Notes: generated from the sequence alone by a model not told the origin. DNA of 64,000 nt from Nitrospirales bacterium (GCA_029261355.1 JAJDBM010000005.1:1-64000); one strand, 5' to 3'. Positions 1 through 64,000 are shown, counted from the first letter of the stretch. Numbers and translations: made by a program.

Positions 1-68
1 TTGACCCGGCCACCATCGCCATCGTAGAGAAGGGTGGTGGTCTTTGTGGTGGTGGTCTCTCCCCGCAT
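1..68 (-). CDS. RHS/YD-repeat protein fragment, running off the left edge
   Basis: Reading leftward out of the window, this frame gives a Thr-rich stretch followed by TLLYDGDGGRV. That is the classic RHS/YD repeat pattern (LYDGDGGRVK) of large secreted RHS or polymorphic-toxin proteins. Only 22 codons are visible. The ATG at 66-68 is merely the nearest in-frame start, and the frame stays open for some distance further upstream without RHS-like sequence, so the true start is unknown. It fits the toxin, immunity and zinc-peptidase remnants found between 0.5 and 3.6 kb on the same strand. It may be an RHS cassette fragment rather than an intact gene. Confidence 0.45.
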   Translation of the reverse strand, partial: MRGETTTTKTTTLLYDGDGGRV

Positions 69-563
69 TCGAGTCCGTCCATGCATCAAGAGAGTCATGC
101 TATGTTTGGGGGGTAGAGAGAATGGATTACGGGTCCGTTGAGAGTGGCCTGCGGAAAAAAGTTAAATCCATGAAAACAGATCTAGTGGGAGGGCCGTGGG
201 GATTTAAGAATAGCATGTGCTCATCGGCAAGTGGGACCAGCGTAGATTCTGGATCAAGTACGATATACACATATGCACCAGAATGTGAGGGAAGAGTCAG
301 GTAAAGTAGAATGTCCCCTTTACCATGAACGAGACGTTGATCGCCTCGGCCACGATTCATTACATGATAATTCGCATTGTCATATTCGATGCGGACCTAG
401 CGGGGCATGGGGAATGATACTCACTCTATATCATAAAGCAAGCAACCTGACCCTATAACTAGAACTAGTATAACTAGAAAAATACGATACGAAACTCCTG
501 CAGCAAAATTATGCGTGTGCTGCATCGACTAGTTGAACTCACAACCCTATTCTTTATAAAAAT
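69..563. other. Intergenic stretch without a convincing gene
   Basis: Short open frames occur on both strands but none has a ribosome-binding site, a recognisable domain or convincing composition. The only structure seen is one copy of the AAAGCAAGC repeat at 432-455. The stretch is probably decayed RHS-cassette sequence. Confidence 0.4.
432..455 (+). repeat. REP-like repeat, copy 1 (ATAAAGCAAGC...)
   Basis: The sequence ATAAAGCAAGCAACCTGACC followed by CTAT nearly matches the sites at 2123-2147 (same strand) and 1850-1874 (opposite strand). The shared core is ATAAAGCAAGCRACYTG with a C-rich end. The motif recurs three times in 1.7 kb and borders the toxin/immunity segment, suggesting a mobile or recombining repeat. 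No transposase is present nearby. Confidence 0.5.
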
Positions 564-974
564 TCAATCTATTTTTAGATCATAGGTAAAAATCAATTCA
601 TGTTTTGTTGGCTCTATTAGTTTGTTTCCCTCATAGTAACTTAAATGAAAATGTTGTCCAGGGAAAATACCCTCACTAAAGAAATTCAATAATGACTGAC
701 CAAGCTTTTCGAAACAACCCATTGGTCCAACGAAACAGACAACACCCCCAACTATGTCGATGGAAAGGAGCTTATTAGTATTTTCCTTAGTGTTGATTTC
801 AAATGCTATCCCATGAAGCACATCACTATAAAATGGATCTCGTTCTTGATTTCCTTCAATTAAGGTTTTTCCTTCTAAAGAAAGTAGTGCTTGGCCTATT
901 TCACGGAATTCCTGAATTGTTCCTGAAACCTCTATCTCTGCTCCTTCTTCATCTCCGTCGCTTACAATATTCAT
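564..974 (-). CDS. Probable immunity protein of the adjacent polymorphic toxin
   Basis: A 136-residue acidic protein without signal peptide or membrane segment, so cytoplasmic. It begins 27 nt downstream of the toxin-type gene on the same strand, the standard toxin-immunity order. The early part (EVSGTIQEFREIGQALLSL) resembles the start of Imm32-type immunity proteins, which have a similar strand-then-helix segment. That family name is from memory and tentative. If the pairing is right, the protein would bind and neutralise the C-terminal domain encoded just upstream. It could instead be an unrelated small hypothetical protein. Confidence 0.5.
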   Translation of the reverse strand: MNIVSDGDEEGAEIEVSGTIQEFREIGQALLSLEGKTLIEGNQERDPFYSDVLHGIAFEINTKENTNKLLSIDIVGGVVCFVGPMGCFEKLGQSLLNFFSEGIFPGQHFHLSYYEGNKLIEPTKHELIFTYDLKID

Positions 975-1001
975 ATTGCTCTCTGGTATTATGTATCTTG
1001 A

Positions 1002-1859
1002 TTAAAAGTCACCGGATCGTATAGTTCTAGGATCAATCGGAGTATGTGGATCTACAGATGGTCCGTTCGTTTGCACCTTACCATAAATTTGAGTTTGTAA
1101 ATTTAAGTGTTCGCCCCTTTTTTGAACATGTCCACTTGCTTTATTTAGGTCAAATCCAGCTCGTTTGGTAATTGTCCGACCTTGTGCATCAATGCTTTCT
1201 TGAATAAATTGTACGCCAGCTTTTGAATCGATTGTCTTAATAGGAGTTCCTAAATCAAGAAAATCATCAGCAATTTTAAGTGCCTCGTCAACACTAATTG
1301 GCACTTGGCCTTGAAGTCTCTTTGTAATAGCAAGAGGCGCCCCTGCAAGACCAACCCCAGGTACCGCAGCAAAACCATCGATTACTGCAGCACCAAAATC
1401 AAGGGCAAGTAAATCAATACCAACATTAGCAATGTCCGCAAAGATCCCAATACCAGGTGTCGCACCTCCAATACCAACAGTCAATTGGATAGCATCCAGC
1501 CTTGACTGCCCAACTCCAAGGATGCCAAATAATCCTCCCGCTCGATTCCTCTGATTCGATTGAGTTCCAACAAGTGGAGTCGCCCTCACATGATACGTCG
1601 GTAATGTCTGAATTTGAGGAGTCGAACGCGACGAGCCAAATTGAGAAAAGTTGAAGCTCGGAATGGAAACATTCGTGAAATTCGGAGTATTCGTTCCTGA
1701 GAAGTTGGGGGTAAATGACGGCGTCGAGAATCCCAATCGCGCACTCTGTGAACAACAACTTCCACCCCCACGAAAACTAGGGGTCGAGTAGCCAGTGAAG
1801 CCACCAAACGACCCGCCCGCCCCAATGGATAGGGGATAGGGGGTCAGATAGGGGGTCAA
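1002..1859 (-). CDS. RHS-type polymorphic toxin C-terminal region
   Basis: A 285-residue protein in three parts. Residues 1-100 are low-complexity Ser/Thr/Pro/Phe with a repeated STPSF/NTPNF/SIPSF motif. Residues about 100-180 are hydrophobic and Gly/Ala-rich (IFADIANVGIDLLALDFGAA), typical of the pre-toxin region in RHS-like proteins. The last 90 residues form a compact polar domain ending HLNLQTQIYGKVQTNGPSVD and then HTPIDPRTIRSGDF. That ending resembles domains labelled polymorphic toxin type 24, a recollection and not a search result. The start is TTG and lies inside an inverted repeat (1850-1874), so this is probably the displaced C-terminal end of a larger RHS protein. A likely immunity gene follows 27 nt downstream. 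Confidence 0.55.
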   Translation of the reverse strand: MTPYLTPYPLSIGAGGSFGGFTGYSTPSFRGGGSCCSQSARLGFSTPSFTPNFSGTNTPNFTNVSIPSFNFSQFGSSRSTPQIQTLPTYHVRATPLVGTQSNQRNRAGGLFGILGVGQSRLDAIQLTVGIGGATPGIGIFADIANVGIDLLALDFGAAVIDGFAAVPGVGLAGAPLAITKRLQGQVPISVDEALKIADDFLDLGTPIKTIDSKAGVQFIQESIDAQGRTITKRAGFDLNKASGHVQKRGEHLNLQTQIYGKVQTNGPSVDPHTPIDPRTIRSGDF

Positions 1860-2147
1860 GTCGCTTGCTTTATGAGATAGCGGGTGATGCGCTGTATTGT
1901 GATAGCGAAGTCGGGCTCTTCGGTGATGCGCTGCCGAATCTGGGTGGTGATAAAACTGACTGACCCGACATTCGACAAGCCAAAGGTAAAGTAAGAGGCC
2001 CCTTTCCTGTCAGTGACCGGTGTCTCTGCCACAGGTTCATACAACCATGAATCCAAACTGAGATAACTGTAGTGCATATTGAGCTTCGCGACAATCGCGA
2101 GGTATGACGTGGAGCGCTCTCTGATAAAGCAAGCAACTTGCCCCCTA
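1850..2147. mobile_element. Short inverted-repeat element (MITE-like) around a small ORF
   Basis: The left end (1850-1874, AGGGGGTCAAGTCGCTTGCT then TTATG) and the right end (2123-2147, ATAAAGCAAGCAACTTGCCC then CCTAA) are near-perfect inverted repeats of about 24 nt, about 298 bp outer to outer. A small ORF lies inside. A further copy of the right-end repeat is at 432-455. No clear target-site duplication is visible and no transposase is encoded, so this could be a MITE, a REP pair or a recombination scar. Confidence 0.4.
1856..2077 (-). CDS. Hypothetical protein inside the inverted-repeat element
   Basis: A 73-residue frame that fills the inverted-repeat element. It stays open upstream of the ATG through residues reading RERSTSYLAIVAKLN and ends within the left repeat (QRITRYLIKQAT). 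It overlaps the TTG start of the toxin-type gene by 4 nt. No domain is recognised. There is no signal peptide or membrane segment. Composition looks protein-like rather than random, and the overlapping frame at 1870-2193 looks worse. It may be a real small protein carried by the element or a relic of a longer gene. Confidence 0.3.
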   Translation of the reverse strand: MHYSYLSLDSWLYEPVAETPVTDRKGASYFTFGLSNVGSVSFITTQIRQRITEEPDFAITIQRITRYLIKQAT

Positions 2148-2194
2148 ACACTCCTAACCTTGACTTAACCCCTATTTCACTTATTGAATGCAAG

Positions 2195-2680
2195 TTAATT
2201 TACAGAAAACTCAGTTCTGCCCATATGCCCATCAGTCCCAATGACGCCAAGATAATAGGAGTGTCCTTCTTTAAGAATGGGTTGTTGGTTATTCATTGGG
2301 GTAAGTTGAACAAATCCTGGTGGAATTTGACCAAAAACTATTTGAGAAAGGAGGTCCGACTGAACTTTTGGTAACGCATCAGGGTCTTTTAGTACAAACC
2401 AATCTCCTATTTTTTTATACCACTCTGATCGATCAACTGTGCTGACATCCCAAACAACTTCTTTCGTCAATCTATCATGAACTATGATCGTGTCTATCTG
2501 GATAGCAAGTTCCTCACTTTTCGTATTAAGCAACGTAAACTCAATTATTCCGTCTTTTTGTAGCGGAGAAACAATGAGACCTCGGATACCTTCGAAGTTT
2601 TCGTCTATAATCAGACACCCTGCTCCAAAAATGAAACAGACTGCGCTCACAGCACATAATTGAAGAATTTTTAATGGCAT
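2195..2680 (-). CDS. Hypothetical lipoprotein (intact paralogue)
   Basis: From the ATG at 2680 the protein starts MPLKILQLCAVSAVCFIFGAGC, a lipoprotein signal peptide with lipobox FGAGC. The frame is open to 2743, but that start would bury the signal. The mature part of about 140 residues is beta-rich and has no known domain. Its second half (VLKDPDALP, then QIPPGFVQLTPMNNQQPI) is clearly related to the broken gene at 2798-3275, which it follows by 117 nt. It is probably anchored in the periplasm. Its location beside toxin-type genes suggests an accessory or immunity-like role, but nothing shows this directly. Confidence 0.6.
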   Translation of the reverse strand: MPLKILQLCAVSAVCFIFGAGCLIIDENFEGIRGLIVSPLQKDGIIEFTLLNTKSEELAIQIDTIIVHDRLTKEVVWDVSTVDRSEWYKKIGDWFVLKDPDALPKVQSDLLSQIVFGQIPPGFVQLTPMNNQQPILKEGHSYYLGVIGTDGHMGRTEFSVN

Positions 2681-2797
2681 CTGCCTGTAAATGGTGAATA
2701 ACATGTGGTTCCTACTCTGTAGAATGACTCCTTTTCCGCCCATCTAGTGCAGTGGGAATTTACACTGACGACTTGAATTTAATGTATGCCCCCATAT

Positions 2798-3275
2798 CTA
2801 GTTGAATGCACGCTCCACGATAAACTCTTTCATGCCCCGATGACCACCTCGAACCACACTAACAACATAGTGGACAACGGCTTCGAATATTGGCGCTTGA
2901 TCATCTAAAGGATTAATTTGGATAAACCCATTGGGGATTTCACCAATTACGAGTCGCGAAAGAGCTATGGGATGAATGTCAGGCAAGACATGGGGGTCAC
3001 GTAGTACAAGTCGCCCTTCCTTTTCTTTATACCAGATAGTCCATTTTTCAGTACTAATGCACCAAACATTCGTACCTGTAGTAACGTTGGTTATCACCAA
3101 ATCTATAACTTTTACATCTTCATTCAAATCATTCTTATTATATAATAACTAAATCAATCTGATTCTCTTTTTGAATAATATCAATTCCTTTATCATCGAA
3201 AATGCCTGTTGTTTGACATCCTGAGAGAGAGAAATAAAAGGCACTAACTAAACAAAGTTTTAAACAATTTAACAT
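2798..3275 (-). pseudogene. Frameshifted paralogue of the neighbouring lipoprotein
   Basis: Two frames make up one ancestral protein. The first (3275 to 3138) starts MLNCLKLCLVSAFYFSLSGC, a lipoprotein signal peptide with lipobox LSGC, and stops after QIDLVII. The second (from about 3150 to 2798) continues IYNKNDLNEDVKVIDLVITN and then aligns along its length with the intact gene at 2195-2680: VLRDPHVLPDI against VLKDPDALPKV, and GEIPNGFIQINP against GQIPPGFVQLTP. A single-base shift near 3140-3150, in an AT-rich run, explains the break. The 109-codon downstream piece alone would need a TTG start and would lack the export signal. It is most likely a decayed tandem duplicate. Confidence 0.65.
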
Positions 3276-3340
3276 TGGCCTAAGGGATGAATGTAGCAGG
3301 TTGTACCTGCTCTAGCAGCTGCATTTTGTTCCGTAAAGTT

Positions 3341-3571
3341 CTAGTTTAGAAAAAGGTTCCGTTGAAACCCCATGTACCCCCAATCCTGCCCTTGACTCAC
3401 ATGACCAAATTCATGCACCAAGAGTTGGGCACCATCAATCTTATCAATCCAATCTGGTTCTAGGTTAATGATTCCTAACTCTGGCACATATTTCCCTCTA
3501 GCTCCTTGAATAAATTGGCTATAAAGGGATGAGACAAAAAGATAAAATACATTCTGTTTTCTCTCGAAACT
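3341..3571 (-). pseudogene. Remnant of an RHS-associated zinc metallopeptidase-like domain
   Basis: This frame has no start codon after its upstream stop. It encodes about 76 residues including LLVHEFGHVSQGQDWGYMGF, whose HEFGH is the zinc-binding HExxH motif of zincins. Similar HEYGH/HEFGH segments followed by Q-x-x-x-(W/Y)-G-(F/Y) occur near the C-termini of some RHS and polymorphic-toxin proteins. The frame then stops at 3343. The missing N-terminus and abrupt end mark it as a fragment. It adds to the evidence that 1-3.6 kb is an eroded toxin-cassette region. Confidence 0.5.
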
Positions 3572-3738
3572 TTATTCAAGGCATATATTGTTTAGAAAAT
3601 TCCATTGTAGTCAACCCCGCCAAAAGGGTACTCATAGAACTACGTAGCATGCATAGACTGCATTGAATCCCCTTGAATCCCATCCGTATACTCCCTGTTA
3701 AGACATTGCCTTTTCTCCATAACTAATAAAGGAAAACT

Positions 3739-5265
3739 GTGTTAGCTAAAGTGTTGAGTGCTGGATTGTGGGGATTAGAGGCACACGTGATTGACGTCGA
3801 AGTTGATATCGGCGGAGGGCTGCCTCAATTTTCCATCGTGGGATTACCAGATGCGACGGTGCGTGAGAGTCGCGACCGCGTCCGCGCCGCGCTCAAAAAT
3901 ACTGGATATAAATTTCCTCCTAAGAAAATTACCGTCAACCTCGCTCCGGCTGGCATAAAAAAAGAAGGCTCTGGACTCGAGTTGGGTATCGCCATTGCCC
4001 TGCTTGTGGCAGAAGGCATTCTGGCGCCAGAGACTGTTGAACCGTATGTCTTTGTCGGCGAACTCTCACTCGATGGTCGGATCAAACCTGTATCAGGTGC
4101 CCTCTCGATTGGCCTGGCATGTCGCAACAATCATTCATTGATTCTTCCTATGGCCAACGCCCAAGAAGCTGCCGTCATCGAACATGTGTCTGTATATGGA
4201 GTTCACACCCTTCCCGAGGTCGTGGAGTTTTTGAATGGCACGGTAGCACTAACGCCGACCATTGCCGAGACCAACAGCCCCTACGTTTCTGACACATTGC
4301 TGGAAGACGATTTTGCAGATGTAAAGGGCCAACTCCACGCGAAACGAGCTCTTGAGGTTGCAGCCGCAGGTGGGCACAATATTTTAATGGTTGGCCCTCC
4401 AGGGTCGGGGAAGACCATGCTCGCTCAGCGGTTGCCTGGCATTCTCGCGCCAATGGAATTGCAGGAACGTCTCGAGTCGAGTCAAGTGCATAGTGTGGCA
4501 GGCACGTTATCCGCGGACCATCCACTCATGACGACTCGTCCCTTTCGAGCGCCTCATCATAATATTTCCGATGCCGGACTCATCGGCGGAGGCTCCATAC
4601 CTCGACCAGGTGAAGTCTCGTTGGCGCACCATGGCGTCTTATTCTTAGATGAAGTGCTCGAGTTTAAGCGCTCGGTCCTCGACGGACTTCGACAACCCCT
4701 AGAAAATGGAACGGTCACGTTGACACGAGTCAATGCCACACTCACCTACCCAGCACATATGATGCTTGTTGCCGCGATGAATCCGTGTCCCTGCGGATAC
4801 CTGGGTGACCGGACCCATGAATGCCTCTGCACACACTTTCAAATTCGCCGATATCGGTCACGCCTTTCTGGTCCATTACGCGACCGTCTTGATATTCACC
4901 TTGATGTTCCCGCCGTTCCGGTCACTGATTTGTCAAAAAATGAAACTGGAGAGTCATCGGCACAGATACGACAACGTGTCACAGCGGCCCGAGAGCGCCA
5001 AACGAGGCGGTACAAAAAAGACCACTTGTTTAGCAATGCTCAACTCAAACCTCGACATTTGCAAAAGTACTGCGAGATTGATCCGACAGGGCGTAACCTG
5101 TTAGAACGTGCTGTTTCACAGCTTGGGCTCTCGGCACGGGCCTTTGGGCGAATTCTCCGAGTCGCACGAACCATCGCCGACTTGGCCGAATCTGAAGCCA
5201 TTCTTCCCTTACACGTTGCAGAAGCTATACAATACCGGACATTTGATCGTCCGATAACCGTATAG
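3739..5265 (+). CDS. comM: ComM/YifB family Mg-chelatase-like AAA+ ATPase
   Basis: A 508-residue protein of the usual length for ComM (YifB), a hexameric helicase that promotes branch migration during natural transformation. The N-terminal ChlI domain has GLPQFSIVGLPDATVRESRDR, followed by a Walker A motif GPPGSGKT at about residues 219-226, a Walker B-type LFLDEVLEF, and the conserved AAMNPCPCGYLGD. The C-terminal Mg-chelatase domain ends the protein. The start is GTG with an AAAGGA ribosome site about 6 nt upstream. It is the first housekeeping gene after the decayed region and stands alone on the plus strand. Presence of ComM alone does not prove competence, as it is widespread. Confidence 0.93.
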   Translation: MLAKVLSAGLWGLEAHVIDVEVDIGGGLPQFSIVGLPDATVRESRDRVRAALKNTGYKFPPKKITVNLAPAGIKKEGSGLELGIAIALLVAEGILAPETVEPYVFVGELSLDGRIKPVSGALSIGLACRNNHSLILPMANAQEAAVIEHVSVYGVHTLPEVVEFLNGTVALTPTIAETNSPYVSDTLLEDDFADVKGQLHAKRALEVAAAGGHNILMVGPPGSGKTMLAQRLPGILAPMELQERLESSQVHSVAGTLSADHPLMTTRPFRAPHHNISDAGLIGGGSIPRPGEVSLAHHGVLFLDEVLEFKRSVLDGLRQPLENGTVTLTRVNATLTYPAHMMLVAAMNPCPCGYLGDRTHECLCTHFQIRRYRSRLSGPLRDRLDIHLDVPAVPVTDLSKNETGESSAQIRQRVTAARERQTRRYKKDHLFSNAQLKPRHLQKYCEIDPTGRNLLERAVSQLGLSARAFGRILRVARTIADLAESEAILPLHVAEAIQYRTFDRPITV

Positions 5266-5379
5266 CTTGACTGAGGATCTGACCACCTGAGGACACCTCA
5301 TTCACGGAGAAATAGGGAAAAACCTTGCCAAATCCATTGCACAGGCCATAGCTGAGTCTCATATTGGACAATATTTCCT

Positions 5380-5592
5380 ATGCAGTCTTTTAAAATCTTT
5401 CGCTGGTGGTTTATTGTTGGGGCCATGATGGCGTTAGCCGTTATCATGATTCAAGGCGGCATGCGTGACCTGATGGTTGCCCAGGAGCCCATATGGAATG
5501 CTAAATTAGTCGAATTAGTCCCCCCGATACTTGGGGGAGGGCTATTAGGGGGCTGCATCGCATTAATTTTGAATCGTATTAAAAAAGGCTAG
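5380..5592 (+). CDS. Small inner-membrane protein, two predicted helices
   Basis: A 70-residue protein with a hydrophobic segment at about 8-25 (WWFIVGAMMALAVIMIQGG) and another at about 47-65 (PPILGGGLLGGCIALILN), ending in basic RIKKG. It is probably a two-helix inner-membrane protein. No family is recognised. It lies between comM and another hypothetical gene on the same strand. Only a weak ribosome site is visible. Confidence 0.5.
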   Translation: MQSFKIFRWWFIVGAMMALAVIMIQGGMRDLMVAQEPIWNAKLVELVPPILGGGLLGGCIALILNRIKKG

Positions 5593-5701
5593 CCCCTACA
5601 GATTTGGCTAATCGCAATCTTTCTACGTTACAATCAGATTCCACTTAAATTTTTAATCTTATATCGTCAAGCCGTCATCATAGAAAAAGGGAGAAGAGAG
5701 C

Positions 5702-6130
5702 ATGGATGTGAAGGTAGGGCCACATTGGTATCGGAATTCAGACGGAACGATCGAAATTGAGGGTTTGCCTCAAATTGAATTAATCACGCGAAAACCTGGC
5801 GGGCCGCTTCGAATAAATTTCGCCATTTTTGATTCAATAGGGAAACTGCATGCGAAATTGGAAGGCAGTTCTTTTGTTATTAATGAACAGGCGGCGTATG
5901 AACTCGTGAAAAGCGAAGGTCGCGTTCTAATCAGAAAAACTGAATCGCATAAACCCGTTCTTGATTTGCAGTTAAAAGAGGAAGGTCGAATAGAAATATC
6001 TGCAGGTGAGTTTTATACACTCAAAGGCCACTTACTGACGATTACACCTCAAGAATGGACCGTCGAGAAAATGCAGGGGAAAGAAGGAGAATCGGACATG
6101 AAAGGAAAAGCCGTCGCGTTAGCTTCCTAG
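5702..6130 (+). CDS. Hypothetical cytoplasmic protein
   Basis: A 142-residue protein with no signal peptide or membrane helix and a pattern suggesting beta-strands (KVGPHWYRNSDGTIEIEGLP, LRINFAIFDSIGKLHAKLEG). A GGGAGAAGAGAGC ribosome-site region precedes the ATG. Nothing identifies a function. Codon use and length are consistent with a real gene. The next gene is on the opposite strand and converges on it. Confidence 0.6.
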   Translation: MDVKVGPHWYRNSDGTIEIEGLPQIELITRKPGGPLRINFAIFDSIGKLHAKLEGSSFVINEQAAYELVKSEGRVLIRKTESHKPVLDLQLKEEGRIEISAGEFYTLKGHLLTITPQEWTVEKMQGKEGESDMKGKAVALAS

Positions 6131-6190
6131 GCTGTACCATACGATGAGCACATGTTTCTTGATTGCTCAGACAGCATCTCACGAATAGTT

Positions 6191-6397
6191 CTAAATTTCT
6201 GCAGCCGGAGTATGACTAGTTCCATCACAAATCGTACAAGTCCGACTCGATACACCATCTCCGACTTTTGCTGGCCCTAACACACCACTTGGATCAAGCG
6301 ATACCACATCCTCTCCCTGAAAGGTCCAGAGGCGCCCACATTCCTGACAACAATACCATCGTGTATATCCCGGCCAATCACGATCACGAACCCCCAT
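6191..6397 (-). CDS. Small zinc-ribbon-like protein
   Basis: A 68-residue protein with two Cys pairs, CCQEC near residue 16 and CTICDG near residue 55, spaced as in a zinc ribbon or rubredoxin-like knuckle. Aromatic residues (WPGYTRWY) precede the first pair. It lacks the CPxCG signature of true rubredoxin, so zinc rather than iron binding is more likely. No partner gene suggests its job. Confidence 0.5.
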   Translation of the reverse strand: MGVRDRDWPGYTRWYCCQECGRLWTFQGEDVVSLDPSGVLGPAKVGDGVSSRTCTICDGTSHTPAAEI

Positions 6398-6627
6398 TGC
6401 TGTTATTGTCCTTTATTTGAGCGAACCAAAATAATGTCGATTTGAGACCTATCAATAGAACGACGCATTACCCCATAGAGCGAATCTACCTAACCCCCTA
6501 CTGACCATACAGACGTTCAACGCAGCATCCCAGGCTTCAAGGGTACGGAAATTACTTGAATCAGCTATAAGACTCAGAACGACGATCATGTATCTAATGA
6601 TCCGTCGATCCTCTCGATTCCTCCCAC

Positions 6628-6855
6628 TTACTTCATCACATCCTTTATTTTCGCTTCAAGAGTGGAAAACCACTCATCAAATGGGATGTCTGCATCCACA
6701 ACAATTTCTAATTTTCCGTTAGCCAATTTTCTCACGATTCCGGGACTTTCAGGCGAGAGCGGAATTTCCACCCACTCCCGTGACATCTCTAGTTGATCGG
6801 TTAATTCTAAAATCTTGGTAATTTGCTGGAAGGAAACCGCTTGCATATTATTCAC
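6628..6855 (-). CDS. Small hypothetical protein
   Basis: A 75-residue acidic protein with helical ends and a central strand segment (KLANGKLEIVVDADIPFDEW). It has no signal peptide, membrane segment or metal motif. An AAGGAG ribosome site lies just upstream of the start. It follows ltaE on the same strand and could be co-transcribed, although a hairpin sits between them. No function can be named. Confidence 0.55.
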   Translation of the reverse strand: MNNMQAVSFQQITKILELTDQLEMSREWVEIPLSPESPGIVRKLANGKLEIVVDADIPFDEWFSTLEAKIKDVMK

Positions 6856-6891
6856 GAAGATATACTCCTTACTTCATAGTTTTTGGGGGTC

Positions 6892-6916
6892 CATAAAATT
6901 GTAGGAAGGGCCCTAC
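6892..6916 (-). terminator. Possible terminator after ltaE
   Basis: On the minus strand GTAGG-GCCCTT-CCTAC forms a short hairpin followed by AATTTTAT, located 14 nt after the ltaE stop codon. The stem is only 5 bp and the T run is short, so the terminator is weak at best. Confidence 0.35.
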
Positions 6917-6929
6917 GGAGCTGTCAATC

Positions 6930-7967
6930 TCACTTCTTCATTGGCGTCAACATGTTAGAAAATACTTGACCAGCTACTTCAATATCTGCCGCTGATACGT
7001 CTAAATGCGTCACGACCCGAAATCGACGATCTCCCACTGCATTCATTAACACACCTGCCTGCTCACATTGAGAGAGCAATTCATGAGTCGTACTCGAGTG
7101 GTCAGTGACATGAAAGAGAACCATATTGGTTTCGACTTCAGCAGCATGGCATGACACGGTTGGAATAGACTCCAAGAGTTGGGCCAATCGTTTGGCATTC
7201 TGATGATCCTCTTTCAACCTCGTGATATGATGGTCAAGGGCGTAGATACCCGCAGCAGCCAGTATGCCAACTTGACGCATTCCACCCCCAAAAATTTTCC
7301 GCAACCGGCGAAGCTTGCTCACTCGATCCCGATCGGACACAATGAGTGAACCAACAGGCGCACCCAACGCCTTCGAAAGACAAAACGATATGGTATCAAA
7401 CGGTCGTGCATAATCAGCCGCCGCCACCCCGGTAGCAGCCACGGCATTAAAGAGTCTCGCCCCATCCAAATGCAAAGCAAGTTGAGCGGATCGCGCCACC
7501 TCAGACAACCTCTCAATCACCGACAACGGATAGACAGCCCCTCCTCCACTATTATGTGTTTGCTCCAGACATAATAATGTGGTGGGAGGGTTATGCACAT
7601 CCCTGGAACGAATAGCGGCTCTCACCAGTTCTTGCTCTAAGATCCCCCTTACCCCTGGCACACACGTCAATTGTACTCCTGACAATGAGGAGGCCGATCC
7701 ACCTTCATACCGAATGAGGTGCGACGTACTTTCCACGATAACTTCATCACCAGGACGTGTATGTAGTCGAATGCAGAGTTGATTCCCCATGACCCCAGAT
7801 GGTACGAACAACCCAGCTTCTTTCCCGAGAAGTTCCGCAGCCATGTGCTCAAGGCGATTCACGGTCGGATCTTCTCCGTACACATCATCCCCAACTTCGG
7901 CCTTCGCCATGGCCTCTCGCATGGCAAATGTCGGTTTTGTCACAGTATCGCTTCGTAAATCAATCAT
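6930..7967 (-). CDS. ltaE: Low-specificity L-threonine aldolase
   Basis: A 345-residue PLP-dependent enzyme of fold type I that cleaves L-threonine or L-allo-threonine to glycine and acetaldehyde in the cytoplasm. The start [20 protein letters not shown] is the family hallmark, followed by [17 protein letters not shown]. The PLP lysine is in [14 protein letters not shown], and the [10 protein letters not shown] segment carries the Asp that contacts the pyridine nitrogen. The length is normal. It is transcribed away from the RmlD-like gene, with 185 nt between the two starts. No neighbour suggests a special role beyond glycine/threonine metabolism. Confidence 0.93.
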
Positions 7968-8152
7968 GAGATGTCCTCAGGTGGCCTCGACACACTAATG
8001 GAACAGAATAGACACAAAAGAAATTGTACGAGAGAACCACATGGTCAAACAAGCAGACGAATATCCACCCAGACCTCGATACTTTCTCAAGGTTCGTTAG
8101 AAGGACGCAGGCGTACGCTGACTTCGTCATCATTCAACTATTGGAGTGATCA

Positions 8153-9010
8153 ATGCCACAAACACTGCTCATCACAGGTGGAACTGGGTACCTTGGACAT
8201 CATCTCATTCAACACGCTCATTTCTCGAATATTCACGCCACCTGCTTTCGCACCCCACCCCCGCCATCCACACTGGCAACCTTTCACCCATGTGACTTGA
8301 AAGAGAAAAGACAGGTCCAACAACTCATCACATCGGTCCAACCAGACGTGATCATTCACACTGCCTGTTCCAACAAAAGCCCGGAAGAAATTGAAGCTAT
8401 CGTACCCGCGGCGCGTTATCTGGCAAGCCACGCACATGACCAGGGCGTCAAACTCATTCATCTATCAACAGACCTCGTCTTTGATGGTACAGCAGCACCC
8501 TATCGAGAAGAAGACCTCCCAAGCCCCCTGCATCCGTATGGACAGGCAAAAGTCGCGGCCGAACAACTTATCACAACAATCTGCCCAACAGCTGTGATTA
8601 TTCGTACTTCCCTCATGTATGGGATCAACCCACTTGATCATCAAACTCGTTGGCTGAAAGAAGGCGTCGACACAGACAATCCCATCCGTCTGTTCACCGA
8701 TGAAATACGGTCACCAATTTGGGTAAGGAATCTGGCGGATATGCTCCTTGAACTCACCACGGTTGATGTTCAAGGCATCCTCCATTTGGCAGGACCCGAA
8801 GGAATAAATCGATGGGATTTTGGCCTGGCCATACTTCGGCTCTTGGGATGCGAGCCAAGTTTAAACATTCGGCCATCAACCATTGAAGAGTCAGAATTGA
8901 TTCGTCCGAAAAATCTCACCTTTACAATTGATAAGGCTCAAAACCTCCTCCATACCCCATTATTATCTATTTCAGACGTCACACAGCAACTTCAGGAAAC
9001 TTCGTCTTGA
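8153..9010 (+). CDS. RmlD-like NAD(P)-dependent sugar-nucleotide reductase
   Basis: A 285-residue extended short-chain dehydrogenase. The N-terminus has the nucleotide-binding glycine motif (LLITGGTGYLGHHLI), then HLSTDLVFDG and the catalytic YGQAK (YxxxK). Order and length match RmlD, dTDP-4-dehydrorhamnose reductase, but no other rhamnose genes are nearby. A related role, such as another sugar-nucleotide or S-adenosylmethionine-synthase-associated MAT2B-like reductase, is equally possible. Its 3' end overlaps the convergent tsaC by 19 nt. Confidence 0.75.
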   Translation: MPQTLLITGGTGYLGHHLIQHAHFSNIHATCFRTPPPPSTLATFHPCDLKEKRQVQQLITSVQPDVIIHTACSNKSPEEIEAIVPAARYLASHAHDQGVKLIHLSTDLVFDGTAAPYREEDLPSPLHPYGQAKVAAEQLITTICPTAVIIRTSLMYGINPLDHQTRWLKEGVDTDNPIRLFTDEIRSPIWVRNLADMLLELTTVDVQGILHLAGPEGINRWDFGLAILRLLGCEPSLNIRPSTIEESELIRPKNLTFTIDKAQNLLHTPLLSISDVTQQLQETSS

Positions 9011-9648
9011 ATCTGTTCCCCAAACGGAGTGAGCACCTCTTGAATATCTTCTGCAGTGATAGGACCGTGCCGCAAGAGGCGAATGTGCCCGACCAAACTC
9101 AGAAGCGTAGAAGGACGGCCACCCGGAGCTGAACCGCTATCGAGAATCAAGTCCACTTCATTCCCAAATTCCTGGAGGATATTCTCCGATGTCAAGAGAG
9201 GTACACCACCTGTACGATTCGCACTGGTCCCAGTCAATGGACCAGTTGATTCAAGGATCTGAAGAAGCTGAGAACACTGTGGTTGCCTCACACCAATTGT
9301 CTGTGTCTTGTGAGTCAGTGAAATGGGAAGTCCTGAAATTGCAGGAAGGATAAGTGTTAACGGACCAGGCCAAAATCGATCCATTAACATGGTCGCTACA
9401 GGCGAGATATTCGATGCTACTTCTAGAACTTGAGTCTGAGAACTCACTAACAACAGAATCGGCTTGGCTTGTCGATCCCCCTTCATCTTGGTAATACGTT
9501 CAACAGCTAGAGGATGCTGCACGCCCGCCGCCAAGGCATAGGAGCTTTCCGTTGCCACAGCCATGACACCACTACCCTGAATACAGGAAAACACAGAATT
9601 CAGTATGCTTCGGTTGAGTTGGGAAGGAAGAGAAAGAACAGTAGCCAC
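8992..9648 (-). CDS. tsaC: Threonylcarbamoyl-AMP synthase (TsaC/Sua5/YwlC family)
   Basis: A 218-residue protein that makes threonylcarbamoyl-AMP from threonine, bicarbonate and ATP, the first step of the t6A37 tRNA modification. Family marks are ESSYALAAGVQHP, KMKGDRQAKPILLLV (the KxR region), FWPGPLTLIL and TGTSANRTGG. It lacks the extra C-terminal Sua5 domain, so it is the short TsaC/YrdC form. The start appears to be GTG at 9648, because the ATG two bases upstream is in another frame. It lies 14 nt after purD and probably belongs to the purH-purD-tsaC group. Confidence 0.9.
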   Translation of the reverse strand: MATVLSLPSQLNRSILNSVFSCIQGSGVMAVATESSYALAAGVQHPLAVERITKMKGDRQAKPILLLVSSQTQVLEVASNISPVATMLMDRFWPGPLTLILPAISGLPISLTHKTQTIGVRQPQCSQLLQILESTGPLTGTSANRTGGVPLLTSENILQEFGNEVDLILDSGSAPGGRPSTLLSLVGHIRLLRHGPITAEDIQEVLTPFGEQIQDEVS

Positions 9649-9662
9649 ATGCGGTATTCAGT

Positions 9663-10940
9663 CTATGACGTCGAAGGCACAACTCGACTGGCAATGTCTC
9701 GACGAAAATACTGTCCTTCAAACGAAATGGTAGGAATGGCCTCGTAGACGCGATTTCTTGCAGAAGGTAAATCTTGAGCTAGTGCCGTCAGACCCAATAC
9801 ACGTCCGCCACTCGTCACAATCTCATTTCCATGAATGGCTGTACCAGCATGAAACGCGACAAGCCTGTCGGATTCAGCAAGCTGGGACAATCCCGTAATG
9901 GGAAAACCCGTTTTGTACGGACCAGGATACCCTTCAGCGGCAAGAACGGCACAAACCGCTGCCTCATCGCGCCATTCAATGGTAACTTGATCTAAACGAT
10001 GCTCCACGACGGCTTCAAGCACGTCAACTAAATCGGTTTTGAGTAAAGGGAGAACCACCTGTGTTTCCGGGTCTCCGAATCGTGCGTTAAACTCTAAAAC
10101 ATACGGTTCACCTTGATGAATCATGAGCCCTGCATACAGCACTCCATAATACGGGCTCCCCACACGAGAGAGGCCTTCTACGACGGGATAAAGAATATCC
10201 CGTACAATCCGCTGACGAAGTGCATCTGTTGCGAGGGGAGCTGGAGCATAAGCACCCATCCCTCCAGTATTGAGTCCAGTGTCGCCCTCACCTACTCGTT
10301 TATGGTCCTGAGCCGCTAGCATGGGAATAACCGTTCGTCCATCAGCAAAGGCCATCACGGTCAATTCTTCCCCCTCAAGAAATTCCTCAATCATCACTCG
10401 AGTCCCAGCATCCCCAAATTGCCTCTGTTCAAGCATCCGCTGGACGGACTCTTTCGCTTCATCCCGTGAGTTGGCCACCACCACGCCCTTGCCCTGTGCC
10501 AATCCATCGGCCTTCACGACGAGAGGAACTGGATGACTATCGATATAGGCAATGGCTTGATCAAGCCGCTCAAAGGTTTTAGCCTGAGGAGTCGGAATAT
10601 GACATCGGATCAGCAAGTCTTTCGCAAAGGATTTACTCGATTCAATACAGGCTGCATTCCGAGTAGGACCAAATATTCGTAATTTGGCCTTACGAAACTC
10701 ATCGGCAATGCCAAGCGACAACGGAAGCTCAGGGCCAACCACCGTCAAATCAATGAGCATCTCTTGGGCAAATGCTTTCAGACCTGCAATATCATCAACC
10801 TTGATAGGAACACATTCGGCCAATTGGCTTATCCCGGCATTACCAGGAGCACAATACACCTTTGAAACGCGCGGAGACTGTGAGAGTTTCCATACCAATG
10901 TATGCTCACGCCCTCCATTACCAATCACCAAAATTTTCAT
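9663..10940 (-). CDS. purD: Phosphoribosylamine-glycine ligase (GAR synthetase)
   Basis: A 425-residue ATP-grasp enzyme joining glycine to 5-phosphoribosylamine with ATP, step two of purine synthesis. It begins MKILVIGNGGREHTLVWKL, the standard PurD start, and carries GADGLAQGKGV-type (VVKADGLAQGKGVVVA) and EFNARFGDPETQ motifs of the ATP-grasp core. The length is normal. It sits between purH and tsaC on the same strand, 95 nt after purH and 14 nt before tsaC, so the three are likely one transcript. Confidence 0.96.
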   Translation of the reverse strand: MKILVIGNGGREHTLVWKLSQSPRVSKVYCAPGNAGISQLAECVPIKVDDIAGLKAFAQEMLIDLTVVGPELPLSLGIADEFRKAKLRIFGPTRNAACIESSKSFAKDLLIRCHIPTPQAKTFERLDQAIAYIDSHPVPLVVKADGLAQGKGVVVANSRDEAKESVQRMLEQRQFGDAGTRVMIEEFLEGEELTVMAFADGRTVIPMLAAQDHKRVGEGDTGLNTGGMGAYAPAPLATDALRQRIVRDILYPVVEGLSRVGSPYYGVLYAGLMIHQGEPYVLEFNARFGDPETQVVLPLLKTDLVDVLEAVVEHRLDQVTIEWRDEAAVCAVLAAEGYPGPYKTGFPITGLSQLAESDRLVAFHAGTAIHGNEIVTSGGRVLGLTALAQDLPSARNRVYEAIPTISFEGQYFRRDIASRVVPSTS

Positions 10941-11035
10941 AGTAAAAGTCAGAACCTTAGAAAAAAGTCAAAAATAGAAAGTCAGGAAGAACCAAAAGGG
11001 CTCAAATGTTCACGACGAACGACATCGGGGTTCCA

Positions 11036-12592
11036 TTAATGTCGAAAATGCCGCATGCCGGTAAAAATCATTGCCAACTCATGTTCATCGGCGGCTTGAA
11101 TGATTTCCTCATCACGAATGGAGCCACCTGGTTGAATGACAGCCGTGATCCCAGCTTTCGCAGCGGCATCAAGCCCATCTCTAAACGGGAAGAAGGCATC
11201 AGACGCCATCACCGTCCCTTTGACAGGCAACACAGCCTTCATTTCCGATAATTTCACCGAATCAACTCGGCTCATCTGCCCAGCACCTATCCCAACTGTT
11301 TGGTTATCTGAAACAAGCACAATGGCATTGGATTTCACATGTTTGCAAACTTTCCAGGCAAAATCACAGGCTTCAAATTCTTCTGTTGAAGGCTGCCGTT
11401 TTGTGGGAATTCGCAACTCGCCAAGATCTTTCAGAGAGCCAAGGTCACGATCCTGAACCAGAAGCCCCCCAACAAGTTTCTTCATATCCACCCCATCACG
11501 ATGGAGTGATTCCAGAGATCCGACTTCTAATAAACGAAGATCCTTTTTCCGCTGCAATTCAGTCAAGGCTTCGGCTGTGAACCCGGGAGCAACTAACACT
11601 TCAACAAATGTTGAGGTCACTTCTTTAGCCATATCGAGATCAACGCCTCGATTACACGCAATGACTCCACCAAATGCTGAAGTTGGATCAGTTGCCCTGG
11701 CACGAACATAGGCCTCAACTCCCGTTTCCCCTAACGCTACTCCGCATGGGTTATTATGTTTGACGATCACCACGGCCGTCTCATCAAATTCCTTGGCGAG
11801 TTCCAATGCCGAATTCGCATCCAAGTAATTGTTATACGACATGGCCTTGCCATGAAGCTGTGTAGCACCGGAAATAGATGCCTCTCGAGAATTCTCTTCA
11901 CGATAAAATGCCCCTTGTTGATGGGGGTTCTCTCCATACCGTAAACTTTGCACCTTTGTATAATGGAGAGAGAGTGAGGAAGGAAATTTTCGATCAGGCG
12001 AGTCACTCGCTTGCTGCTCAAGATATGAGGAGATGAGGCTGTCATAGTGAGCCGTATGGCTAAATACTTTTCGGGCAAGTTCTCGCCGAAGATCTAACGA
12101 CACCGTCCCCGCTTGTAAGGCCTCCAGTACTCGATCATAGTCACCAGGATCTGCCATGACGAGCACATCTTCATGGTTTTTGGCCGCTGACCGTAACATT
12201 GACGGGCCGCCAATATCGATATTTTCAATCGCTTCTTCAAAACTACAGCCAGGCTTTGAAATCGTGGCTTCAAATGGATACAGGTTCACAATAACAATAT
12301 CAATTGGTTCAATTCCCTGCTCTTTCATTTGCTGAACGTGAATATCTAACCGCCTTCGTCCCAACAAACCGCCATGAATTTTAGGGTGAAGCGTCTTCAC
12401 TCTGCCACCGAGAATCTCAGGAGATCCAGTATAGGAAGAGACATCCGTGACCGCCACGCCCCCATCTCTCAAGGCCTGAGCCGTGCCTCCAGTTGAGAGA
12501 ATTTCAGCCCCAAGCGCCACTAACCCCTTGGCGACGTTCACCACACCAGTCTTATCCGACACACTAATCAGCACCTTATTGACATGAGCCAT
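11036..12592 (-). CDS. purH: Bifunctional AICAR transformylase/IMP cyclohydrolase
   Basis: A 518-residue enzyme catalysing the last two steps of IMP synthesis: 10-formyl-THF-dependent formylation of AICAR and ring closure. Residues 1 to about 145 form the MGS-like cyclohydrolase domain (LISVSDKTGVVNVAKGL, STGGTAQALRDGG, VKTLHPKIHGGLL). The rest is the transformylase, with KHNNPCGVA and a C-terminal QPGGSIRDEEII. It is the first gene of the purH-purD-tsaC group. A 521-nt gap lies upstream, so its promoter is probably there. Confidence 0.96.
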   Translation of the reverse strand: MAHVNKVLISVSDKTGVVNVAKGLVALGAEILSTGGTAQALRDGGVAVTDVSSYTGSPEILGGRVKTLHPKIHGGLLGRRRLDIHVQQMKEQGIEPIDIVIVNLYPFEATISKPGCSFEEAIENIDIGGPSMLRSAAKNHEDVLVMADPGDYDRVLEALQAGTVSLDLRRELARKVFSHTAHYDSLISSYLEQQASDSPDRKFPSSLSLHYTKVQSLRYGENPHQQGAFYREENSREASISGATQLHGKAMSYNNYLDANSALELAKEFDETAVVIVKHNNPCGVALGETGVEAYVRARATDPTSAFGGVIACNRGVDLDMAKEVTSTFVEVLVAPGFTAEALTELQRKKDLRLLEVGSLESLHRDGVDMKKLVGGLLVQDRDLGSLKDLGELRIPTKRQPSTEEFEACDFAWKVCKHVKSNAIVLVSDNQTVGIGAGQMSRVDSVKLSEMKAVLPVKGTVMASDAFFPFRDGLDAAAKAGITAVIQPGGSIRDEEIIQAADEHELAMIFTGMRHFRH

Positions 12593-13113
12593 AATTCCTA
12601 CCTTTTTGTTCGTGTTGGAGCGTTGTTTTCCAGATTGTACGCAAGATACGCAAGAAAGGAAGATCAGCTTATCAAATAGATCGCTAGAACTTCAACGAAT
12701 CTAAGAGAGATTGCCTATCTGACAAGAAACCAATATATGTCTGACCGTAAGTTTTTCCTATGCCGACTCAAAAGCAGAAGAATACCCTAGTGGCAGATAA
12801 CCATAGCACTCTAACTCCTTAATTTTCCTCATAATTCATGATGAAATTTTCAATCAAGTCATCTCAAAAAAGAACCGAAAATACTTTTGAAGCAGTGAAA
12901 GATTTTTAACATCTCTATTCTTTCTCAGGCTCATTCATTCACATGGTTTTCACATAACACAGGCCGCGGTCCTGGATGCATGCCGCTCACGGGATTGACT
13001 AGTCTGGATTAAACCCAGTTCATAGGCTGAGGTGAAATTTCTATGTCCTCTGACATCACAGCCAAGAGCACAGACTATTTTTTGAAAACACCTCATTCAA
13101 GCACACACATTCA
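12593..13113. other. Intergenic region between divergent purH and a SHOCT-domain gene
   Basis: A 521-nt gap that must hold the promoters of both flanking divergent genes. No gene, RNA gene or strong riboswitch-like fold was recognised. In particular no purine-riboswitch core was seen upstream of purH. Confidence 0.4.
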
Positions 13114-13863
13114 ATGATAGAACTTGGCATTATTTTCATCATCGTGACGGTGGTGCTTATCCTAGGCTTTAGCCTTCTTCATCTAAATAAGACAGCCTCG
13201 TCAAATGATTCTCAGACCAAGAAGTTTGCCAATACCGATTTCATTCCGACTCAAATGTTTCTTGATACAACCAGTGACACAGGAATTGCCATCAACGAAT
13301 CAAGCAAATCACTCTGCCTAATTCAATCGTCGACACTCCCTCCGCAGTTTGTGCATTTTTCTGACATTGTTGCCTCCTTTGTCATGAAAAATGATGATAT
13401 CCTTCAAAAAACCCTGAGAACCGCTCCACAAGAGGTAGCCGATCTCGCCAAAGAAGCACGAAAAAAAATAGGCAATGATGATGAGAACGGTTGGGGCAGT
13501 CCTACATCAGACTCTCAGGCAGACTCTCAGGCTCAAAAAATTAACCTCACTATCGTGATCCAACATCAGAGTAATCCGATTTACACTGTGAACTTTTTAG
13601 ATATGGATACCAAAGAAGATGGAATCATTTACGGGAAAGCCTTGGTGAGTGCAAAACACTGGCATCACCTTGTCTCTGACCTCATTAATCAAGCGAATAC
13701 CTGGAATCAAACATCTGAAACTTCGAATATTCAAAAACCCAACCAATCTCCACCACATTCAGTGGCTGATGAACTGATCAAACTCAATGAATTGCTTACC
13801 AGCAAGGTAATCACTCAATCCGACTTCGATGCGCAAAAAGAAAAGCTCCTTGCTCATCATTAG
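13114..13863 (+). CDS. Membrane-anchored protein with C-terminal SHOCT domain
   Basis: A 249-residue protein. Residues 1-23 are an N-terminal membrane helix (MIELGIIFIIVTVVLILGFS). The middle is a polar globular part of unknown fold. The last 35 residues (VADELIKLNELLTSKVITQS and on) match the SHOCT short C-terminal domain, a small helical hairpin found at the ends of many membrane proteins. A duplicated QADSQAQ segment lies near residue 138. It converges on lhgO. The function is unknown. Confidence 0.6.
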   Translation: MIELGIIFIIVTVVLILGFSLLHLNKTASSNDSQTKKFANTDFIPTQMFLDTTSDTGIAINESSKSLCLIQSSTLPPQFVHFSDIVASFVMKNDDILQKTLRTAPQEVADLAKEARKKIGNDDENGWGSPTSDSQADSQAQKINLTIVIQHQSNPIYTVNFLDMDTKEDGIIYGKALVSAKHWHHLVSDLINQANTWNQTSETSNIQKPNQSPPHSVADELIKLNELLTSKVITQSDFDAQKEKLLAHH

Positions 13864-13903
13864 ATCAGGAAACACCTCGGCAACGTTCCTATTCGTAAAT
13901 AGT

Positions 13904-15103
13904 TCATTTCAGCAAACGGGAAATTTTTTCGCCGACATGACTCGAAAATGGAAGCGCACAAGTAAACCCTGGTGACACAGCATTAAGAACATGCATAGAT
14001 TGGTGATCACCTTCCATCACAAAATCCATCTCCAATTTCTGCTCCTGAACATCTAGTAATTGCGCTCGAATCCCAGGCCGCCCCCAAGTGGAATAATCTC
14101 CGACATCTATCCGCTGAGCTAACGCAGACGCTAACTTGACTAAACGGGAACGAGAATACTTTCTTAGTTCTTGAATCGCGAGACGGTGAAAGTTAAATCC
14201 TGAGGACCTCAGCAATCCAGCTTGTCTGGTCAATAAGTCGACTAACTCAGAGAAATGGAAATTGTCCATACCACAATACTGTTCTCTCCAAAATGCTGGA
14301 ATGGCTGTCGGCCCTAGCTTCGATTGACCATGAACATTCACGGTCACATGCACGCCAAGAAATGGGTTGTCTAGGTTTGGCACAGGATAGATATTTGTCC
14401 GAAAGGCCTCTGCTTGGTCCCGACCATAGAGATAAAGGCCTTTAAAGGGAAGAATACGATACCGCTGAGAAAAGCCAAAGTCTCGAGCGATGACATCAGC
14501 ATACAGCCCCGCAGCATTGACCACATACCCTGCCTCATACTCACCCCCTGACGTCACAACAGTATTGCCCGACTTGCGTTGATACATTGCCCCATAGATC
14601 ATGTTTACCCCCTCATGTTGGGCATCAGTAACCATGGCATCAAGAACCTGATTGGGGTCCACGGTGGAGGTCGTAGGAGAAAAAATCGCTCGCTCGAACG
14701 TTTTCACGCGAGGCTCAATTTCCTTGGCCTGCAGTTCCGTGACCTCTTCAAGTGCAATGCCATTCGCTCGGCCACGAGTCAAAAGTACATCCATAGCAGG
14801 GTGATCACTCATATCTTTTGCTACGACTAATTTCCCACAGCGATTGATAGATAAGTGCTTCGACTCACAATAATTCGTCAGTAATTGATTGCCTACCTTC
14901 GTGAACTGCGCTTTCAAACTTTCAGGTGAATAATAGAACCCTGCATGCAACACACCACTATTTCTCCCGCTCGCATGGTGACCAGATGACTGCTCTTTTT
15001 CTATCACGGTCACTGAAGCATCTGGATAACGAGACTTTAGGTTTCGAGCAATATTCAATCCAATCACTCCACCCCCGATTATAAGGAAGTCTGCTATCTG
15101 CAT
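13904..15103 (-). CDS. lhgO: L-2-hydroxyglutarate oxidase family FAD enzyme
   Basis: A 399-residue FAD-dependent oxidoreductase of the DAO fold. The N-terminal FLIIGGGVIGLNIARNLK is the dinucleotide-binding motif. GHHASGRNSGVLHAGFYYSP is characteristic of LhgO/L2HGDH. The C-terminal NAVSPGFTCALPFSSHVGEK closes the FAD site. The enzyme oxidises L-2-hydroxyglutarate, an off-product of central metabolism, and passes electrons to the quinone pool, at the membrane face. It stands alone, so it is probably a metabolite-repair enzyme here. Family membership is clear, but the exact substrate is inferred. Confidence 0.88.
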   Translation of the reverse strand: MQIADFLIIGGGVIGLNIARNLKSRYPDASVTVIEKEQSSGHHASGRNSGVLHAGFYYSPESLKAQFTKVGNQLLTNYCESKHLSINRCGKLVVAKDMSDHPAMDVLLTRGRANGIALEEVTELQAKEIEPRVKTFERAIFSPTTSTVDPNQVLDAMVTDAQHEGVNMIYGAMYQRKSGNTVVTSGGEYEAGYVVNAAGLYADVIARDFGFSQRYRILPFKGLYLYGRDQAEAFRTNIYPVPNLDNPFLGVHVTVNVHGQSKLGPTAIPAFWREQYCGMDNFHFSELVDLLTRQAGLLRSSGFNFHRLAIQELRKYSRSRLVKLASALAQRIDVGDYSTWGRPGIRAQLLDVQEQKLEMDFVMEGDHQSMHVLNAVSPGFTCALPFSSHVGEKISRLLK

Positions 15104-15359
15104 AGTCTTACCTTCTTAAATGAGACTCACTCTATTTAGGTCGAAGCCCCCTCCTTTGAGGAATTGCTCACTATCCATGTTTTTTTGATTTAATACACTA
15201 TGGCGAATCCCAACAAGTTCCAGTTGAGCTAATCTAACTATCATGATGTTATTACCCGCTTCAAATATTGGAAGTTAATTGAATCGGCTATAGTCCCCTA
15301 CCTCTCTTCGAACGGACTAATATGGGGAAACTATTCGGCAACACGTAACAGGAACCTTT

Positions 15360-16202
15360 ATGAATCCAGAACAAATAGAAACGCCACATCCAAAGTCACG
15401 AGTCAATTTCCGCATAATTTTCCTTGCAGCGGTTGTTGCACTCACACTGATACGTTTCTTCTCATTCGACACGCCTCCAACCCTACATGCTGCAGTCAAG
15501 ATACAGGATATGGACACCATCCAGCTTCTTCTCAAGGAAGGAGCAGATATCAATGAAACAACACAGCAAGGCGCCACCCCCTTACATGTTGCCGCTCAAC
15601 ATGGAAATATGCCTATTATGCAAATTCTTCTTGCCAACGGGGCTGATATCAAAGCTCGCTATCAAAAACAATGGACCGCCTTGCATCTTGCCACACAAGA
15701 AGGTCATCAGAATATTGTCTCACTCCTACTTCAAGAAGGGGCCAACCCTAACAGCCAACAGCACGAATTCACGCCCTTACATTTTGCCGCTCAACACAAT
15801 CATCTCAGCATTGCCAAAACACTCTTAAAGTATCATGCGAACATCGAAGCGAAATACACTAATGGCTGGACTCCCCTCCATCTTTCTGCGCAAGAAGGCC
15901 ATAGTGAAATGGTACAACTCCTCATCCAAAATGGTGCCCACCTCACCCCACAAAATACCTTAGGGTTAACTCCCTTACATTCTGCTGCCCAGCTTGGACA
16001 TGTGAAGGTCATACAAATCTTACTCGACCACGGTGCGGATGTGTTTATTCAAGATTATGACGGATACACCCCAGAAGAACTTGCGACCAAGCTTCAACAA
16101 AAAGAAGCGAGCCGTCTCTTACAAGATGTGATGCAACAGATTGGCTCTGACAAAGAAAAGCATTGGACAGAAAGACCTTCTCCCTTTACCACATTCATCT
16201 AG
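15360..16202 (+). CDS. Membrane-anchored ankyrin-repeat protein
   Basis: A 280-residue protein with one N-terminal membrane helix at about residues 16-37 (FRIIFLAAVVALTLIRFFSF) and then ankyrin repeats from about 40 to 255. Repeats show the TPLHxAAQxGHxxIxxLLLxxGAD pattern: GATPLHVAAQHGN, WTALHLATQEGH, FTPLHFAAQHNH, WTPLHLSAQEGH, LTPLHSAAQLGH. The anchor places the repeats in the periplasm or at the inner face. Ankyrin repeats bind other proteins, and the partner is unknown. No neighbour gene suggests one. Confidence 0.85.
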   Translation: MNPEQIETPHPKSRVNFRIIFLAAVVALTLIRFFSFDTPPTLHAAVKIQDMDTIQLLLKEGADINETTQQGATPLHVAAQHGNMPIMQILLANGADIKARYQKQWTALHLATQEGHQNIVSLLLQEGANPNSQQHEFTPLHFAAQHNHLSIAKTLLKYHANIEAKYTNGWTPLHLSAQEGHSEMVQLLIQNGAHLTPQNTLGLTPLHSAAQLGHVKVIQILLDHGADVFIQDYDGYTPEELATKLQQKEASRLLQDVMQQIGSDKEKHWTERPSPFTTFI

Positions 16203-16662
16203 ATGACATAGTACATGCCAGTCCGCCACGAAAACCCTGACTTCCATAACTCTCCTCATACCTACACCATCCACACATTCTTCTCAAAACTGCCAATACT
16301 CTACCCGTAAGATCAAGTATCTGCCACAATAGAATAGGACGCAATTGGTGAACAGCCAGCCATGAATAGGCTAGCCCAGCTCAAGTAGAGGTCAGCCTAG
16401 TCATGGCATGGCCCTGCCTTCGAAGACACTGACTAGCAGATATCTTTCCAATAGCCGCTTCAATGAACTTTCGTACCTTGAAGTGATACCATAGGGTCAG
16501 TGACTTGGACGCCTGTAACCGAACCGCCAAAAGGCGTGAAATTCCAACGCATGATCCAGACTAAACGGCTTACGCTTATAGCAACTTTTGTATACAAGAG
16601 TTCACCTAGAACCTATTTGGATTCACTATAGTAATGACAATCACATCGCGGAGGAAGAATCT
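16203..16662. other. Intergenic region without recognised features
   Basis: About 460 nt between the ankyrin gene and the small lipoprotein gene. No convincing ORF, tRNA or repeat was found. The GGAGGA ribosome site of the downstream gene (16650-16655) lies at its right end. Confidence 0.4.
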
Positions 16663-17055
16663 ATGGCTTGGAGACACAAATTTGGAGCAATTAGCATAAT
16701 ATTGAGTATGCTTACTCTTGGATGTTCGAACAATCCACAGATTATTCATTCAGACCAAGAAGCTCTCGGAACAGGAATTGTTGTTGGCTCAATAGCTGAA
16801 CGACAAAAACAGCAAGCGACGTTTACATCTTGGCCATCTGCTCTCACCGTGAGAGGGCAAGTCAGGAAAATTGAGGGAGCAGCCTATGTCGTCACAAGTT
16901 TGAAAGGAAATGAATTTCGAATATCGGTTGATCAAGAGACAAGCATTGATCGACCTGCACATGTTGGGGACTGGCTTGAAGCGTACATTGACGACAGCGG
17001 TCGAGCCGTACAGGTAAGAAATATTGATGAAGAAATCGAAATAGATGAAGAATAG
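16663..17055 (+). CDS. Small lipoprotein of unknown function
   Basis: Starting at the ATG at 16663, 7 nt after GGAGGA, the protein is MAWRHKFGAISIILSMLTLGC..., a lipoprotein signal with lipobox LTLGC. The frame is open further upstream to 16588, but that start would mask the signal. The mature 110 residues end in a run of acidic residues (NIDEEIEIDEE) and contain a compact beta-rich segment (VRGQVRKIEGAAYVVTSLKG) that looks like an OB-type barrel. It converges on nuoN. Probably periplasmic. Confidence 0.65.
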   Translation: MAWRHKFGAISIILSMLTLGCSNNPQIIHSDQEALGTGIVVGSIAERQKQQATFTSWPSALTVRGQVRKIEGAAYVVTSLKGNEFRISVDQETSIDRPAHVGDWLEAYIDDSGRAVQVRNIDEEIEIDEE

Positions 17056-17114
17056 GCTGGCAGTCCAATAATTAAATGCTCCGGCAGCTTTTAAGCCAGG
17101 CCTAGAGCCATCGC

Positions 17115-18596
17115 TTATGGGAATGACATAACCGCCGAGGTCGTTACCGATACAAGCGGTCCAGGGAAGACACCAAGAATGATAACTCCAGCAATCGCAC
17201 AGGCCAGAACGACTGACGTTGTTGGGGTGAAAGCCAGACGAGTCTCATTCTCTTGCGCTGCTGAAGGCTCGCGCATATACATGACCATCACCACCCGAAG
17301 ATAGTAAAATGCTGAAATGGCCGCAAAAATAAGTGCAATGATCGCCAGCCAGGCCATCCCTGCATTCACGGCAGCCATAAATAAATAAAACTTGCCCATA
17401 AATCCAGCAGTCGGTGGAATTCCTGCCAGAGCGACCATGAAGATCATCATGAGAAAAGCCGCACCTTTATGACGTTTAGACAACCCCGTAAAGTCATCAA
17501 GCTCTTCTCCTTCCAGCCCTCCACGCCTCAATATTCCCACAATGGCAAATGCCCCTAAAGTCATAAAGGAGTAAATGGCGAGATACAGCATGAGGCTTGA
17601 AACCCCTCCGGATGCAATAGGATCTCCATTGGCCACTGATCCAGCCACAACAATTCCAATCAACGCATACCCAGCATGGGCAATACTAGAGTAGGCCAAC
17701 ATTCGCTTCACATTCGTTTGCACAATGGCCACAATATTCCCAAGTGCAATCGTAGCGATGCACAAGACTAAAATAAGCCCCTGCCAACTTGGTTTGACCC
17801 CACCAAATCCTTCAAGTAATACTCTGAGAAATGCTGCAAAGCTCGCAGCTTTGGATGCCACAGCCATGAATGCCGTGACCGATGTAGGAGCTCCCTGATA
17901 GACATCAGGTGTCCACATATGAAATGGAACAGCTGATACCTTAAAACCAAATCCGACAATCAGAAACATCGTGGCAAAGAGAACCATTGGATCATCAAAT
18001 CCACGACTCGTCACGGCTTGTGCAATATCCGTCAATTTTGTAGACCCTGAAATTCCGTAAAGAAGAGAAATTCCATACAGGAGTATCCCTGAAGAAAATG
18101 AACCGAGAATAAAATACTTTGCTGACGATTCAATCGACTTCGCCTCAAACCGCTTAAAGCCAGCCATGATATACAAAGAGATCGACATGAGTTCGATCCC
18201 CAGATAAATGGTCAAGAGATCAGCTCCCGAGACCATAATCATCATCCCAGCTAGCGACAGCAGAATGAAGCCATAATATTCGGCAAGTTCAATTCTCTCC
18301 TCTTTTAAGTACGTCATAGAAAAAAGAATCGTCATTCCACTAATGACATAGAGAAGAAGCTTCCAAAATGCAGCATATGGGTCAATAATCACAAGATCAC
18401 TAAATGCCAAGACCCGATGATTCAAGTCACCAATCGTCACCATAAAGCAGAGAGCAAGCGCACCCAAGCTCATCCACGCCAACAAGTCTTTCTTCGAAGA
18501 GGGCGTAATGGGATCAAGAACGAGCAAGAGACAGGCTGCTCCCACAATCAAGAGCTCAGGAAGAATAGCCCCTAGGTCAACAAGTGAAGGGGTCAT
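17115..18596 (-). CDS. nuoN: NADH-quinone oxidoreductase subunit N
   Basis: A 493-residue antiporter-like membrane subunit of complex I, one of three proton-pumping modules. Family marks include YYGFILLSLAGMMIMVSGAD, LMSISLYIMAGF, and FHMWTPDVYQGAPT, where the conserved Lys/His/Glu charge chain runs through mid-membrane helices. It is last in the operon and its start overlaps the nuoM stop by 4 nt (ATGA), so the two are translationally coupled. Length is typical. Confidence 0.95.
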   Translation of the reverse strand: MTPSLVDLGAILPELLIVGAACLLLVLDPITPSSKKDLLAWMSLGALALCFMVTIGDLNHRVLAFSDLVIIDPYAAFWKLLLYVISGMTILFSMTYLKEERIELAEYYGFILLSLAGMMIMVSGADLLTIYLGIELMSISLYIMAGFKRFEAKSIESSAKYFILGSFSSGILLYGISLLYGISGSTKLTDIAQAVTSRGFDDPMVLFATMFLIVGFGFKVSAVPFHMWTPDVYQGAPTSVTAFMAVASKAASFAAFLRVLLEGFGGVKPSWQGLILVLCIATIALGNIVAIVQTNVKRMLAYSSIAHAGYALIGIVVAGSVANGDPIASGGVSSLMLYLAIYSFMTLGAFAIVGILRRGGLEGEELDDFTGLSKRHKGAAFLMMIFMVALAGIPPTAGFMGKFYLFMAAVNAGMAWLAIIALIFAAISAFYYLRVVMVMYMREPSAAQENETRLAFTPTTSVVLACAIAGVIILGVFPGPLVSVTTSAVMSFP

Positions 18597-20173
18597 CGAT
18601 TCATACTCACAACAGGGGTAGATAAAACAGATCGTTGAGGAGAAATCAGAGTCAAATCCTGTGGAATGGGTCCCACTTGATCAACCGTCATAACTTGAGC
18701 TTGTCGTTGAACGAGACGATCCACACTCGCATGCATCACATCCAATAATGGTTTGGGATACAGCCCGATCCAGAAGATTAAGATGACCAGTGGGACCATC
18801 ATTCCAAACTCACGGACATTGAGATCCACAAGCTTCGTGACCATCTTCTCCGATGGGGTACCGTATATGACTCGTTGCAGCATATAGAGGATATAAGCCG
18901 CAGCTAAAATAATTCCGAGAGACGCCAATGTTGCCGCGAGCTTACTCCACACAAATGTTCCAATGAGCACAAGGAATTCTCCCACGAAGCTATTCATTCC
19001 GGGAAGACCTACAGAGGACAGGGCGAAAATCACAAAAAATGTTGCGTACTTCGGCATTGGCATTGCGAGTCCAGCATTATCATCGATCTGTCGGCTATGG
19101 GTTCGTTCATAAATAATCCCCACGCACATAAAGAGCGCTCCAGTGGTAATCCCATGATTCACCATCTGCATAATGGCTCCTTCAATACCCTGCGCATTGA
19201 AGGCAAATATTCCAAGTGTCACGAATCCCATATGACTGACACTGGAATAGGCAATCAATTTTTTCAGATCACTCTGCGCAAGTGCCATATACGCACCATA
19301 AATAATAGCGATAACTGACAATGTCATCATCGCAGGCGTAAAGAGTTCTGTGGCATCAGGCAACATAGGAAGAGAAAAGCGTAAAAACCCATAGGTTCCC
19401 ATCTTCAAAAGCACACTGGCCAGAATAATGCTCCCTGCAGTAGGCGCCTCGACATGCGCATCTGGCAGCCATGTGTGAAAAGGAAACATGGGGACTTTCA
19501 CGGCAAATGCCGCAAACAGTGCCCAAAAGAGAAGAGCCTGAAGACTAGGAGCATACTCGGCCTGACTTAAGGCCAAGATGTCAAAAGTGTTCCCTCCTTG
19601 GAAAAACAGGACGAGAATAGCCACCAACAACAGCACACTTCCGGCCAAGGTATAGAGGAAAAACTTAATGGCCGCATAAACACGATTTGGTCCACCCCAA
19701 ATCCCGATCAGTAAATACATGGGAATGAGCATGGTTTCCCAAAAGACGTAAAACAACACAAAATCCAACGAACAAAAAACGCCGATCGTCGCCGTTTCCA
19801 TAACTAGCAAACTAATCATGAATTCTTTAACTCGCGTCTCAATAGCCGTCCAGGAAACAAGAATACAGAGAGGAGTTAAGAATGTGGTCAGCAGGACAAG
19901 CGGCATGCTAATGCCATCAATGCCCAAGGCATAGTTGATGGGTGGAGAATTGATCCAGTGATGACGTTCGACAAACTGCATCCCAGCAGTCGCATTGTCG
20001 AAGAAAACCCAAAGAGGCAACGATGCCACAAACACGAGGCTTGAGAATCCCAAAGCCACCTGCCGAGCCGCACCTTCCTTCGCGAGTAATATGGCGCCTA
20101 CTCCGACAATCGGCAAGACAATCAGCAAGGTCAGCCAGGGAAATCCACCAGATGGTATGGCCATATCAGTCAT
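18593..20173 (-). CDS. nuoM: NADH-quinone oxidoreductase subunit M
   Basis: A 526-residue antiporter-like subunit of complex I. Recognisable segments are FYVFWETMLIPMYLLIGIWG, AFAVKVPMFPFHTWLPDAHV with EAPTAGSIILASVLLKMG, and YSSVSHMGFVTLGIF. The conserved Glu in the WETMLIP helix and Lys in the AVKVPMFP helix are present, as needed for proton pumping. Only one nuoM copy is in this operon. It lies 78 nt after nuoL and overlaps nuoN. Confidence 0.95.
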   Translation of the reverse strand: MTDMAIPSGGFPWLTLLIVLPIVGVGAILLAKEGAARQVALGFSSLVFVASLPLWVFFDNATAGMQFVERHHWINSPPINYALGIDGISMPLVLLTTFLTPLCILVSWTAIETRVKEFMISLLVMETATIGVFCSLDFVLFYVFWETMLIPMYLLIGIWGGPNRVYAAIKFFLYTLAGSVLLLVAILVLFFQGGNTFDILALSQAEYAPSLQALLFWALFAAFAVKVPMFPFHTWLPDAHVEAPTAGSIILASVLLKMGTYGFLRFSLPMLPDATELFTPAMMTLSVIAIIYGAYMALAQSDLKKLIAYSSVSHMGFVTLGIFAFNAQGIEGAIMQMVNHGITTGALFMCVGIIYERTHSRQIDDNAGLAMPMPKYATFFVIFALSSVGLPGMNSFVGEFLVLIGTFVWSKLAATLASLGIILAAAYILYMLQRVIYGTPSEKMVTKLVDLNVREFGMMVPLVILIFWIGLYPKPLLDVMHASVDRLVQRQAQVMTVDQVGPIPQDLTLISPQRSVLSTPVVSMNR

Positions 20174-20251
20174 TAGTATCGAAAGAAGTAAAAGAAAACC
20201 GCTAGGAAAAAGTTTATTGCGATGCCTTACTAGTTCACGCTGTATTGACGA

Positions 20252-22147
20252 TCAAAAGAATAAGTACATGCCTAAAATTGTGACGGCCCCCACGGTCATG
20301 GCCAGGGCATAGTTCTGCGTCTCGCCACTTTGAATGAGTCGGGTCATCCATCCACCCCAAGCCACGCTACGCGCAATCCCATTCACAGCCCCATCAATTA
20401 CCGCCACATCAACGCGTTTCCACATTTGATCAGCGACTTGAAATGTCGGATTCACAATCGTCTTATCGTACGCTTCATCGACATACCATTTATGTAAAGA
20501 AAATTGGTAGAGCGATTGCCACTGATGCGCGAGTCGATCCGGCAACCCAGGAGATTTCACATATACAAAATATGCGGATGCAATACCAATGAGGCCAAGG
20601 ACTGTTGCGACAATCATGATACCTGTTGCAGCCGCACCATGATGGAGATTTCCCCCAGCCCCTGGAATCGCAGGCTGAAGGAATTCTGGGATTCCAATAA
20701 ATCCAAGCAGTAAGCTTAACGCCGCAAGAACTACAAGGGGATAGGTCATGGTTTTAGACGGTTCATGGATGTCCGAGGCATGATGAGGGTCGACACGAGA
20801 TTCCCCCCAAAAAGTCACAAACACAAGCCTAAAGCTATAAAATGCCGTCATCATCGCTGTGAGCAATCCTAAAACAGTTAAGACCTTCCCTAAGTCTCCA
20901 GACATCCAGGCCACTGCTAATAACTGGTCTTTACTAAACCACCCCGACGTAAAGGGGAATCCAGCCAACGCAAGTGAACCGATGACAAATGTCCAATAGG
21001 TCACTGGCAATTTATCTTTTAGGCCGCCCATCCGTTGCATATCTTGCTCGTGATGAAGCGCAATAATCACTGAGCCACACCCTAAAAAGAGGAGAGCTTT
21101 AAACGCACCGTGGGTCAACAAATGATAAATGCCCTCTACATATCCACCTAAGCCACATGCCATAATCATGTAACCCAGTTGACTCATAGTCGAATAGGCA
21201 ACCACACGTTTGATATCTGTCTGAGTAAAAGCGATGGTTGCACCAACAACCATCGTTAACCCACCCACCACAGCAACCACATCCATTGCTGTCGGTGATA
21301 AATTAAAAAGTGGCGCGAGTCGCGCAACCATGAAAACCCCAGCAGTCACCATTGTGGCAGCATGAATTAATGCAGATATTGGCGTCGGCCCCTCCATCGC
21401 GTCCGGCAGCCATACGTGAAGGGGAACCTGGGCAGACTTTCCGATAGCCCCGACAAAAAGCAGTAAACAAATTAACGTGATAGCTGAAACTTCCCAATTT
21501 CCTCCGACTGAACCTAAGAGGTTAATCGTGGCATTCGCCATTTGGGGTGCCGCATCAAAAACTGGAACGTAAGCTAAACTTCCAAATATGACAAACACGA
21601 GTAAGATTCCCAACATAAACCCGAAATCACCCACGCGATTAACAAGAAAGGCTTTTGTCGCGGCAGCACGGGCCGACTGTCGCTCATACCAATGACCAAT
21701 CAATAGATAGGAGCAGAGGCCCACCGCTTCCCAGAAGACAAACAATTGGAGAAAATTATCCGACATCACGAGCATCAACATCGAGAAGGTAAACAGCGCG
21801 ATGTTGCTAAAGAAACGGTCGTAGGCAGGATCACCCTGCATATATCCAATCGTGTAGATATGAACCAAAGAACTGACAGTCGAGACTAAGAGCAACATCA
21901 CGACGGTTAATTGATCAATATACAGACCTAATTCAATGTGGAGGTCGCCTGAGGACGCCCAGGTATAGAGAGGCAGGTGAATAATGTTTCCACTAGCCAC
22001 TTCTGATAACGCCACAAGGGAAAATACAAGGGAAAATAACACAGCCGGCACAGCGATAAGATGGCTTCGACCTTTGAAATACTGGCCAAAAAGCCCAATA
22101 CTGATAAACGCGAACAATGGAAGAAGAGGAATTAAGACGTAGGGCAT
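20252..22147 (-). CDS. nuoL: NADH-quinone oxidoreductase subunit L
   Basis: A 631-residue subunit, the largest antiporter-like module, with the long C-terminal lateral helix that runs along the membrane arm. Marks include FWEAVGLCSYLLIGHWYERQ, GKSAQVPLHVWLPDAMEGPT, YSTMSQLGYMIMACGLGGYV and THGAFKALLFLGCGSVI. The key Lys in GAIGKSAQVPLHVW and Glu in FWEAVGLCSY are both present. It begins 4 nt after nuoK ends. Confidence 0.95.
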   Translation of the reverse strand: MPYVLIPLLPLFAFISIGLFGQYFKGRSHLIAVPAVLFSLVFSLVALSEVASGNIIHLPLYTWASSGDLHIELGLYIDQLTVVMLLLVSTVSSLVHIYTIGYMQGDPAYDRFFSNIALFTFSMLMLVMSDNFLQLFVFWEAVGLCSYLLIGHWYERQSARAAATKAFLVNRVGDFGFMLGILLVFVIFGSLAYVPVFDAAPQMANATINLLGSVGGNWEVSAITLICLLLFVGAIGKSAQVPLHVWLPDAMEGPTPISALIHAATMVTAGVFMVARLAPLFNLSPTAMDVVAVVGGLTMVVGATIAFTQTDIKRVVAYSTMSQLGYMIMACGLGGYVEGIYHLLTHGAFKALLFLGCGSVIIALHHEQDMQRMGGLKDKLPVTYWTFVIGSLALAGFPFTSGWFSKDQLLAVAWMSGDLGKVLTVLGLLTAMMTAFYSFRLVFVTFWGESRVDPHHASDIHEPSKTMTYPLVVLAALSLLLGFIGIPEFLQPAIPGAGGNLHHGAAATGIMIVATVLGLIGIASAYFVYVKSPGLPDRLAHQWQSLYQFSLHKWYVDEAYDKTIVNPTFQVADQMWKRVDVAVIDGAVNGIARSVAWGGWMTRLIQSGETQNYALAMTVGAVTILGMYLFF

Positions 22148-22151
22148 GGGC

Positions 22152-22457
22152 TTACCACTTCAACAGCCGGAAATCATCCACATTGATACTCGTGGTATGC
22201 CGATAGAGAGCAATAATAATGGCCAATCCAACTGCAACCTCGGCCGCTGCGACGGTCAGCGCAAAAAAAACAAAAACTTGCCCTGATAAGTTTCCGAGAT
22301 ACGATGAGAAGGCAACAAAGTTAATGTTCGTTGCATTTAACATCAACTCAATGGACAACAAAATAACAATGATATTACGGCGGGTTAATACTCCCACCAA
22401 ACCGATCAGAAAGACCAGCCCGCTCAATACCACATAATAGCTAATTGGAACAGCCAT
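22152..22457 (-). CDS. nuoK: NADH-quinone oxidoreductase subunit K
   Basis: A 101-residue, three-helix membrane subunit of complex I. The conserved Glu residues of the proton path lie in [20 protein letters not shown] and in the later [11 protein letters not shown] helix. Its ATG overlaps the nuoJ stop by 1 nt (TAATG), so translation is coupled. Length is typical. Confidence 0.95.
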
Positions 22458-22969
22458 TAGGACTTCGGATCCAATATTCCTTTTTTCGAAAGAATCACCG
22501 CACCAACCATAGCCACAAGCAAAATCAAAGAGGCCACTTCAAAGGGAAACAGATAGGTGGAAAATAACACTTGGCCAATGGACTTAGTATTTCCAGTCAC
22601 GAGCTCACTTGTATTCGCCACGGCAGCAGGAAACATTGGCCCCTCGCTTAGAAACACCAACAAGATCGCCTCGGTAAGTAATGTTACTCCTAAAAACATG
22701 GCCACCGACGCTTGCCCGTGAAAACGCTCTTCTCGTTTCACGTTCAGCAACATCACGACAAAAAGATACAGGACTAAAATAGCGCCAGCATAGACAATGA
22801 TTTGTACCGCAGCTAAAAATTCTGCATGGAGCGTGACGTACAGCCCTGCCACATGAAAGAACATCACTAAGAGCGACAACGCACTATAAATTGGGTTTCG
22901 TAGTGCCACCACCAAGGTGGCGGTCAAAACGATCACTCCAGCAAAATAAAAGAATACAAAGCTTGCCAT
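22457..22969 (-). CDS. nuoJ: NADH-quinone oxidoreductase subunit J
   Basis: A five-helix membrane subunit near the quinone/proton junction of complex I. The N-terminus [20 protein letters not shown] and the conserved [20 protein letters not shown] identify it. The frame is open to 22990, but the ATG at 22969 ([11 protein letters not shown]) fits the family start better, with AGGGG about 13 nt upstream. It overlaps nuoK by 1 nt. Confidence 0.93.
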
Positions 22970-23047
22970 ATCAGATAGTCCCCTGCCCATTCCGACAGGA
23001 CATCACCTCATCGACTTCGTGTGGATCACGAGGTCGGAAAGGCTGGG

Positions 23048-23587
23048 TCAACTCTCCTTTTGAGGAATACTTTGGAATGCCACATTGAAATGGGCAACAT
23101 TGGGGTGCTGAAACTCGATTCGTTTCTCACGCACGGGGAAAGCCCGATCCCCGATCGCCAACAACTGTTGCTTGTCCAATTGGAGATTCCGCTTATCGTA
23201 TACGGCCCATTCAAATTCTCTCGTCATCCCCAGTGCATCAACCGGACAGGCCTGCACGCACAGCCCGCAAAACAGACATCGAGTCATGTCCATATAATAT
23301 TCTTTTGAATAGCGTTTCGTGGGTTCACCTGGAACTTCTGAACTCACAACACGAATGACTCGTGACGGGCAAATAGCCTCACACAAATCACATCCCACAC
23401 ATTTCTCTGTTTCATCATCATACTTCAGAAGTGCCAACATCCCACGGTAATTTTGGGGAAGAGGCTTTTTTTCATGAGGGTACTGAATCGTAATAGGCTT
23501 GTACCGAAGAAGATGTGACATGGTAATTTTCATGCCTAAGAGAATCTCATAGAAGGTGAGAGTCTTCAGCCATTCTTTAATTTTCAT
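23048..23587 (-). CDS. nuoI: NADH-quinone oxidoreductase subunit I
   Basis: A 179-residue ferredoxin-type subunit carrying two 4Fe-4S clusters (N6a and N6b) that pass electrons towards NuoB. The two cluster motifs are CVGCDLCEAICP and CLFCGLCVQACP. An N-terminal amphipathic helix attaches it to the membrane arm. It follows nuoH by 18 nt. Length and cysteines are complete. Confidence 0.95.
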   Translation of the reverse strand: MKIKEWLKTLTFYEILLGMKITMSHLLRYKPITIQYPHEKKPLPQNYRGMLALLKYDDETEKCVGCDLCEAICPSRVIRVVSSEVPGEPTKRYSKEYYMDMTRCLFCGLCVQACPVDALGMTREFEWAVYDKRNLQLDKQQLLAIGDRAFPVREKRIEFQHPNVAHFNVAFQSIPQKES

Positions 23588-23605
23588 ACAGTACCTTTTC
23601 AGCCC

Positions 23606-24667
23606 TTATGAACCAGGGAAAATATATGCAAAGATTGCAGTGAGGACAATATTGCCAATGGCAATAGGTAGCAACACTTTCCAGCCAAATCGCATCAATT
23701 GGTCATAGCGCAACCGTGGCAACGTGGCGCGAATCCAAAAGAAGAAAAACAAAAAGGCTGAGACCTTGAATGCAAACCAGAAGATCCCCGAAACCCACAT
23801 AAACGAACCAGTTCCTTGAAGGAACGTAAACGGTGCTTGCCATCCTCCAAAGAACAAGACGGTTGCCACGCATGAGACCAAGATCATGTTGGCATATTCC
23901 GCTAAGAAGAAAAAGGCAAAACGCATTCCGCTATACTCAGTAAAAAAGCCTGCGACCAATTCACTTTCCGCTTCTGGCAAGTCAAATGGAACTCGATTCG
24001 TTTCTGCCACAGCGGAAATAATGAATACCCCGAACGCAATAGCTTGCGGAAATGGGAAGGCAAAGAAATACCAATTCCAAAATCCACCGGCCTGGGCTTC
24101 TGTGATCGCGACCATGCTGAGTGAGCCGGTCAACAACAACACGCCAACTATCGATAACCCAACATTAAGCTCATAACTAATAAGTTGAGCTGCAGCACGT
24201 AACCCACCTAATAATGAGTATTTACTGTTGGATGACCACCCCCCCAGAATGATACCGTAGGCGCCGATAGACGTGAATGCCAAAATATAAAGAATGCCAA
24301 TATTAATATCACTGATAATAAAAGGTTTAAATTCAACATCAAAAATTTCAACGGTCCAATTGGGTCCAAAGGGAATCACGGCAAACCCGATCAACGCGGG
24401 GACCAGTGATAGCACAGGAGCCATCATAAACATGACTCGATTCGCTCCGGCAGGAATAATATCTTCTTTAAAGAATAGTTTGAGTCCGTCTGCAACCGGT
24501 TGCAAGATTCCATACGGACCAACTTCCATCGGTCCCATGCGATCTTGCATCCAACTCAATACTTTCCGCTCCAATAGCGTCAAGGCAGCCACCGTCAATA
24601 AAACGGCAACCATCACCACACCAATTTGGCTCACCGTGAGTGCGAATCTAACGCCGAAGTCCAACAC
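23606..24667 (-). CDS. nuoH: NADH-quinone oxidoreductase subunit H
   Basis: A 353-residue membrane subunit forming most of the quinone chamber. Characteristic stretches are LERKVLSWMQDRMGPMEVGP, QPVADGLKLFFKEDIIP, SNSKYSLLGGLRAAAQLISY and VPFDLPEAESELVAGFFTEY, which hold the conserved charged residues of the quinone site and E-channel. It follows nuoG by 36 nt. Length is normal. Confidence 0.95.
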   Translation of the reverse strand: MLDFGVRFALTVSQIGVVMVAVLLTVAALTLLERKVLSWMQDRMGPMEVGPYGILQPVADGLKLFFKEDIIPAGANRVMFMMAPVLSLVPALIGFAVIPFGPNWTVEIFDVEFKPFIISDINIGILYILAFTSIGAYGIILGGWSSNSKYSLLGGLRAAAQLISYELNVGLSIVGVLLLTGSLSMVAITEAQAGGFWNWYFFAFPFPQAIAFGVFIISAVAETNRVPFDLPEAESELVAGFFTEYSGMRFAFFFLAEYANMILVSCVATVLFFGGWQAPFTFLQGTGSFMWVSGIFWFAFKVSAFLFFFFWIRATLPRLRYDQLMRFGWKVLLPIAIGNIVLTAIFAYIFPGS

Positions 24668-24703
24668 GAGATTTCTCCAAGATTAGGTAATAGTAACTCT
24701 GTA

Positions 24704-27373
24704 CTAGGAAGCTTTAGACACTTCTACATGCGCACACTTAAAGTAGGGAACGTGGGTATCGTTGTCCACCGATACCGCGAACAGTCGTTGAATGTCTTGA
24801 TCGAAATGTTCAGGGAAAAATAGTACTCCACATGGAATGCGATCTGATAACTTCACGGTTGTCTTAACCTGTCCCAATTGATTCTCAAGACAGACACCAT
24901 CGCCACAAGCAAGGCCTAATCGCTCGGCATCTTCTGGATGCATGCTCAGCACACCCTGACTTTGAATCTGGATTAACCCTTTGGCACGTGTTGAGAATTT
25001 ACCAGAATGAAAAATCGATTGACCGACATTGAGAACAAAGGTATGGGTAGCTTTCATTCCTGGAAGGCAATATCGAGTAGCCAGGGTATCCTGATACCCT
25101 TCTTGGAGATATTGCGTCAACGTATCTAGGCAAGGCCTTGGAGGAAGCGGTGAAGGGCCAAGCGTTCGAGTGCCAGGCATGAGGTCTCGCATTTCTTTGC
25201 CAATGGCCTTGACGCTTTCATATTCCAACGGATGATCCATCATGACAGAAAGGGCTGAAAGGATTTCCCAATCTGGCCGACTCTCACCTAATGGCTCAAT
25301 CGCCTTCCTAACCGCTTGGGTATGACCTTCCGTACTGGTAAACGTGCCGTCTTTTTCAGCATAGGAACAGGCTGGAAAAATGACATCTGCACGTTTGGCC
25401 GTATCTGTTAAAAATAATTCTTGGCACACCAAGAACTCAAGTTTTCCTATCGCATCCTCGATACCTGAATCAGGAGGGAGAGACCCAATTGGGTTCTCAC
25501 CAACAATTATCATCGCTTTTAAAATTCCACGCTTAGCTTTTCCAAGCATATCCATAAGCGTCCCTTCCTCACCAGACGGGAGAGAACATCCCCAGGCCGC
25601 TTCAAGACTCTGTTGCGCTTCACGTGATCGGCAATCTTTCCCTCCTGGCAATAACTCAGAGACGGCCCCCATTTCAACAGAACCTTGGTCGTTATTTTCT
25701 TCAGCAAGTGGGGCAAGACCACAACCAATTCGATTAAGCTTTCCAGTCAAGACAAGCAGGTCCATTAAATTCAATGTCATTCCATACCCACCCTGGCTCC
25801 GAAGAACCCCCTGACCGACAAGAATGACTGCCCGCTCAGCACGAGTAAAGACTTTTGCCGAATCTTGGAAGATTTCTGCAGTCAAGCCGGTTCGAGCTTC
25901 AATATCGGTCCATGAAATGGCATCGACCTGTTTTTTGATTGCATCAATATAATCTTTGGCATGGGCCACCAGCTCTGCATCGACTAAATTTTCCTGAATC
26001 ACAGCTTTAAGAAGACCTATCGTCCCAGATGCAAACTGATCAGGTGCTAATGGCAGATGGTGTGTTGACAAAAGGGCAATATTACTAATAGTTCCAATAG
26101 CAGGCTCTAACGCCTCTACCGTAATCAACTCTGCACCTCGACGCTTGACAGCCTCTTTCACTTTGAGAGCCGTAATAGGATTTGTCTCTGTCAAATTTGT
26201 TCCAACGGTGAGGATCGCGTTCGCTGAAAGAAGGTCGTCAAAACTCATAGACCAACGGTGGGTTCCTTGAACCCGTTGAAGCGCATGAATCCCGTTCATA
26301 TGCCCATAGCGAGCACTACTATCTAGTTGATTCGTCCCAATCACGACCCGCATAAATTTTTGAAACAAATACAAATCCTCATTTGTACATCGAGAGGCAA
26401 TGAGACCACCAATCGCATCAGCACCATTCGCCGATTTAATAGCTGTGAGCTTCTCAGCCACCACTGCTAAGGCTTCTTCCCATGGAACCTCAACCAACTC
26501 CCCATCACATCGAATCATGGGCGACTGCAAACGATCTTCATGGACGTTAGCATGATACCCAAAATACCCGCGCGAGCAGAGATCACCATTATTGCGTCCT
26601 ACACCAAGCGTGGAATTCACCTCAATGAGATCATTGTCTTTGGCCTGAAAAGTCATTTGGCAACCATCACCACAATATCCGCATGTCGATTCAGTACGCT
26701 TTAGCATCCACGGTCGAAACTCGTACATCGACAACCGGCTTGTGATGGCGCCAACCGGACAAATCTGCACACACCCGCCACAAAATTCACAATCTAGCTC
26801 ATGCACCCCAAACGATTTTATTTTGGTCAAGGTCCCACGTCCAGCAGGGGCAAGTGCCCGCACATCCATGACCTCATCACAATACCGCACACAACGAAGA
26901 CATTGAACGCATCGATTCATTTGCGTTTCAATGACGGGACTAAAATACTCTTTTTGAAATACTCGCTTGAGTTCAACGAATTTGGTGCCGGATGCCGTGT
27001 ATTCATGAGAAAAGTCTTGAAGATCACATCGTCCACCTTGGTCACACACAGGACAATCAAGCGGATGATTCGCCAAAATAAAGTCCAGCACGGACTTTCG
27101 AGCTTGTTTCACCGTAGGCACAGAGGAACGTACCACCATCCCTTCAGTGACTTGGGTGCTGCAGGAGGTTTGGAGTCTTGGCATTTTCTCAATTTCAACC
27201 AAACACATACGACAATTGGCATCAGGCGCAAGCTTAGGGTGATAACAAAAATGAGGAATCATCACACCTAACTGACGAGCCGCTTCAATGACCAGGGTAC
27301 CCTTCGGTACGGAAGCTGTCACATCGTCAATCGTGACGGTCACCATGCCAGTAGTTGTGTGTTCGCTCATCAA
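24704..27373 (-). CDS. nuoG: NADH-quinone oxidoreductase subunit G
   Basis: An 889-residue iron-sulfur subunit with a degenerate molybdopterin-oxidoreductase body. From the N-terminus: a 2Fe-2S ferredoxin domain (PHFCYHPKLAPDANCRMC), the His-Cys3 cluster region (HPLDCPVCDQGGRC), two 4Fe-4S sites (CVQCLRCVRYC and CEFCGGCVQICP), then CGYCGDGC with a later Cys (GDLCSRGY), which would support the off-path N7 cluster. The rest resembles formate-dehydrogenase-type Mo-binding domains but has no catalytic role in complex I. It starts 5 nt after nuoF. Confidence 0.94.
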   Translation of the reverse strand: MMSEHTTTGMVTVTIDDVTASVPKGTLVIEAARQLGVMIPHFCYHPKLAPDANCRMCLVEIEKMPRLQTSCSTQVTEGMVVRSSVPTVKQARKSVLDFILANHPLDCPVCDQGGRCDLQDFSHEYTASGTKFVELKRVFQKEYFSPVIETQMNRCVQCLRCVRYCDEVMDVRALAPAGRGTLTKIKSFGVHELDCEFCGGCVQICPVGAITSRLSMYEFRPWMLKRTESTCGYCGDGCQMTFQAKDNDLIEVNSTLGVGRNNGDLCSRGYFGYHANVHEDRLQSPMIRCDGELVEVPWEEALAVVAEKLTAIKSANGADAIGGLIASRCTNEDLYLFQKFMRVVIGTNQLDSSARYGHMNGIHALQRVQGTHRWSMSFDDLLSANAILTVGTNLTETNPITALKVKEAVKRRGAELITVEALEPAIGTISNIALLSTHHLPLAPDQFASGTIGLLKAVIQENLVDAELVAHAKDYIDAIKKQVDAISWTDIEARTGLTAEIFQDSAKVFTRAERAVILVGQGVLRSQGGYGMTLNLMDLLVLTGKLNRIGCGLAPLAEENNDQGSVEMGAVSELLPGGKDCRSREAQQSLEAAWGCSLPSGEEGTLMDMLGKAKRGILKAMIIVGENPIGSLPPDSGIEDAIGKLEFLVCQELFLTDTAKRADVIFPACSYAEKDGTFTSTEGHTQAVRKAIEPLGESRPDWEILSALSVMMDHPLEYESVKAIGKEMRDLMPGTRTLGPSPLPPRPCLDTLTQYLQEGYQDTLATRYCLPGMKATHTFVLNVGQSIFHSGKFSTRAKGLIQIQSQGVLSMHPEDAERLGLACGDGVCLENQLGQVKTTVKLSDRIPCGVLFFPEHFDQDIQRLFAVSVDNDTHVPYFKCAHVEVSKAS

Positions 27374-27378
27374 TGTCC

Positions 27379-28689
27379 CTAGATTTGACTTAATACCGGA
27401 ATTTCTTGTTTCACAGGATGAGCAGCCTCAGCCTCGCGAATCAGCTCTTCATATTCTGACCGCCAATGCCGCATCGTACTCACAATCGGTGATACTTCAG
27501 CTTCGCCAAACGCACAGACCGTTCGACCTTCAATGCTCTTACACAAATCGAGCAAAAGGTCCAAATCTGACATACGCCCTTCTCTCCGAGAAATCCGTTG
27601 AAGGGTTTGTACGAGCCAAGAACTGCCTTCACGACATGGCGTACATTTCCCACAGGATTCGTGATAGAAAAACTCCATCAATCGAAGAGCGGCCCATACC
27701 ATGCTCGTACCTTCTTCCATTACGGTAATACCGCCTGACCCAAGCATTGATCCTGCCATCGCGAGCGACTCGAAATCCATCTTGACGTCAAGATGTTCAG
27801 GGGTCAAAAACGGCGCAGATGCACCACCAGGAATGAAGGCCTTGAGAGGTTTGTCTGAACGCATCCCACCACCAATTTCGTAAATCATTTCCCGAAATGT
27901 CACTCCCATGGGAACTTCATAGTTTCCAGGTCGCTTGATATGTCCGCTTAAACAGAAGATCCGAGTTCCAGTCCCCTTAGGCGGAGCCCCAATTGCGGCA
28001 AACCACGCAGCCCCCTTATTCAGAATATGCGGAATATTGGCTAACGTTTCGACATTATTGACGACAGTAGGCTTTTGATAAAGTCCATGAGTAGCAGGGA
28101 AAGGCGGCTTAAAACGTGGCTTCCCACGTTTCCCTTCTAAAGACTCAAGTAAGGCCGTTTCTTCTCCACAAATATAGGCCCCAGCACCACGGTGCACGAA
28201 AATATTGATCGTCTTTCCAGTACCTAAGACATTAGACCCTAAGTACCCGGCCTTCTTCGCTTCTGCAATGGCTTGGTCTAAAACTTTTGCTCCAAGCCAA
28301 AATTCACCTCTGATATAAATGTAAGCTGTTTCAGCCCCAATCGTGTAGCAGGTAATGGCCATCCCCTCAAGCACTTGATGAGGGTCCCGCTCCATTAACT
28401 GGCGATCCTTGAACGTTCCAGGCTCACTCTCATCGGCATTGCAACACAAGTACTTTGGACCTGGGTGATCTTTAGGAATAAAACTCCACTTCACTCCTGT
28501 GGGGAACCCAGCCCCTCCTCTTCCTCGAAGACCTGATAGTTTCACGGTTTCAATAATATCGCTAGGGGCCATTCCTTCACACACTTTTCGAAATGCCTGA
28601 TAGCCACCCGTCTGCTCATACTCTTTGAGCGAACCAGTATACCCTGGCTGCTCCATATTTTTCAGAAGAATCTTTTCGTATTTTGCCAT
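27379..28689 (-). CDS. nuoF: NADH-quinone oxidoreductase subunit F
   Basis: A 436-residue flavoprotein that binds NADH and FMN, taking hydride from NADH. The FMN/NADH site is shown by LRGRGGAGFPTGVKW and NADESEPGTFKDR, and the glycine-rich HRGAGAYICGEETALLESLE. The C-terminal HESCGKCTPCREG binds the N3 4Fe-4S cluster. It is followed by nuoG after 5 nt. All key residues are present. Confidence 0.96.
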   Translation of the reverse strand: MAKYEKILLKNMEQPGYTGSLKEYEQTGGYQAFRKVCEGMAPSDIIETVKLSGLRGRGGAGFPTGVKWSFIPKDHPGPKYLCCNADESEPGTFKDRQLMERDPHQVLEGMAITCYTIGAETAYIYIRGEFWLGAKVLDQAIAEAKKAGYLGSNVLGTGKTINIFVHRGAGAYICGEETALLESLEGKRGKPRFKPPFPATHGLYQKPTVVNNVETLANIPHILNKGAAWFAAIGAPPKGTGTRIFCLSGHIKRPGNYEVPMGVTFREMIYEIGGGMRSDKPLKAFIPGGASAPFLTPEHLDVKMDFESLAMAGSMLGSGGITVMEEGTSMVWAALRLMEFFYHESCGKCTPCREGSSWLVQTLQRISRREGRMSDLDLLLDLCKSIEGRTVCAFGEAEVSPIVSTMRHWRSEYEELIREAEAAHPVKQEIPVLSQI

Positions 28690-28750
28690 TAGACTACCGA
28701 TGGAACCGTTCGTCGCTATTCATGAAAAAAATATCATGAAACCTTGTCAT

Positions 28751-29275
28751 TTATGATTTCGTTGGTTGAGGAAACATAAAGGGACCACTCTTCAGCGAAG
28801 AGGACCCTTTCTGTTTCAGATCATCGAAGATTTGACCAACTTTTTCTTCTGTTAACCGTTCGTAATAATCATCATTCACCTGCATCATTGGTCCAGTTCC
28901 ACAGGACCCTAAACATTCCACGACACTCAAGGTAAAGGTCCTATCTGCGGTAGTTTGGCCTGACGAAATATTCAAATTCTTTTGAATCCATTCAACGATG
29001 TTATCTGATCCGACCAATGCACACATTAATGATCGACAGACCTGCACATGAAATTTACCAATAGGCTTCAGATTGTACATCGAATAAAACGTGACGGTCT
29101 CATACACCTGGGACGGGGTCAAGCTTAAAAGCTTTGCGATCTCTTTCATGGCTGGTTCACTCACATACCCTTCTTCACGTTGTGCGATATACAGCAATGG
29201 CAAAAGCGCAGAACGCTTGACAGGATAGCGAGAGAGCAATTCATTCACTTCGTCTTTAAGTTTGTCAAAAATCAT
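28751..29275 (-). CDS. nuoE: NADH-quinone oxidoreductase subunit E
   Basis: A 174-residue thioredoxin-fold subunit with the 2Fe-2S cluster N1a. The four ligands are in CRSLMC and, about 40 residues later, CLGSC. The N-terminal helical part (RSALLPLLYIAQREEGYVSE) is typical. Its start overlaps the end of nuoCD by 4 nt, so the two are translationally coupled. It lies 61 nt before nuoF. Confidence 0.95.
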   Translation of the reverse strand: MIFDKLKDEVNELLSRYPVKRSALLPLLYIAQREEGYVSEPAMKEIAKLLSLTPSQVYETVTFYSMYNLKPIGKFHVQVCRSLMCALVGSDNIVEWIQKNLNISSGQTTADRTFTLSVVECLGSCGTGPMMQVNDDYYERLTEEKVGQIFDDLKQKGSSSLKSGPFMFPQPTKS

Positions 29276-31023
29276 CTATCGCATTCACCCATCACAATGT
29301 CATAGGTTCCAAAAATTGTAATGATGTCTGAGATCAAATAGCCTCGCGCCATATGATCAAATGCACCCATATGGACAAACGAAGGTGATCGGATTTTCAT
29401 CCGATACGGCCTCGGACTCCCATCACTAATGAGAAAAAATCCAAGTTCCCCTTTCGGCACCTCAGTGGCACAATAGGTTTCGCCTTTCGGCGGTTTAAAC
29501 CCTTGTGTGAAAATAATGAAATGATGAATCAGACTTTGCATATCCCGCATCACATCTGGCTTAGGCGGGGGGATCACTTTAGCGTCTTCAGCAATAATAG
29601 GGCCTTCAGGTATCTGCTCCAAACATTGTTCAATGATACGAGCACTCTGTCGCATTTCTTCAACCCGAATCCAATACCGATCGTAGGTATCGCCAGCCTT
29701 CCCAAGAGGAACTTCCCATTCAACCTTGTCATACATGCCATACGGCTCTAATTTACGAATGTCATATGCCACACCAGATCCACGAAGGCTCGGGCCAGTC
29801 AATCCAAAATTAATGGCATCTTCCCCTGAAATGACGGCCACGCCTTTTGTCCGAGCTAACCAAATACGATTTTCCTTGAGCAGAGTATCGTACTCTTCAA
29901 TATGAGCAGAAAACGTGTTCAAAAACTCTTTTAAGCTAGCAATTATTTCTGGGGTCAGATCACTATCCACTCCACCAAAACGGAAGTAATTCAACGTCAA
30001 ACGCGCACCACACAGCTTCTCGAACATGTCTAAGAGGACTTCACGCTCTCGAAAGGTAAAAAAGAAAACGGTCATAGCGCCGATATCAAGAGCTTGGGTC
30101 CCTAACCAAAATAAATGCCCAACAATTCGCTGCATCTCAGCAACAATCGTGCGGACATACTCAGCTCGCTCTGGAATGGTGATCCCCACTAATTTTTCAA
30201 CAGCACGAACATATGCGTAATTGTTCGTCATGGCACAGACATAATCCAACCGATCGGTGTGCGGAAGGATTTGCATATAATTAAGACCTTCGGCTAGCTT
30301 TTCTACTCCGCGATGCAAGTAGCCAAGGTCTGGAACAGCTTTCGTAACACGTTCACCATCCAGCTCTAACACCACGCGCAGCACGCCATGGGTACTCGGA
30401 TGCTGAGGACCCATATTCAATAACATTTCGGTCGTGCGTTTTGATTCATCTGGCGAATCACCAGCCATAAATTGATGTCGCTGGTCTGATGGAATTTCAT
30501 CAGCTGACCATTCACTCACAGGCTCATCTAATCTGGGAATGAAGTCCATCTGACTCCTCCATCCCTTGCCTTCAGCAGGAAAATCTTTACGAAGAGGATA
30601 TCCCTCGTCATAGTCCTCGGGCATCAGAATCCGTCTTAAATCAGGATGGCCTGTAAACCGAATGCCCATTAAGTCGAATACTTCTCGTTCAAGAAAGTTC
30701 GCACCTGCCCAAATATGACAAATGCTGGCAAGGCTGGGGTCGTCCTCAGTCACTCGTACTTTTAGACGAATTCGTGTCCCATGCGGCAAAGAGAGGAAAT
30801 GGTAGATGATTTCAAAACGTTCAAAATCGTCAGGGTAGTCGACTGAACAAATATCTGTCATATGATCGAACGCCATCGCAGGATCATCGTGAAGAAACTG
30901 GGCAACATCGCCCCACCCACCACGCTCGACTTGCGCCGATAACTCATGACGTTGAGGATCTTCATTCACCGATTGAATAATGATCGGAAATTGTTGCTGT
31001 AAGGTTTCAAGAACTGGATGCAT
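29272..31023 (-). CDS. nuoCD: Fused NADH-quinone oxidoreductase subunits C and D
   Basis: A 583-residue fusion. Residues to about 180 are subunit C (FERFEIIYHFLSLPHGTRIR, ILMPEDYDEGYPLRKDFP). Residues about 200-583 are subunit D (NMGPQHPSTHGVLRVVLELD, YLHRGVEKLAEGLNYMQILP, and near the end MGECDR). The quinone-site His in HPSTHG and the downstream Tyr are expected here. The fusion is known from several bacterial groups including enterobacteria. The conserved Arg in LHRGVEK corresponds, as I recall, to the Arg methylated by NDUFAF7 in human NDUFS2; a MidA homologue lies upstream in this locus. Confidence 0.95.
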   Translation of the reverse strand: MHPVLETLQQQFPIIIQSVNEDPQRHELSAQVERGGWGDVAQFLHDDPAMAFDHMTDICSVDYPDDFERFEIIYHFLSLPHGTRIRLKVRVTEDDPSLASICHIWAGANFLEREVFDLMGIRFTGHPDLRRILMPEDYDEGYPLRKDFPAEGKGWRSQMDFIPRLDEPVSEWSADEIPSDQRHQFMAGDSPDESKRTTEMLLNMGPQHPSTHGVLRVVLELDGERVTKAVPDLGYLHRGVEKLAEGLNYMQILPHTDRLDYVCAMTNNYAYVRAVEKLVGITIPERAEYVRTIVAEMQRIVGHLFWLGTQALDIGAMTVFFFTFREREVLLDMFEKLCGARLTLNYFRFGGVDSDLTPEIIASLKEFLNTFSAHIEEYDTLLKENRIWLARTKGVAVISGEDAINFGLTGPSLRGSGVAYDIRKLEPYGMYDKVEWEVPLGKAGDTYDRYWIRVEEMRQSARIIEQCLEQIPEGPIIAEDAKVIPPPKPDVMRDMQSLIHHFIIFTQGFKPPKGETYCATEVPKGELGFFLISDGSPRPYRMKIRSPSFVHMGAFDHMARGYLISDIITIFGTYDIVMGECDR

Positions 31024-31116
31024 AGATGATTAATTCGTGTGCAATATATCTGTTCGCAAACACAATTTCAGCCTCAAAAGAAATTGGTTTTCGACACGAC
31101 ATGAAATGACATAAAA

Positions 31117-31596
31117 TTATTTGACAAAAACTTTCTCCCGCTGAATTTTCTCTTGCAGCTTAATCAGTCCATCAATGAGAGCTTCGGGACGTGGAGGACA
31201 TCCTGCTATGTAGACATCAACTGGGATAATCTGGTCAACACCTTGAACCACACTGTAACTATTGTAGTGATTGCCAGATGTGGCGCATGAACCCATAGAA
31301 ATCACATACCGAGGCTCGGGCATTTGATCATAAATACGACGGATAACCGGAGCCATTTTCCGACAAACCGTGCCCGCCACAATCATTAAATCCGATTGTC
31401 GTGGAGAGGCACGAAACACACCAGCTCCAAAGCGGTCAATATCATAACGAGACGAGACTGAGGCAATCATCTCGATAGCACAACAGGCCAAACCAAAGGT
31501 CATTGGCCACAAAGCCGATTTCCGAGCCCAATTAATAACAGAATCGAGCTGCGTCGTAATAATATTCGGCTCAAGCTGTCGTTCAAGAAAACTCAT
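31117..31596 (-). CDS. nuoB: NADH-quinone oxidoreductase subunit B
   Basis: A 159-residue subunit binding the terminal cluster N2. Ligands are the adjacent Cys pair in [10 protein letters not shown], the Cys in VAGTVCRKM, and the Cys in IAGCPPRPE. It passes electrons to quinone at the NuoB/NuoD interface. It lies 93 nt upstream of nuoCD. Length and all four ligands are intact. Confidence 0.96.
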
Positions 31597-31744
31597 AGTT
31601 ACTTCACCTTAGAAAAAGTACGGCCTATCTATCTGACCTACCACTCATAAATGAGAAACCTTCATCATCGATATGGCCAGCTTGATTGGAGGCCCATCTT
31701 ATCTGGGACTACCCCAGTTTGGCTAGGCCTAATGGCCTATATTC

Positions 31745-32119
31745 TCAATCCCAATCCAACGCGCCTTTTTTCCAAACATACCAGAACCCAACCACTAAAA
31801 TGGCGATAAACATTCCCATTTCAATCAGACCAAGCAAACCAAGGTCTTTAAAGGCCACAGCCCACGGAAACATAAAGACAATTTCTATATCAAAAATGAC
31901 AAACAACATCGCGATGATGTAGTAGCGCATAGGAAATTGAATACGAGCATCACTAAAAAGCGGGCTTCCACTTTCATAGGGAAGCAATTTTGCTCGATAG
32001 GGACGATGAGGACGTAACGCAAGGCCGAGGAGCAGAGAGCCAAGCCCAAACGCTGCACCTAAGACAGCAAAAATAACAATGGGAACGTAATTAAGTGGGA
32101 CAGCTTCACTACCCATCAT
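31745..32119 (-). CDS. nuoA: NADH-quinone oxidoreductase subunit A
   Basis: A 124-residue, three-helix membrane subunit at the quinone entry region. KLLPYESGSPLFSDARIQFP and MRYYIIAMLFVIFDIEIVFM are the family signatures, the latter carrying the conserved Asp/Glu. It is the first nuo gene, 148 nt before nuoB and 129 nt after the midA-like gene. The promoter of the nuo cluster is probably either just upstream of this gene or upstream of midA. Confidence 0.95.
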   Translation of the reverse strand: MMGSEAVPLNYVPIVIFAVLGAAFGLGSLLLGLALRPHRPYRAKLLPYESGSPLFSDARIQFPMRYYIIAMLFVIFDIEIVFMFPWAVAFKDLGLLGLIEMGMFIAILVVGFWYVWKKGALDWD

Positions 32120-32248
32120 TCACCTCGCGTACATATCTCATACTTGCCCGATTCATTGAGACATTACTAGAATCCACCGCGCCATCCTGACATATAGCAT
32201 TTCCCAAGCGCCATTCAACTCTCGTCGCGCTTAAGACAACTCGAAGCC

Positions 32249-33556
32249 TCAATGTTCAGAGCCTTCACCGAATAATACTCCACTTAAAAATGGCCGAAAC
32301 TGCAGCCCTTGCAAGGCTGGCGCTTCGACAGCTTTGTGTTGTACCAAAAACTTAAAGGTTTGTCCCATACTCTGTGGTCTTAAAAATTGAATCGCCAACT
32401 GCATTTCTTCCGATTCAGGATCAACATCAGCCAACATCGCATCAACTCCGAGTCCTAACAGAAAATTCATCAGATTGGTGAATCCCGTAACCGTCAATCC
32501 AACTTGCGCACCCTGGATCGCGAGTGCAGAAAAGTTCACATGTGCCGTGATGTCCTGTTCGCCCACACGAACATAAGGGTTAGAGGATGCGGTATGTTTG
32601 TGATAACACAACAATGTTCCATCGCTTCGAGAGGAATCGTAATAATCTGATGCCGTATGCCCATAGTCAACCGTCAACACAAAGCCACGTTGAAGGACAT
32701 GAGCCACGTCTTTCATCCAACGTACAGATTCCAAATGAACTTCGGTGCAGTAGCCGTCAGGCCACTGCTGAAGACCGCCAGCGCCATAAGCATTGAGATA
32801 GTCGGAAATCTCTGGAGTTGAAGGCTTATCCAAATATTCGCAAAATTGACCATCCTGATAGTGGACAAACACCTCGTTGAGTTGGTCCTCTTTAACTTTT
32901 TTGACGCGATGAACAGGAAAGGCATCCACTAATTCGTTCGAAAGCACCACCCCATGAACAGATTCCTCATTAAGGTCCTGTAATGAGGGATGCCAGGCAA
33001 TCGACCATCCCTTCTCCACATATGTAGAAAGATTGCGCTCTTGAATCTGTTTCATAACCGGACTTCGCTCAATCAACAGATACCTCAGTCTGGAAAACAG
33101 ATTTGAATCCTCATCCCCGCAAGCGCGTAACAGGTCACGTGCAAGTAACCCTTTGCCCGGCCCCATTTCTACAACGGTAAACGGCGAAGGTCGACCTAAC
33201 AATTCATCAATTTCACAAATCTGCTTAATAAGACATCTGGCAAACAATGGATGCACATCAGAGGAGGTATAAAAATCACCTGCCCATCCAATACGAGAAT
33301 CGTCTTGAGCTTCCGCAGATGTGGGCGAGCCCACCGTCATATAATACCCCTCATGCTCATCATAGAGCGCCAACTCCATAAAACGTGCAAACGATATTGG
33401 ACCTGACTCCCTGATCTCACCAATAATACGTTGGAGAAGCATAGACTGACTGCTTTCACTTGGCGTCGAGACGGAAACAGTTGCACCCACCATACCTTGA
33501 GGCTCTATATAAGAAATAAACCCCGTACGATAAGGGGCAAAGGCGGAGCAAGTCAA
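32249..33556 (-). CDS. MidA/NDUFAF7-type SAM-dependent methyltransferase
   Basis: A protein of about 435 residues from the DUF185/MidA family of class I methyltransferases. The SAM site is in VVEMGPGKGLLARDLLRAC, and FARFMELALYDEHEGYYM at the N-terminus is a strong family mark. LTVDYGHTASDYY is also typical. Its mitochondrial homologue NDUFAF7 methylates an arginine of the NuoD-type subunit during complex I assembly. Its position directly upstream of nuoA on the same strand makes a complex I assembly role likely here. The start is uncertain: MVGATVS (after AAGG) or MLLQRIIG are alternatives within the N-terminal 40 residues. Confidence 0.85.
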   Translation of the reverse strand: MTCSAFAPYRTGFISYIEPQGMVGATVSVSTPSESSQSMLLQRIIGEIRESGPISFARFMELALYDEHEGYYMTVGSPTSAEAQDDSRIGWAGDFYTSSDVHPLFARCLIKQICEIDELLGRPSPFTVVEMGPGKGLLARDLLRACGDEDSNLFSRLRYLLIERSPVMKQIQERNLSTYVEKGWSIAWHPSLQDLNEESVHGVVLSNELVDAFPVHRVKKVKEDQLNEVFVHYQDGQFCEYLDKPSTPEISDYLNAYGAGGLQQWPDGYCTEVHLESVRWMKDVAHVLQRGFVLTVDYGHTASDYYDSSRSDGTLLCYHKHTASSNPYVRVGEQDITAHVNFSALAIQGAQVGLTVTGFTNLMNFLLGLGVDAMLADVDPESEEMQLAIQFLRPQSMGQTFKFLVQHKAVEAPALQGLQFRPFLSGVLFGEGSEH

Positions 33557-33834
33557 GCAAAAGAAAACTCTCTAAAAAGAATAAAAAACTGCTTCTTTTT
33601 ACGCCCATACCCATTAAAGAAAATCATGAAGGCCAGCACATCAAATAGCCCACCAGAAACCAAGTCGGTAAAGACGCTCACAACAAAACATATACGTAGA
33701 GCTTACTGATGGATTATTGAAATGAGCATGACCTGAAGGGTTACAACGAGAAGACAGGAACATCGAGAAGTAGGTATTGCCCAAAAACGAATGCGAACAG
33801 GTAAAAGCAGTTAGGATTTCTAACAGGGGATGAG

Positions 33835-35448
33835 TTAAAACTCCATGGCTTCGGATAAGATTTCGAGGTCATCAATGTCCAACCAATGGCCGTTGGTATA
33901 CACGACGCGAATCTCATGTCCTTGGCGAATAAGATGTTCAAATAAATCATTCATTCGAAGGGTATTAAAATGATCTCGGCCGTGAAGCTCTTGTAAAGCC
34001 GTCTGAACCCGTCTCGCTCCTTCGGCACTGAACTTCACAAGCCCAATCCATTCCCCATCGGCTTGATTGGAAGGCAATAGAGGATTCATTTCCAACAACT
34101 GTACAGATTCTTCAAAGTAATCCGTGTCAGACCGTCGCGAACAACGAACAAAGTCCGTAAATCGTGTCTGCGCATGGGTTCGAATCACGTTTGCATCCAC
34201 ACTCACCACGATGTCTCCAGGCTCATTCAGTAATCGGCGAAGGATATAGTTCTTAAATACAATATCTCCGTATGAAACAACGACAGGACGGTTCAAATAG
34301 TCTACCGCGGTATACAGTGATGAGAGTTCCTTGGTCTGCTCCCAATCAGCGTTGACCTCCACCTTCACATCTGAAATGGTGATGGTTTCAGCTTTATACC
34401 CGCCCACCACAAGAATGTCATGAATCTCAACGGCATGAAAGTGGTCCGTGAGGCGTTGCAATAAGGGCTTTCCTTGAATAGGCAACATGGCCTTCGGCTT
34501 ATCATCCGTTAACGATCCGAGGTCTGCCCCTTTTGATGCAGCCAAAACAATGGCCCGTCCATGTTCAGTCTGACGGCTGGGCAGATAGGCATCTTCGGCA
34601 TTCTTTAGTGTTTCAGCATCTTGTAAACGAAAGACTTCTCGAACAGGGACAATGGCATCTTCCACCGTCAAAAGTGACCGCTCCACATAAATCTTTTTGG
34701 CAATGTCCTGCATCGCTGAAATACTGGCGCGGACTAAATGATTGGCCCAAATCACCATACTAATCTTGGCTTCTTCAAAAACACTGGTCGGAGTTACATA
34801 ATACATGGTGGGAACAATCACAACCGGGCAGGGCTCGTTCCATGCTTGCATAAAGGCCAAGATTTGATCGGGTTTTGAAATTTTGCTGTGAATCAGAACG
34901 GCGTCAGCTCCAGACCGTGCATAGGCTTCAGCTCGCTTCAAGGTTTCATTGAGGCCCCATCCCGCAATAAACGCTTCGACACGAGCAACGACACAAAAAT
35001 CAGGATCCTGTTGAGTATCTTTGGCTGCTTTAATTTTCCCACAAAATTCATCCATATCTGCCAGTGGTTGTTGCTCACCAAGAAAGGAATTGGTTTTAGG
35101 GAAGAGTTTATCTTCGAGACAGACGGCTGCGACATTACGCTGCTCCAACTTCTTCACAAGCCGACAGACATTATTGAAGTTTCCATAGCCCGTGTCCGCA
35201 TCTAGCAGCAACGGAATCGTGGTCGCATCACTCATAAACTCCACAACCTCTAAGACTTGCGTCCAACTTGCCTCATTATTGTCTCGCACCCCTAAGGCGG
35301 CTGAAATTCCAAGCCCACTCCCCCAGATGCCTGCATGCCCAGACTCTTCTACAATTTTGGCACTCAGACCATTATGTGCTTCTAGCAGAAACTCCAGTCG
35401 ATCTGATTGCAACATCTGCTTAAATTGTGTGGTTTTCTTCACGCTCAT
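33835..35448 (-). CDS. PEP phosphomutase fused to a nucleotidyltransferase
   Basis: A 537-residue two-domain protein. Residues 1 to about 290 form a PEP mutase/isocitrate-lyase-fold domain, with [10 protein letters not shown] and the diagnostic [10 protein letters not shown] at residues 112-121, which converts PEP to phosphonopyruvate, the first step in making C-P bonds. Residues about 297-537 form a nucleotidyltransferase domain: [20 protein letters not shown] and [13 protein letters not shown]. Its glycine-rich loop lacks the usual GxGxR. Such fusions are known and may activate a phosphonate as its CMP ester. No phosphonopyruvate decarboxylase or aminotransferase is nearby. It lies between secA and midA on the same strand. 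Confidence 0.85.
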
Positions 35449-35644
35449 CGCCTTCCATTACCAGTCATCATCACTATGATCTCACGATGAAACACCGACC
35501 CCTCTGTATAGAGTTCTGAGAAAAGTCTCGAGAGAAACGAAGTGGCAATCAACGAAGAATTGCTACGTGCATTATCCCATTGATCAACATATCAAACAGG
35601 TATCCACTGAGCATGGCAGAAACATAAAAGCTCGACTGACTATG

Positions 35645-38359
35645 TTACAGACCATGACATTTTTTATATTTCTTTCCGCTTCCGCAGGGACACGGATCAT
35701 TCCGTCCGACTTTGTCTTCAGCTCGAGTAACGGTCTTTTGGGCTGGGGCCGAATCTTCTCCACGATTAAAGCTCATTTCAGGTGGCTTGGGAGCTTCGGC
35801 AATTGGCTCAGGCTGCTCGCCTCGGACCAATTGCACCTTAAACAATCGTTCTAAGGCTTCACCTTTAATTCGAGCCATCATCCCGGCGAACATATCGTAT
35901 CCTTCGCGCTTGTATTCCGCTAACGGATCTTTTTGCCCATACCCACGAAGTCCAATCCCATCCCGTAACTGATCCATCCCCAGCAAATGATCTTTCCATT
36001 GCTGATCAATGACTTGAAGTAACACCATTTTCTCCAAATATCGGAACATCTCGGGAGTCACGCCCTGCGTCTCTGCAGCCAGAGCCTCTTTATCTTTATA
36101 CGCCTGTTGAACCTTTTCTTGAACTTCTTCCTTCAACCCCTCTCGCCCCATATCTTTCAGTTCATCAGGTCGCAGCATATCCAAAACAAATTGACCATGT
36201 ATCTGCTCAACAAACCCATCGATATCCCAACCTTCAGCATATTCTTCTTCTGGACAATAGGTATCAACCGACGTATCCACGGTATCCGCGATCATCTCCT
36301 GTATTTCCGAGGACAAATCCTCCGCCCCTAACACCATTGACCGATGTTGATAAATCACTTCCCGTTGTTTATTCATCACATCGTCATATTCAAGCAGATG
36401 TTTTCGAATTTCAAAATTATGACCTTCTACTTTTTTCTGGGCATTCTCAATTGATTTACTGACCATCCGATGCTCGATCGGAACCCCTTCTTCCATACCT
36501 AATTTCAACATCAGGTTTGATACGCGCTCTGACGCAAAAATCCGCATTAAGTCATCTTCCAATGAGAGGAAAAACCGTGAGGAACCAGGATCACCTTGAC
36601 GACCGGCACGTCCTCGTAGCTGATTATCAATACGTCGGCTTTCATGTCGTTCGGTGCCGACAATATGGACCCCACCTGCCTCTAACACTCCAACCTTATT
36701 TCCATCACAGGCTGCCTTGATTTTCTCATACTCTGCTGTTTGTTGCTCTTCCGTCAGACCTTCATCTTTATAGATGACTTGTTGCTTGAAGAGCGCTTCT
36801 GGACTCCCACCCAACAGAATGTCCGTTCCACGTCCTGCCATGTTTGTCGCCAACGTCACTGCCCCTTTTTGACCGGCCAGAGCAATAATTTCAGCTTCTT
36901 TTTCATGAAACTTCGCATTGAGGACATGATGCTGGATCCCACGATGCTTCAAGAGTGTCGACAAGCGTTCTGATTTTTCAATTGAAACCGTCCCGACCAA
37001 CACTGGCTGCCCACGGTCATTAAATTCTTTAATTTCATCGGCGATGGCATTAAATTTTTCTTTTTCAGTGCGAAACACCACATCAGGATAATCAGCTCGA
37101 ACCATGGGACGATTGGTGGGAATCACATTCACATCCAGATTATAAATCTTGGCAAACTCAGCCGCTTCGGTGTCTGCCGTCCCTGTCATCCCAGCTAATT
37201 TTTCGTACATGCGAAAGAAGTTTTGAAAGGTAACTGAAGCCAGGGTTTGATTTTCATTGGCAATCTTCACTCCCTCCTTGGCTTCCACGGCTTGATGCAA
37301 CCCATCACTCCAACGACGCCCCGACATCAAGCGTCCGGTAAATTCATCGACGATAATCACCTCGCCATCTTTAACGACATAATCAACATCACGTTTCCAT
37401 AACGCATGGGCCTGCAGGGCTTTAATCACATGATGCACCAAACTTAAATGCTTCATGTCATACAGATTATCAATGCCCAGTTGTTTCTCGACGTTGGCAT
37501 TACCCTCGTCTGTAAGCATCACGGTCTTGGTCTTTTCCTCGATGGTGTAATCACGTTCAACCTGCAAGTTAGGAATGATGCTGTTAATGCGGTAATACAT
37601 ATCAGTGCTAGCCTCAGCCGGTCCTGATATAATGAGCGGCGTTCGCGCCTCATCAATTAAAATACTATCGACCTCATCAACAATCGCAAAAAATGGTTTA
37701 CGTTGAACAAACTGATTCAAATCCGTCACCGTCAGATTATCCCGCAAGTAGTCAAACCCATACTCATTATTCGTCCCATAGGTAATATCAGCTTGGTACG
37801 CCTCTGGCCTTGAACAAGGACGCAAGTATTGCAAGCGTTTATCCGGCGCATCATAGTCAGGGTCAAAAAGAAACGAGGCATCATGCTGAATAATCCCAAG
37901 CGACAAATCTAAACTATGATAGAGGGGACCCATCCATTGAGCATCGCGTTTGGCTAAGTAATCATTCACCGTAACCAGATGTGTCCCTTTTCCAGCTAAC
38001 GCATTCAAATATAAGGCAAGAGTTGCGACCAGCGTTTTGCCTTCACCTGTCCGCATCTCTGAGATTCGCCCTTGATGGAGGACCATGGCCCCTAAGAGCT
38101 GCACATCAAAATGGCGCATCCCCAGTCGTCGTTTGGACATTTCCCGGCAGACAGCAAAGGCATCAGGCAGAATATTGTCCAAGGTCTCACCCGCCTCAAG
38201 TCGCTTCTTAAATTTTTGCGTATGATCTGCCAGAGCCTCATCTGAGAGAGGGGTCAGGGAAGCTTCTAATTCATTAATTTTGTCAACAACCGGCTTAAAG
38301 GCTTTAAGTTCTCGATCGTTCTTACTTCCAAAGAGGATGTTCAGTAATTGAATAAACAT
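35645..38359 (-). CDS. secA: Preprotein translocase ATPase SecA
   Basis: A 904-residue motor protein that drives unfolded preproteins through SecYEG. The Walker A motif MRTGEGKT is at residues 102-109, [20 protein letters not shown] is present, and [20 protein letters not shown] marks the second nucleotide-binding fold. The C-terminus [20 protein letters not shown] is the zinc-binding SEC-C tail that contacts SecB and the ribosome. Length is normal. It is the upstream-most gene in the minus-strand block and is separated by 196 nt from the PEP mutase fusion. Confidence 0.97.
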
Positions 38360-39160
38360 GTTAAGGGTTTTACCTAGAGGATAAGAAAAAACGGACGTTG
38401 CCGCTTAGTATACCTGAATGGTGGTAGGAATCAAAAGAAAGTGTGCGGATTGGCCCTTCACTTGCAGGAACGGATTCTCACTCAAAAAATCCTGTCTCTT
38501 TAGCATATCGCTCAATCAACTATTCAGTTTGTCACAAGACATTTTGTGCATATTCAGTCTTCATTTACCAGAAAAGGAATCGACGGAATCCTCCATGGGT
38601 TCAGATCACCCGCCTTTCTCTCCAACCGGTATAATTCTGAATGTCGGAAGGCAGAGGCCTGCTATGACGAGGCGAACCCTCTACAGCGCTTGGCAAACTT
38701 TCCTCTCGCTTCATCACTCTCTCAGGGTTGAACAACCAAAACCCAACGAAGAGGAGTAAAAACGCACAGAGTCAAAGCCCTCCGCTAAAAACCCAGCCCC
38801 CTGGTAACAGGACCAATCAAAATACAATAAGGAAAAACCAAGTGCCTATCTGAAGTTCATATTATAAAAGACCCACTCAAGAAGAAGACTGAATATTAAG
38901 TATAATTACCTTATAACATCCTTACCATTCATCAAACACATACTTCTTCATAAAAACGCTTAATCACCTAAAACTTTTTGAGAATGTAGGTCAGGTTCAA
39001 AACAATTGAGATTTCTATCGCACAAAATGTTGCATGCGTAGGCAAGTGAAGGCAAGGAGACGTAGAAAATGCCTCGATCTGTGAAGTAATTTAGAAACGC
39101 TAAACGACCGTGAGGTCAGGCTCATTTAGTCACTTTTCTATGCATCGAAAGGGGAAAAAA
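38360..39160. other. Long intergenic region upstream of secA and the PEP-CTERM gene
   Basis: About 800 nt between divergent genes. A plus-strand frame at 38418-38759 has no ribosome site and an unlikely composition, so I do not call it. A GTTGCAT motif lies at 39030-39037, similar to the motifs upstream of 45053 and 46436, and AAAGGGG (39148-39154) is the ribosome site for the next gene. No RNA gene was recognised. Confidence 0.4.
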
Positions 39161-39808
39161 ATGACTGCATCTTTCAGCAAATTGTCTTCATACCTTGGCA
39201 TCGCCTTTATGGCTTGTTGTATCTGCTCCTCGCCAGTCTTGGCGCATAACATCACCTTTAATACAAATTTTGCTAATCCTGGCGATGGGCCAGGGACCAT
39301 TTTGGATCAAAGTGCTATAAGTGCCGCTCGCATTTTTCAATATACTGAAGATGATGTCTACGCCACAGCCGTGAGAGACCTAAGTCCAGAAAGTCACTAC
39401 CATTTATTCGGTAACGGGATTGTCATCGGTGGAGACTCAGAAGGCGTAAATTTCACATTCGGCGGACCAACCCCAACCACATCATTTAACGTCGAAAGTC
39501 TTGAAGTCTTGGAACTTGGTACCATCAATACATTTTTGACTCCCTTTATGGGAACCTCTGCCGGGGCGTCAGCTCAAGTCACCAGCACGGGACTTTTCAA
39601 TTTTGACCCAACTGCATGGAGTGGGATTTCACACTTCGTTGCCTCCTTCGAGACCCCACTCCCAGGAGATGGCGCACGCCTCGTCTTCACGAACTTAGAT
39701 TTGCACCAAGCTGACCCCGCCCCTGTCCCTGAGCCTGGCACCCTTGGGCTCCTTGGTCTTGGATTAGCTGGACTCGGGCTTCTACGGTATCGAAATAAAG
39801 ACAAGTAG
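39161..39808 (+). CDS. PEP-CTERM sorting-domain secreted protein
   Basis: A protein of about 215 residues with an N-terminal signal peptide (MTASFSKLSSYLGIAFMACC and on, ending SPVLA) and a C-terminal VPEPGTLGLLGLGLAGLGLL followed by RYRNK, which is the PEP-CTERM signal cleaved by an exosortase/PEP-CTERM system. The mature part is a beta-rich exported domain with many Thr/Ser/Gly. The ATG at 39161 is preceded by AAAGGGG at a good spacing. The open frame upstream to 39110 would mask the signal. Exosortase (EpsH/XrtA) is not in this window. A strong terminator follows at 39835. Confidence 0.9.
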   Translation: MTASFSKLSSYLGIAFMACCICSSPVLAHNITFNTNFANPGDGPGTILDQSAISAARIFQYTEDDVYATAVRDLSPESHYHLFGNGIVIGGDSEGVNFTFGGPTPTTSFNVESLEVLELGTINTFLTPFMGTSAGASAQVTSTGLFNFDPTAWSGISHFVASFETPLPGDGARLVFTNLDLHQADPAPVPEPGTLGLLGLGLAGLGLLRYRNKDK

Positions 39809-39834
39809 ACGTTCGGAAAGTATTACATTCTTCT

Positions 39835-39870
39835 TAAGGATCGAACGGGGGTTACTCTGTTCGATCCTTA
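39835..39870 (+). terminator. Strong hairpin terminator after the PEP-CTERM gene
   Basis: TAAGGATCGAAC (39835-39846) and GTTCGATCCTTA (39859-39870) form a perfect 12-bp stem with a 12-nt loop, starting 26 nt after the PEP-CTERM stop. No long T run follows, so it may act as a mRNA-end hairpin or bidirectional terminator. Confidence 0.6.
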
Positions 39871-40054
39871 GCTGTATGCGTTCACCAAGTCGTTGGAAGA
39901 CAAACGAGAAGCATTCCCCCATTTCTTGACACCATGAAAATCCCTTCAATAAGATAATGATTTCCACATAAATGAACAAGTGGACCATGGACAAGTACCC
40001 CCTCAAAAACCTTCGTCCCATTGTCTCAAGTCATCAATAGAATTCTTCTATTCC

Positions 40055-40645
40055 ATGTTATTCAAATCAACATATACCCTTGCAAGCCTAACCGTTCTCT
40101 TGATGTCTTCCTTTCTTGTGGAGCCTCTGCTCTGCTGGGCACAGGTCGACGGAGATGATGACATTGAAATGCTCGAGATTATTGAGGTCCCCGGAACGGC
40201 TGTCATTCGAGAACCTCGAACCGTCTCTTTTCAATCTCCAAATGTCAAAAGCTTTCTTCCTCTCACAGCGCAAGACCTGTTTGGGATTCCGACTGAATTC
40301 ACCATTGAACGCCCATACGCTCCTCCGATGGTTCTCCTCGCTCCTCAAGGTAAAGCTCAAGGGATCCAAACATCAGTCAAAGCACTCAAAGCGGAGCGTC
40401 CGACCTACCCGCGTTTCGCCAGAGAACAGGGCTGGCATGGGACAACTGTTTTACGCATCAGGGTAGGGCCAACAGGACAAGTCACCTCAGTGTCCACACA
40501 AAAAAGTTCAGGCTATCCCATCTTGGACGAAAGTGCGAACCAAGCCGTCAAACAATGGAAATTTCTACCTGCTAAAAATGGAGAATTTGAAGTAGCCTCG
40601 ATTGTTGACCTGCCAATACGATTTGATTTAGATCAGCCTGATTAA
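40055..40645 (+). CDS. Secreted TonB C-terminal-domain protein without membrane anchor
   Basis: From the ATG at 40055 the protein begins MLFKSTYTLASLTVLLMSSF..., a cleavable signal peptide ending near CWA, with mature residues starting QVDGDDD. The C-terminal 90 residues form a TonB C-terminal domain: YPRFAREQGWHGTTVLRIRV, LDESANQAVKQWKFLPAKNG and VDLPIRFDLD. True TonB keeps an uncleaved N-terminal helix, a proline-rich arm and then this domain. Here the arm is missing and the signal looks cleavable, so it is a periplasmic TonB-C protein. A typical tonB (41906) lies downstream. Role is unknown; it may compete for or modulate receptor contact. Confidence 0.65.
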   Translation: MLFKSTYTLASLTVLLMSSFLVEPLLCWAQVDGDDDIEMLEIIEVPGTAVIREPRTVSFQSPNVKSFLPLTAQDLFGIPTEFTIERPYAPPMVLLAPQGKAQGIQTSVKALKAERPTYPRFAREQGWHGTTVLRIRVGPTGQVTSVSTQKSSGYPILDESANQAVKQWKFLPAKNGEFEVASIVDLPIRFDLDQPD

Positions 40646-40835
40646 GATCACTTGCAACAATGTATGAACCAATATTAGGCTTTGACACAAACATTTTTTA
40701 TGACGAAAAACAACACATCGCGTCATGAACACGCATCATCCCTCGTGCAAACGGAATGGCCAATCTGACATAAGGCAACGCCCTGACAAATTTTGAAACT
40801 TACGGTCAAACGACCCAGACGACAGGCTCTCAACC

Positions 40836-41909
40836 ATGGTATTGACGAATATGAACCGTCTTCAACTTCTTTCACGTATCCGGCCCTGGTGTATACTCGC
40901 ATGTTGGGCCCTGCTCTTTTCCCCCACAACAGGACTAGCAGATGAAGCCCTCGATCACTTCAATCTTGCACATCAACTTGTCCAACAAGGGCAGCATGAG
41001 CAAGCCGTCACGACTCTTGAATCAGCCATCAAGGCGTACCCACACTTTGCCGAAGCACATCATTTACTTGGGCTCGTCTACTTCACCGGACTTCAGGATT
41101 CCCCAAAAGCCATCGCAGCCTTGCAGCATGCGGTAAATTATTACCCAAATTTTGCGCGCGCACACATGGACCTGGGAACGGTCCTCCACCATCAAAAGAG
41201 TCACACAGACGCAGAGGCTGCCTACCTGCAGGCGCTTACTCTCTATCCTCGCTTTCAGGAAGCTCAACTGGCCATAGCTAACTTGTATGATCAGACACAG
41301 CAAGCTCAAAAGGCGATTCAAGCGTTCACCAAGGTCCTGACATTCAACCCAGATCAACCCGATGTCCTCTACAAGCTCGCATATTGGTACCGTAAAGCAG
41401 GAGACATCCAACAAGCCCACACCACCCTTGATCGCTTGCACAGCACTCAGCCAACTCATCTCGCAGGCTGGCTCCTTCGTGGTGACATGGCAGAACAAGC
41501 GAGTAAACCAACAGTCGCGATTGAAGCCTATGAAAAGGCACTGGCCAGCAATGATGAATTACTCGACCCCCATTACGCCTTAGGGTTTTTGTATCAAGAA
41601 CAGGGGCACAGCGAAAAAGCCGCCATGCATTTCACAAAGGTCATTACGCTTACCCCTAACAACCCAGAGGCACACTTGAACTTGGGTGTGGTCCTCGCAT
41701 CCCTGAAACAGCTTGATAAAGCTGAACAGTCCTACCAAAAAGCGATTTCACTTGATCCAACATTATTAGACGCCTACTACAATCTTGGTGTGTTTTATGA
41801 GTTTCATCGAAAAGATACGGACAAAGCGTTGAAACAATACCGGGAATATCTGAAACGTGGCGGGACTGACGACCGCATTACGAAATTAATCAAGAAAGTT
41901 GCTAAATGA
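40836..41909 (+). CDS. Secreted/membrane TPR-repeat protein
   Basis: A 357-residue protein with an N-terminal signal or anchor (about residues 15-32, WCILACWALLFSPTTGLA) and about ten TPR repeats from 38 to 345. Repeats show the A-x3-L and YPxFAxAHxxLG patterns: AYPHFAEAHHLLGLVYF, YYPNFARAHMDLGTVL, LYPRFQEAQLAIANLY. TPR proteins are scaffolds for other proteins. The stop overlaps the tonB start by 4 nt (ATGA), so it is translationally coupled to tonB and likely works with the TonB complex in the periplasm. Confidence 0.75.
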   Translation: MVLTNMNRLQLLSRIRPWCILACWALLFSPTTGLADEALDHFNLAHQLVQQGQHEQAVTTLESAIKAYPHFAEAHHLLGLVYFTGLQDSPKAIAALQHAVNYYPNFARAHMDLGTVLHHQKSHTDAEAAYLQALTLYPRFQEAQLAIANLYDQTQQAQKAIQAFTKVLTFNPDQPDVLYKLAYWYRKAGDIQQAHTTLDRLHSTQPTHLAGWLLRGDMAEQASKPTVAIEAYEKALASNDELLDPHYALGFLYQEQGHSEKAAMHFTKVITLTPNNPEAHLNLGVVLASLKQLDKAEQSYQKAISLDPTLLDAYYNLGVFYEFHRKDTDKALKQYREYLKRGGTDDRITKLIKKVAK

Positions 41910-42823
41910 CCCCTGCTCTTACCCTTAACCAGGGACTCTCTTCTCGAACGCTCATGATCTGTGCAGTCGTATCCCTTGGACTCCATGCTGGAATGTTAGC
42001 GGGGCTCAACATGATTCAAAGATCGGAACCCGTCATTGAAACCGTTAAGTTGGTCCATGTGACATTAGTCCCTGCAGAAATCCCTGCGGAGACCCTCTCC
42101 AAAGAAACCCCACCACCAACCGACGAGCCGACTCCAGTCGCACCTCCGATGCGAACCACCCCTCGTCAAGCACCACCGACTCGTCAAGCACCACCCACAC
42201 CACCGATTGCGGCTCAGCCACGCCCCTTCGTCACCACCTCGCCCCCCCAGCTCACCCTAGCCGCACCTATGGACAACCCTGCCCCAACCATGAAGAAACG
42301 AATGCTCAAAGATACATTGGCGGCTGATGCGTTATTTGTGCAACAGGCCACGAAAATGACCAAGCGCTCGAAAGCCACCGAAGCAGTTCCAGCATCTAAC
42401 GTTCCAGCCCCCGCTATGCGCGTAAGGAGCATGCCTAAAAGATCATCATTGAGACCCGCGACGACATCGATCAATGCAGCACCCGCAACGTCCCAACCCA
42501 GTCGCCCTAGACGCGTGATGACTCAACGACCAACAACGACTGGAGCGGGTATAGTCAAAATTGGCGTCCGTCACTCAATTCAACCCGTCTATCCAAGAAT
42601 GGCCAAAGAAGAAGGGTGGGAAGGCGTGGTTCTTTTACAGGTACTCGTACGAACCAGTGGAATACCAGGCAAAATCACGATCCGGAAAAGTAGTGGACAC
42701 AAAATTCTAGATAACGCGGCCGTCGATGCGATGCGTCAATGGCGATTTCTCCCTGCAATGGATGGGAATTTCCCTGTAGAGAAATATGTCCAGGTCCCAC
42801 TCAAGTTTGGACTCCATCATTAA
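41906..42823 (+). CDS. TonB family energy transducer
   Basis: A 305-residue TonB protein. Residues about 17-36 form the N-terminal membrane helix (ICAVVSLGLHAGMLAGLN). Next is a long proline-rich arm with repeats such as RQAPPTRQAPPTPP that spans the periplasm. The C-terminal domain begins at about 220 (HSIQPVYPRMAKEEGWEGVV) and ends QVPLKFGLHH. It transmits proton-motive energy from ExbB/ExbD to outer-membrane receptors. It overlaps the TPR gene and is followed by exbB after 21 nt. Confidence 0.9.
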   Translation: MTPALTLNQGLSSRTLMICAVVSLGLHAGMLAGLNMIQRSEPVIETVKLVHVTLVPAEIPAETLSKETPPPTDEPTPVAPPMRTTPRQAPPTRQAPPTPPIAAQPRPFVTTSPPQLTLAAPMDNPAPTMKKRMLKDTLAADALFVQQATKMTKRSKATEAVPASNVPAPAMRVRSMPKRSSLRPATTSINAAPATSQPSRPRRVMTQRPTTTGAGIVKIGVRHSIQPVYPRMAKEEGWEGVVLLQVLVRTSGIPGKITIRKSSGHKILDNAAVDAMRQWRFLPAMDGNFPVEKYVQVPLKFGLHH

Positions 42824-42844
42824 CTGGGATGTAGGTCATCTTTT

Positions 42845-43450
42845 ATGCTTCAGATGTTGCTAGCTGGCGGGTGGATGATGATTCCCATTGTCCTCTGCTC
42901 GATTCTTGGGGTCGCCATTGTCATTGAACGACTCTGGTACTTTCGGAAAATTGGGCCAACGCCCTTCGCAAATGAAATGGTTAACTTATCTGAACAAGAA
43001 AAATTTACGAATGCCCTAGTGATTGCGGAAGAACAACCGTCTCCGCTCCTTCGAATATTAGCAGCTGGAATCATGAAACGGGGTGAAATGCCTGAGAAAG
43101 CGATGGAGGCCACGGGCATTGCAGAACTCGCACTCATGAAACGCGGGCTTTCCACATTGGATACGATTATCACCCTCGGGCCTCTCTTGGGATTGCTCGG
43201 CACTATTATTGGGATGATCGATTCATTTGGAATTATGGCCGAATCAGGTTTAGGACAACCCCATGCCGTGACTGGAGGTGTCGCAGAAGCACTCATTTGT
43301 ACGGCTGCTGGTATATTTGTTGCTGTTACCACATTAATCCCATACAACTACCTTTCAGCTAAAGTCGAACAGGAAACTGAACGAATTGAACAGTATGCAA
43401 CGAGCATAGAAGCCGTACTGACTCCTCACACACCAGGCATCAACCGATGA
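42845..43450 (+). CDS. exbB: ExbB/TolQ/MotA-family proton channel subunit
   Basis: A 201-residue membrane protein. MLAGGWMMIPIVLCSILGVA is the first helix. LGPLLGLLGTIIGMIDSFGI is the MotA/TolQ/ExbB signature region that lines the proton path, followed by GGVAEALICTAAGIFVAVTT. With the downstream ExbD it forms the stator-like motor that powers TonB. Order tonB-exbB-exbD is intact. The start follows tonB by 21 nt, and the stop overlaps exbD by 4 nt. Confidence 0.93.
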   Translation: MLQMLLAGGWMMIPIVLCSILGVAIVIERLWYFRKIGPTPFANEMVNLSEQEKFTNALVIAEEQPSPLLRILAAGIMKRGEMPEKAMEATGIAELALMKRGLSTLDTIITLGPLLGLLGTIIGMIDSFGIMAESGLGQPHAVTGGVAEALICTAAGIFVAVTTLIPYNYLSAKVEQETERIEQYATSIEAVLTPHTPGINR

Positions 43451-43857
43451 AATTTCGCACAACTGCCACGAAGAAAGCACGCATCGAAATCATTCCGATG
43501 ATAGATACGATGTTCTTTCTCTTGGTCTTTTTTATGATTGCGACATTGTCGATGACGATACAACATGGCATGCCCGTCAATCTGCCAGAAGCGAAATCGA
43601 CCACTGACAACATTTCAGAACCCATTTCCCTCACAATTACAGAGAATGGAGACTTGTTTTATAATAAAGAAATGATTATTCTGTCGGAACTGAAGACACG
43701 TCTCTTAGCCATACAGCAAAGTCACACAGACCCATCGATTGTGATTAATGCCGATGAACAAGTCGAGCATGGAGTCGTTGTCAAAGTGATGGATATGGTC
43801 AGAATGAGCGGTATACATAACATGGCCATCGCCACGAAACCTGAAATTGCCCGCTAA
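43447..43857 (+). CDS. exbD: ExbD/TolR biopolymer transport protein
   Basis: A 136-residue protein with one membrane helix near the N-terminus, preceded by IEIIPMIDTMFFLLVFFMIA. The Asp in PMIDTMFF is the conserved residue of the ExbD proton channel. The rest is a periplasmic domain that interacts with TonB. It overlaps exbB by 4 nt. Confidence 0.93.
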   Translation: MKFRTTATKKARIEIIPMIDTMFFLLVFFMIATLSMTIQHGMPVNLPEAKSTTDNISEPISLTITENGDLFYNKEMIILSELKTRLLAIQQSHTDPSIVINADEQVEHGVVVKVMDMVRMSGIHNMAIATKPEIAR

Positions 43858-43877
43858 CGGAAAATCAAGATAGTCTG

Positions 43878-44225
43878 ATGCAATCTACGTCTCACATCCG
43901 CACCTTACGTTCAGGCGGAATCCTTCTTTCTTCCTTGTACGTCTTTCTATTGGGGGCTGCCTCCTTTTGCATGTTTGCCCATGCCAGCCCTAAGCATGGC
44001 GAAGAACAACATGCACAACATCAGGCCAACCACTCAACTCTCTGCATATGGGCTTGCCAAATCGCAGCTGACACTTCAGCAAGCCAGGTCACAATCCAGC
44101 CTACGATCAAGCCAATACTCATCGTCTCGTCTTCTGTCCTTACTTCCTGGACAATCACGCGTGAATATGTCCTCAGCACTACCCGATCACGCGCTCCACC
44201 TCAGGTCCTCCACACCATCTCATAA
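43878..44225 (+). CDS. Small secreted His/Cys-rich protein (DUF2946-like)
   Basis: A 115-residue protein with an N-terminal hydrophobic segment (residues about 14-34, SGGILLSSLYVFLLGAASFC). It then has an HxxEEQHAQHQANHST segment and the Cys pair CIWAC, then a second hydrophobic stretch and RAPPQV near the end. It resembles the 45053-45382 protein (WCDWMC and SRGPP). Both remind me of DUF2946 proteins, which have a His/Cys region and a terminal RAPP motif and often sit near copper or TonB genes. This is recognition by pattern only. It follows exbD by 20 nt and is likely in the same operon. Confidence 0.5.
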   Translation: MQSTSHIRTLRSGGILLSSLYVFLLGAASFCMFAHASPKHGEEQHAQHQANHSTLCIWACQIAADTSASQVTIQPTIKPILIVSSSVLTSWTITREYVLSTTRSRAPPQVLHTIS

Positions 44226-44318
44226 TCTCACACATCGTCGTGTCACACAGTTTCCTGCACAGTCTATTTCTCAAAATGAGAAGTCTGTACAGGTAAAAAT
44301 AATTGATATGGGAGAGGT

Positions 44319-44336
44319 TTAGGGTCGCCTCCCTAA
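44319..44336. terminator. Small hairpin after the exb operon
   Basis: TTAGGG (44319-44324) pairs with CCCTAA (44331-44336) around a 6-nt loop, in the 210-nt gap between the small secreted protein and the next start at 44436. No T run follows, so termination is only a possibility. Confidence 0.3.
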
Positions 44337-44435
44337 GCTAACCCTGTAAGCATTCATCATTTGTACTTCATGGCAGATGGCATCCACTTGTTTAAGAGTG
44401 AATACCCTTACTGCCCTATACAGGAGATTGGCATC

Positions 44436-44642
44436 ATGGATAAGCAATTGTTACGGGTTGGAGAGGCCGCACAGGCATTAAACGTTAGCCGTTGGACGAT
44501 TTACCGTTGGGTCGAAGAAGGCAGACTGCAAGCCACAAAAATTGGCAAAGGCAGCCTTCGAATTTTCCGTGATTCGGTCAATGCACTCGTTGAAGACAAC
44601 CGAAAAGATCATTGGGAATTGACGACGGTACAGAGTGCCTAA
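44436..44642 (+). CDS. Small HTH (excisionase-type) DNA-binding protein
   Basis: A 68-residue protein starting at 44436, with AGGAG 9 nt upstream. LLRVGEAAQALNVSRWTIYR with WVEEGRLQATKIGK is the HTH_17 excisionase/MerR-type winged-helix pattern. It probably binds DNA as a small regulator. Without an integrase nearby it is unlikely to be a phage excisionase and may regulate neighbouring genes. It is followed by copy A of the double-hairpin element. Confidence 0.8.
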   Translation: MDKQLLRVGEAAQALNVSRWTIYRWVEEGRLQATKIGKGSLRIFRDSVNALVEDNRKDHWELTTVQSA

Positions 44643-44726
44643 TCGCGACAGTGGGTGTGCACAACCATCGAGAGATATCGCACACACCACATGGCCTCTG
44701 AAAAACTGACAAGACTTCTTTGAACA

Positions 44727-44810
44727 TCCAAGGTAGGCTATTCCTCCTGGCCTTGGATTTTTTAGGGTGAAGGCATTTGGAATTGCAACCTCCTTGGCCT
44801 TCACCCTAAA
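44727..44810 (+). ncRNA. Double-hairpin RNA element, copy A
   Basis: Hairpin 1: TCCAAGG (44727-44733) with CCTTGGA (44751-44757), and a C-rich loop containing CCTCC. Hairpin 2: TTTAGGGTGAAGGC (44761-44774) with GCCTTCACCCTAAA (44797-44810), a perfect 14-bp stem. The 22-nt loop at 44775-44796 contains TTTGGA and GCAACCTCCTT. Copies B and C share the loop nearly unchanged while stem pairs covary (see findings). It lies 85 nt after the HTH gene and 242 nt before the 45053 gene. Whether it is a trans-acting RNA, a 5'-UTR element or a mobile repeat is unknown. Confidence 0.6.
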
Positions 44811-44946
44811 CCTTTCTCATTTAAGAATTTTTTGATGGCATGAATCCTCAGCCTACCCCGCAACACGAGTTCCGGCACTCAGAAGCCATCACCTCTCATT
44901 TTCACCTTCGAAGGAATTCAAGAGACTTTCATGACGCTCATACGAA

Positions 44947-44987
44947 TGGCACGTAACTGTTGCATGTCTACGCATGAATCAGTAGAC
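44947..44987 (+). promoter_or_regulatory. Upstream motif of the 45053 gene (TGGCA...TTGCAT...GTAGAC)
   Basis: TGGCA (44947) and GTTGCAT (44959-44965) are followed by AGTAGAC (44981-44987). Inside, GTCTAC and GTAGAC can pair as a small hairpin. The 29-nt block starting at GTTGCAT has the same ends and the same length as one upstream of the cytochrome P460 gene (46285-46313). Here the TGGCA-TTGC spacing is two bases too long for a sigma-54 promoter. Confidence 0.35.
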
Positions 44988-45052
44988 CAACAGAGTCAAT
45001 TTCGGTAAGGTTAATTATTAGGAAAATACTAAGTTCTTACAGGCTCAAACAC

Positions 45053-45382
45053 ATGCTGCCCCTAATACATCACAGACGAAATCACATCAGAACGAAGGCG
45101 CTAGCAATTGCCATCGGTTTGTGTTTTCTTTTTGTCGGGACCGCACTCACCAGCACCATCACCCATCATGCCTTAGCTGACCATCATTCCCAACAAACCC
45201 ATGCGCAATCATGGTGCGACTGGATGTGTAAAGCCGGTCAAGCCATTCAAACGCCAGAAATCTTCATCGAACAGACCAGCCATCACGTCACGCCTCTGCA
45301 CCTTACGCTCGACCAACGCTCACCCTCTATCGTTTACCTATCGACCTACTCACGAGGGCCACCCGGGTCTCTCGTGTCATAA
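45053..45382 (+). CDS. Small secreted His/Cys-rich protein, paralogue of 43878
   Basis: A 109-residue protein with an N-terminal signal or membrane segment (about residues 15-35, ALAIAIGLCFLFVGTALTST). It is followed by HHALADHHSQQTHAQSWC and on to WCDWMC, then a region ending SRGPPGSLV. Layout matches the 43878-44225 protein: His-rich segment, Cys pair with Trp, hydrophobic stretch, and terminal RxPP. His and Cys residues suggest metal binding in the periplasm. Similarity to DUF2946 is by recollection. Copy A of the hairpin element lies upstream. Confidence 0.55.
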   Translation: MLPLIHHRRNHIRTKALAIAIGLCFLFVGTALTSTITHHALADHHSQQTHAQSWCDWMCKAGQAIQTPEIFIEQTSHHVTPLHLTLDQRSPSIVYLSTYSRGPPGSLVS

Positions 45383-45504
45383 CTTCTTGACCAAAAAAAT
45401 TCTCCGTTCCTAGCAACTACTGTCCATTTGACTTCCTGGTCAGGTGGTTGCGATTCAAACTATGCCCTCTGGCCTTGGTTTGCTGACAAAGGAGTAGACG
45501 AATC

Positions 45505-46254
45505 ATGTTGATCACTTCTCACGATAGTGTACGCATGCCGTGCATCATAGCCTTGCTGACGATGAGTCTTGGATTACTTCCTCTGGTGGCAGTACCCGTC
45601 CATGCCGACCACATCCTCACGTTACATCTTGCGGCCAAGCCATTTAGCCCAACCATGTGCAAAGGATATGGACCTCGCGCATCCATCCGCATCCTCATTG
45701 CCAACCATCGTGACCTCGTACTGAAAAGAATCTCGGGGCAACAAATCCCACGTAATGCAGATGAAGCCAGGCAAAAAACCTATGTGCATTACATCACCAT
45801 GGCAGACCTCACCAACAACAAAGTCACACAAGGCGCCATAGCGTTTGACTCACGACACAATGTTATTTTTGATGAATCTCATCCAGGTGGCGTATCACGC
45901 CCAACATTTGTCTCTCGACAGGCCTCGAGCATTCGCCCCCTGGTGAACCAAGCCCTTAATACGTTCTTACATATCCATCAGATTCTGAACGCAGCCATTG
46001 ATACATGCCGGCCCTATCCCACCAAAGTCGCCTATGAAACGGATGATGAAGTCCTACGAATCGAGACAGGAAAACACACATACCTCCATCTCGTACAACG
46101 GCATAATCAACAGCCTAGACCTGAGGCATTCAGTATTCGACATGAGGCGGGAAACTTAAAAGGATTCGTGGACCCCGATGCTGGAAAGCACTCAAATATG
46201 AGTTATCACGCAATGAATCCACTCAATTTTTATGTACCGACCTTCGCCCCATGA
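45505..46254 (+). CDS. Hypothetical secreted protein
   Basis: A 249-residue protein with an AAAGGAG ribosome site (45488-45494) and a probable signal peptide ending near VPVHA at residues 31-32. The mature part has two Cys residues and many His, with no known domain. It shares no clear family with the neighbours but is expressed in the same direction between metal-related genes. It may bind a ligand or metal. Nothing more can be said from sequence. Confidence 0.5.
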   Translation: MLITSHDSVRMPCIIALLTMSLGLLPLVAVPVHADHILTLHLAAKPFSPTMCKGYGPRASIRILIANHRDLVLKRISGQQIPRNADEARQKTYVHYITMADLTNNKVTQGAIAFDSRHNVIFDESHPGGVSRPTFVSRQASSIRPLVNQALNTFLHIHQILNAAIDTCRPYPTKVAYETDDEVLRIETGKHTYLHLVQRHNQQPRPEAFSIRHEAGNLKGFVDPDAGKHSNMSYHAMNPLNFYVPTFAP

Positions 46255-46274
46255 TCAGATGTTTCAAGGAAAAG

Positions 46275-46313
46275 ATGGCAATACCGTTGCATACGCATGT
46301 ATACGTAAGTAGA
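46275..46313 (+). promoter_or_regulatory. Candidate sigma-54 promoter upstream of the cytochrome P460 gene
   Basis: TGGCAATACCGTTGCA (46275-46290) has the GG and GC pairs 10 nt apart, which matches the -24/-12 sigma-54 consensus TGGCAC-N5-TTGCA well. Continuing, GTTGCAT to AGTAGAC (46285-46313) repeats the 29-nt block seen at 44959-44987. The gene starts 146 nt downstream. The match is on one site only and is unconfirmed. Confidence 0.4.
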
Positions 46314-46435
46314 CAGAAAATGAAAACTCCTCGTATCTTGAAATAGAAAGACAGTACGCTGAGGGACAGTAGAATTTTGTTACGCCGCCCCTCGGCATTC
46401 TCACATTATTTTACTATGTAAGGAGGTCGTAGGTT

Positions 46436-46984
46436 ATGAACAAGTTTTTTGTGTTAGGTGCCATGTTTGCCCTCATTGGCTGCGCGTCAATGTCGATGAC
46501 TCCATCGGCTCAATCTGGCGGAATGCCTAAAGATGGTGAACTCGCCTTCCCATCAGACTACACAGCATTTCCCACATTTTTAAAGGGCATCCAAAAACCC
46601 AATGCGGTTCGGGATCTCTTCATCAATAAAACAGGTGCCGAAGCCCATAAGGGAAAGCCATTTGCAAATGGATCGGTCTTAGTGATGGAAATCTACAAGG
46701 CGAAAAAAAATCCTGCTGGCGAATTCACAAAAGATAGCCACGGCCATCTCACCAAAGATGGATTGGCAAAAGTCTACGTCATGCAAAAAGGCAAGGGATG
46801 GGGCGCGAATGCTCCAAAAGGGTTACAAAACGGAGATTGGATCTACTCAGCATTCAAACCCAATGGGGATCGTCTCGATGTTGAGTATGCCAAATGTCGA
46901 ACCTGTCATTTACCTTTGGGAGATGCTCAGGACTACGTCCAACGATATGATGAATACTTCGACACACGCGAACATTCACATTAA
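46436..46984 (+). CDS. Cytochrome P460-family c-type heme lipoprotein
   Basis: A 182-residue protein with a very strong ribosome site (AAGGAGG, 9 nt upstream). It begins MNKFFVLGAMFALIGCASMS, with lipobox ALIGC. FPSDYTAFPTFLKGIQKPNA is the P460 family start. NGSVLVMEIYKAKKN and the terminal KCRTCHLPLGDAQDYV, with heme-c motif CRTCH, complete the fold. P460 proteins are small mono-heme cytochromes able to oxidise hydroxylamine or handle NO. Whether the heme-Lys crosslink forms cannot be judged. It is followed by copy B of the hairpin element. Confidence 0.85.
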   Translation: MNKFFVLGAMFALIGCASMSMTPSAQSGGMPKDGELAFPSDYTAFPTFLKGIQKPNAVRDLFINKTGAEAHKGKPFANGSVLVMEIYKAKKNPAGEFTKDSHGHLTKDGLAKVYVMQKGKGWGANAPKGLQNGDWIYSAFKPNGDRLDVEYAKCRTCHLPLGDAQDYVQRYDEYFDTREHSH

Positions 46985-47038
46985 ATTGAAAGTTTTCGCA
47001 ATACCTCGCTCGTGATTCGCGCAAGGGAGATTAGACAT

Positions 47039-47121
47039 TCCAAGGTAGGCTCTTCCTCCTGACCTTGGACATACCAGGGTGAAGGTGTTTGGACTTGCAA
47101 CCTCCTTAGCCTTCACCCTGG
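47039..47121 (+). ncRNA. Double-hairpin RNA element, copy B
   Basis: Hairpin 1: TCCAAGG (47039-47045) with CCTTGGA (47063-47069). Hairpin 2: CCAGGGTGAAGG (47074-47085) with CCTTCACCCTGG (47110-47121), extended by a wobble pair at the top. The loop (47087-47108) again has TTTGGA and GCAACCTCCTT. Two base pairs at the stem foot changed from T-A in copy A to C-G here. It lies 55 nt after the P460 gene and 50 nt before the small gene at 47171. Confidence 0.6.
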
Positions 47122-47170
47122 CCTCTTCTCAGGAGCCGCAAGTTATTTACTTAGGCAAGGGAGGCATAAG

Positions 47171-47380
47171 ATGAATAACCAACATGCCAACTTTCAACAA
47201 CTGCTGATCCATCAAATTAAAATCCGTGACCTCCAGGGACGATGGCGCAGAATTTCAAGTTTGAATGAAATCGAAATTGAACAACTGTGGAACGAAACCA
47301 ACAACGAAATAGGTGAATGGGAAAACCATGATCAGCTAACAAATAGTCATTATTCAAACTCACAGACGAGACGTCATTAG
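47171..47380 (+). CDS. Small hydrophilic hypothetical protein
   Basis: A 69-residue protein rich in Asn, Gln and Glu (LIHQIKIRDLQGRWRRISSL, NEIEIEQLWNETNNEIGEWE) with a good ribosome site (AAGGGAGG at 47157-47164, 7 nt before ATG). No domain is known. It begins 50 nt after copy B of the hairpin element, which could influence its translation. The helix-rich profile suggests a small binding protein. Confidence 0.5.
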   Translation: MNNQHANFQQLLIHQIKIRDLQGRWRRISSLNEIEIEQLWNETNNEIGEWENHDQLTNSHYSNSQTRRH

Positions 47381-47835
47381 AAGCAGAGTCGTTGGAGCCA
47401 TAGACAGCAATCATGTTCCTAGTACTCCAGAACATTTACTCAGAAGAGAAGTTCGATAGAACTATTCTGTCGGATGGTAGATTGTGCCCAACGTTGAATG
47501 ATCAATGGCTAGAGTTTATGTCGATTCACTCAATACGACTGAGAACTCAGCTTATCTCATTATCAACCTCAAGGTCGGCTACACCGACCACGACAGCCTG
47601 TGATTCTTTGCCAAAGGAAAAACTTAACGAATCAAACTTATGCTGGGTCAGTGGTCGTCACCGACTCCCTTGGGCGATATTTCAATTCAGGACAAGGGAT
47701 CAGTAGGTATGGAAGGGTTGAATGGAAATTTAATTAATCACATTTGGTAGTATGGATTGGCATCTATCCGTAGACCAAAAAACTTCATTTATCTATAGTG
47801 TAAACTTGTAGTCTCTGCTACGACAGGTGCATTGT
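47381..47835. other. AT-rich stretch without a convincing gene
   Basis: About 455 nt before copy C. The frame at 47413-47706 lacks a ribosome site and has mixed composition, so it is not called. Repetitive or decayed sequence is possible. No terminator was recognised. Confidence 0.35.
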
Positions 47836-47920
47836 TCCAAGGAAGGACCGGCCTCCTACTCCTTGGAGATTCCCCGAGTGAAGGTATTTGGACTTGCAAC
47901 CTCCTTGGCCTTCACTCGGG
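47836..47920 (+). ncRNA. Double-hairpin RNA element, copy C
   Basis: Hairpin 1: TCCAAGG (47836-47842) with CCTTGGA (47861-47867). Hairpin 2: CCCGAGTGAAGG (47873-47884) with CCTTCACTCGGG (47909-47920). The loop (47886-47907) is TTTGGA...TTGCAACCTCCTTG as in copies A and B. Two further stem pairs differ from A and B in a compensatory way (A-T to C-G, G-C to A-T). It ends 74 nt before the chosen start of the beta-propeller gene at 47995. Confidence 0.6.
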
Positions 47921-47994
47921 CCTTCAACATCTTTAAGCCTCACCCTTGCCGATTACCGTACTTCAAGGAAATCAGACGTTTCGACAGCACCCTC

Positions 47995-49290
47995 ATGAAC
48001 ACAATGGTATTCAGCCCCTGCGTAAAAAAATCATTGTATGGCCTTCGATATTGGCTGATTGCAACCATGGGCCTTCTATGCCTCTTGATAGTCGCATCGT
48101 GTCAGTCGACATCACGACCAACTCTTCCAATACAAACCATTGACAACCCGGCTGCCGTAGGCTCGCGTCTTCCTCGCCTCTCTTCTCTACCCAATGGAGG
48201 AATGTTGATGAGTTGGGTCGAACCCTTTCAAAAAGAACATATCCTCAAGTTTGCTGTCCGAAAAAAAGGACGATGGGTGAAACAAGGGACGATCGCTCTC
48301 GGGGCTAACTGGTTTATCAATTGGGCCGATTTCCCGTCAGTCAGAGCCATAGATCCTTCATTCTGGGTTGCGCACTGGCTGGTCAAGTACCCAGGTGGAC
48401 AACCCTTTGACTATGACATTGCCCTTTCGATTTCGACCGATGAGGGAGCGACCTGGTCTCCACCCAAACATCCACATCGTGATGGGTCAGCAGCCGAACA
48501 TGGATTTGCCACTATTTTTCCAATAAATGATGAGGCAGGCATCATCTGGTTAGATGGACGCGAATACAAAAATATCCCAAATCACCAGAAAGGGCAGAAA
48601 CCATCTGGCAATTTTTCCTTGCGCTATACCCGAATGAATCGCAAGGGAAACTTTGGCGTTGAACAAATCATTGATCACAACACCTGCACCTGCTGCGGAA
48701 CCACAGTTGCCAACACAACGACTGGCCCCGTAGCCGCATGGCGCAGTCGAACCGATACAGAAATACGGGACAATCACATCGCCCATTTAGAGGGAGACCA
48801 ATGGTCAACACCTCAACCACTTGGGGCTGAAGGATGGGAGATCGCAGGATGCCCGGTTAACGGGCCCATGTTAGCCGCACAGGACATGTATGTCGTTGGC
48901 GCCTGGTTTACAGAAGAAGGAGACCATCCGCGAGTACGCGCAGCCTTCTCACATAATGGGGGACAAACCTTCAGTCAACCTATCGACATCGACGACACCG
49001 ACCCATTCGGCCGCATTGGTGTGGCCTGGAGCAGTCAAAATACAGCCGTTGTGACCTGGATCACGGCACCCGATCAAGCAACCAACACACCTAGACTCGC
49101 ACTCCGCACATTGTCTCTCAACGGCTCAATCGGACCAATACAATATCTCACAGAAATCAGTGGAGGACGAGATTCTGGATTCCCACAAATCAGCGCAGAA
49201 CCATCAGGAGTACTCTTGGCGTGGACGGGAACCACTCCAGGTTTTGGCATTCACACGGCGTGGATTCCGTCAGAAAACCTGGCCCAGTGA
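47995..49290 (+). CDS. Beta-propeller (sialidase-like/BNR) lipoprotein with CTCC motif
   Basis: From the ATG at 47995, a protein of about 431 residues. LRYWLIATMGLLCLLIVASC is a lipoprotein signal with lipobox IVASC. The body has Asp-box-like BNR motifs of six-bladed propellers: STDEGATWSPP and SHNGGQTFSQP. A distinctive HNTCTCCGTT lies about the middle, with a later single Cys in GCPVNG. Such proteins are often labelled exo-alpha-sialidase, but sialidase catalysis is not supported. The CxCC motif could bind a metal (copper or a cluster) or form disulfides. A longer frame to 47827 exists but covers the hairpin element. Confidence 0.65.
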   Translation: MNTMVFSPCVKKSLYGLRYWLIATMGLLCLLIVASCQSTSRPTLPIQTIDNPAAVGSRLPRLSSLPNGGMLMSWVEPFQKEHILKFAVRKKGRWVKQGTIALGANWFINWADFPSVRAIDPSFWVAHWLVKYPGGQPFDYDIALSISTDEGATWSPPKHPHRDGSAAEHGFATIFPINDEAGIIWLDGREYKNIPNHQKGQKPSGNFSLRYTRMNRKGNFGVEQIIDHNTCTCCGTTVANTTTGPVAAWRSRTDTEIRDNHIAHLEGDQWSTPQPLGAEGWEIAGCPVNGPMLAAQDMYVVGAWFTEEGDHPRVRAAFSHNGGQTFSQPIDIDDTDPFGRIGVAWSSQNTAVVTWITAPDQATNTPRLALRTLSLNGSIGPIQYLTEISGGRDSGFPQISAEPSGVLLAWTGTTPGFGIHTAWIPSENLAQ

Positions 49291-49542
49291 CAGTGAGTTC
49301 GCAAACGGCAAACCATGAAGGAATCGGCCCAATATCATCAATCTGGCTGGTGAAAATAGGTCTCCGCCGATCCAGGACAGTCCCTTCAAGGCACATTAAT
49401 CCCTTGGGTAAAGCACGCATCGAGAAGTTTCTTAACTCAATTGAAGTTATCCCGTCATATCTATTCAATAATGTTGTAAGCATTGGCAATAGGTGCAAGC
49501 ATTGGTGGTGTCTCATCTAAAAAGATTGCTATATATCCATGC

Positions 49543-50064
49543 ATGGTTTTTTCCTTAAACATCGAAGAACTGTTCCATTCCTACCACCGTTCACTACTGA
49601 CCTACCTCCGTGGTCTTGTGAAGTCTCCACACTTCGCAGAAGAAATTGCTCAAGACACCTATCTGCGACTTCACAACCACATTCCTCCGACCACAACAGT
49701 CAAACATCCTCGAGCCTACCTCTTTCGTACAGCCCATAATCTCGCCATGGATCAACTGACAAAGCAGTCGACAGAATGGAAATATCGAACACATCATGAC
49801 ATTCCCATTGAGACCCGCAGTCCAGGGCCCTCACCTGAAAGCATCACGGAATCTCGAGAACGCTTGCAATTGATCGCGAATGCCATAAACGAACTCCCTG
49901 CACCATGCCGCCAAGCCTTTATCCTAAATAAAATTCACCACATGCCCCATGCGGAAATTGCCCTACATTTGCAAGTGTCAAAAAGTATGATCGAAAAACA
50001 TCTCATGCGAGCGCTTGCCCATTGTCGAGATCGAGTCCACGACCAAAAGGCCACATCATCCTGA
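49543..50064 (+). CDS. ECF-type RNA polymerase sigma factor (FecI-like)
   Basis: A 173-residue sigma-70-family ECF sigma factor. Region 2 is about residues 5-70 (FHSYHRSLLTYLRGLVKSPH, FAEEIAQDTYLRLHNHIPPT). Region 4 is at the end (CRQAFILNKIHHMPHAEIAL with HLQVSKSMIEKHL). The following FecR (50324) on the same strand makes a FecI-FecR pair, so it probably responds to outer-membrane signals, but no receptor gene is adjacent. Start chosen at 49543. An upstream in-frame start at 49483 would add residues that do not fit the family. Confidence 0.85.
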   Translation: MVFSLNIEELFHSYHRSLLTYLRGLVKSPHFAEEIAQDTYLRLHNHIPPTTTVKHPRAYLFRTAHNLAMDQLTKQSTEWKYRTHHDIPIETRSPGPSPESITESRERLQLIANAINELPAPCRQAFILNKIHHMPHAEIALHLQVSKSMIEKHLMRALAHCRDRVHDQKATSS

Positions 50065-50323
50065 CTCTACTTGTCCAGCACTCCTCTCTCACACTCTTCG
50101 CCAAGTTTCATCTCAGCGTCAAACTTGAAAAAATGTGGTTATCCAATGCTCAACCCGTCTAAGAAGGAAACACCTGTACACAAATGGGGATTCCCCTTTC
50201 ATGGACAGATACACTATCCTTGGTGACAACAATCATTACTGACAACAAAATTGGCACATTCATCTCGGACACAAGACTGACTCGCGCCCATCGACTCATC
50301 AACGCAACGGATCAATATTTCAC

Positions 50324-51325
50324 GTGAATCAAGATAATCCCAAACACTCACCTGACCCTGAACAAGCTGCATTAAAGTGGCTCATTCGTTTGACCTCTGG
50401 AGAGACGACCACTCAAGAAAAGCAGGATTTTGACGCCTGGCTTCACACAAATCCGGCTCATCGACAGGCCTTTGAGAACATCCAGAGGCTGTGGGATGAC
50501 ACCACACGACTGAACTATAACCCCAAGACCAGTCACGTCAACGTCCCAGACCAGCCAAAGATTATCCAGAAAACACGCTCTCGGAAACCACGAGGGACCT
50601 GGTCAAAACCTGTCCTAGTTGGAATCGCCACCATGGCGGCGTGCCTTGTTCTCGTATGGTGGTCCGGGTGGCATTGGTGGATGATCAGCGATTACACCAC
50701 AAGCGAACATCGACAAACGGTCAGTCTCTCCGATGGCCTCCAAATTACTCTTGATGCGCAAACCGCTTTAGATATCAACAGCTTTCCTGGGAAAACCCTT
50801 GTGACATTACGGGCAGGTGCAGCATGGTTCAAGGTATTCGCCCAACCTGAAGGACATGTCGTACGCGTACTCACCGACCAGATATCGGTAACCTCCCTTG
50901 GAACAGAGTTTCTCGTCGAACAGCATTCTTCGTATCAATACGTCGCGGTGACGGAACATGCCGTCGAACTGACGTCGCGAGCGTCTCCCTCATTGAGTAC
51001 TCAGCTTCAGGAAGGATATGGCATCTCCCTTGATGCCGCATCCACCCTACCCTGGGAAAAAACAGTCGTTGACCCTGCCATCATCGGGGCCTGGCGAAAT
51101 GGGCGACTGATCTTCGAAAATGCACCATTACAACATGTTATCCAGCGCCTCGATGATTACTATCCTGGCCTTCTGCTGATCACCGACAACACCCTGTTAC
51201 ATCAAAAGGTAAGCGGCGTCTTTGATATTGATCATCCTGAACGTGCGTTAGCCTCTCTGCAACTCGCGTTTCCTCTTACCATTCGACGAGTATCCACTTA
51301 TTTGGTATTGATCTCCCAAGCATAG
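50324..51325 (+). CDS. FecR-family inner-membrane signal transducer
   Basis: A 333-residue protein, GTG start. Residues 10-55 form a DUF4880 N-terminal segment (AALKWLIRLTSGETTTQEKQ, FDAWLHTNPAHRQAFENIQR). Residues about 94-116 are a membrane helix (LVGIATMAACLVLVWWSGWH). The FecR domain (HRQTVSLSDGLQITLDAQTA, ALDINSFPG) and a C-terminal STN-like segment (LLLITDNTLLHQKVSGVF) follow. It regulates the partner sigma factor. It lies 259 nt after the ECF gene and 446 nt before the RND pump. Confidence 0.85.
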   Translation: MNQDNPKHSPDPEQAALKWLIRLTSGETTTQEKQDFDAWLHTNPAHRQAFENIQRLWDDTTRLNYNPKTSHVNVPDQPKIIQKTRSRKPRGTWSKPVLVGIATMAACLVLVWWSGWHWWMISDYTTSEHRQTVSLSDGLQITLDAQTALDINSFPGKTLVTLRAGAAWFKVFAQPEGHVVRVLTDQISVTSLGTEFLVEQHSSYQYVAVTEHAVELTSRASPSLSTQLQEGYGISLDAASTLPWEKTVVDPAIIGAWRNGRLIFENAPLQHVIQRLDDYYPGLLLITDNTLLHQKVSGVFDIDHPERALASLQLAFPLTIRRVSTYLVLISQA

Positions 51326-51361
51326 TGTATTGCGGTATTCATACAATGTTCACAATCGGCT

Positions 51362-51397
51362 GAGGGAAACGCCTCGTTTATACGTCTATGTATTAGA
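51362..51397 (+). promoter_or_regulatory. Candidate ECF-sigma promoter, site 1
   Basis: GAGGGAAA (51362-51369) and CGTCTA (51383-51388), 13 nt apart, followed by ATTAGA (51392-51397). The same block with the same spacing recurs at 63831-63868. It lies 375 nt before the RND gene. CGTC is a frequent -10 core for ECF sigma factors, but the 13-nt spacing is shorter than the usual 16-17. Confidence 0.35.
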
Positions 51398-51771
51398 GGG
51401 ACTGCTAGGAATCTCCTGATCACCATGAACCGTCATAGCTCACTTGCATGGAACCAAGAGACCTGAATATAGACTTGAGGCTTACCCCTCTATTCATGAA
51501 GGCACCTGGAGCATACTCAAACCTTCCTCCAGAAACTTCCCCTGTCAGCCCAGTATTTCTGGCAAACATCCTCAGGCGAAGACACAATGGAGGGACCACA
51601 CATTGTTCGCACTGAGTCTTCAGCTTCAATGTTCTGATTGATGACTCATTTCCCTTTTATCATTCAGGACTCAACCAAGCGATCGCACTCAAATTCATCA
51701 CAAGTATTTCTCATGGATAGAAAATCACTCATAGTCAAAGTCAAAAAAGACGGATATCAAAATTTTCAAAA

Positions 51772-54700
51772 ATGAACGTCATAGCCTGGTTCACAAAGAA
51801 TCCTGTTGCCGCCAATATCCTCATGGGACTCATTCTGCTATCAGGATTCGTCGGCCTCTCTTCAGTTGAAAAAGAAGTTTTTCCGCGTTTCAACCCGCAA
51901 CGAATCGACATCAAAGCCTACTACCCTGGAGCCACACCGGAAGAAATTGCCCAGCGAGTGTGCCTCCCGATTGAGGAAGCCATCCACGACTTAAAAGGCA
52001 TCCAGCGTCTCAATACACAAGCCGGGCAGACGTGGCGGCAAGAAGATGCCTGTTCGATTCAAGTGCAGGTGGCCAACAATCTAGACTTGCAGCCGCTCAT
52101 TGGGGCCATTCACGCTCGCATACAGAACATCCCCCGTCTTCCCAGAGGCATCGACCGCATTGACGTGAAGGAAGGAAGGACGCGGGCCAATGACGGAGTC
52201 ATCTGGGTCGCGCTCTACGGCCAGGCCGATCGCCTTGACCTCAGAAAGTTAGGAGAAGAAATTGAGGCCGACCTCTCCCGTATTACTGGCGTAAAAGACG
52301 TGAACAACTACGGACGCGTCCCCTATGAACTCGCGATCGAAATTCCCATGGAACATCTTCGTCGTTCCAAACTCACACTCAAAGAGGTCGCCCATACGAT
52401 TCGCCAAAATTCACTTGATCTTCCAGGAGGTCGAATAAAAGCCGAGACTGGCGATATCGTGCTGCGGACACGCGGCCAAGCCTTAGATGTCAACACATTT
52501 GGCGAACAGACCCTCTTCATGGGACCGGACGGTTCCCGCGTGCATCTCCGAGATATCGCGAGCATTCGCGATGGTCTGGCTGAGCGGGACTTTGCCTGGC
52601 ATCACAATGGCTTGCCCTGCCAAGGGTGGGAGATGCACGCCACAGACAACGAAGTCGCGGTGGCCCGTCGCATCAAAGCCTATGTGGAGAATAGAGCCCC
52701 CCAACTCCCTGAGGGCTTGCAACTCATTACTTGGTACGATGATTCTCAAGGGTTCGACGAGCGCGTCAGGACTCTATTGGAAAACGGTCTCATCGGGTTT
52801 ATCCTGATTTTCTTGCTCCTGACAGTTTTCCTGAACCGCCATCTGGCTTTCTGGGTGGCCATAGGCGTCATCACCGCCTTAATGGGAGCGCTGGGAAGCA
52901 TGTGGCTCCTCGGCATCTCCCTCAACATGCTCAGCCTCTTTGGATTTGTGCTGGCCTTGGGAATCTTAGTGGATGACACCATCATTGTCAGCGAGAGCAT
53001 CAACCGACATCAGCAAGCCACGGCTGCCACATTCACAGAAACCTCATCCTCAGGACAGATCCAAGCACGCATACATGCCGCAACAATCCGAGGACTGAGC
53101 GAGGTCACCAAACCAGTCATCCTGGCGATCATTACGACGACAATGGCCTTTCTACCTGGCCTGTTCCTCACCGGTTGGGCAGACTCACTGCTCGGTCCCA
53201 TTTGTAGCGTCGTGGTCTTAGCTTTGGGGTTTTCACTCGTTGAGGCCCTCTGTATTCTGCCTGCCCACCTCACGCTTTCCGTACAAGAATCTCACCGTTG
53301 GGTTGAGAAAATTCGCCAACGGGCGACCCGTGGGCTAGACAGGCTCATCCATCAAGGATATCTCCCTCTTTTGGATGGATCCTTTCGCCAACCTTTCCTT
53401 TTATTGGCTGGCTGCACGACGACGATCGTGATCACCGTGGCATTGGTCTTGGGAGGACATGTTCGCCTCGCTATTCAAGCCGATGTGCCCAAGGATACAA
53501 TCGCCGTGTTTCTAAACGTTCCTCCCGGCACTCCATTTACAACCACAAAAGCTCTCTCTGGCAAGGTTGAACAGGCGTATAGCCAATTGCGCCAATCACT
53601 TGAAACTCAACAAGCACAAGGGACAGCAAGCCCGATCTCTGGAATCGAGAGCATGATTTTTGAAGATTGGGCGGGATTCTGGGTTGAACTGTCCCCCGGT
53701 GCCCGACAGCGATTTTCCGTCGATTCCCTCGCTCGGGAATGGAGAGAAAATATCGGCCCTATTGGCAAATCCACACTCGACTTTCAATATCGACAAGGCG
53801 ACACCTACCACGACCTGGAATGGCGTGTCAGCGGCACCAATGCCGAAACCGTCACGGATGCCGTGGATACCATGATCAGCCATCTCTCCAACTTGCCTGG
53901 AGTGTTTGATGCAAAACACTCACTCATTCAAGGCAAACCGCAACTCAGCCTGAAGCTTCGACCGGAAGCCGAACGACTGGGCCTGCGACTTGAAGATGTG
54001 GCCGAGCAAGTGCGTCAAGCCTATCTGGGAGAAGAGGTTCAGCGATTCCATCGACGGCGGGAACAGGTCAAAGTTGTCGTTCGCCTGCCTCTGGACGAAC
54101 GACGCCAACTCAATGATTTCAAGCAGTTACCGATTCTCCTCCCAACGGGGGACCAGGCTCCATTGGAAACGCTGGCCACATGGCAGTGGCTCCCTCACGT
54201 TGAGGCCATCACTCGTGAGGATCGCCAAGAGTTAATCTGGGTCCGTGCTCGCTTGAATCCTGAACTGGGGGATGCGAATGCCATTTATTCATCCATGCAA
54301 TCGGGTTTGATCGACGAGCTCAAACGAGGTGACCCCGGACTGCGTATTACGGTCGGACATGCACGACAACAACAAGAAACAGCCTTTCAAATGTTGGGAC
54401 AGAATACGCTCGTTGCCATGGTGTTGATCTATGCACTCCTCGCCGTCTCATTCCGTTCGTATCGCTACCCGTTGCTCTTTCTCGTTGCCATCCCTCTTGC
54501 GTGGGTCAGTGGGGTGCTCGCGCATTATGTCTTAGACTTATCACTCTCAATGGAATCGCTCGTGGGAATGATCGGTGCCAGCGGGGTCGTCGTGAACGAT
54601 AGCCTCGTCTTGCTGCATGATGTCAAACGGCGTCAGCGCGAGCAGGTGAACCTCACAATCCAGAAGTCCATTCGCCAGGCCTGTACCGTTCGGTTTCGCC

Positions 54701-54918
54701 CGATTCTCCTCACGTTTCTCACGACATTCGTTGGGCTGGTCCCCATGCTATTCGAAACCAGCGCCCAAGCACAGTTTCTCGTTCCGATGGCTGTGGCCTT
54801 TGCGAGCGGTCTGATGGGCGGAATGATGGCGACGTTAATCATCGTACCGGTCACCGCCCTGCTCTTAGAACGATCACAGGGACTGAGCGATTCCCCTACG
54901 CTCCCACAACATGATTAG
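51772..54918 (+). CDS. RND-family efflux transporter (AcrB-like)
   Basis: A 1048-residue inner-membrane pump. It has the N-terminal helix VIAWFTKNPVAANILMGLIL, periplasmic porter regions, a second half with ALLAVSFRSYRYPLLFLVAI, and the proton-relay Asp pair in ALGILVDDTIIVSESI of TM4. The C-terminal half has GASGVVVNDSLVLLHDVKRR and ends in a final membrane helix. HAE-type substrates are likely, but this group also exports metals or siderophores. No good ribosome site is seen, only AT-rich sequence. The next two genes encode its outer-membrane channel and membrane-fusion partner, an order (RND-OMF-MFP) opposite to the common one. Confidence 0.93.
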   Translation: MNVIAWFTKNPVAANILMGLILLSGFVGLSSVEKEVFPRFNPQRIDIKAYYPGATPEEIAQRVCLPIEEAIHDLKGIQRLNTQAGQTWRQEDACSIQVQVANNLDLQPLIGAIHARIQNIPRLPRGIDRIDVKEGRTRANDGVIWVALYGQADRLDLRKLGEEIEADLSRITGVKDVNNYGRVPYELAIEIPMEHLRRSKLTLKEVAHTIRQNSLDLPGGRIKAETGDIVLRTRGQALDVNTFGEQTLFMGPDGSRVHLRDIASIRDGLAERDFAWHHNGLPCQGWEMHATDNEVAVARRIKAYVENRAPQLPEGLQLITWYDDSQGFDERVRTLLENGLIGFILIFLLLTVFLNRHLAFWVAIGVITALMGALGSMWLLGISLNMLSLFGFVLALGILVDDTIIVSESINRHQQATAATFTETSSSGQIQARIHAATIRGLSEVTKPVILAIITTTMAFLPGLFLTGWADSLLGPICSVVVLALGFSLVEALCILPAHLTLSVQESHRWVEKIRQRATRGLDRLIHQGYLPLLDGSFRQPFLLLAGCTTTIVITVALVLGGHVRLAIQADVPKDTIAVFLNVPPGTPFTTTKALSGKVEQAYSQLRQSLETQQAQGTASPISGIESMIFEDWAGFWVELSPGARQRFSVDSLAREWRENIGPIGKSTLDFQYRQGDTYHDLEWRVSGTNAETVTDAVDTMISHLSNLPGVFDAKHSLIQGKPQLSLKLRPEAERLGLRLEDVAEQVRQAYLGEEVQRFHRRREQVKVVVRLPLDERRQLNDFKQLPILLPTGDQAPLETLATWQWLPHVEAITREDRQELIWVRARLNPELGDANAIYSSMQSGLIDELKRGDPGLRITVGHARQQQETAFQMLGQNTLVAMVLIYALLAVSFRSYRYPLLFLVAIPLAWVSGVLAHYVLDLSLSMESLVGMIGASGVVVNDSLVLLHDVKRRQREQVNLTIQKSIRQACTVRFRPILLTFLTTFVGLVPMLFETSAQAQFLVPMAVAFASGLMGGMMATLIIVPVTALLLERSQGLSDSPTLPQHD

Positions 54919-55075
54919 GCTACAAATATTGCAAAATAATCTGTCGTTTCGTCGTCTCATTCTTCAGTCTGCTATGGTAAAAATGACATGAACAATACCG
55001 CACCTCATGAGCGTGGAATATGGAGAATACAGTGGCACAAACAATGGAACATCCTAAGTATTTGGACGAACTAAC

Positions 55076-56470
55076 ATGATGGATTCAACCGTTGCCTCGC
55101 TCATCATAAAGGTTGGTCTCTGTCTAATCTTGCTTTCCGGATGTATGTCAGCTCCAGACCGTGATAGCGAAGACATGATGAACCCTATGCCCGACCAATG
55201 GACGACAGTCACGGACATGACATTGACACAGATATCTGACAGTTGGGTGGACACGTTTCAACAGCCAACATTGACAGAGATGGTGCGCGAAGCCCTGGAA
55301 TTTAATCACAACCTCAAGGCCGCAGCGGCCCGGGTGAATATCGCGCGCGCCAATGTCCGCATTGCTGGAGCCCCTCGCCTGCCTCAAGTCGATGTTTCAC
55401 CAAGTTTTAGCCGTGGACGCTTCGGGAACTTCGATAACAATATAGACAGCGAAGAACGCAGTTTCATCGACATGGTCTTCAACCTATCTTGGGAACTGGA
55501 CATCTGGGGACGTATCGGTGCAGCAAAGGAGGCCACTTCATTAGAGGCCCTTGCTGTGGAAACTGAGTTAAGTGGAGCGGCCTTATCACTCGCGGCACGA
55601 ACAGCACAATCCTGGTTTGCCTTACTTGAAGCTGGCCTTCAGGAAACGGTCGCCTCACAGTCCGTGTCCGATCGAAGCATGCTCGTTGAGCTGGTGCGTG
55701 GACGGTTTAATCGTGGGTTAACTCAAGGGTTAGACCTTGGATTGGCTCTGACAGATCTTGCCAATGCGAAAGCCCAACTGGCCGAAGCACACAACCAGGT
55801 GCAATTAGCCGCCCGCCGATTAGAAGTATTGCTTGGCCGTTATCCTGCTGGCGAATTAAAGGCTCACATACCATTACCGCCCTTGCCGTCGACACTCACC
55901 GCAGGTGTTCCCGCAGAACTCCTAGAACGACGACCCGACATTGCAGCGGCCATGAAACGTGTGCGAGCACAGGACCAGCGTTTCATCAGCGCCAATCTCG
56001 CCTTGTTACCAAGCATCACGCTCACTGCCGCTGGTGGTGCCCGCAGTGATTCACTCAAAGACCTGATTCAGCCAGAAGCACTTGTGTGGAATGTGGGAAC
56101 AGGTCTCCTCCAACCCATCTTTGCCGGAGACCGACTCGAAGGTGAAATCGAACGCAATCGTGCCGCAGTGACAGAAGCCGTGGAACAGTTCAAACAAACG
56201 GCACTTGATGCCTTCCGAGAAGTGGAACAAGCACTGGCTGCCGAAGAATATTTGACGGCTCAAGAGCAGGCATTGGCTAATTCAGTGACCCATGCTGAAG
56301 CGAATCAACAAATGGCGGTCTACGCCTACCGCCATGGATTTACAACCATTCTCACCTTACTCGACAGCTTTCGAGGAACCTTGAATGCGCAAAGTGCACA
56401 TTTGACCGTCAAACGACGATTGCTCAACAACCGTATTGACGTCTATCTCGCGTTGGGAGGCGCGATATAA
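55076..56470 (+). CDS. Outer-membrane efflux channel lipoprotein (TolC/OprM/NodT type)
   Basis: A 464-residue protein with a lipoprotein signal (LIIKVGLCLILLSGCMSAPD, lipobox LLSGC). The mature part matches the RND outer-membrane factor family: LTEMVREALEFNHNLKAAAA, WELDIWGRIGAAKEATSLEA, LLERRPDIAAAMKRVRAQDQ and LQPIFAGDRLEGEIERNRAA. It forms a trimeric channel docking onto the pump. It starts 157 nt after the pump and its stop overlaps the next start by 1 nt. Confidence 0.93.
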   Translation: MMDSTVASLIIKVGLCLILLSGCMSAPDRDSEDMMNPMPDQWTTVTDMTLTQISDSWVDTFQQPTLTEMVREALEFNHNLKAAAARVNIARANVRIAGAPRLPQVDVSPSFSRGRFGNFDNNIDSEERSFIDMVFNLSWELDIWGRIGAAKEATSLEALAVETELSGAALSLAARTAQSWFALLEAGLQETVASQSVSDRSMLVELVRGRFNRGLTQGLDLGLALTDLANAKAQLAEAHNQVQLAARRLEVLLGRYPAGELKAHIPLPPLPSTLTAGVPAELLERRPDIAAAMKRVRAQDQRFISANLALLPSITLTAAGGARSDSLKDLIQPEALVWNVGTGLLQPIFAGDRLEGEIERNRAAVTEAVEQFKQTALDAFREVEQALAAEEYLTAQEQALANSVTHAEANQQMAVYAYRHGFTTILTLLDSFRGTLNAQSAHLTVKRRLLNNRIDVYLALGGAI

Positions 56471-57624
56471 TGCAAAGACTGCTCCCCATCGCGGTGTTAC
56501 TCATCGGTGTCGTCATCGCCTTCGTGGTCATGACCAACCGATCGCAGCCAGAACCGCAATCACCCAAGCAAAAATTGCCACTCGTCGAAGTCATTGAAGC
56601 CAAACCTCAAACCCTACGCTTGTCCGTGACTTCGCAGGGTGTAGCCATGCCGCGTGCCGAGATTGACCTCGTCACCGAGGTCGCAGGGAAGATCATTCAC
56701 GTCCATTCTGCCTTCGCCGCTGGTGGTTCGTTTCAACGCGGAGATGTGCTCGTCGCGGTCGATCCAAGAGATTATCAATTCGCGATGATCGAAGCACACA
56801 GTCGACTCGCAGAGGCCAAACGGCTCTTAGCGCAAGAGGAAGCCCAAGGCGAGCAAGCACTCAGTGAATGGCAAGTTCTCGGTCAAGGTGAACCAACTGA
56901 CCTCGCTCTGCGCAAACCACAATTGGCGGAAATGCGTGCCAAAGTAGCTGCCGCCAAAGCGGACCGAGCGAAGGCAAAACTACAGCGTATCCGCTGCATA
57001 CTTCGAGCGCCATTCGATGGGCGAATTCGGGTCAAACATGTGGACAGAGGACAATACATCGTTCCAGGAGAAAAAGTTGCCCGCCTGTATTCTACAGACA
57101 GTATCGAAGTCCGACTCCCCGTCTCTATGGAACAATTGGCATATGTCGATATGCCGTTGATTGCTAAAAAGAACGGAACAACGCACACGGCACCTTCCGT
57201 GACGTTGACCGCGTCCATCGGTGGCTCTATGGCTCGCTGGGTTGGTCACATCATCCGCACAGAAGGCACCTTAGAACCGACCACCGGACAGCTGTCTCTT
57301 GTCGCACGAATCCCGAAACTATTATCTGAACAAGATAACCTCCATCCTTTATTGCCGGGAACATTTGTTCAGGCAAATATCGAAGGCAAAGAACTTCAGC
57401 AGGTATTTGTGTTGCCATCCACAGCCGTCAACACGAGAAATAACCAAGGATTAGTTGTGGATGACTCAGATCGAATCATGATCCGATCACTCGATGTGAT
57501 GAAAGTAGAATCTGACCGAGTCGTCGTCCGTGGTGGATTGCAGAATGGAGATCAAGTGGTTATCTCTGGTATCGATATTCCAGTAGAAGGCATGCAGGTT
57601 CAGGTCACGTCCATTCCTCAGTAA
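56470..57624 (+). CDS. RND periplasmic adaptor (membrane fusion protein, HlyD/AcrA family)
   Basis: A 384-residue protein with an N-terminal membrane anchor (IAVLLIGVVIAFVVMTNRSQ). Lipoyl-like halves are seen in VAGKIIHVHSAFAAGGSFQR and ILRAPFDGRIRVKHVDRGQY, with a helical hairpin between (about residues 95-165). The barrel and membrane-proximal region end KVESDRVVVRGGLQNGDQVV. It bridges pump and channel. It overlaps the previous gene by 1 nt (TAATG). Confidence 0.92.
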   Translation: MQRLLPIAVLLIGVVIAFVVMTNRSQPEPQSPKQKLPLVEVIEAKPQTLRLSVTSQGVAMPRAEIDLVTEVAGKIIHVHSAFAAGGSFQRGDVLVAVDPRDYQFAMIEAHSRLAEAKRLLAQEEAQGEQALSEWQVLGQGEPTDLALRKPQLAEMRAKVAAAKADRAKAKLQRIRCILRAPFDGRIRVKHVDRGQYIVPGEKVARLYSTDSIEVRLPVSMEQLAYVDMPLIAKKNGTTHTAPSVTLTASIGGSMARWVGHIIRTEGTLEPTTGQLSLVARIPKLLSEQDNLHPLLPGTFVQANIEGKELQQVFVLPSTAVNTRNNQGLVVDDSDRIMIRSLDVMKVESDRVVVRGGLQNGDQVVISGIDIPVEGMQVQVTSIPQ

Positions 57625-57871
57625 TTAAGAGCCTCATGCCAACAGAGATAGAAAAGCGCATACAGAGTCATGGTCCAATAAAAAATGAGATAAAAATACC
57701 AGCTTCAATCGTTAGAACAACCCTAGCATGAAATATTCTCTCCCCTTACCAAGCAAGTTAAAAACAAAATACTGTAGCATCTATGAGCAAACGGTTCATC
57801 AATACGTAGTTAGCGAAAGGACAAAGACACTATAATGGCATGCGATAAATTCACCCGATCAACAGTCATTC

Positions 57872-58429
57872 ATGAATCCTCAAAGCCTTCAACCCCCTCT
57901 TTCGCAACTCCACGAAATTGACTCGCATGACGAGAAAAAAGCCCTCTTGGATCTCTATCAGGAATATCATGACGAACTCGTCCAGTTCGTATCCAGATCT
58001 ATTCAACCGCCCCTCAACGCCAACGACATTGTTCAAGAATCCTTCATCCGATTGATTCGGCACCCTGCTCTTCACACCATCACCAATCGAAAAGCCTATC
58101 TATTTCGAATAGCTCTGAATTTGACGATTGATCATCAACGCCACCACACGGCCTCGACCAAAGCCTTACAACATTTCAAACACCAAGAGGGGCACCGAGT
58201 GGAAACCCGAACAGCCGAAACCATTCTTCTCGCCAAAGAAGAATTGGCTCGTCTCCTACAAGCCTTGACTGAATTATCTCCCCAATGTCAAAGAATTTTT
58301 TACCTCAACCGATTTGCTGGGTTGAAGCACCGTGAAATTGCCGAACAACTGCACATTTCCACACGCACCGTTGAAGAGAATATCAAGCGAGCTCTCATTC
58401 ATTCTCACCGTCGGCTAAGCCAGTTGTAG
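57872..58429 (+). CDS. ECF-type sigma factor (FecI-like), second copy
   Basis: A 185-residue ECF sigma factor. Region 2 is about residues 24-85 (YQEYHDELVQFVSRSIQPPL, NDIVQESFIRLIRHPALHTI, RKAYLFRIALNLTIDHQRHH). Region 4 is near the end (CQRIFYLNRFAGLKHREIAE, QLHISTRTVEENIKRAL). It pairs with the FecR gene that follows 132 nt later and with the TonB-dependent receptor beyond, the standard surface-signalling order. Confidence 0.9.
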   Translation: MNPQSLQPPLSQLHEIDSHDEKKALLDLYQEYHDELVQFVSRSIQPPLNANDIVQESFIRLIRHPALHTITNRKAYLFRIALNLTIDHQRHHTASTKALQHFKHQEGHRVETRTAETILLAKEELARLLQALTELSPQCQRIFYLNRFAGLKHREIAEQLHISTRTVEENIKRALIHSHRRLSQL

Positions 58430-58561
58430 CATCAGGACCTTCCATCCCCCTCCCGTCCATGACGACCGTCTAACACCACCGTCATGTGGATTTGCCCTCA
58501 CGCTTCGTCTTGTATATGTTGGACCTGCGAAAAACATAGATATGTAGTGCCTAAATGACCT

Positions 58562-59575
58562 ATGGAGACATCTTCGCCAAATTTACAGCCAGATCCAGAA
58601 CCAAACCACCTTCAAAAGGAGGCGTTCGATTGGCTAGTCCGTCTGTCCTCTGGAAATACATCGTCGGAAGACCTGAAAAATTTTGACGATTGGAAAGCCC
58701 AAAGCCCTGGGCATGAGCAAGCCTGGCAGGAAGCCTCCAGAGTTTGGCAGGGATTCGGACAGCTACCCGAGGAACAGCTACCAGGCCGCACACCGTTGAG
58801 GGTTTCCCCACGTTCAAAAACAAAACAGCTCAACAGCCGGAAGCAACCCCGTCAGGGTTCTGCTCACTGGCGTTGGGCCACCGCCCTTGCAATGACAGTG
58901 CTGCTTTTCACGCTCCTCTTACTCATCCCGCCTCCCGAGCAATGGTTCGCTGACTACTCAACTACTATCGGAGAACGTCGCACCGTCTCGCTACCTGATG
59001 GATCAACCGTGGACATGAATAGTCAGACCGCCTTCCAACTTCAATTCACCACCACACAACGCACGATTGACCTCCTGACAGGAGAAGCCGTATTTTCCGT
59101 CGCTCCCGATACCGCCCGCCCCTTCACCGTTTCCAGCAAACAAGGGACTGCGCAGGCGCTCGGAACAGAATTTATCGTCAGGCAACGAGACGCACACACC
59201 CTCGTCGCCGTTCATGAAGGAACCGTTGAGGTCCACGACCTTCGACACAAACAACAAGCAATCCTCAAAGCTGGTGAAGCCCTTCACTACAATTCAGCAA
59301 AAGGTCTTCAACCACTTCCCCTCGCAGATTGGGAAATCATTTCCGCCTGGCGCGAGGGCTACCTACTCTTTCAAAATACCCCCCTTCCGAACGTGATTGC
59401 GCAAATGAACCTCCATAAACCCGGTCATATGATGTTACTAAATGATTCATTGACCGACTATCACATCACTGGACTCTTTCGTCTTGATGCACTTGCCGAT
59501 GTCGTCACGACCATCGTAGAAACCACCCCAGCTCGAATCGCCAGCGTCACGCCCTATCTTGTCTTGTTCTATTGA
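58562..59575 (+). CDS. FecR-family transducer, second copy
   Basis: A 337-residue FecR-type anti-sigma regulator. N-terminal DUF4880 (EAFDWLVRLSSGNTSSEDLK, then DDWKAQSPGHEQAWQEASRV), then a membrane helix at about residues 100-120 (WATALAMTVLLFTLLLLIPP), the FecR domain (ERRTVSLPDGSTVDMNSQTA) and a C-terminal segment (EGYLLFQNTPLPNVIAQMNL). It senses the occupied STN domain of the receptor and releases the sigma factor. Confidence 0.9.
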   Translation: METSSPNLQPDPEPNHLQKEAFDWLVRLSSGNTSSEDLKNFDDWKAQSPGHEQAWQEASRVWQGFGQLPEEQLPGRTPLRVSPRSKTKQLNSRKQPRQGSAHWRWATALAMTVLLFTLLLLIPPPEQWFADYSTTIGERRTVSLPDGSTVDMNSQTAFQLQFTTTQRTIDLLTGEAVFSVAPDTARPFTVSSKQGTAQALGTEFIVRQRDAHTLVAVHEGTVEVHDLRHKQQAILKAGEALHYNSAKGLQPLPLADWEIISAWREGYLLFQNTPLPNVIAQMNLHKPGHMMLLNDSLTDYHITGLFRLDALADVVTTIVETTPARIASVTPYLVLFY

Positions 59576-59832
59576 TAGGAACTCGGCATCCCCCCACGAC
59601 ACATTCCGTCAATCTCTCTTATTTTTTTTAATATGTTTCATTCCCCGATGTGGGTTTTGCATTTCATTCCGTCTTTATCCCTGAGAGGGAGAATTGCATG
59701 ACAAACCTTTATAGCCAATTCAATCAACCTCCAAAGCTTGGAACATTAGATACCGACTTGAAAGTTCCTAGGGCTTAAGCTGGAACGTATATTGATTCGC
59801 TATATTCATTTTTTATGTGGAGAAATACCGTT

Positions 59833-62304
59833 ATGAAGCTGCATGTTACGGGTCAGGTTTCACGATTCAGAACAAAAGGAAGAAGGGGAGCCCTTCTTTC
59901 TATCGTCACTGTCGCATGGCTAACATGGGTTCTTTTTGGTATGGCCCTACCAAGTCTGGCTGCCCCTTTTCTTGATTTGAGGAATACCGTCGACTTTCAT
60001 ATTCCAGCACAATCATTGGATCGTGCCCTACGTACCTTCGCCAAACAGAGTGAAACCTCCGTGCTGTATAAAAGTGATCTGACTCGGGCCTATCAGACCT
60101 CACCAATCATCGGGCCGTATTCCCTGAAACGGGCACTCGACATTTTATTACTTGACACAAATCTGGCCTATCGAGAAACGACAACCGGATCCCTCACGAT
60201 TGAAGAATCATCTAGTCTAACCGCAGCCCAACACGGCCTTTCGGCAAAAACGAACACCTCCCAGGCACGAGTCTCTGACAAAGACGTTGAAACCCTCCCT
60301 GAAGTGTTGGTGCCAGGGTTAAAGCTCACGAGGCAAGCATACAGCGTTCCCAACGCCACGACCGCTACGAAAATCAATACACCCATCATGCAAACACCGT
60401 CTTCAATTCAAGTGGTCGCGCCGCAGGCCTTGAAAGATCAGCAAGCGACCAAACTGGAACGCGTGCTAGAAAATGTTAGTGGGGTCTACCAGGAACAGGG
60501 ATTCAACCTGACGAATGTGTTCAATGTCAGAGGATTCAGAACCTTTACGTATTATCGAGACGGTATGCCCATTGAAGGCGCTTTAACGCAAGCCGGTACG
60601 CGAGAAATAGGCAATATTGAACGCGTGGAAGTCTTGAAAGGACCGGCGTCATTCCTTTATGGGCGTATCAATCCCGGAGGGTTAGTCAATCTGGTGACCA
60701 AGCAACCGCTTGACCATGCCTACTATTCACTTCAACAGCAGTTCGAGTCATATCAACATTACCGAACCACAGCCGATGCCACCGGCCCTCTCACCAAAGA
60801 TAAAACGGTGTTGTACCGGTTTAACTTCACGCATGAATCATTTGATTCCTTCCGTGATTTCGTTGATGGAAACAGACTCTTCATCGCTCCAGTCGTGCAG
60901 TGGAACATTAGTGACCGGACACAAATCACCTTCGAGTTAGAATACCAAGAAAACACAACATTCCTTGATTATGGTATTCCAGCTGTCGGTGATCGTCCTG
61001 CCGATCTTCCCCGCAGTCGGCATCTAGGTGGTGAACCATTCAACAAAGATGAATCCAAATACGTCTTGGGAGGATTTCATTGGTCGCACGCATTTGACGA
61101 TAACTGGTCACTGCAACATCGGTTTAACGCGTTACATTCCAAAGAAAATGGAACCGCATCATTCCCCCTTGGAGTGGGGGCAGATGGCCAAACCCTCACA
61201 AGAACTGTCTCCGGGTTCAAAGACAACAAAGTCGACGCCTACTACACGACGATCAATCTGAACGGGTCTTTTGAAACATTAGGGTTCAAACACACACTGC
61301 TGATTGGCGGAGATTACTATAATTTCACCACCACCAATGTGTTTTTTGATGGTCCCCTGAACTCGGTGAATATCTTTAACCCCATGTTTTCCAATGGGCC
61401 AGCCACCGTCGGCGCGGAGTTTCCCGTCGATATTCACAAGGAACGCTACGGCGCGTACATACAAGATCAGATCGAGCTCCCGTTTAATGTATTCCTGATG
61501 GCCGGCGGACGCTTTGATTTTGCAAGAGTGGAAGACAGAGAAAACCAAAATAAACAAAACGAAAACGCCCTGAAACCCAGAGTCGGGCTGCTTTGGCAGG
61601 CCTTACCGCAATTGTCTTTCTTCGGTAGTTACGTTGAAGGCTTTGGCAGTGACGACTTTTTTATCGTCAACCCCGATGGGAGCACACTCGATCCCGATAC
61701 GTCCCAGCAATGGGAAGCGGGAATCAAAGCCGAACTCTTTAATGGTCGGGTGCAAGGAACCCTATCTTTTTATCACTTAACCAAACAGAATATCGATACG
61801 CCAGATCCCAATCGTCCGGCATTTTCAGGATCAACAGGGGAGGCCAGAAATCGCGGCATTGAGTTGGACGTGACGGCCGAAATTTTCCCTGGCTGGCGAA
61901 CGATCGGCGTCTATTCCTACATCGACTCCAACATCACTAAAGATAACAGCGGAAATAAGGGAAATCGCTTTTCCAATGTTCCTCGCCATGGCGGATCGTT
62001 CTGGACGACCTACACACTTCAGGAGAACACATGGCGAGGGTTGACCTTAGGCGCGGGAGTCATCGCACGTAGCGAGCGTGAGGCAGACAACGCCAATACG
62101 GTTCAAATGCCGGGGTACGCGCTCCTCCACTTGCTCAGTAGTTATTCGTGGAACTTTGGTCCCTCACGCATGACGGCCCAATTGAACGTAAACAATGTGC
62201 TCAATAAAAAGTATTTTCCAAGCAGCCTCGACGGTCGAAACCGAATTGATGTCGGAGCCCCGCGTCTATTCATGGGCCTGTTGCGCGCAGAATTTGGCTC
62301 GTAA
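59833..62304 (+). CDS. TonB-dependent siderophore-type receptor with STN domain
   Basis: About 823 residues from the ATG at 59833, with GGAG upstream (an in-frame ATG at 59815 is an alternative start). A signal peptide ends near ALPSLA. The STN signalling domain follows (FHIPAQSLDRALRTFAKQSE, KRALDILLLDTNLAYRETTT). The plug begins about NTPIMQTPSSIQVVAPQALK, with RVLENVSGVYQEQGFN and KGPASFLYGRINPGGLVNLV. The barrel ends in FMGLLRAEFGS. The plug matches ferric-siderophore receptors (TIGR01783 type). It works with TonB-ExbB-ExbD and the FecI/FecR pair. Confidence 0.93.
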   Translation: MKLHVTGQVSRFRTKGRRGALLSIVTVAWLTWVLFGMALPSLAAPFLDLRNTVDFHIPAQSLDRALRTFAKQSETSVLYKSDLTRAYQTSPIIGPYSLKRALDILLLDTNLAYRETTTGSLTIEESSSLTAAQHGLSAKTNTSQARVSDKDVETLPEVLVPGLKLTRQAYSVPNATTATKINTPIMQTPSSIQVVAPQALKDQQATKLERVLENVSGVYQEQGFNLTNVFNVRGFRTFTYYRDGMPIEGALTQAGTREIGNIERVEVLKGPASFLYGRINPGGLVNLVTKQPLDHAYYSLQQQFESYQHYRTTADATGPLTKDKTVLYRFNFTHESFDSFRDFVDGNRLFIAPVVQWNISDRTQITFELEYQENTTFLDYGIPAVGDRPADLPRSRHLGGEPFNKDESKYVLGGFHWSHAFDDNWSLQHRFNALHSKENGTASFPLGVGADGQTLTRTVSGFKDNKVDAYYTTINLNGSFETLGFKHTLLIGGDYYNFTTTNVFFDGPLNSVNIFNPMFSNGPATVGAEFPVDIHKERYGAYIQDQIELPFNVFLMAGGRFDFARVEDRENQNKQNENALKPRVGLLWQALPQLSFFGSYVEGFGSDDFFIVNPDGSTLDPDTSQQWEAGIKAELFNGRVQGTLSFYHLTKQNIDTPDPNRPAFSGSTGEARNRGIELDVTAEIFPGWRTIGVYSYIDSNITKDNSGNKGNRFSNVPRHGGSFWTTYTLQENTWRGLTLGAGVIARSEREADNANTVQMPGYALLHLLSSYSWNFGPSRMTAQLNVNNVLNKKYFPSSLDGRNRIDVGAPRLFMGLLRAEFGS

Positions 62305-62307
62305 CAG

Positions 62308-63678
62308 TTGACTAGTATTCATAGTCAGTCGATAAAGAGACGCAGGACTCGAACCTTCTTGGTCTGGCTCCATCGTTGGGCTGGGCTGGTGATGGCGGGC
62401 TTTTTAATCCTAGCTGGCCTCACCGGCAGCCTGATGGCGTTTTATCCAGAACTCGAACAGGCCCTCAACCCACAATACTATCCCACCTCGCAAGACGGCC
62501 CACCGCTCGATCTGGCCACACTCATCGAACGGGGCGAATCACTCGCCCCCGACGCGCAGGTCGAAGGCATCGCCCTCCAGAGTTTTATGGGCAACACCTT
62601 GGTCTGGGTCAGCCCAAAGAACCCGGATCACCCGCTCACCTTCAATCATCTCATGCTCGATCCTAGAACCGGCCAAGAGTTGGGCCGCCGCCAATATGGT
62701 GTCTTGTCCGACGGACTGCATAACCTGATGGCGTTCATCTACGAATTTCACTTCTTACTCGGCATGAACTCGTACGGAATGTGGGCCTTAGGTATCTGCG
62801 CGTTGATTTGGACCATTGATTGCTTTGTCGGCCTGTACCTGACGTTTCCTGTGAGGCGGAAGCTCAAACAACTATCCCCCCCCCTCAGCTCCTCTGCTCT
62901 CTTTTCTCAGGATCCGCTTATGACGAAAGAATCTAGAATGACAAGGGCCCGTCGCTCCTGGTGGACTCGTTGGAAACCGGCCTGGAAGATTCGGAGGAAC
63001 ACAAGCCGATACCGACTCAGCTTTGACTTGCATCAAGCGGGCGGCTTGTGGCTGTGGATGGCATTTCTCGTCTTTGCCTGGTCCGGGGTCTATATGAATC
63101 TGTGGGATACAGTCTACACCTGGACCACACAGGCAATATTCGAGTACAAAACACCTTGGACTGAGTTGCCGGATCTAGACCACCCGGTCACTGAGCCCCC
63201 CTTGTCCTGGCGCGAAGCACAAGCACAAGGGGAACAATTCATGGCTGCACTCGCCACCGAGCATGACTTTACGATTGAGTCGGCTCATATGTTATTTCTG
63301 AATCGGGCAAAAGGGGTGTATGTCTATGCGGTCCGCAGCTCCCTGGACTTTGAAGGCCCGCGTCGCAGTTTCACGAAAATCTTTCTCGATGCGAACACCG
63401 GGGCACGTCGTCTGTGGTTACTCCCGTCTGGACAGCACACCGGCAACACCCTCACCAACTGGCTGGTCTCGCTTCATGAAGCCAACGTCTTCGGGTTGCC
63501 CTATCGAATTTTCGTTAGTGCGCTGGGACTCTTAACAGTCATGCTCTCGGTAACAGGCATCATCATTTGGGACAAAAAACGAAAAAGCCGGAAGGTGAGT
63601 AGAACTAGACTGAAGAGCCGTAACGCGAATCAAGACCCTTCAGCCCTTACGTTAAGGAGAATTGAAGAACCTCTATAA
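62308..63678 (+). CDS. PepSY-associated transmembrane protein
   Basis: A 456-residue protein with TTG start, 3 nt after the receptor stop, so co-translated. Membrane helices occur at about residues 25-48 (WAGLVMAGFLILAGLTGSLM), about 152-178, about 250-270 and about 415-440 (FVSALGLLTVMLSVTGIIIW). The pattern FLVWLHRWAGL and YEFHFLLGMNSYGMWALGIC matches PepSY-TM proteins that sit beside siderophore receptors and often act as ferric-chelate reductases or iron-release helpers. Two conserved His residues (LHRWAG, FHFLLG) could bind heme. Role is by context. Confidence 0.85.
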   Translation: MTSIHSQSIKRRRTRTFLVWLHRWAGLVMAGFLILAGLTGSLMAFYPELEQALNPQYYPTSQDGPPLDLATLIERGESLAPDAQVEGIALQSFMGNTLVWVSPKNPDHPLTFNHLMLDPRTGQELGRRQYGVLSDGLHNLMAFIYEFHFLLGMNSYGMWALGICALIWTIDCFVGLYLTFPVRRKLKQLSPPLSSSALFSQDPLMTKESRMTRARRSWWTRWKPAWKIRRNTSRYRLSFDLHQAGGLWLWMAFLVFAWSGVYMNLWDTVYTWTTQAIFEYKTPWTELPDLDHPVTEPPLSWREAQAQGEQFMAALATEHDFTIESAHMLFLNRAKGVYVYAVRSSLDFEGPRRSFTKIFLDANTGARRLWLLPSGQHTGNTLTNWLVSLHEANVFGLPYRIFVSALGLLTVMLSVTGIIIWDKKRKSRKVSRTRLKSRNANQDPSALTLRRIEEPL

Positions 63679-63830
63679 CAGAAGGCCACATTCACACAAA
63701 TATTTCAAACCCTACTTAAATACACCTGAACATCCATTGTCCCCCTCCAACCTCGCTCTCGTTTTCCCTGTGCTCAAACCTTTCTTTCTTCACTGTTTTC
63801 ATATGAGTGATAAAAGTTGTCTGTAGCATT

Positions 63831-63868
63831 GAGGGAAAACCTCCTTCAACCCGTCTACATCTATTAGA
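63831..63868 (+). promoter_or_regulatory. Candidate ECF-sigma promoter, site 2
   Basis: GAGGGAAA (63831-63838) and CGTCTA (63852-63857) with a 13-nt spacer, then ATTAGA (63863-63868). This repeats the 51362-51397 block with identical spacing between the first two parts. A TCAACCCGTCTA 12-mer within it is also present at 50150-50161, upstream of the first FecR. The next gene starts at 63930. Confidence 0.35.
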
Positions 63869-63929
63869 TGATCTCAACAAAGACGATTCATCATTCTCTC
63901 ATTCACTTGCAGCCATTATTAGGAGCGTC

Positions 63930-64000
63930 ATGTTATTTTCCACTGAACCACAGACCTCGGTCACATGGGGACGTCACACGATTGTCCTCTTGCTTATTCT
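63930..64000 (+). CDS. Partial protein at the right edge, membrane segment begins
   Basis: ATG at 63930 with AGGAG 4 nt upstream. The 23 visible codons read MLFSTEPQTSVTWGRHTIVL and then LLI, the start of a probable membrane helix. It continues out of the window. It is on the same strand and near the PepSY gene, so it may be part of the same uptake locus. No family can be named from so few residues. Confidence 0.5.
   Translation, partial: MLFSTEPQTSVTWGRHTIVLLLI

Follow-up and report, generated by a model that had tools for sequence, protein, structure and literature searches.

Double-hairpin RNA elements in a copper-type gene cluster of Nitrospirales: a probable family of trans-acting anti-Shine-Dalgarno small RNAs

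The window analysed in the present work is a stretch of 64,000 nucleotides of DNA from a nitrite-oxidising Nitrospirales bacterium, and it contains a conserved gene cluster. The first part of this cluster consists of TPR, TonB, ExbB, ExbD and CruR-like open reading frames (ORFs) and a 68-aa HTH_17 protein, and the rest of a secreted 250-aa protein, cytochrome P460, an RNA element, a BNR protein, a TlpA-like protein, a TonB receptor and PepSY_TM. In the window, the plus strand encodes a small exported protein bearing the motifs CxxxC and RAPP (43878-44225; CruR-like, with a weak resemblance to DUF2946), a 68-aa HTH_17/excisionase-like protein with a weak BldC-family match (44436-44642), a second CruR-like small exported protein with the motifs CDWMC and RGPP (45053-45382), a 249-aa secreted protein of no known family whose gene (45505-46254) comes after the CruR-like ORF in the conserved cluster, the cytochrome P460 gene (46436-46984), and a 69-aa ORF with the motif IRDxQGRWRRxSSL (47171-47380).

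The small exported proteins are informative about the physiology of the cluster. In Bordetella pertussis, the upstream ORF CruR is defined by CXXC and RAPP; it senses copper and restricts the synthesis of a TonB-dependent transporter to low-copper conditions (PMC9426467). The small proteins of the present cluster come close to these hallmarks, as CxxxC together with a C-terminal RxPP is found in 49 of 50 (R[AGS]PP near the C-terminus in 49/50; C-x2/3-C in all, mostly as CxxxC and not CxxC). The Pfam DUF2946 model scores below its cut-off in the 43878 protein and gives no match in the 45053 protein. It is important to point out that CruR itself is a protein-coding sensor acting in cis, whereas its relatives here are neighbours of the RNAs and not the RNA. 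On the basis of the TonB system and the CruR-like ORFs, the cluster is probably expressed under copper limitation.

The initial annotation had described three copies of a two-hairpin element between genes on the plus strand, and sequence and alignment place them at 44726-44810 (copy A), 47039-47121 (copy B) and 47836-47920 (copy C). Each has a hairpin 1 of the form TCCAAGG...CCTTGGA and then a longer hairpin 2. From sequence and folding, hairpin 1 of copy A (44726-44758, ATCCAAGG..CCTTGGAT) carries the loop ATTCCTCCTG at 44740-44749, and those of copies B and C lie at 47039-47069 and 47836-47867; the second hairpins span 44761-44810, 47074-47121 and 47873-47920, respectively. Copy A is found ca 85 nt downstream of the HTH gene. 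Hairpin 2 of copy B begins 89 nt after the P460 stop codon, and in the relatives' loci this distance is usually 85-96 nt. The stem changes are compensatory, exactly as had been claimed: for copies A, B and C, pairs 1 and 2 of hairpin 2 both read T-A, C-G and C-G, pair 3 reads A-T, A-T and C-G, and pair 5 reads G-C, G-C and A-T. The loop is nearly invariant, as also noted earlier, with three to four variable positions depending on where the loop boundary is drawn, rather than only three. All three copies fold 3.5-4.3 s.d. better than shuffled sequences, and a search with the loop and stem pattern, allowing up to 3 mismatches, matched these three sites and no others in the window, and nothing in 100 shuffles.

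Two features of the 22-nt hairpin 2 loop were absent from the earlier description. An inner helix of GGA and UCC forms within it, and the loop stretch contains the motif ACCUCCUU, the sequence of the 16S rRNA 3' end that binds Shine-Dalgarno sequences. CCUCC, likewise not noted earlier, is present in hairpin 1 as well.

A covariance model of hairpin 2 was built from four copies, the three in the window and one on contig 71, and searches with it returned further copies both in the same genome (one more strong copy, on contig 5 at 73608) and in relatives. All g1 genomes (the host genus) have strong copies, as do g2 and most of g9, with about 45 places in all; among the 236 genomes of the order that were searched, matches with E<=1e-4 are found in 24, from genera g1, g2 and g9 only. 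The hosts are Nitrospirales, such as the MAGs NPIRA01-06 and a Nitrospira sp. MAG, with around five copies per genome and one main cluster. A covariation test was run with 42 copies from relatives: 95.4% of the cells pair, 6 of 16 pairs show double changes against a shuffled mean of 2.6, and the score for covariation, 0.171, exceeds those of the shuffled (0.109) and slid (at most 0.080) controls. Hairpin 1 is exchangeable among copies, being TCCAAGG in class I, GGAGCGG in class II and GGGTAAG in class III. The 69-aa ORF beside the RNA is conserved next to class I copies; a reading of the element as the leader of this ORF was rejected, the ORF being found only beside some class I copies. Partial tandem duplications precede some copies.

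The further copies with compensatory stem changes in related genomes support the original view of a functional RNA, and the statement that it belongs to no known family also held, as no Rfam match was obtained at the gathering threshold for the window and seven related loci. Permissive thresholds (E up to 10) gave no relevant Rfam match either, only chance snoRNA matches. Weak R1 matches in family f3 (G072, G075, G087) look like chance and were discarded, and reverse-strand R1 matches (20-34 bits) are palindrome echoes. A GC-rich two-hairpin element in G097 (L076), with CCTCC in both loops and a matching neighbourhood, may be real. Taken at the level of sequence, these results point to a previously undescribed small-RNA family in Nitrospirales.

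We now consider the signals for the beginning and end of such RNAs. Of 43 copies, 25 have a run of T residues (at least 5 in 8) after hairpin 2 on the sense strand and none has one on the other strand; the runs of the window copies are weak. The earlier conclusion that the elements are not terminators is thus only half right: hairpin 2 is probably also an intrinsic terminator in many copies. Upstream, class II copies have three direct repeats 10 bp apart and then a -10-like sequence, 108-111 nt before hairpin 2. A matrix derived from these repeats finds 78 sites in the loci, compared to 1 in shuffled sequence, and such sites precede other RNA copies and cluster genes. Three of them, at 44958, 46285 and 47746, are located in the window, all in the same locus and on the same (plus) strand. 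The first (44958-44986) precedes the CruR-like ORF at 45053, the second (46285-46313) the P460 gene, which has copy B in its 3' region. The third, GGTAGTATGGATTGGCATCTATCCGTAGA (47746-47774, 18.7 bits), lies 99 nt upstream of the second hairpin of copy C, and directly after it comes a promoter-like TAGACC-17-TATAGT (47771-47799, a consensus match only), from which the start of sRNA C can be placed tentatively near 47806.

The RNA copies are concentrated in the one conserved gene cluster, and a few (e.g. L061 at 9318) stand alone between opposite-strand genes; some lack any neighbouring same-strand gene that could own them. From the polarity of the T-runs, the operators and the ownerless copies, the elements are read as small RNAs or as the 3' ends of mRNAs of the regulon. 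As to what binds the operator, BldC is known to bind direct repeats head to tail (PMC5859096), which makes the HTH_17 protein at 44436 a candidate regulator. Its match to the BldC family reaches 24.6 bits against an NCBIfam cut-off of 77, and the excisionase domain matches it better; that a BldC-like protein controls the RNAs is a guess.

We now turn our attention to the targets. When the host's own genome was searched for the complement of the loop, the best matches besides the copies themselves were the ribosome-binding sites of SmbP (small metal-binding protein) and of a DUF1264 protein. The SmbP site, CCAAGGAGGTTGCA-CATG, is complementary over 14 nt to the loops of copies A (stretch TTGCAACCTCCTTGG) and C, and TTGCAACCTCCTTAG in hairpin 2 of copy B is a perfect 15-nt complement of the DUF1264 site CTAAGGAGGTTGCAATG. 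The exact motif is found in relatives on SmbP, DUF1264, a Cu/Zn SOD-like gene and a few others, and in some relatives also on Cu nitrite reductase. NirK was rejected as a family-wide target, as its sites do not follow the loop type. In G001, TTGCA follows AAGGAGG at 4 of 100 sites, where 0.10-0.18 are expected (Poisson p 4e-6 to 4e-5), and the four include SmbP, DUF1264 and the Cu/Zn SOD-like gene. Counted over the whole genome with up to 2 mismatches allowed, on the other hand, complements of the loop are no more frequent than matches to a reversed-pattern control; the target signal lies in position and gene identity, not in the genome-wide count. Nested co-folding of RNA and target was disregarded, since it does not allow the loop to pair while the stem stays intact.

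The SmbP match extends over 11-14 nt in g1 and g2. A different SmbP site, AAGGAGGTCAGGGATG, is found in g9, to which the loop of class II hairpin 1, CATCCCTGACC(T), is complementary over 11-12 nt, with CAUCCCUGACC[U] of hairpin 1 predicted to pair with the spacer and AUG (G012, G019, G023, G043). The match is just 7-9 nt in RNA-positive G021, G033, G041, G046 and others.

The strongest evidence for trans targeting is the co-variation with the DUF1264 site, as judged across 21 genomes from all DUF1264 genes examined, paralogues included. Loops with UUGCAACC (hairpin 2 UUGCAACCUCC) go together with the site GGAGGUUGC in 21 of 21 genes, and CGACC loops (hairpin 2 CGACCUCC) with GGAGG[U/C]C in 9 of 9, five of these nine sites reading UCG. 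Among background ribosome-binding sites of the same loci, GGAGGTTGC occurs in 0/77 in the first group and TC in 4/20 in the second. The gene tree mixes both kinds of genome, with five changes of each label. It offers three independent pairs whose branches are well supported, and these are all concordant. Three pairs alone cannot reach significance in a sign test, and the weight is therefore placed on the perfect association, the logic of base pairing and the independent case of SmbP. Complementarity to the ribosome-binding sites of unlinked genes is thus maintained through changes on both sides, and it would be this complementarity to specific mRNAs that protects the loop.

Taken together, we consider it likely that the copies are trans-acting anti-Shine-Dalgarno sRNAs that block translation initiation, probably as part of a copper-sparing response. 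Each copy would be, or would end, a small regulatory RNA of ca 120-130 nt on the plus strand. Copy C and the class II copies of relatives would have their own promoter with the three-repeat operator, copies A and B would be the 3' ends of mRNAs from the same regulon, and the transcripts would end at hairpin 2. The stems would present loops bearing ACCUCCUU and a target-specific extension, which would pair with the Shine-Dalgarno sequence, the spacer and, in some cases, the start codon of selected mRNAs, mainly those of SmbP and the DUF1264 protein, such that ribosome entry is blocked, with paralogous copies tuned to different targets. We infer from the sequence features that the RNAs are made and that the pairing blocks translation. 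Copper limitation as the trigger is suggested by the neighbours and targets, and the direction of regulation likewise, by homology: since the cluster that hosts the RNAs bears the marks of a regulon for copper uptake under starvation, their most likely effect at low copper is to switch off copper-binding proteins. The more specific proposal, that of a copper-sparing sRNA family whose paralogues come from a copper-starvation regulon and have each had the loop extended to fit one mRNA, so that copper uptake and a set of target-specific blockers of translation are turned on at the same time, we favour by a smaller degree, as somewhat better than an even chance.

Other explanations have to be weighed against trans-acting repression. 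The T-runs after hairpin 2, and the location of copies 85-96 nt after the P460 gene or before BNR/TonB receptor genes, could suggest that the elements act in cis only, as conserved terminators or leader attenuators between parts of the copper cluster, without trans targets. We find this unlikely: for some copies no gene lies downstream on the same strand, a terminator does not need an invariant loop, and the loop changes track the ribosome-binding sites of unlinked genes. Another option is that the ribosome-binding-site motifs are kept for a different reason, such as another sRNA or a ribosome preference, with the match to the RNA being secondary. Such a scenario would fit the TTGC sites found in the RNA-negative genera g5, g7 and g10. 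TTGC sites are present in G008, G013 and G015, where the RNA model finds no copy and where a loop search (in G008 and G013) returned only the mRNAs and chance sites. The TTGC motif can hence exist without the RNA family, or else the RNA is there but too diverged for the model to find. In RNA-positive genomes, however, a change of loop is accompanied by a change of site in all genes examined, and we regard a separate cause as improbable.

A role of the hairpins as binding decoys for CsrA or a similar protein is more improbable still. Although the GGA of hairpin 2 is kept in 42 of 42 copies, it forms the inner helix together with UCC, there is only about one GGA per hairpin, and the co-variation with the DUF1264 sites would be left unexplained. 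Hardly any credence is given to a mobile or palindromic repeat (REP/MITE/attC-like) having spread within the cluster, since about five copies per genome in one main cluster, stems that have diverged with compensation and a loop constrained by targets speak against it, despite the several copies per locus and the partial tandem duplication before some of them.

The proposed anti-Shine-Dalgarno mechanism has precedents. The ar14/NfeR1 and 'cuckoo' RNAs of alphaproteobacteria have several hairpins with variable stems and unpaired anti-Shine-Dalgarno sequences in the loops, occur in several copies per genome with a conserved promoter motif, and repress at translation initiation regions (PMC7143759). 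The RNAs described here share the variable-stem hairpins with anti-Shine-Dalgarno loops, the multiple copies and the presence of a conserved promoter motif, and probably also the repression at initiation regions. They differ in that their hosts are Nitrospirales and not of the alphaproteobacterial lineage, in the lack of an Rfam match (Rfam may not hold every cuckoo member), in the linkage to a copper cluster, and in loops that combine ACCUCCUU with gene-specific extensions co-varying with the targets. Architecture and probable mechanism thus resemble those of ar14/NfeR1-cuckoo; membership is not claimed, because neither the sequence family nor the lineage matches.

The CcsR RNAs have CUCC loops. 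In Rhodobacter, CcsR1-4 are several related sRNAs beside the gene of a small (71 aa) protein, CcaF1 (PMC10253847). The arrangement of related sRNAs adjoining a small protein gene is similar here, but the small ORF beside the RNA has no Pfam match, hence no DUF1127, and the role of CcsR is in stress defence and C1 metabolism and not known for copper. RyhB, PrrF and FsrA are the textbook iron-sparing sRNAs. Like them, the present RNAs would repress proteins that use a metal in short supply, with copper in place of iron.

No report of a bacterial copper-sparing RNA was found in the literature searched, and to our knowledge none is known. If the present proposal is correct, this would be, as far as that literature shows, the first copper-sparing RNA described in bacteria. 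The exact pairings of 14-15 nt make it directly testable in a reporter assay. Nitrite oxidisers depend on metal-rich respiration. In these mostly uncultured lineages, the co-evolution of an RNA and its targets would be visible at the base-pair level from genomes alone.

Two genes for small proteins resembling CruR, the copper-sensing upstream ORF of Bordetella (DUF2946), are found at 43878-44225 and 45053-45382 of the window. Among the 50 small CruR-like proteins of cluster c0 (loci L041-L076), 49 have a C-terminal RxPP, and the cysteine motif is mostly CxxxC. In Nitrospirales, many such proteins are encoded ahead of a gene for a TonB receptor or a secreted protein. The known CruR family has been described mainly from Proteobacteria, and those Nitrospirales proteins that were tested against Pfam DUF2946 score under its cut-off.

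A conserved ORF of 69 amino acids with the motif IRDxQGRWRRxSSL (47171-47380) immediately adjoins the class I copies of the double-hairpin RNA (hairpin 1 TCCAAGG). It has no match in Pfam, and is reminiscent of the small protein neighbouring the Rhodobacter CcsR RNAs. The class III copies (L005 3931-3977, L045, L068 and L069), whose hairpin 1 differs (GGGTAAG), lie in a different locus from the other copies, with a PEP-CTERM protein gene just downstream in all cases except L068 (3/4). The hairpin-1 loop of copy A (44740-44749), ATTCCTCCTG, shows 10-nt complementarity to the ribosome-binding site CAGGAGGAAT of the Cu nitrite reductase gene in the same genome (G000:C47, L199). Genome G097, from a different family of the order, carries a GC-rich element of two hairpins, each with CCTCC in its loop (L076 9030-9068). 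The neighbourhood of this element matches that of the RNA copies, and the element may be a distant member of the RNA family.

Immediately past the TonB/CruR-like cluster lies a pair of genes for an ECF sigma factor and a FecR-like anti-sigma factor (49483-51325), followed by an RND-type pump at 51772. Three operator sites (44958-44986, 46285-46313 and 47746-47774) share a layout of three repeats at 10-bp spacing, ending in GTAGAC, with a -10-like element about 17 nt further on. This operator marks a predicted regulon common to genera g1, g2 and g9, for which the 68-aa HTH_17 protein of the cluster is a candidate regulator.
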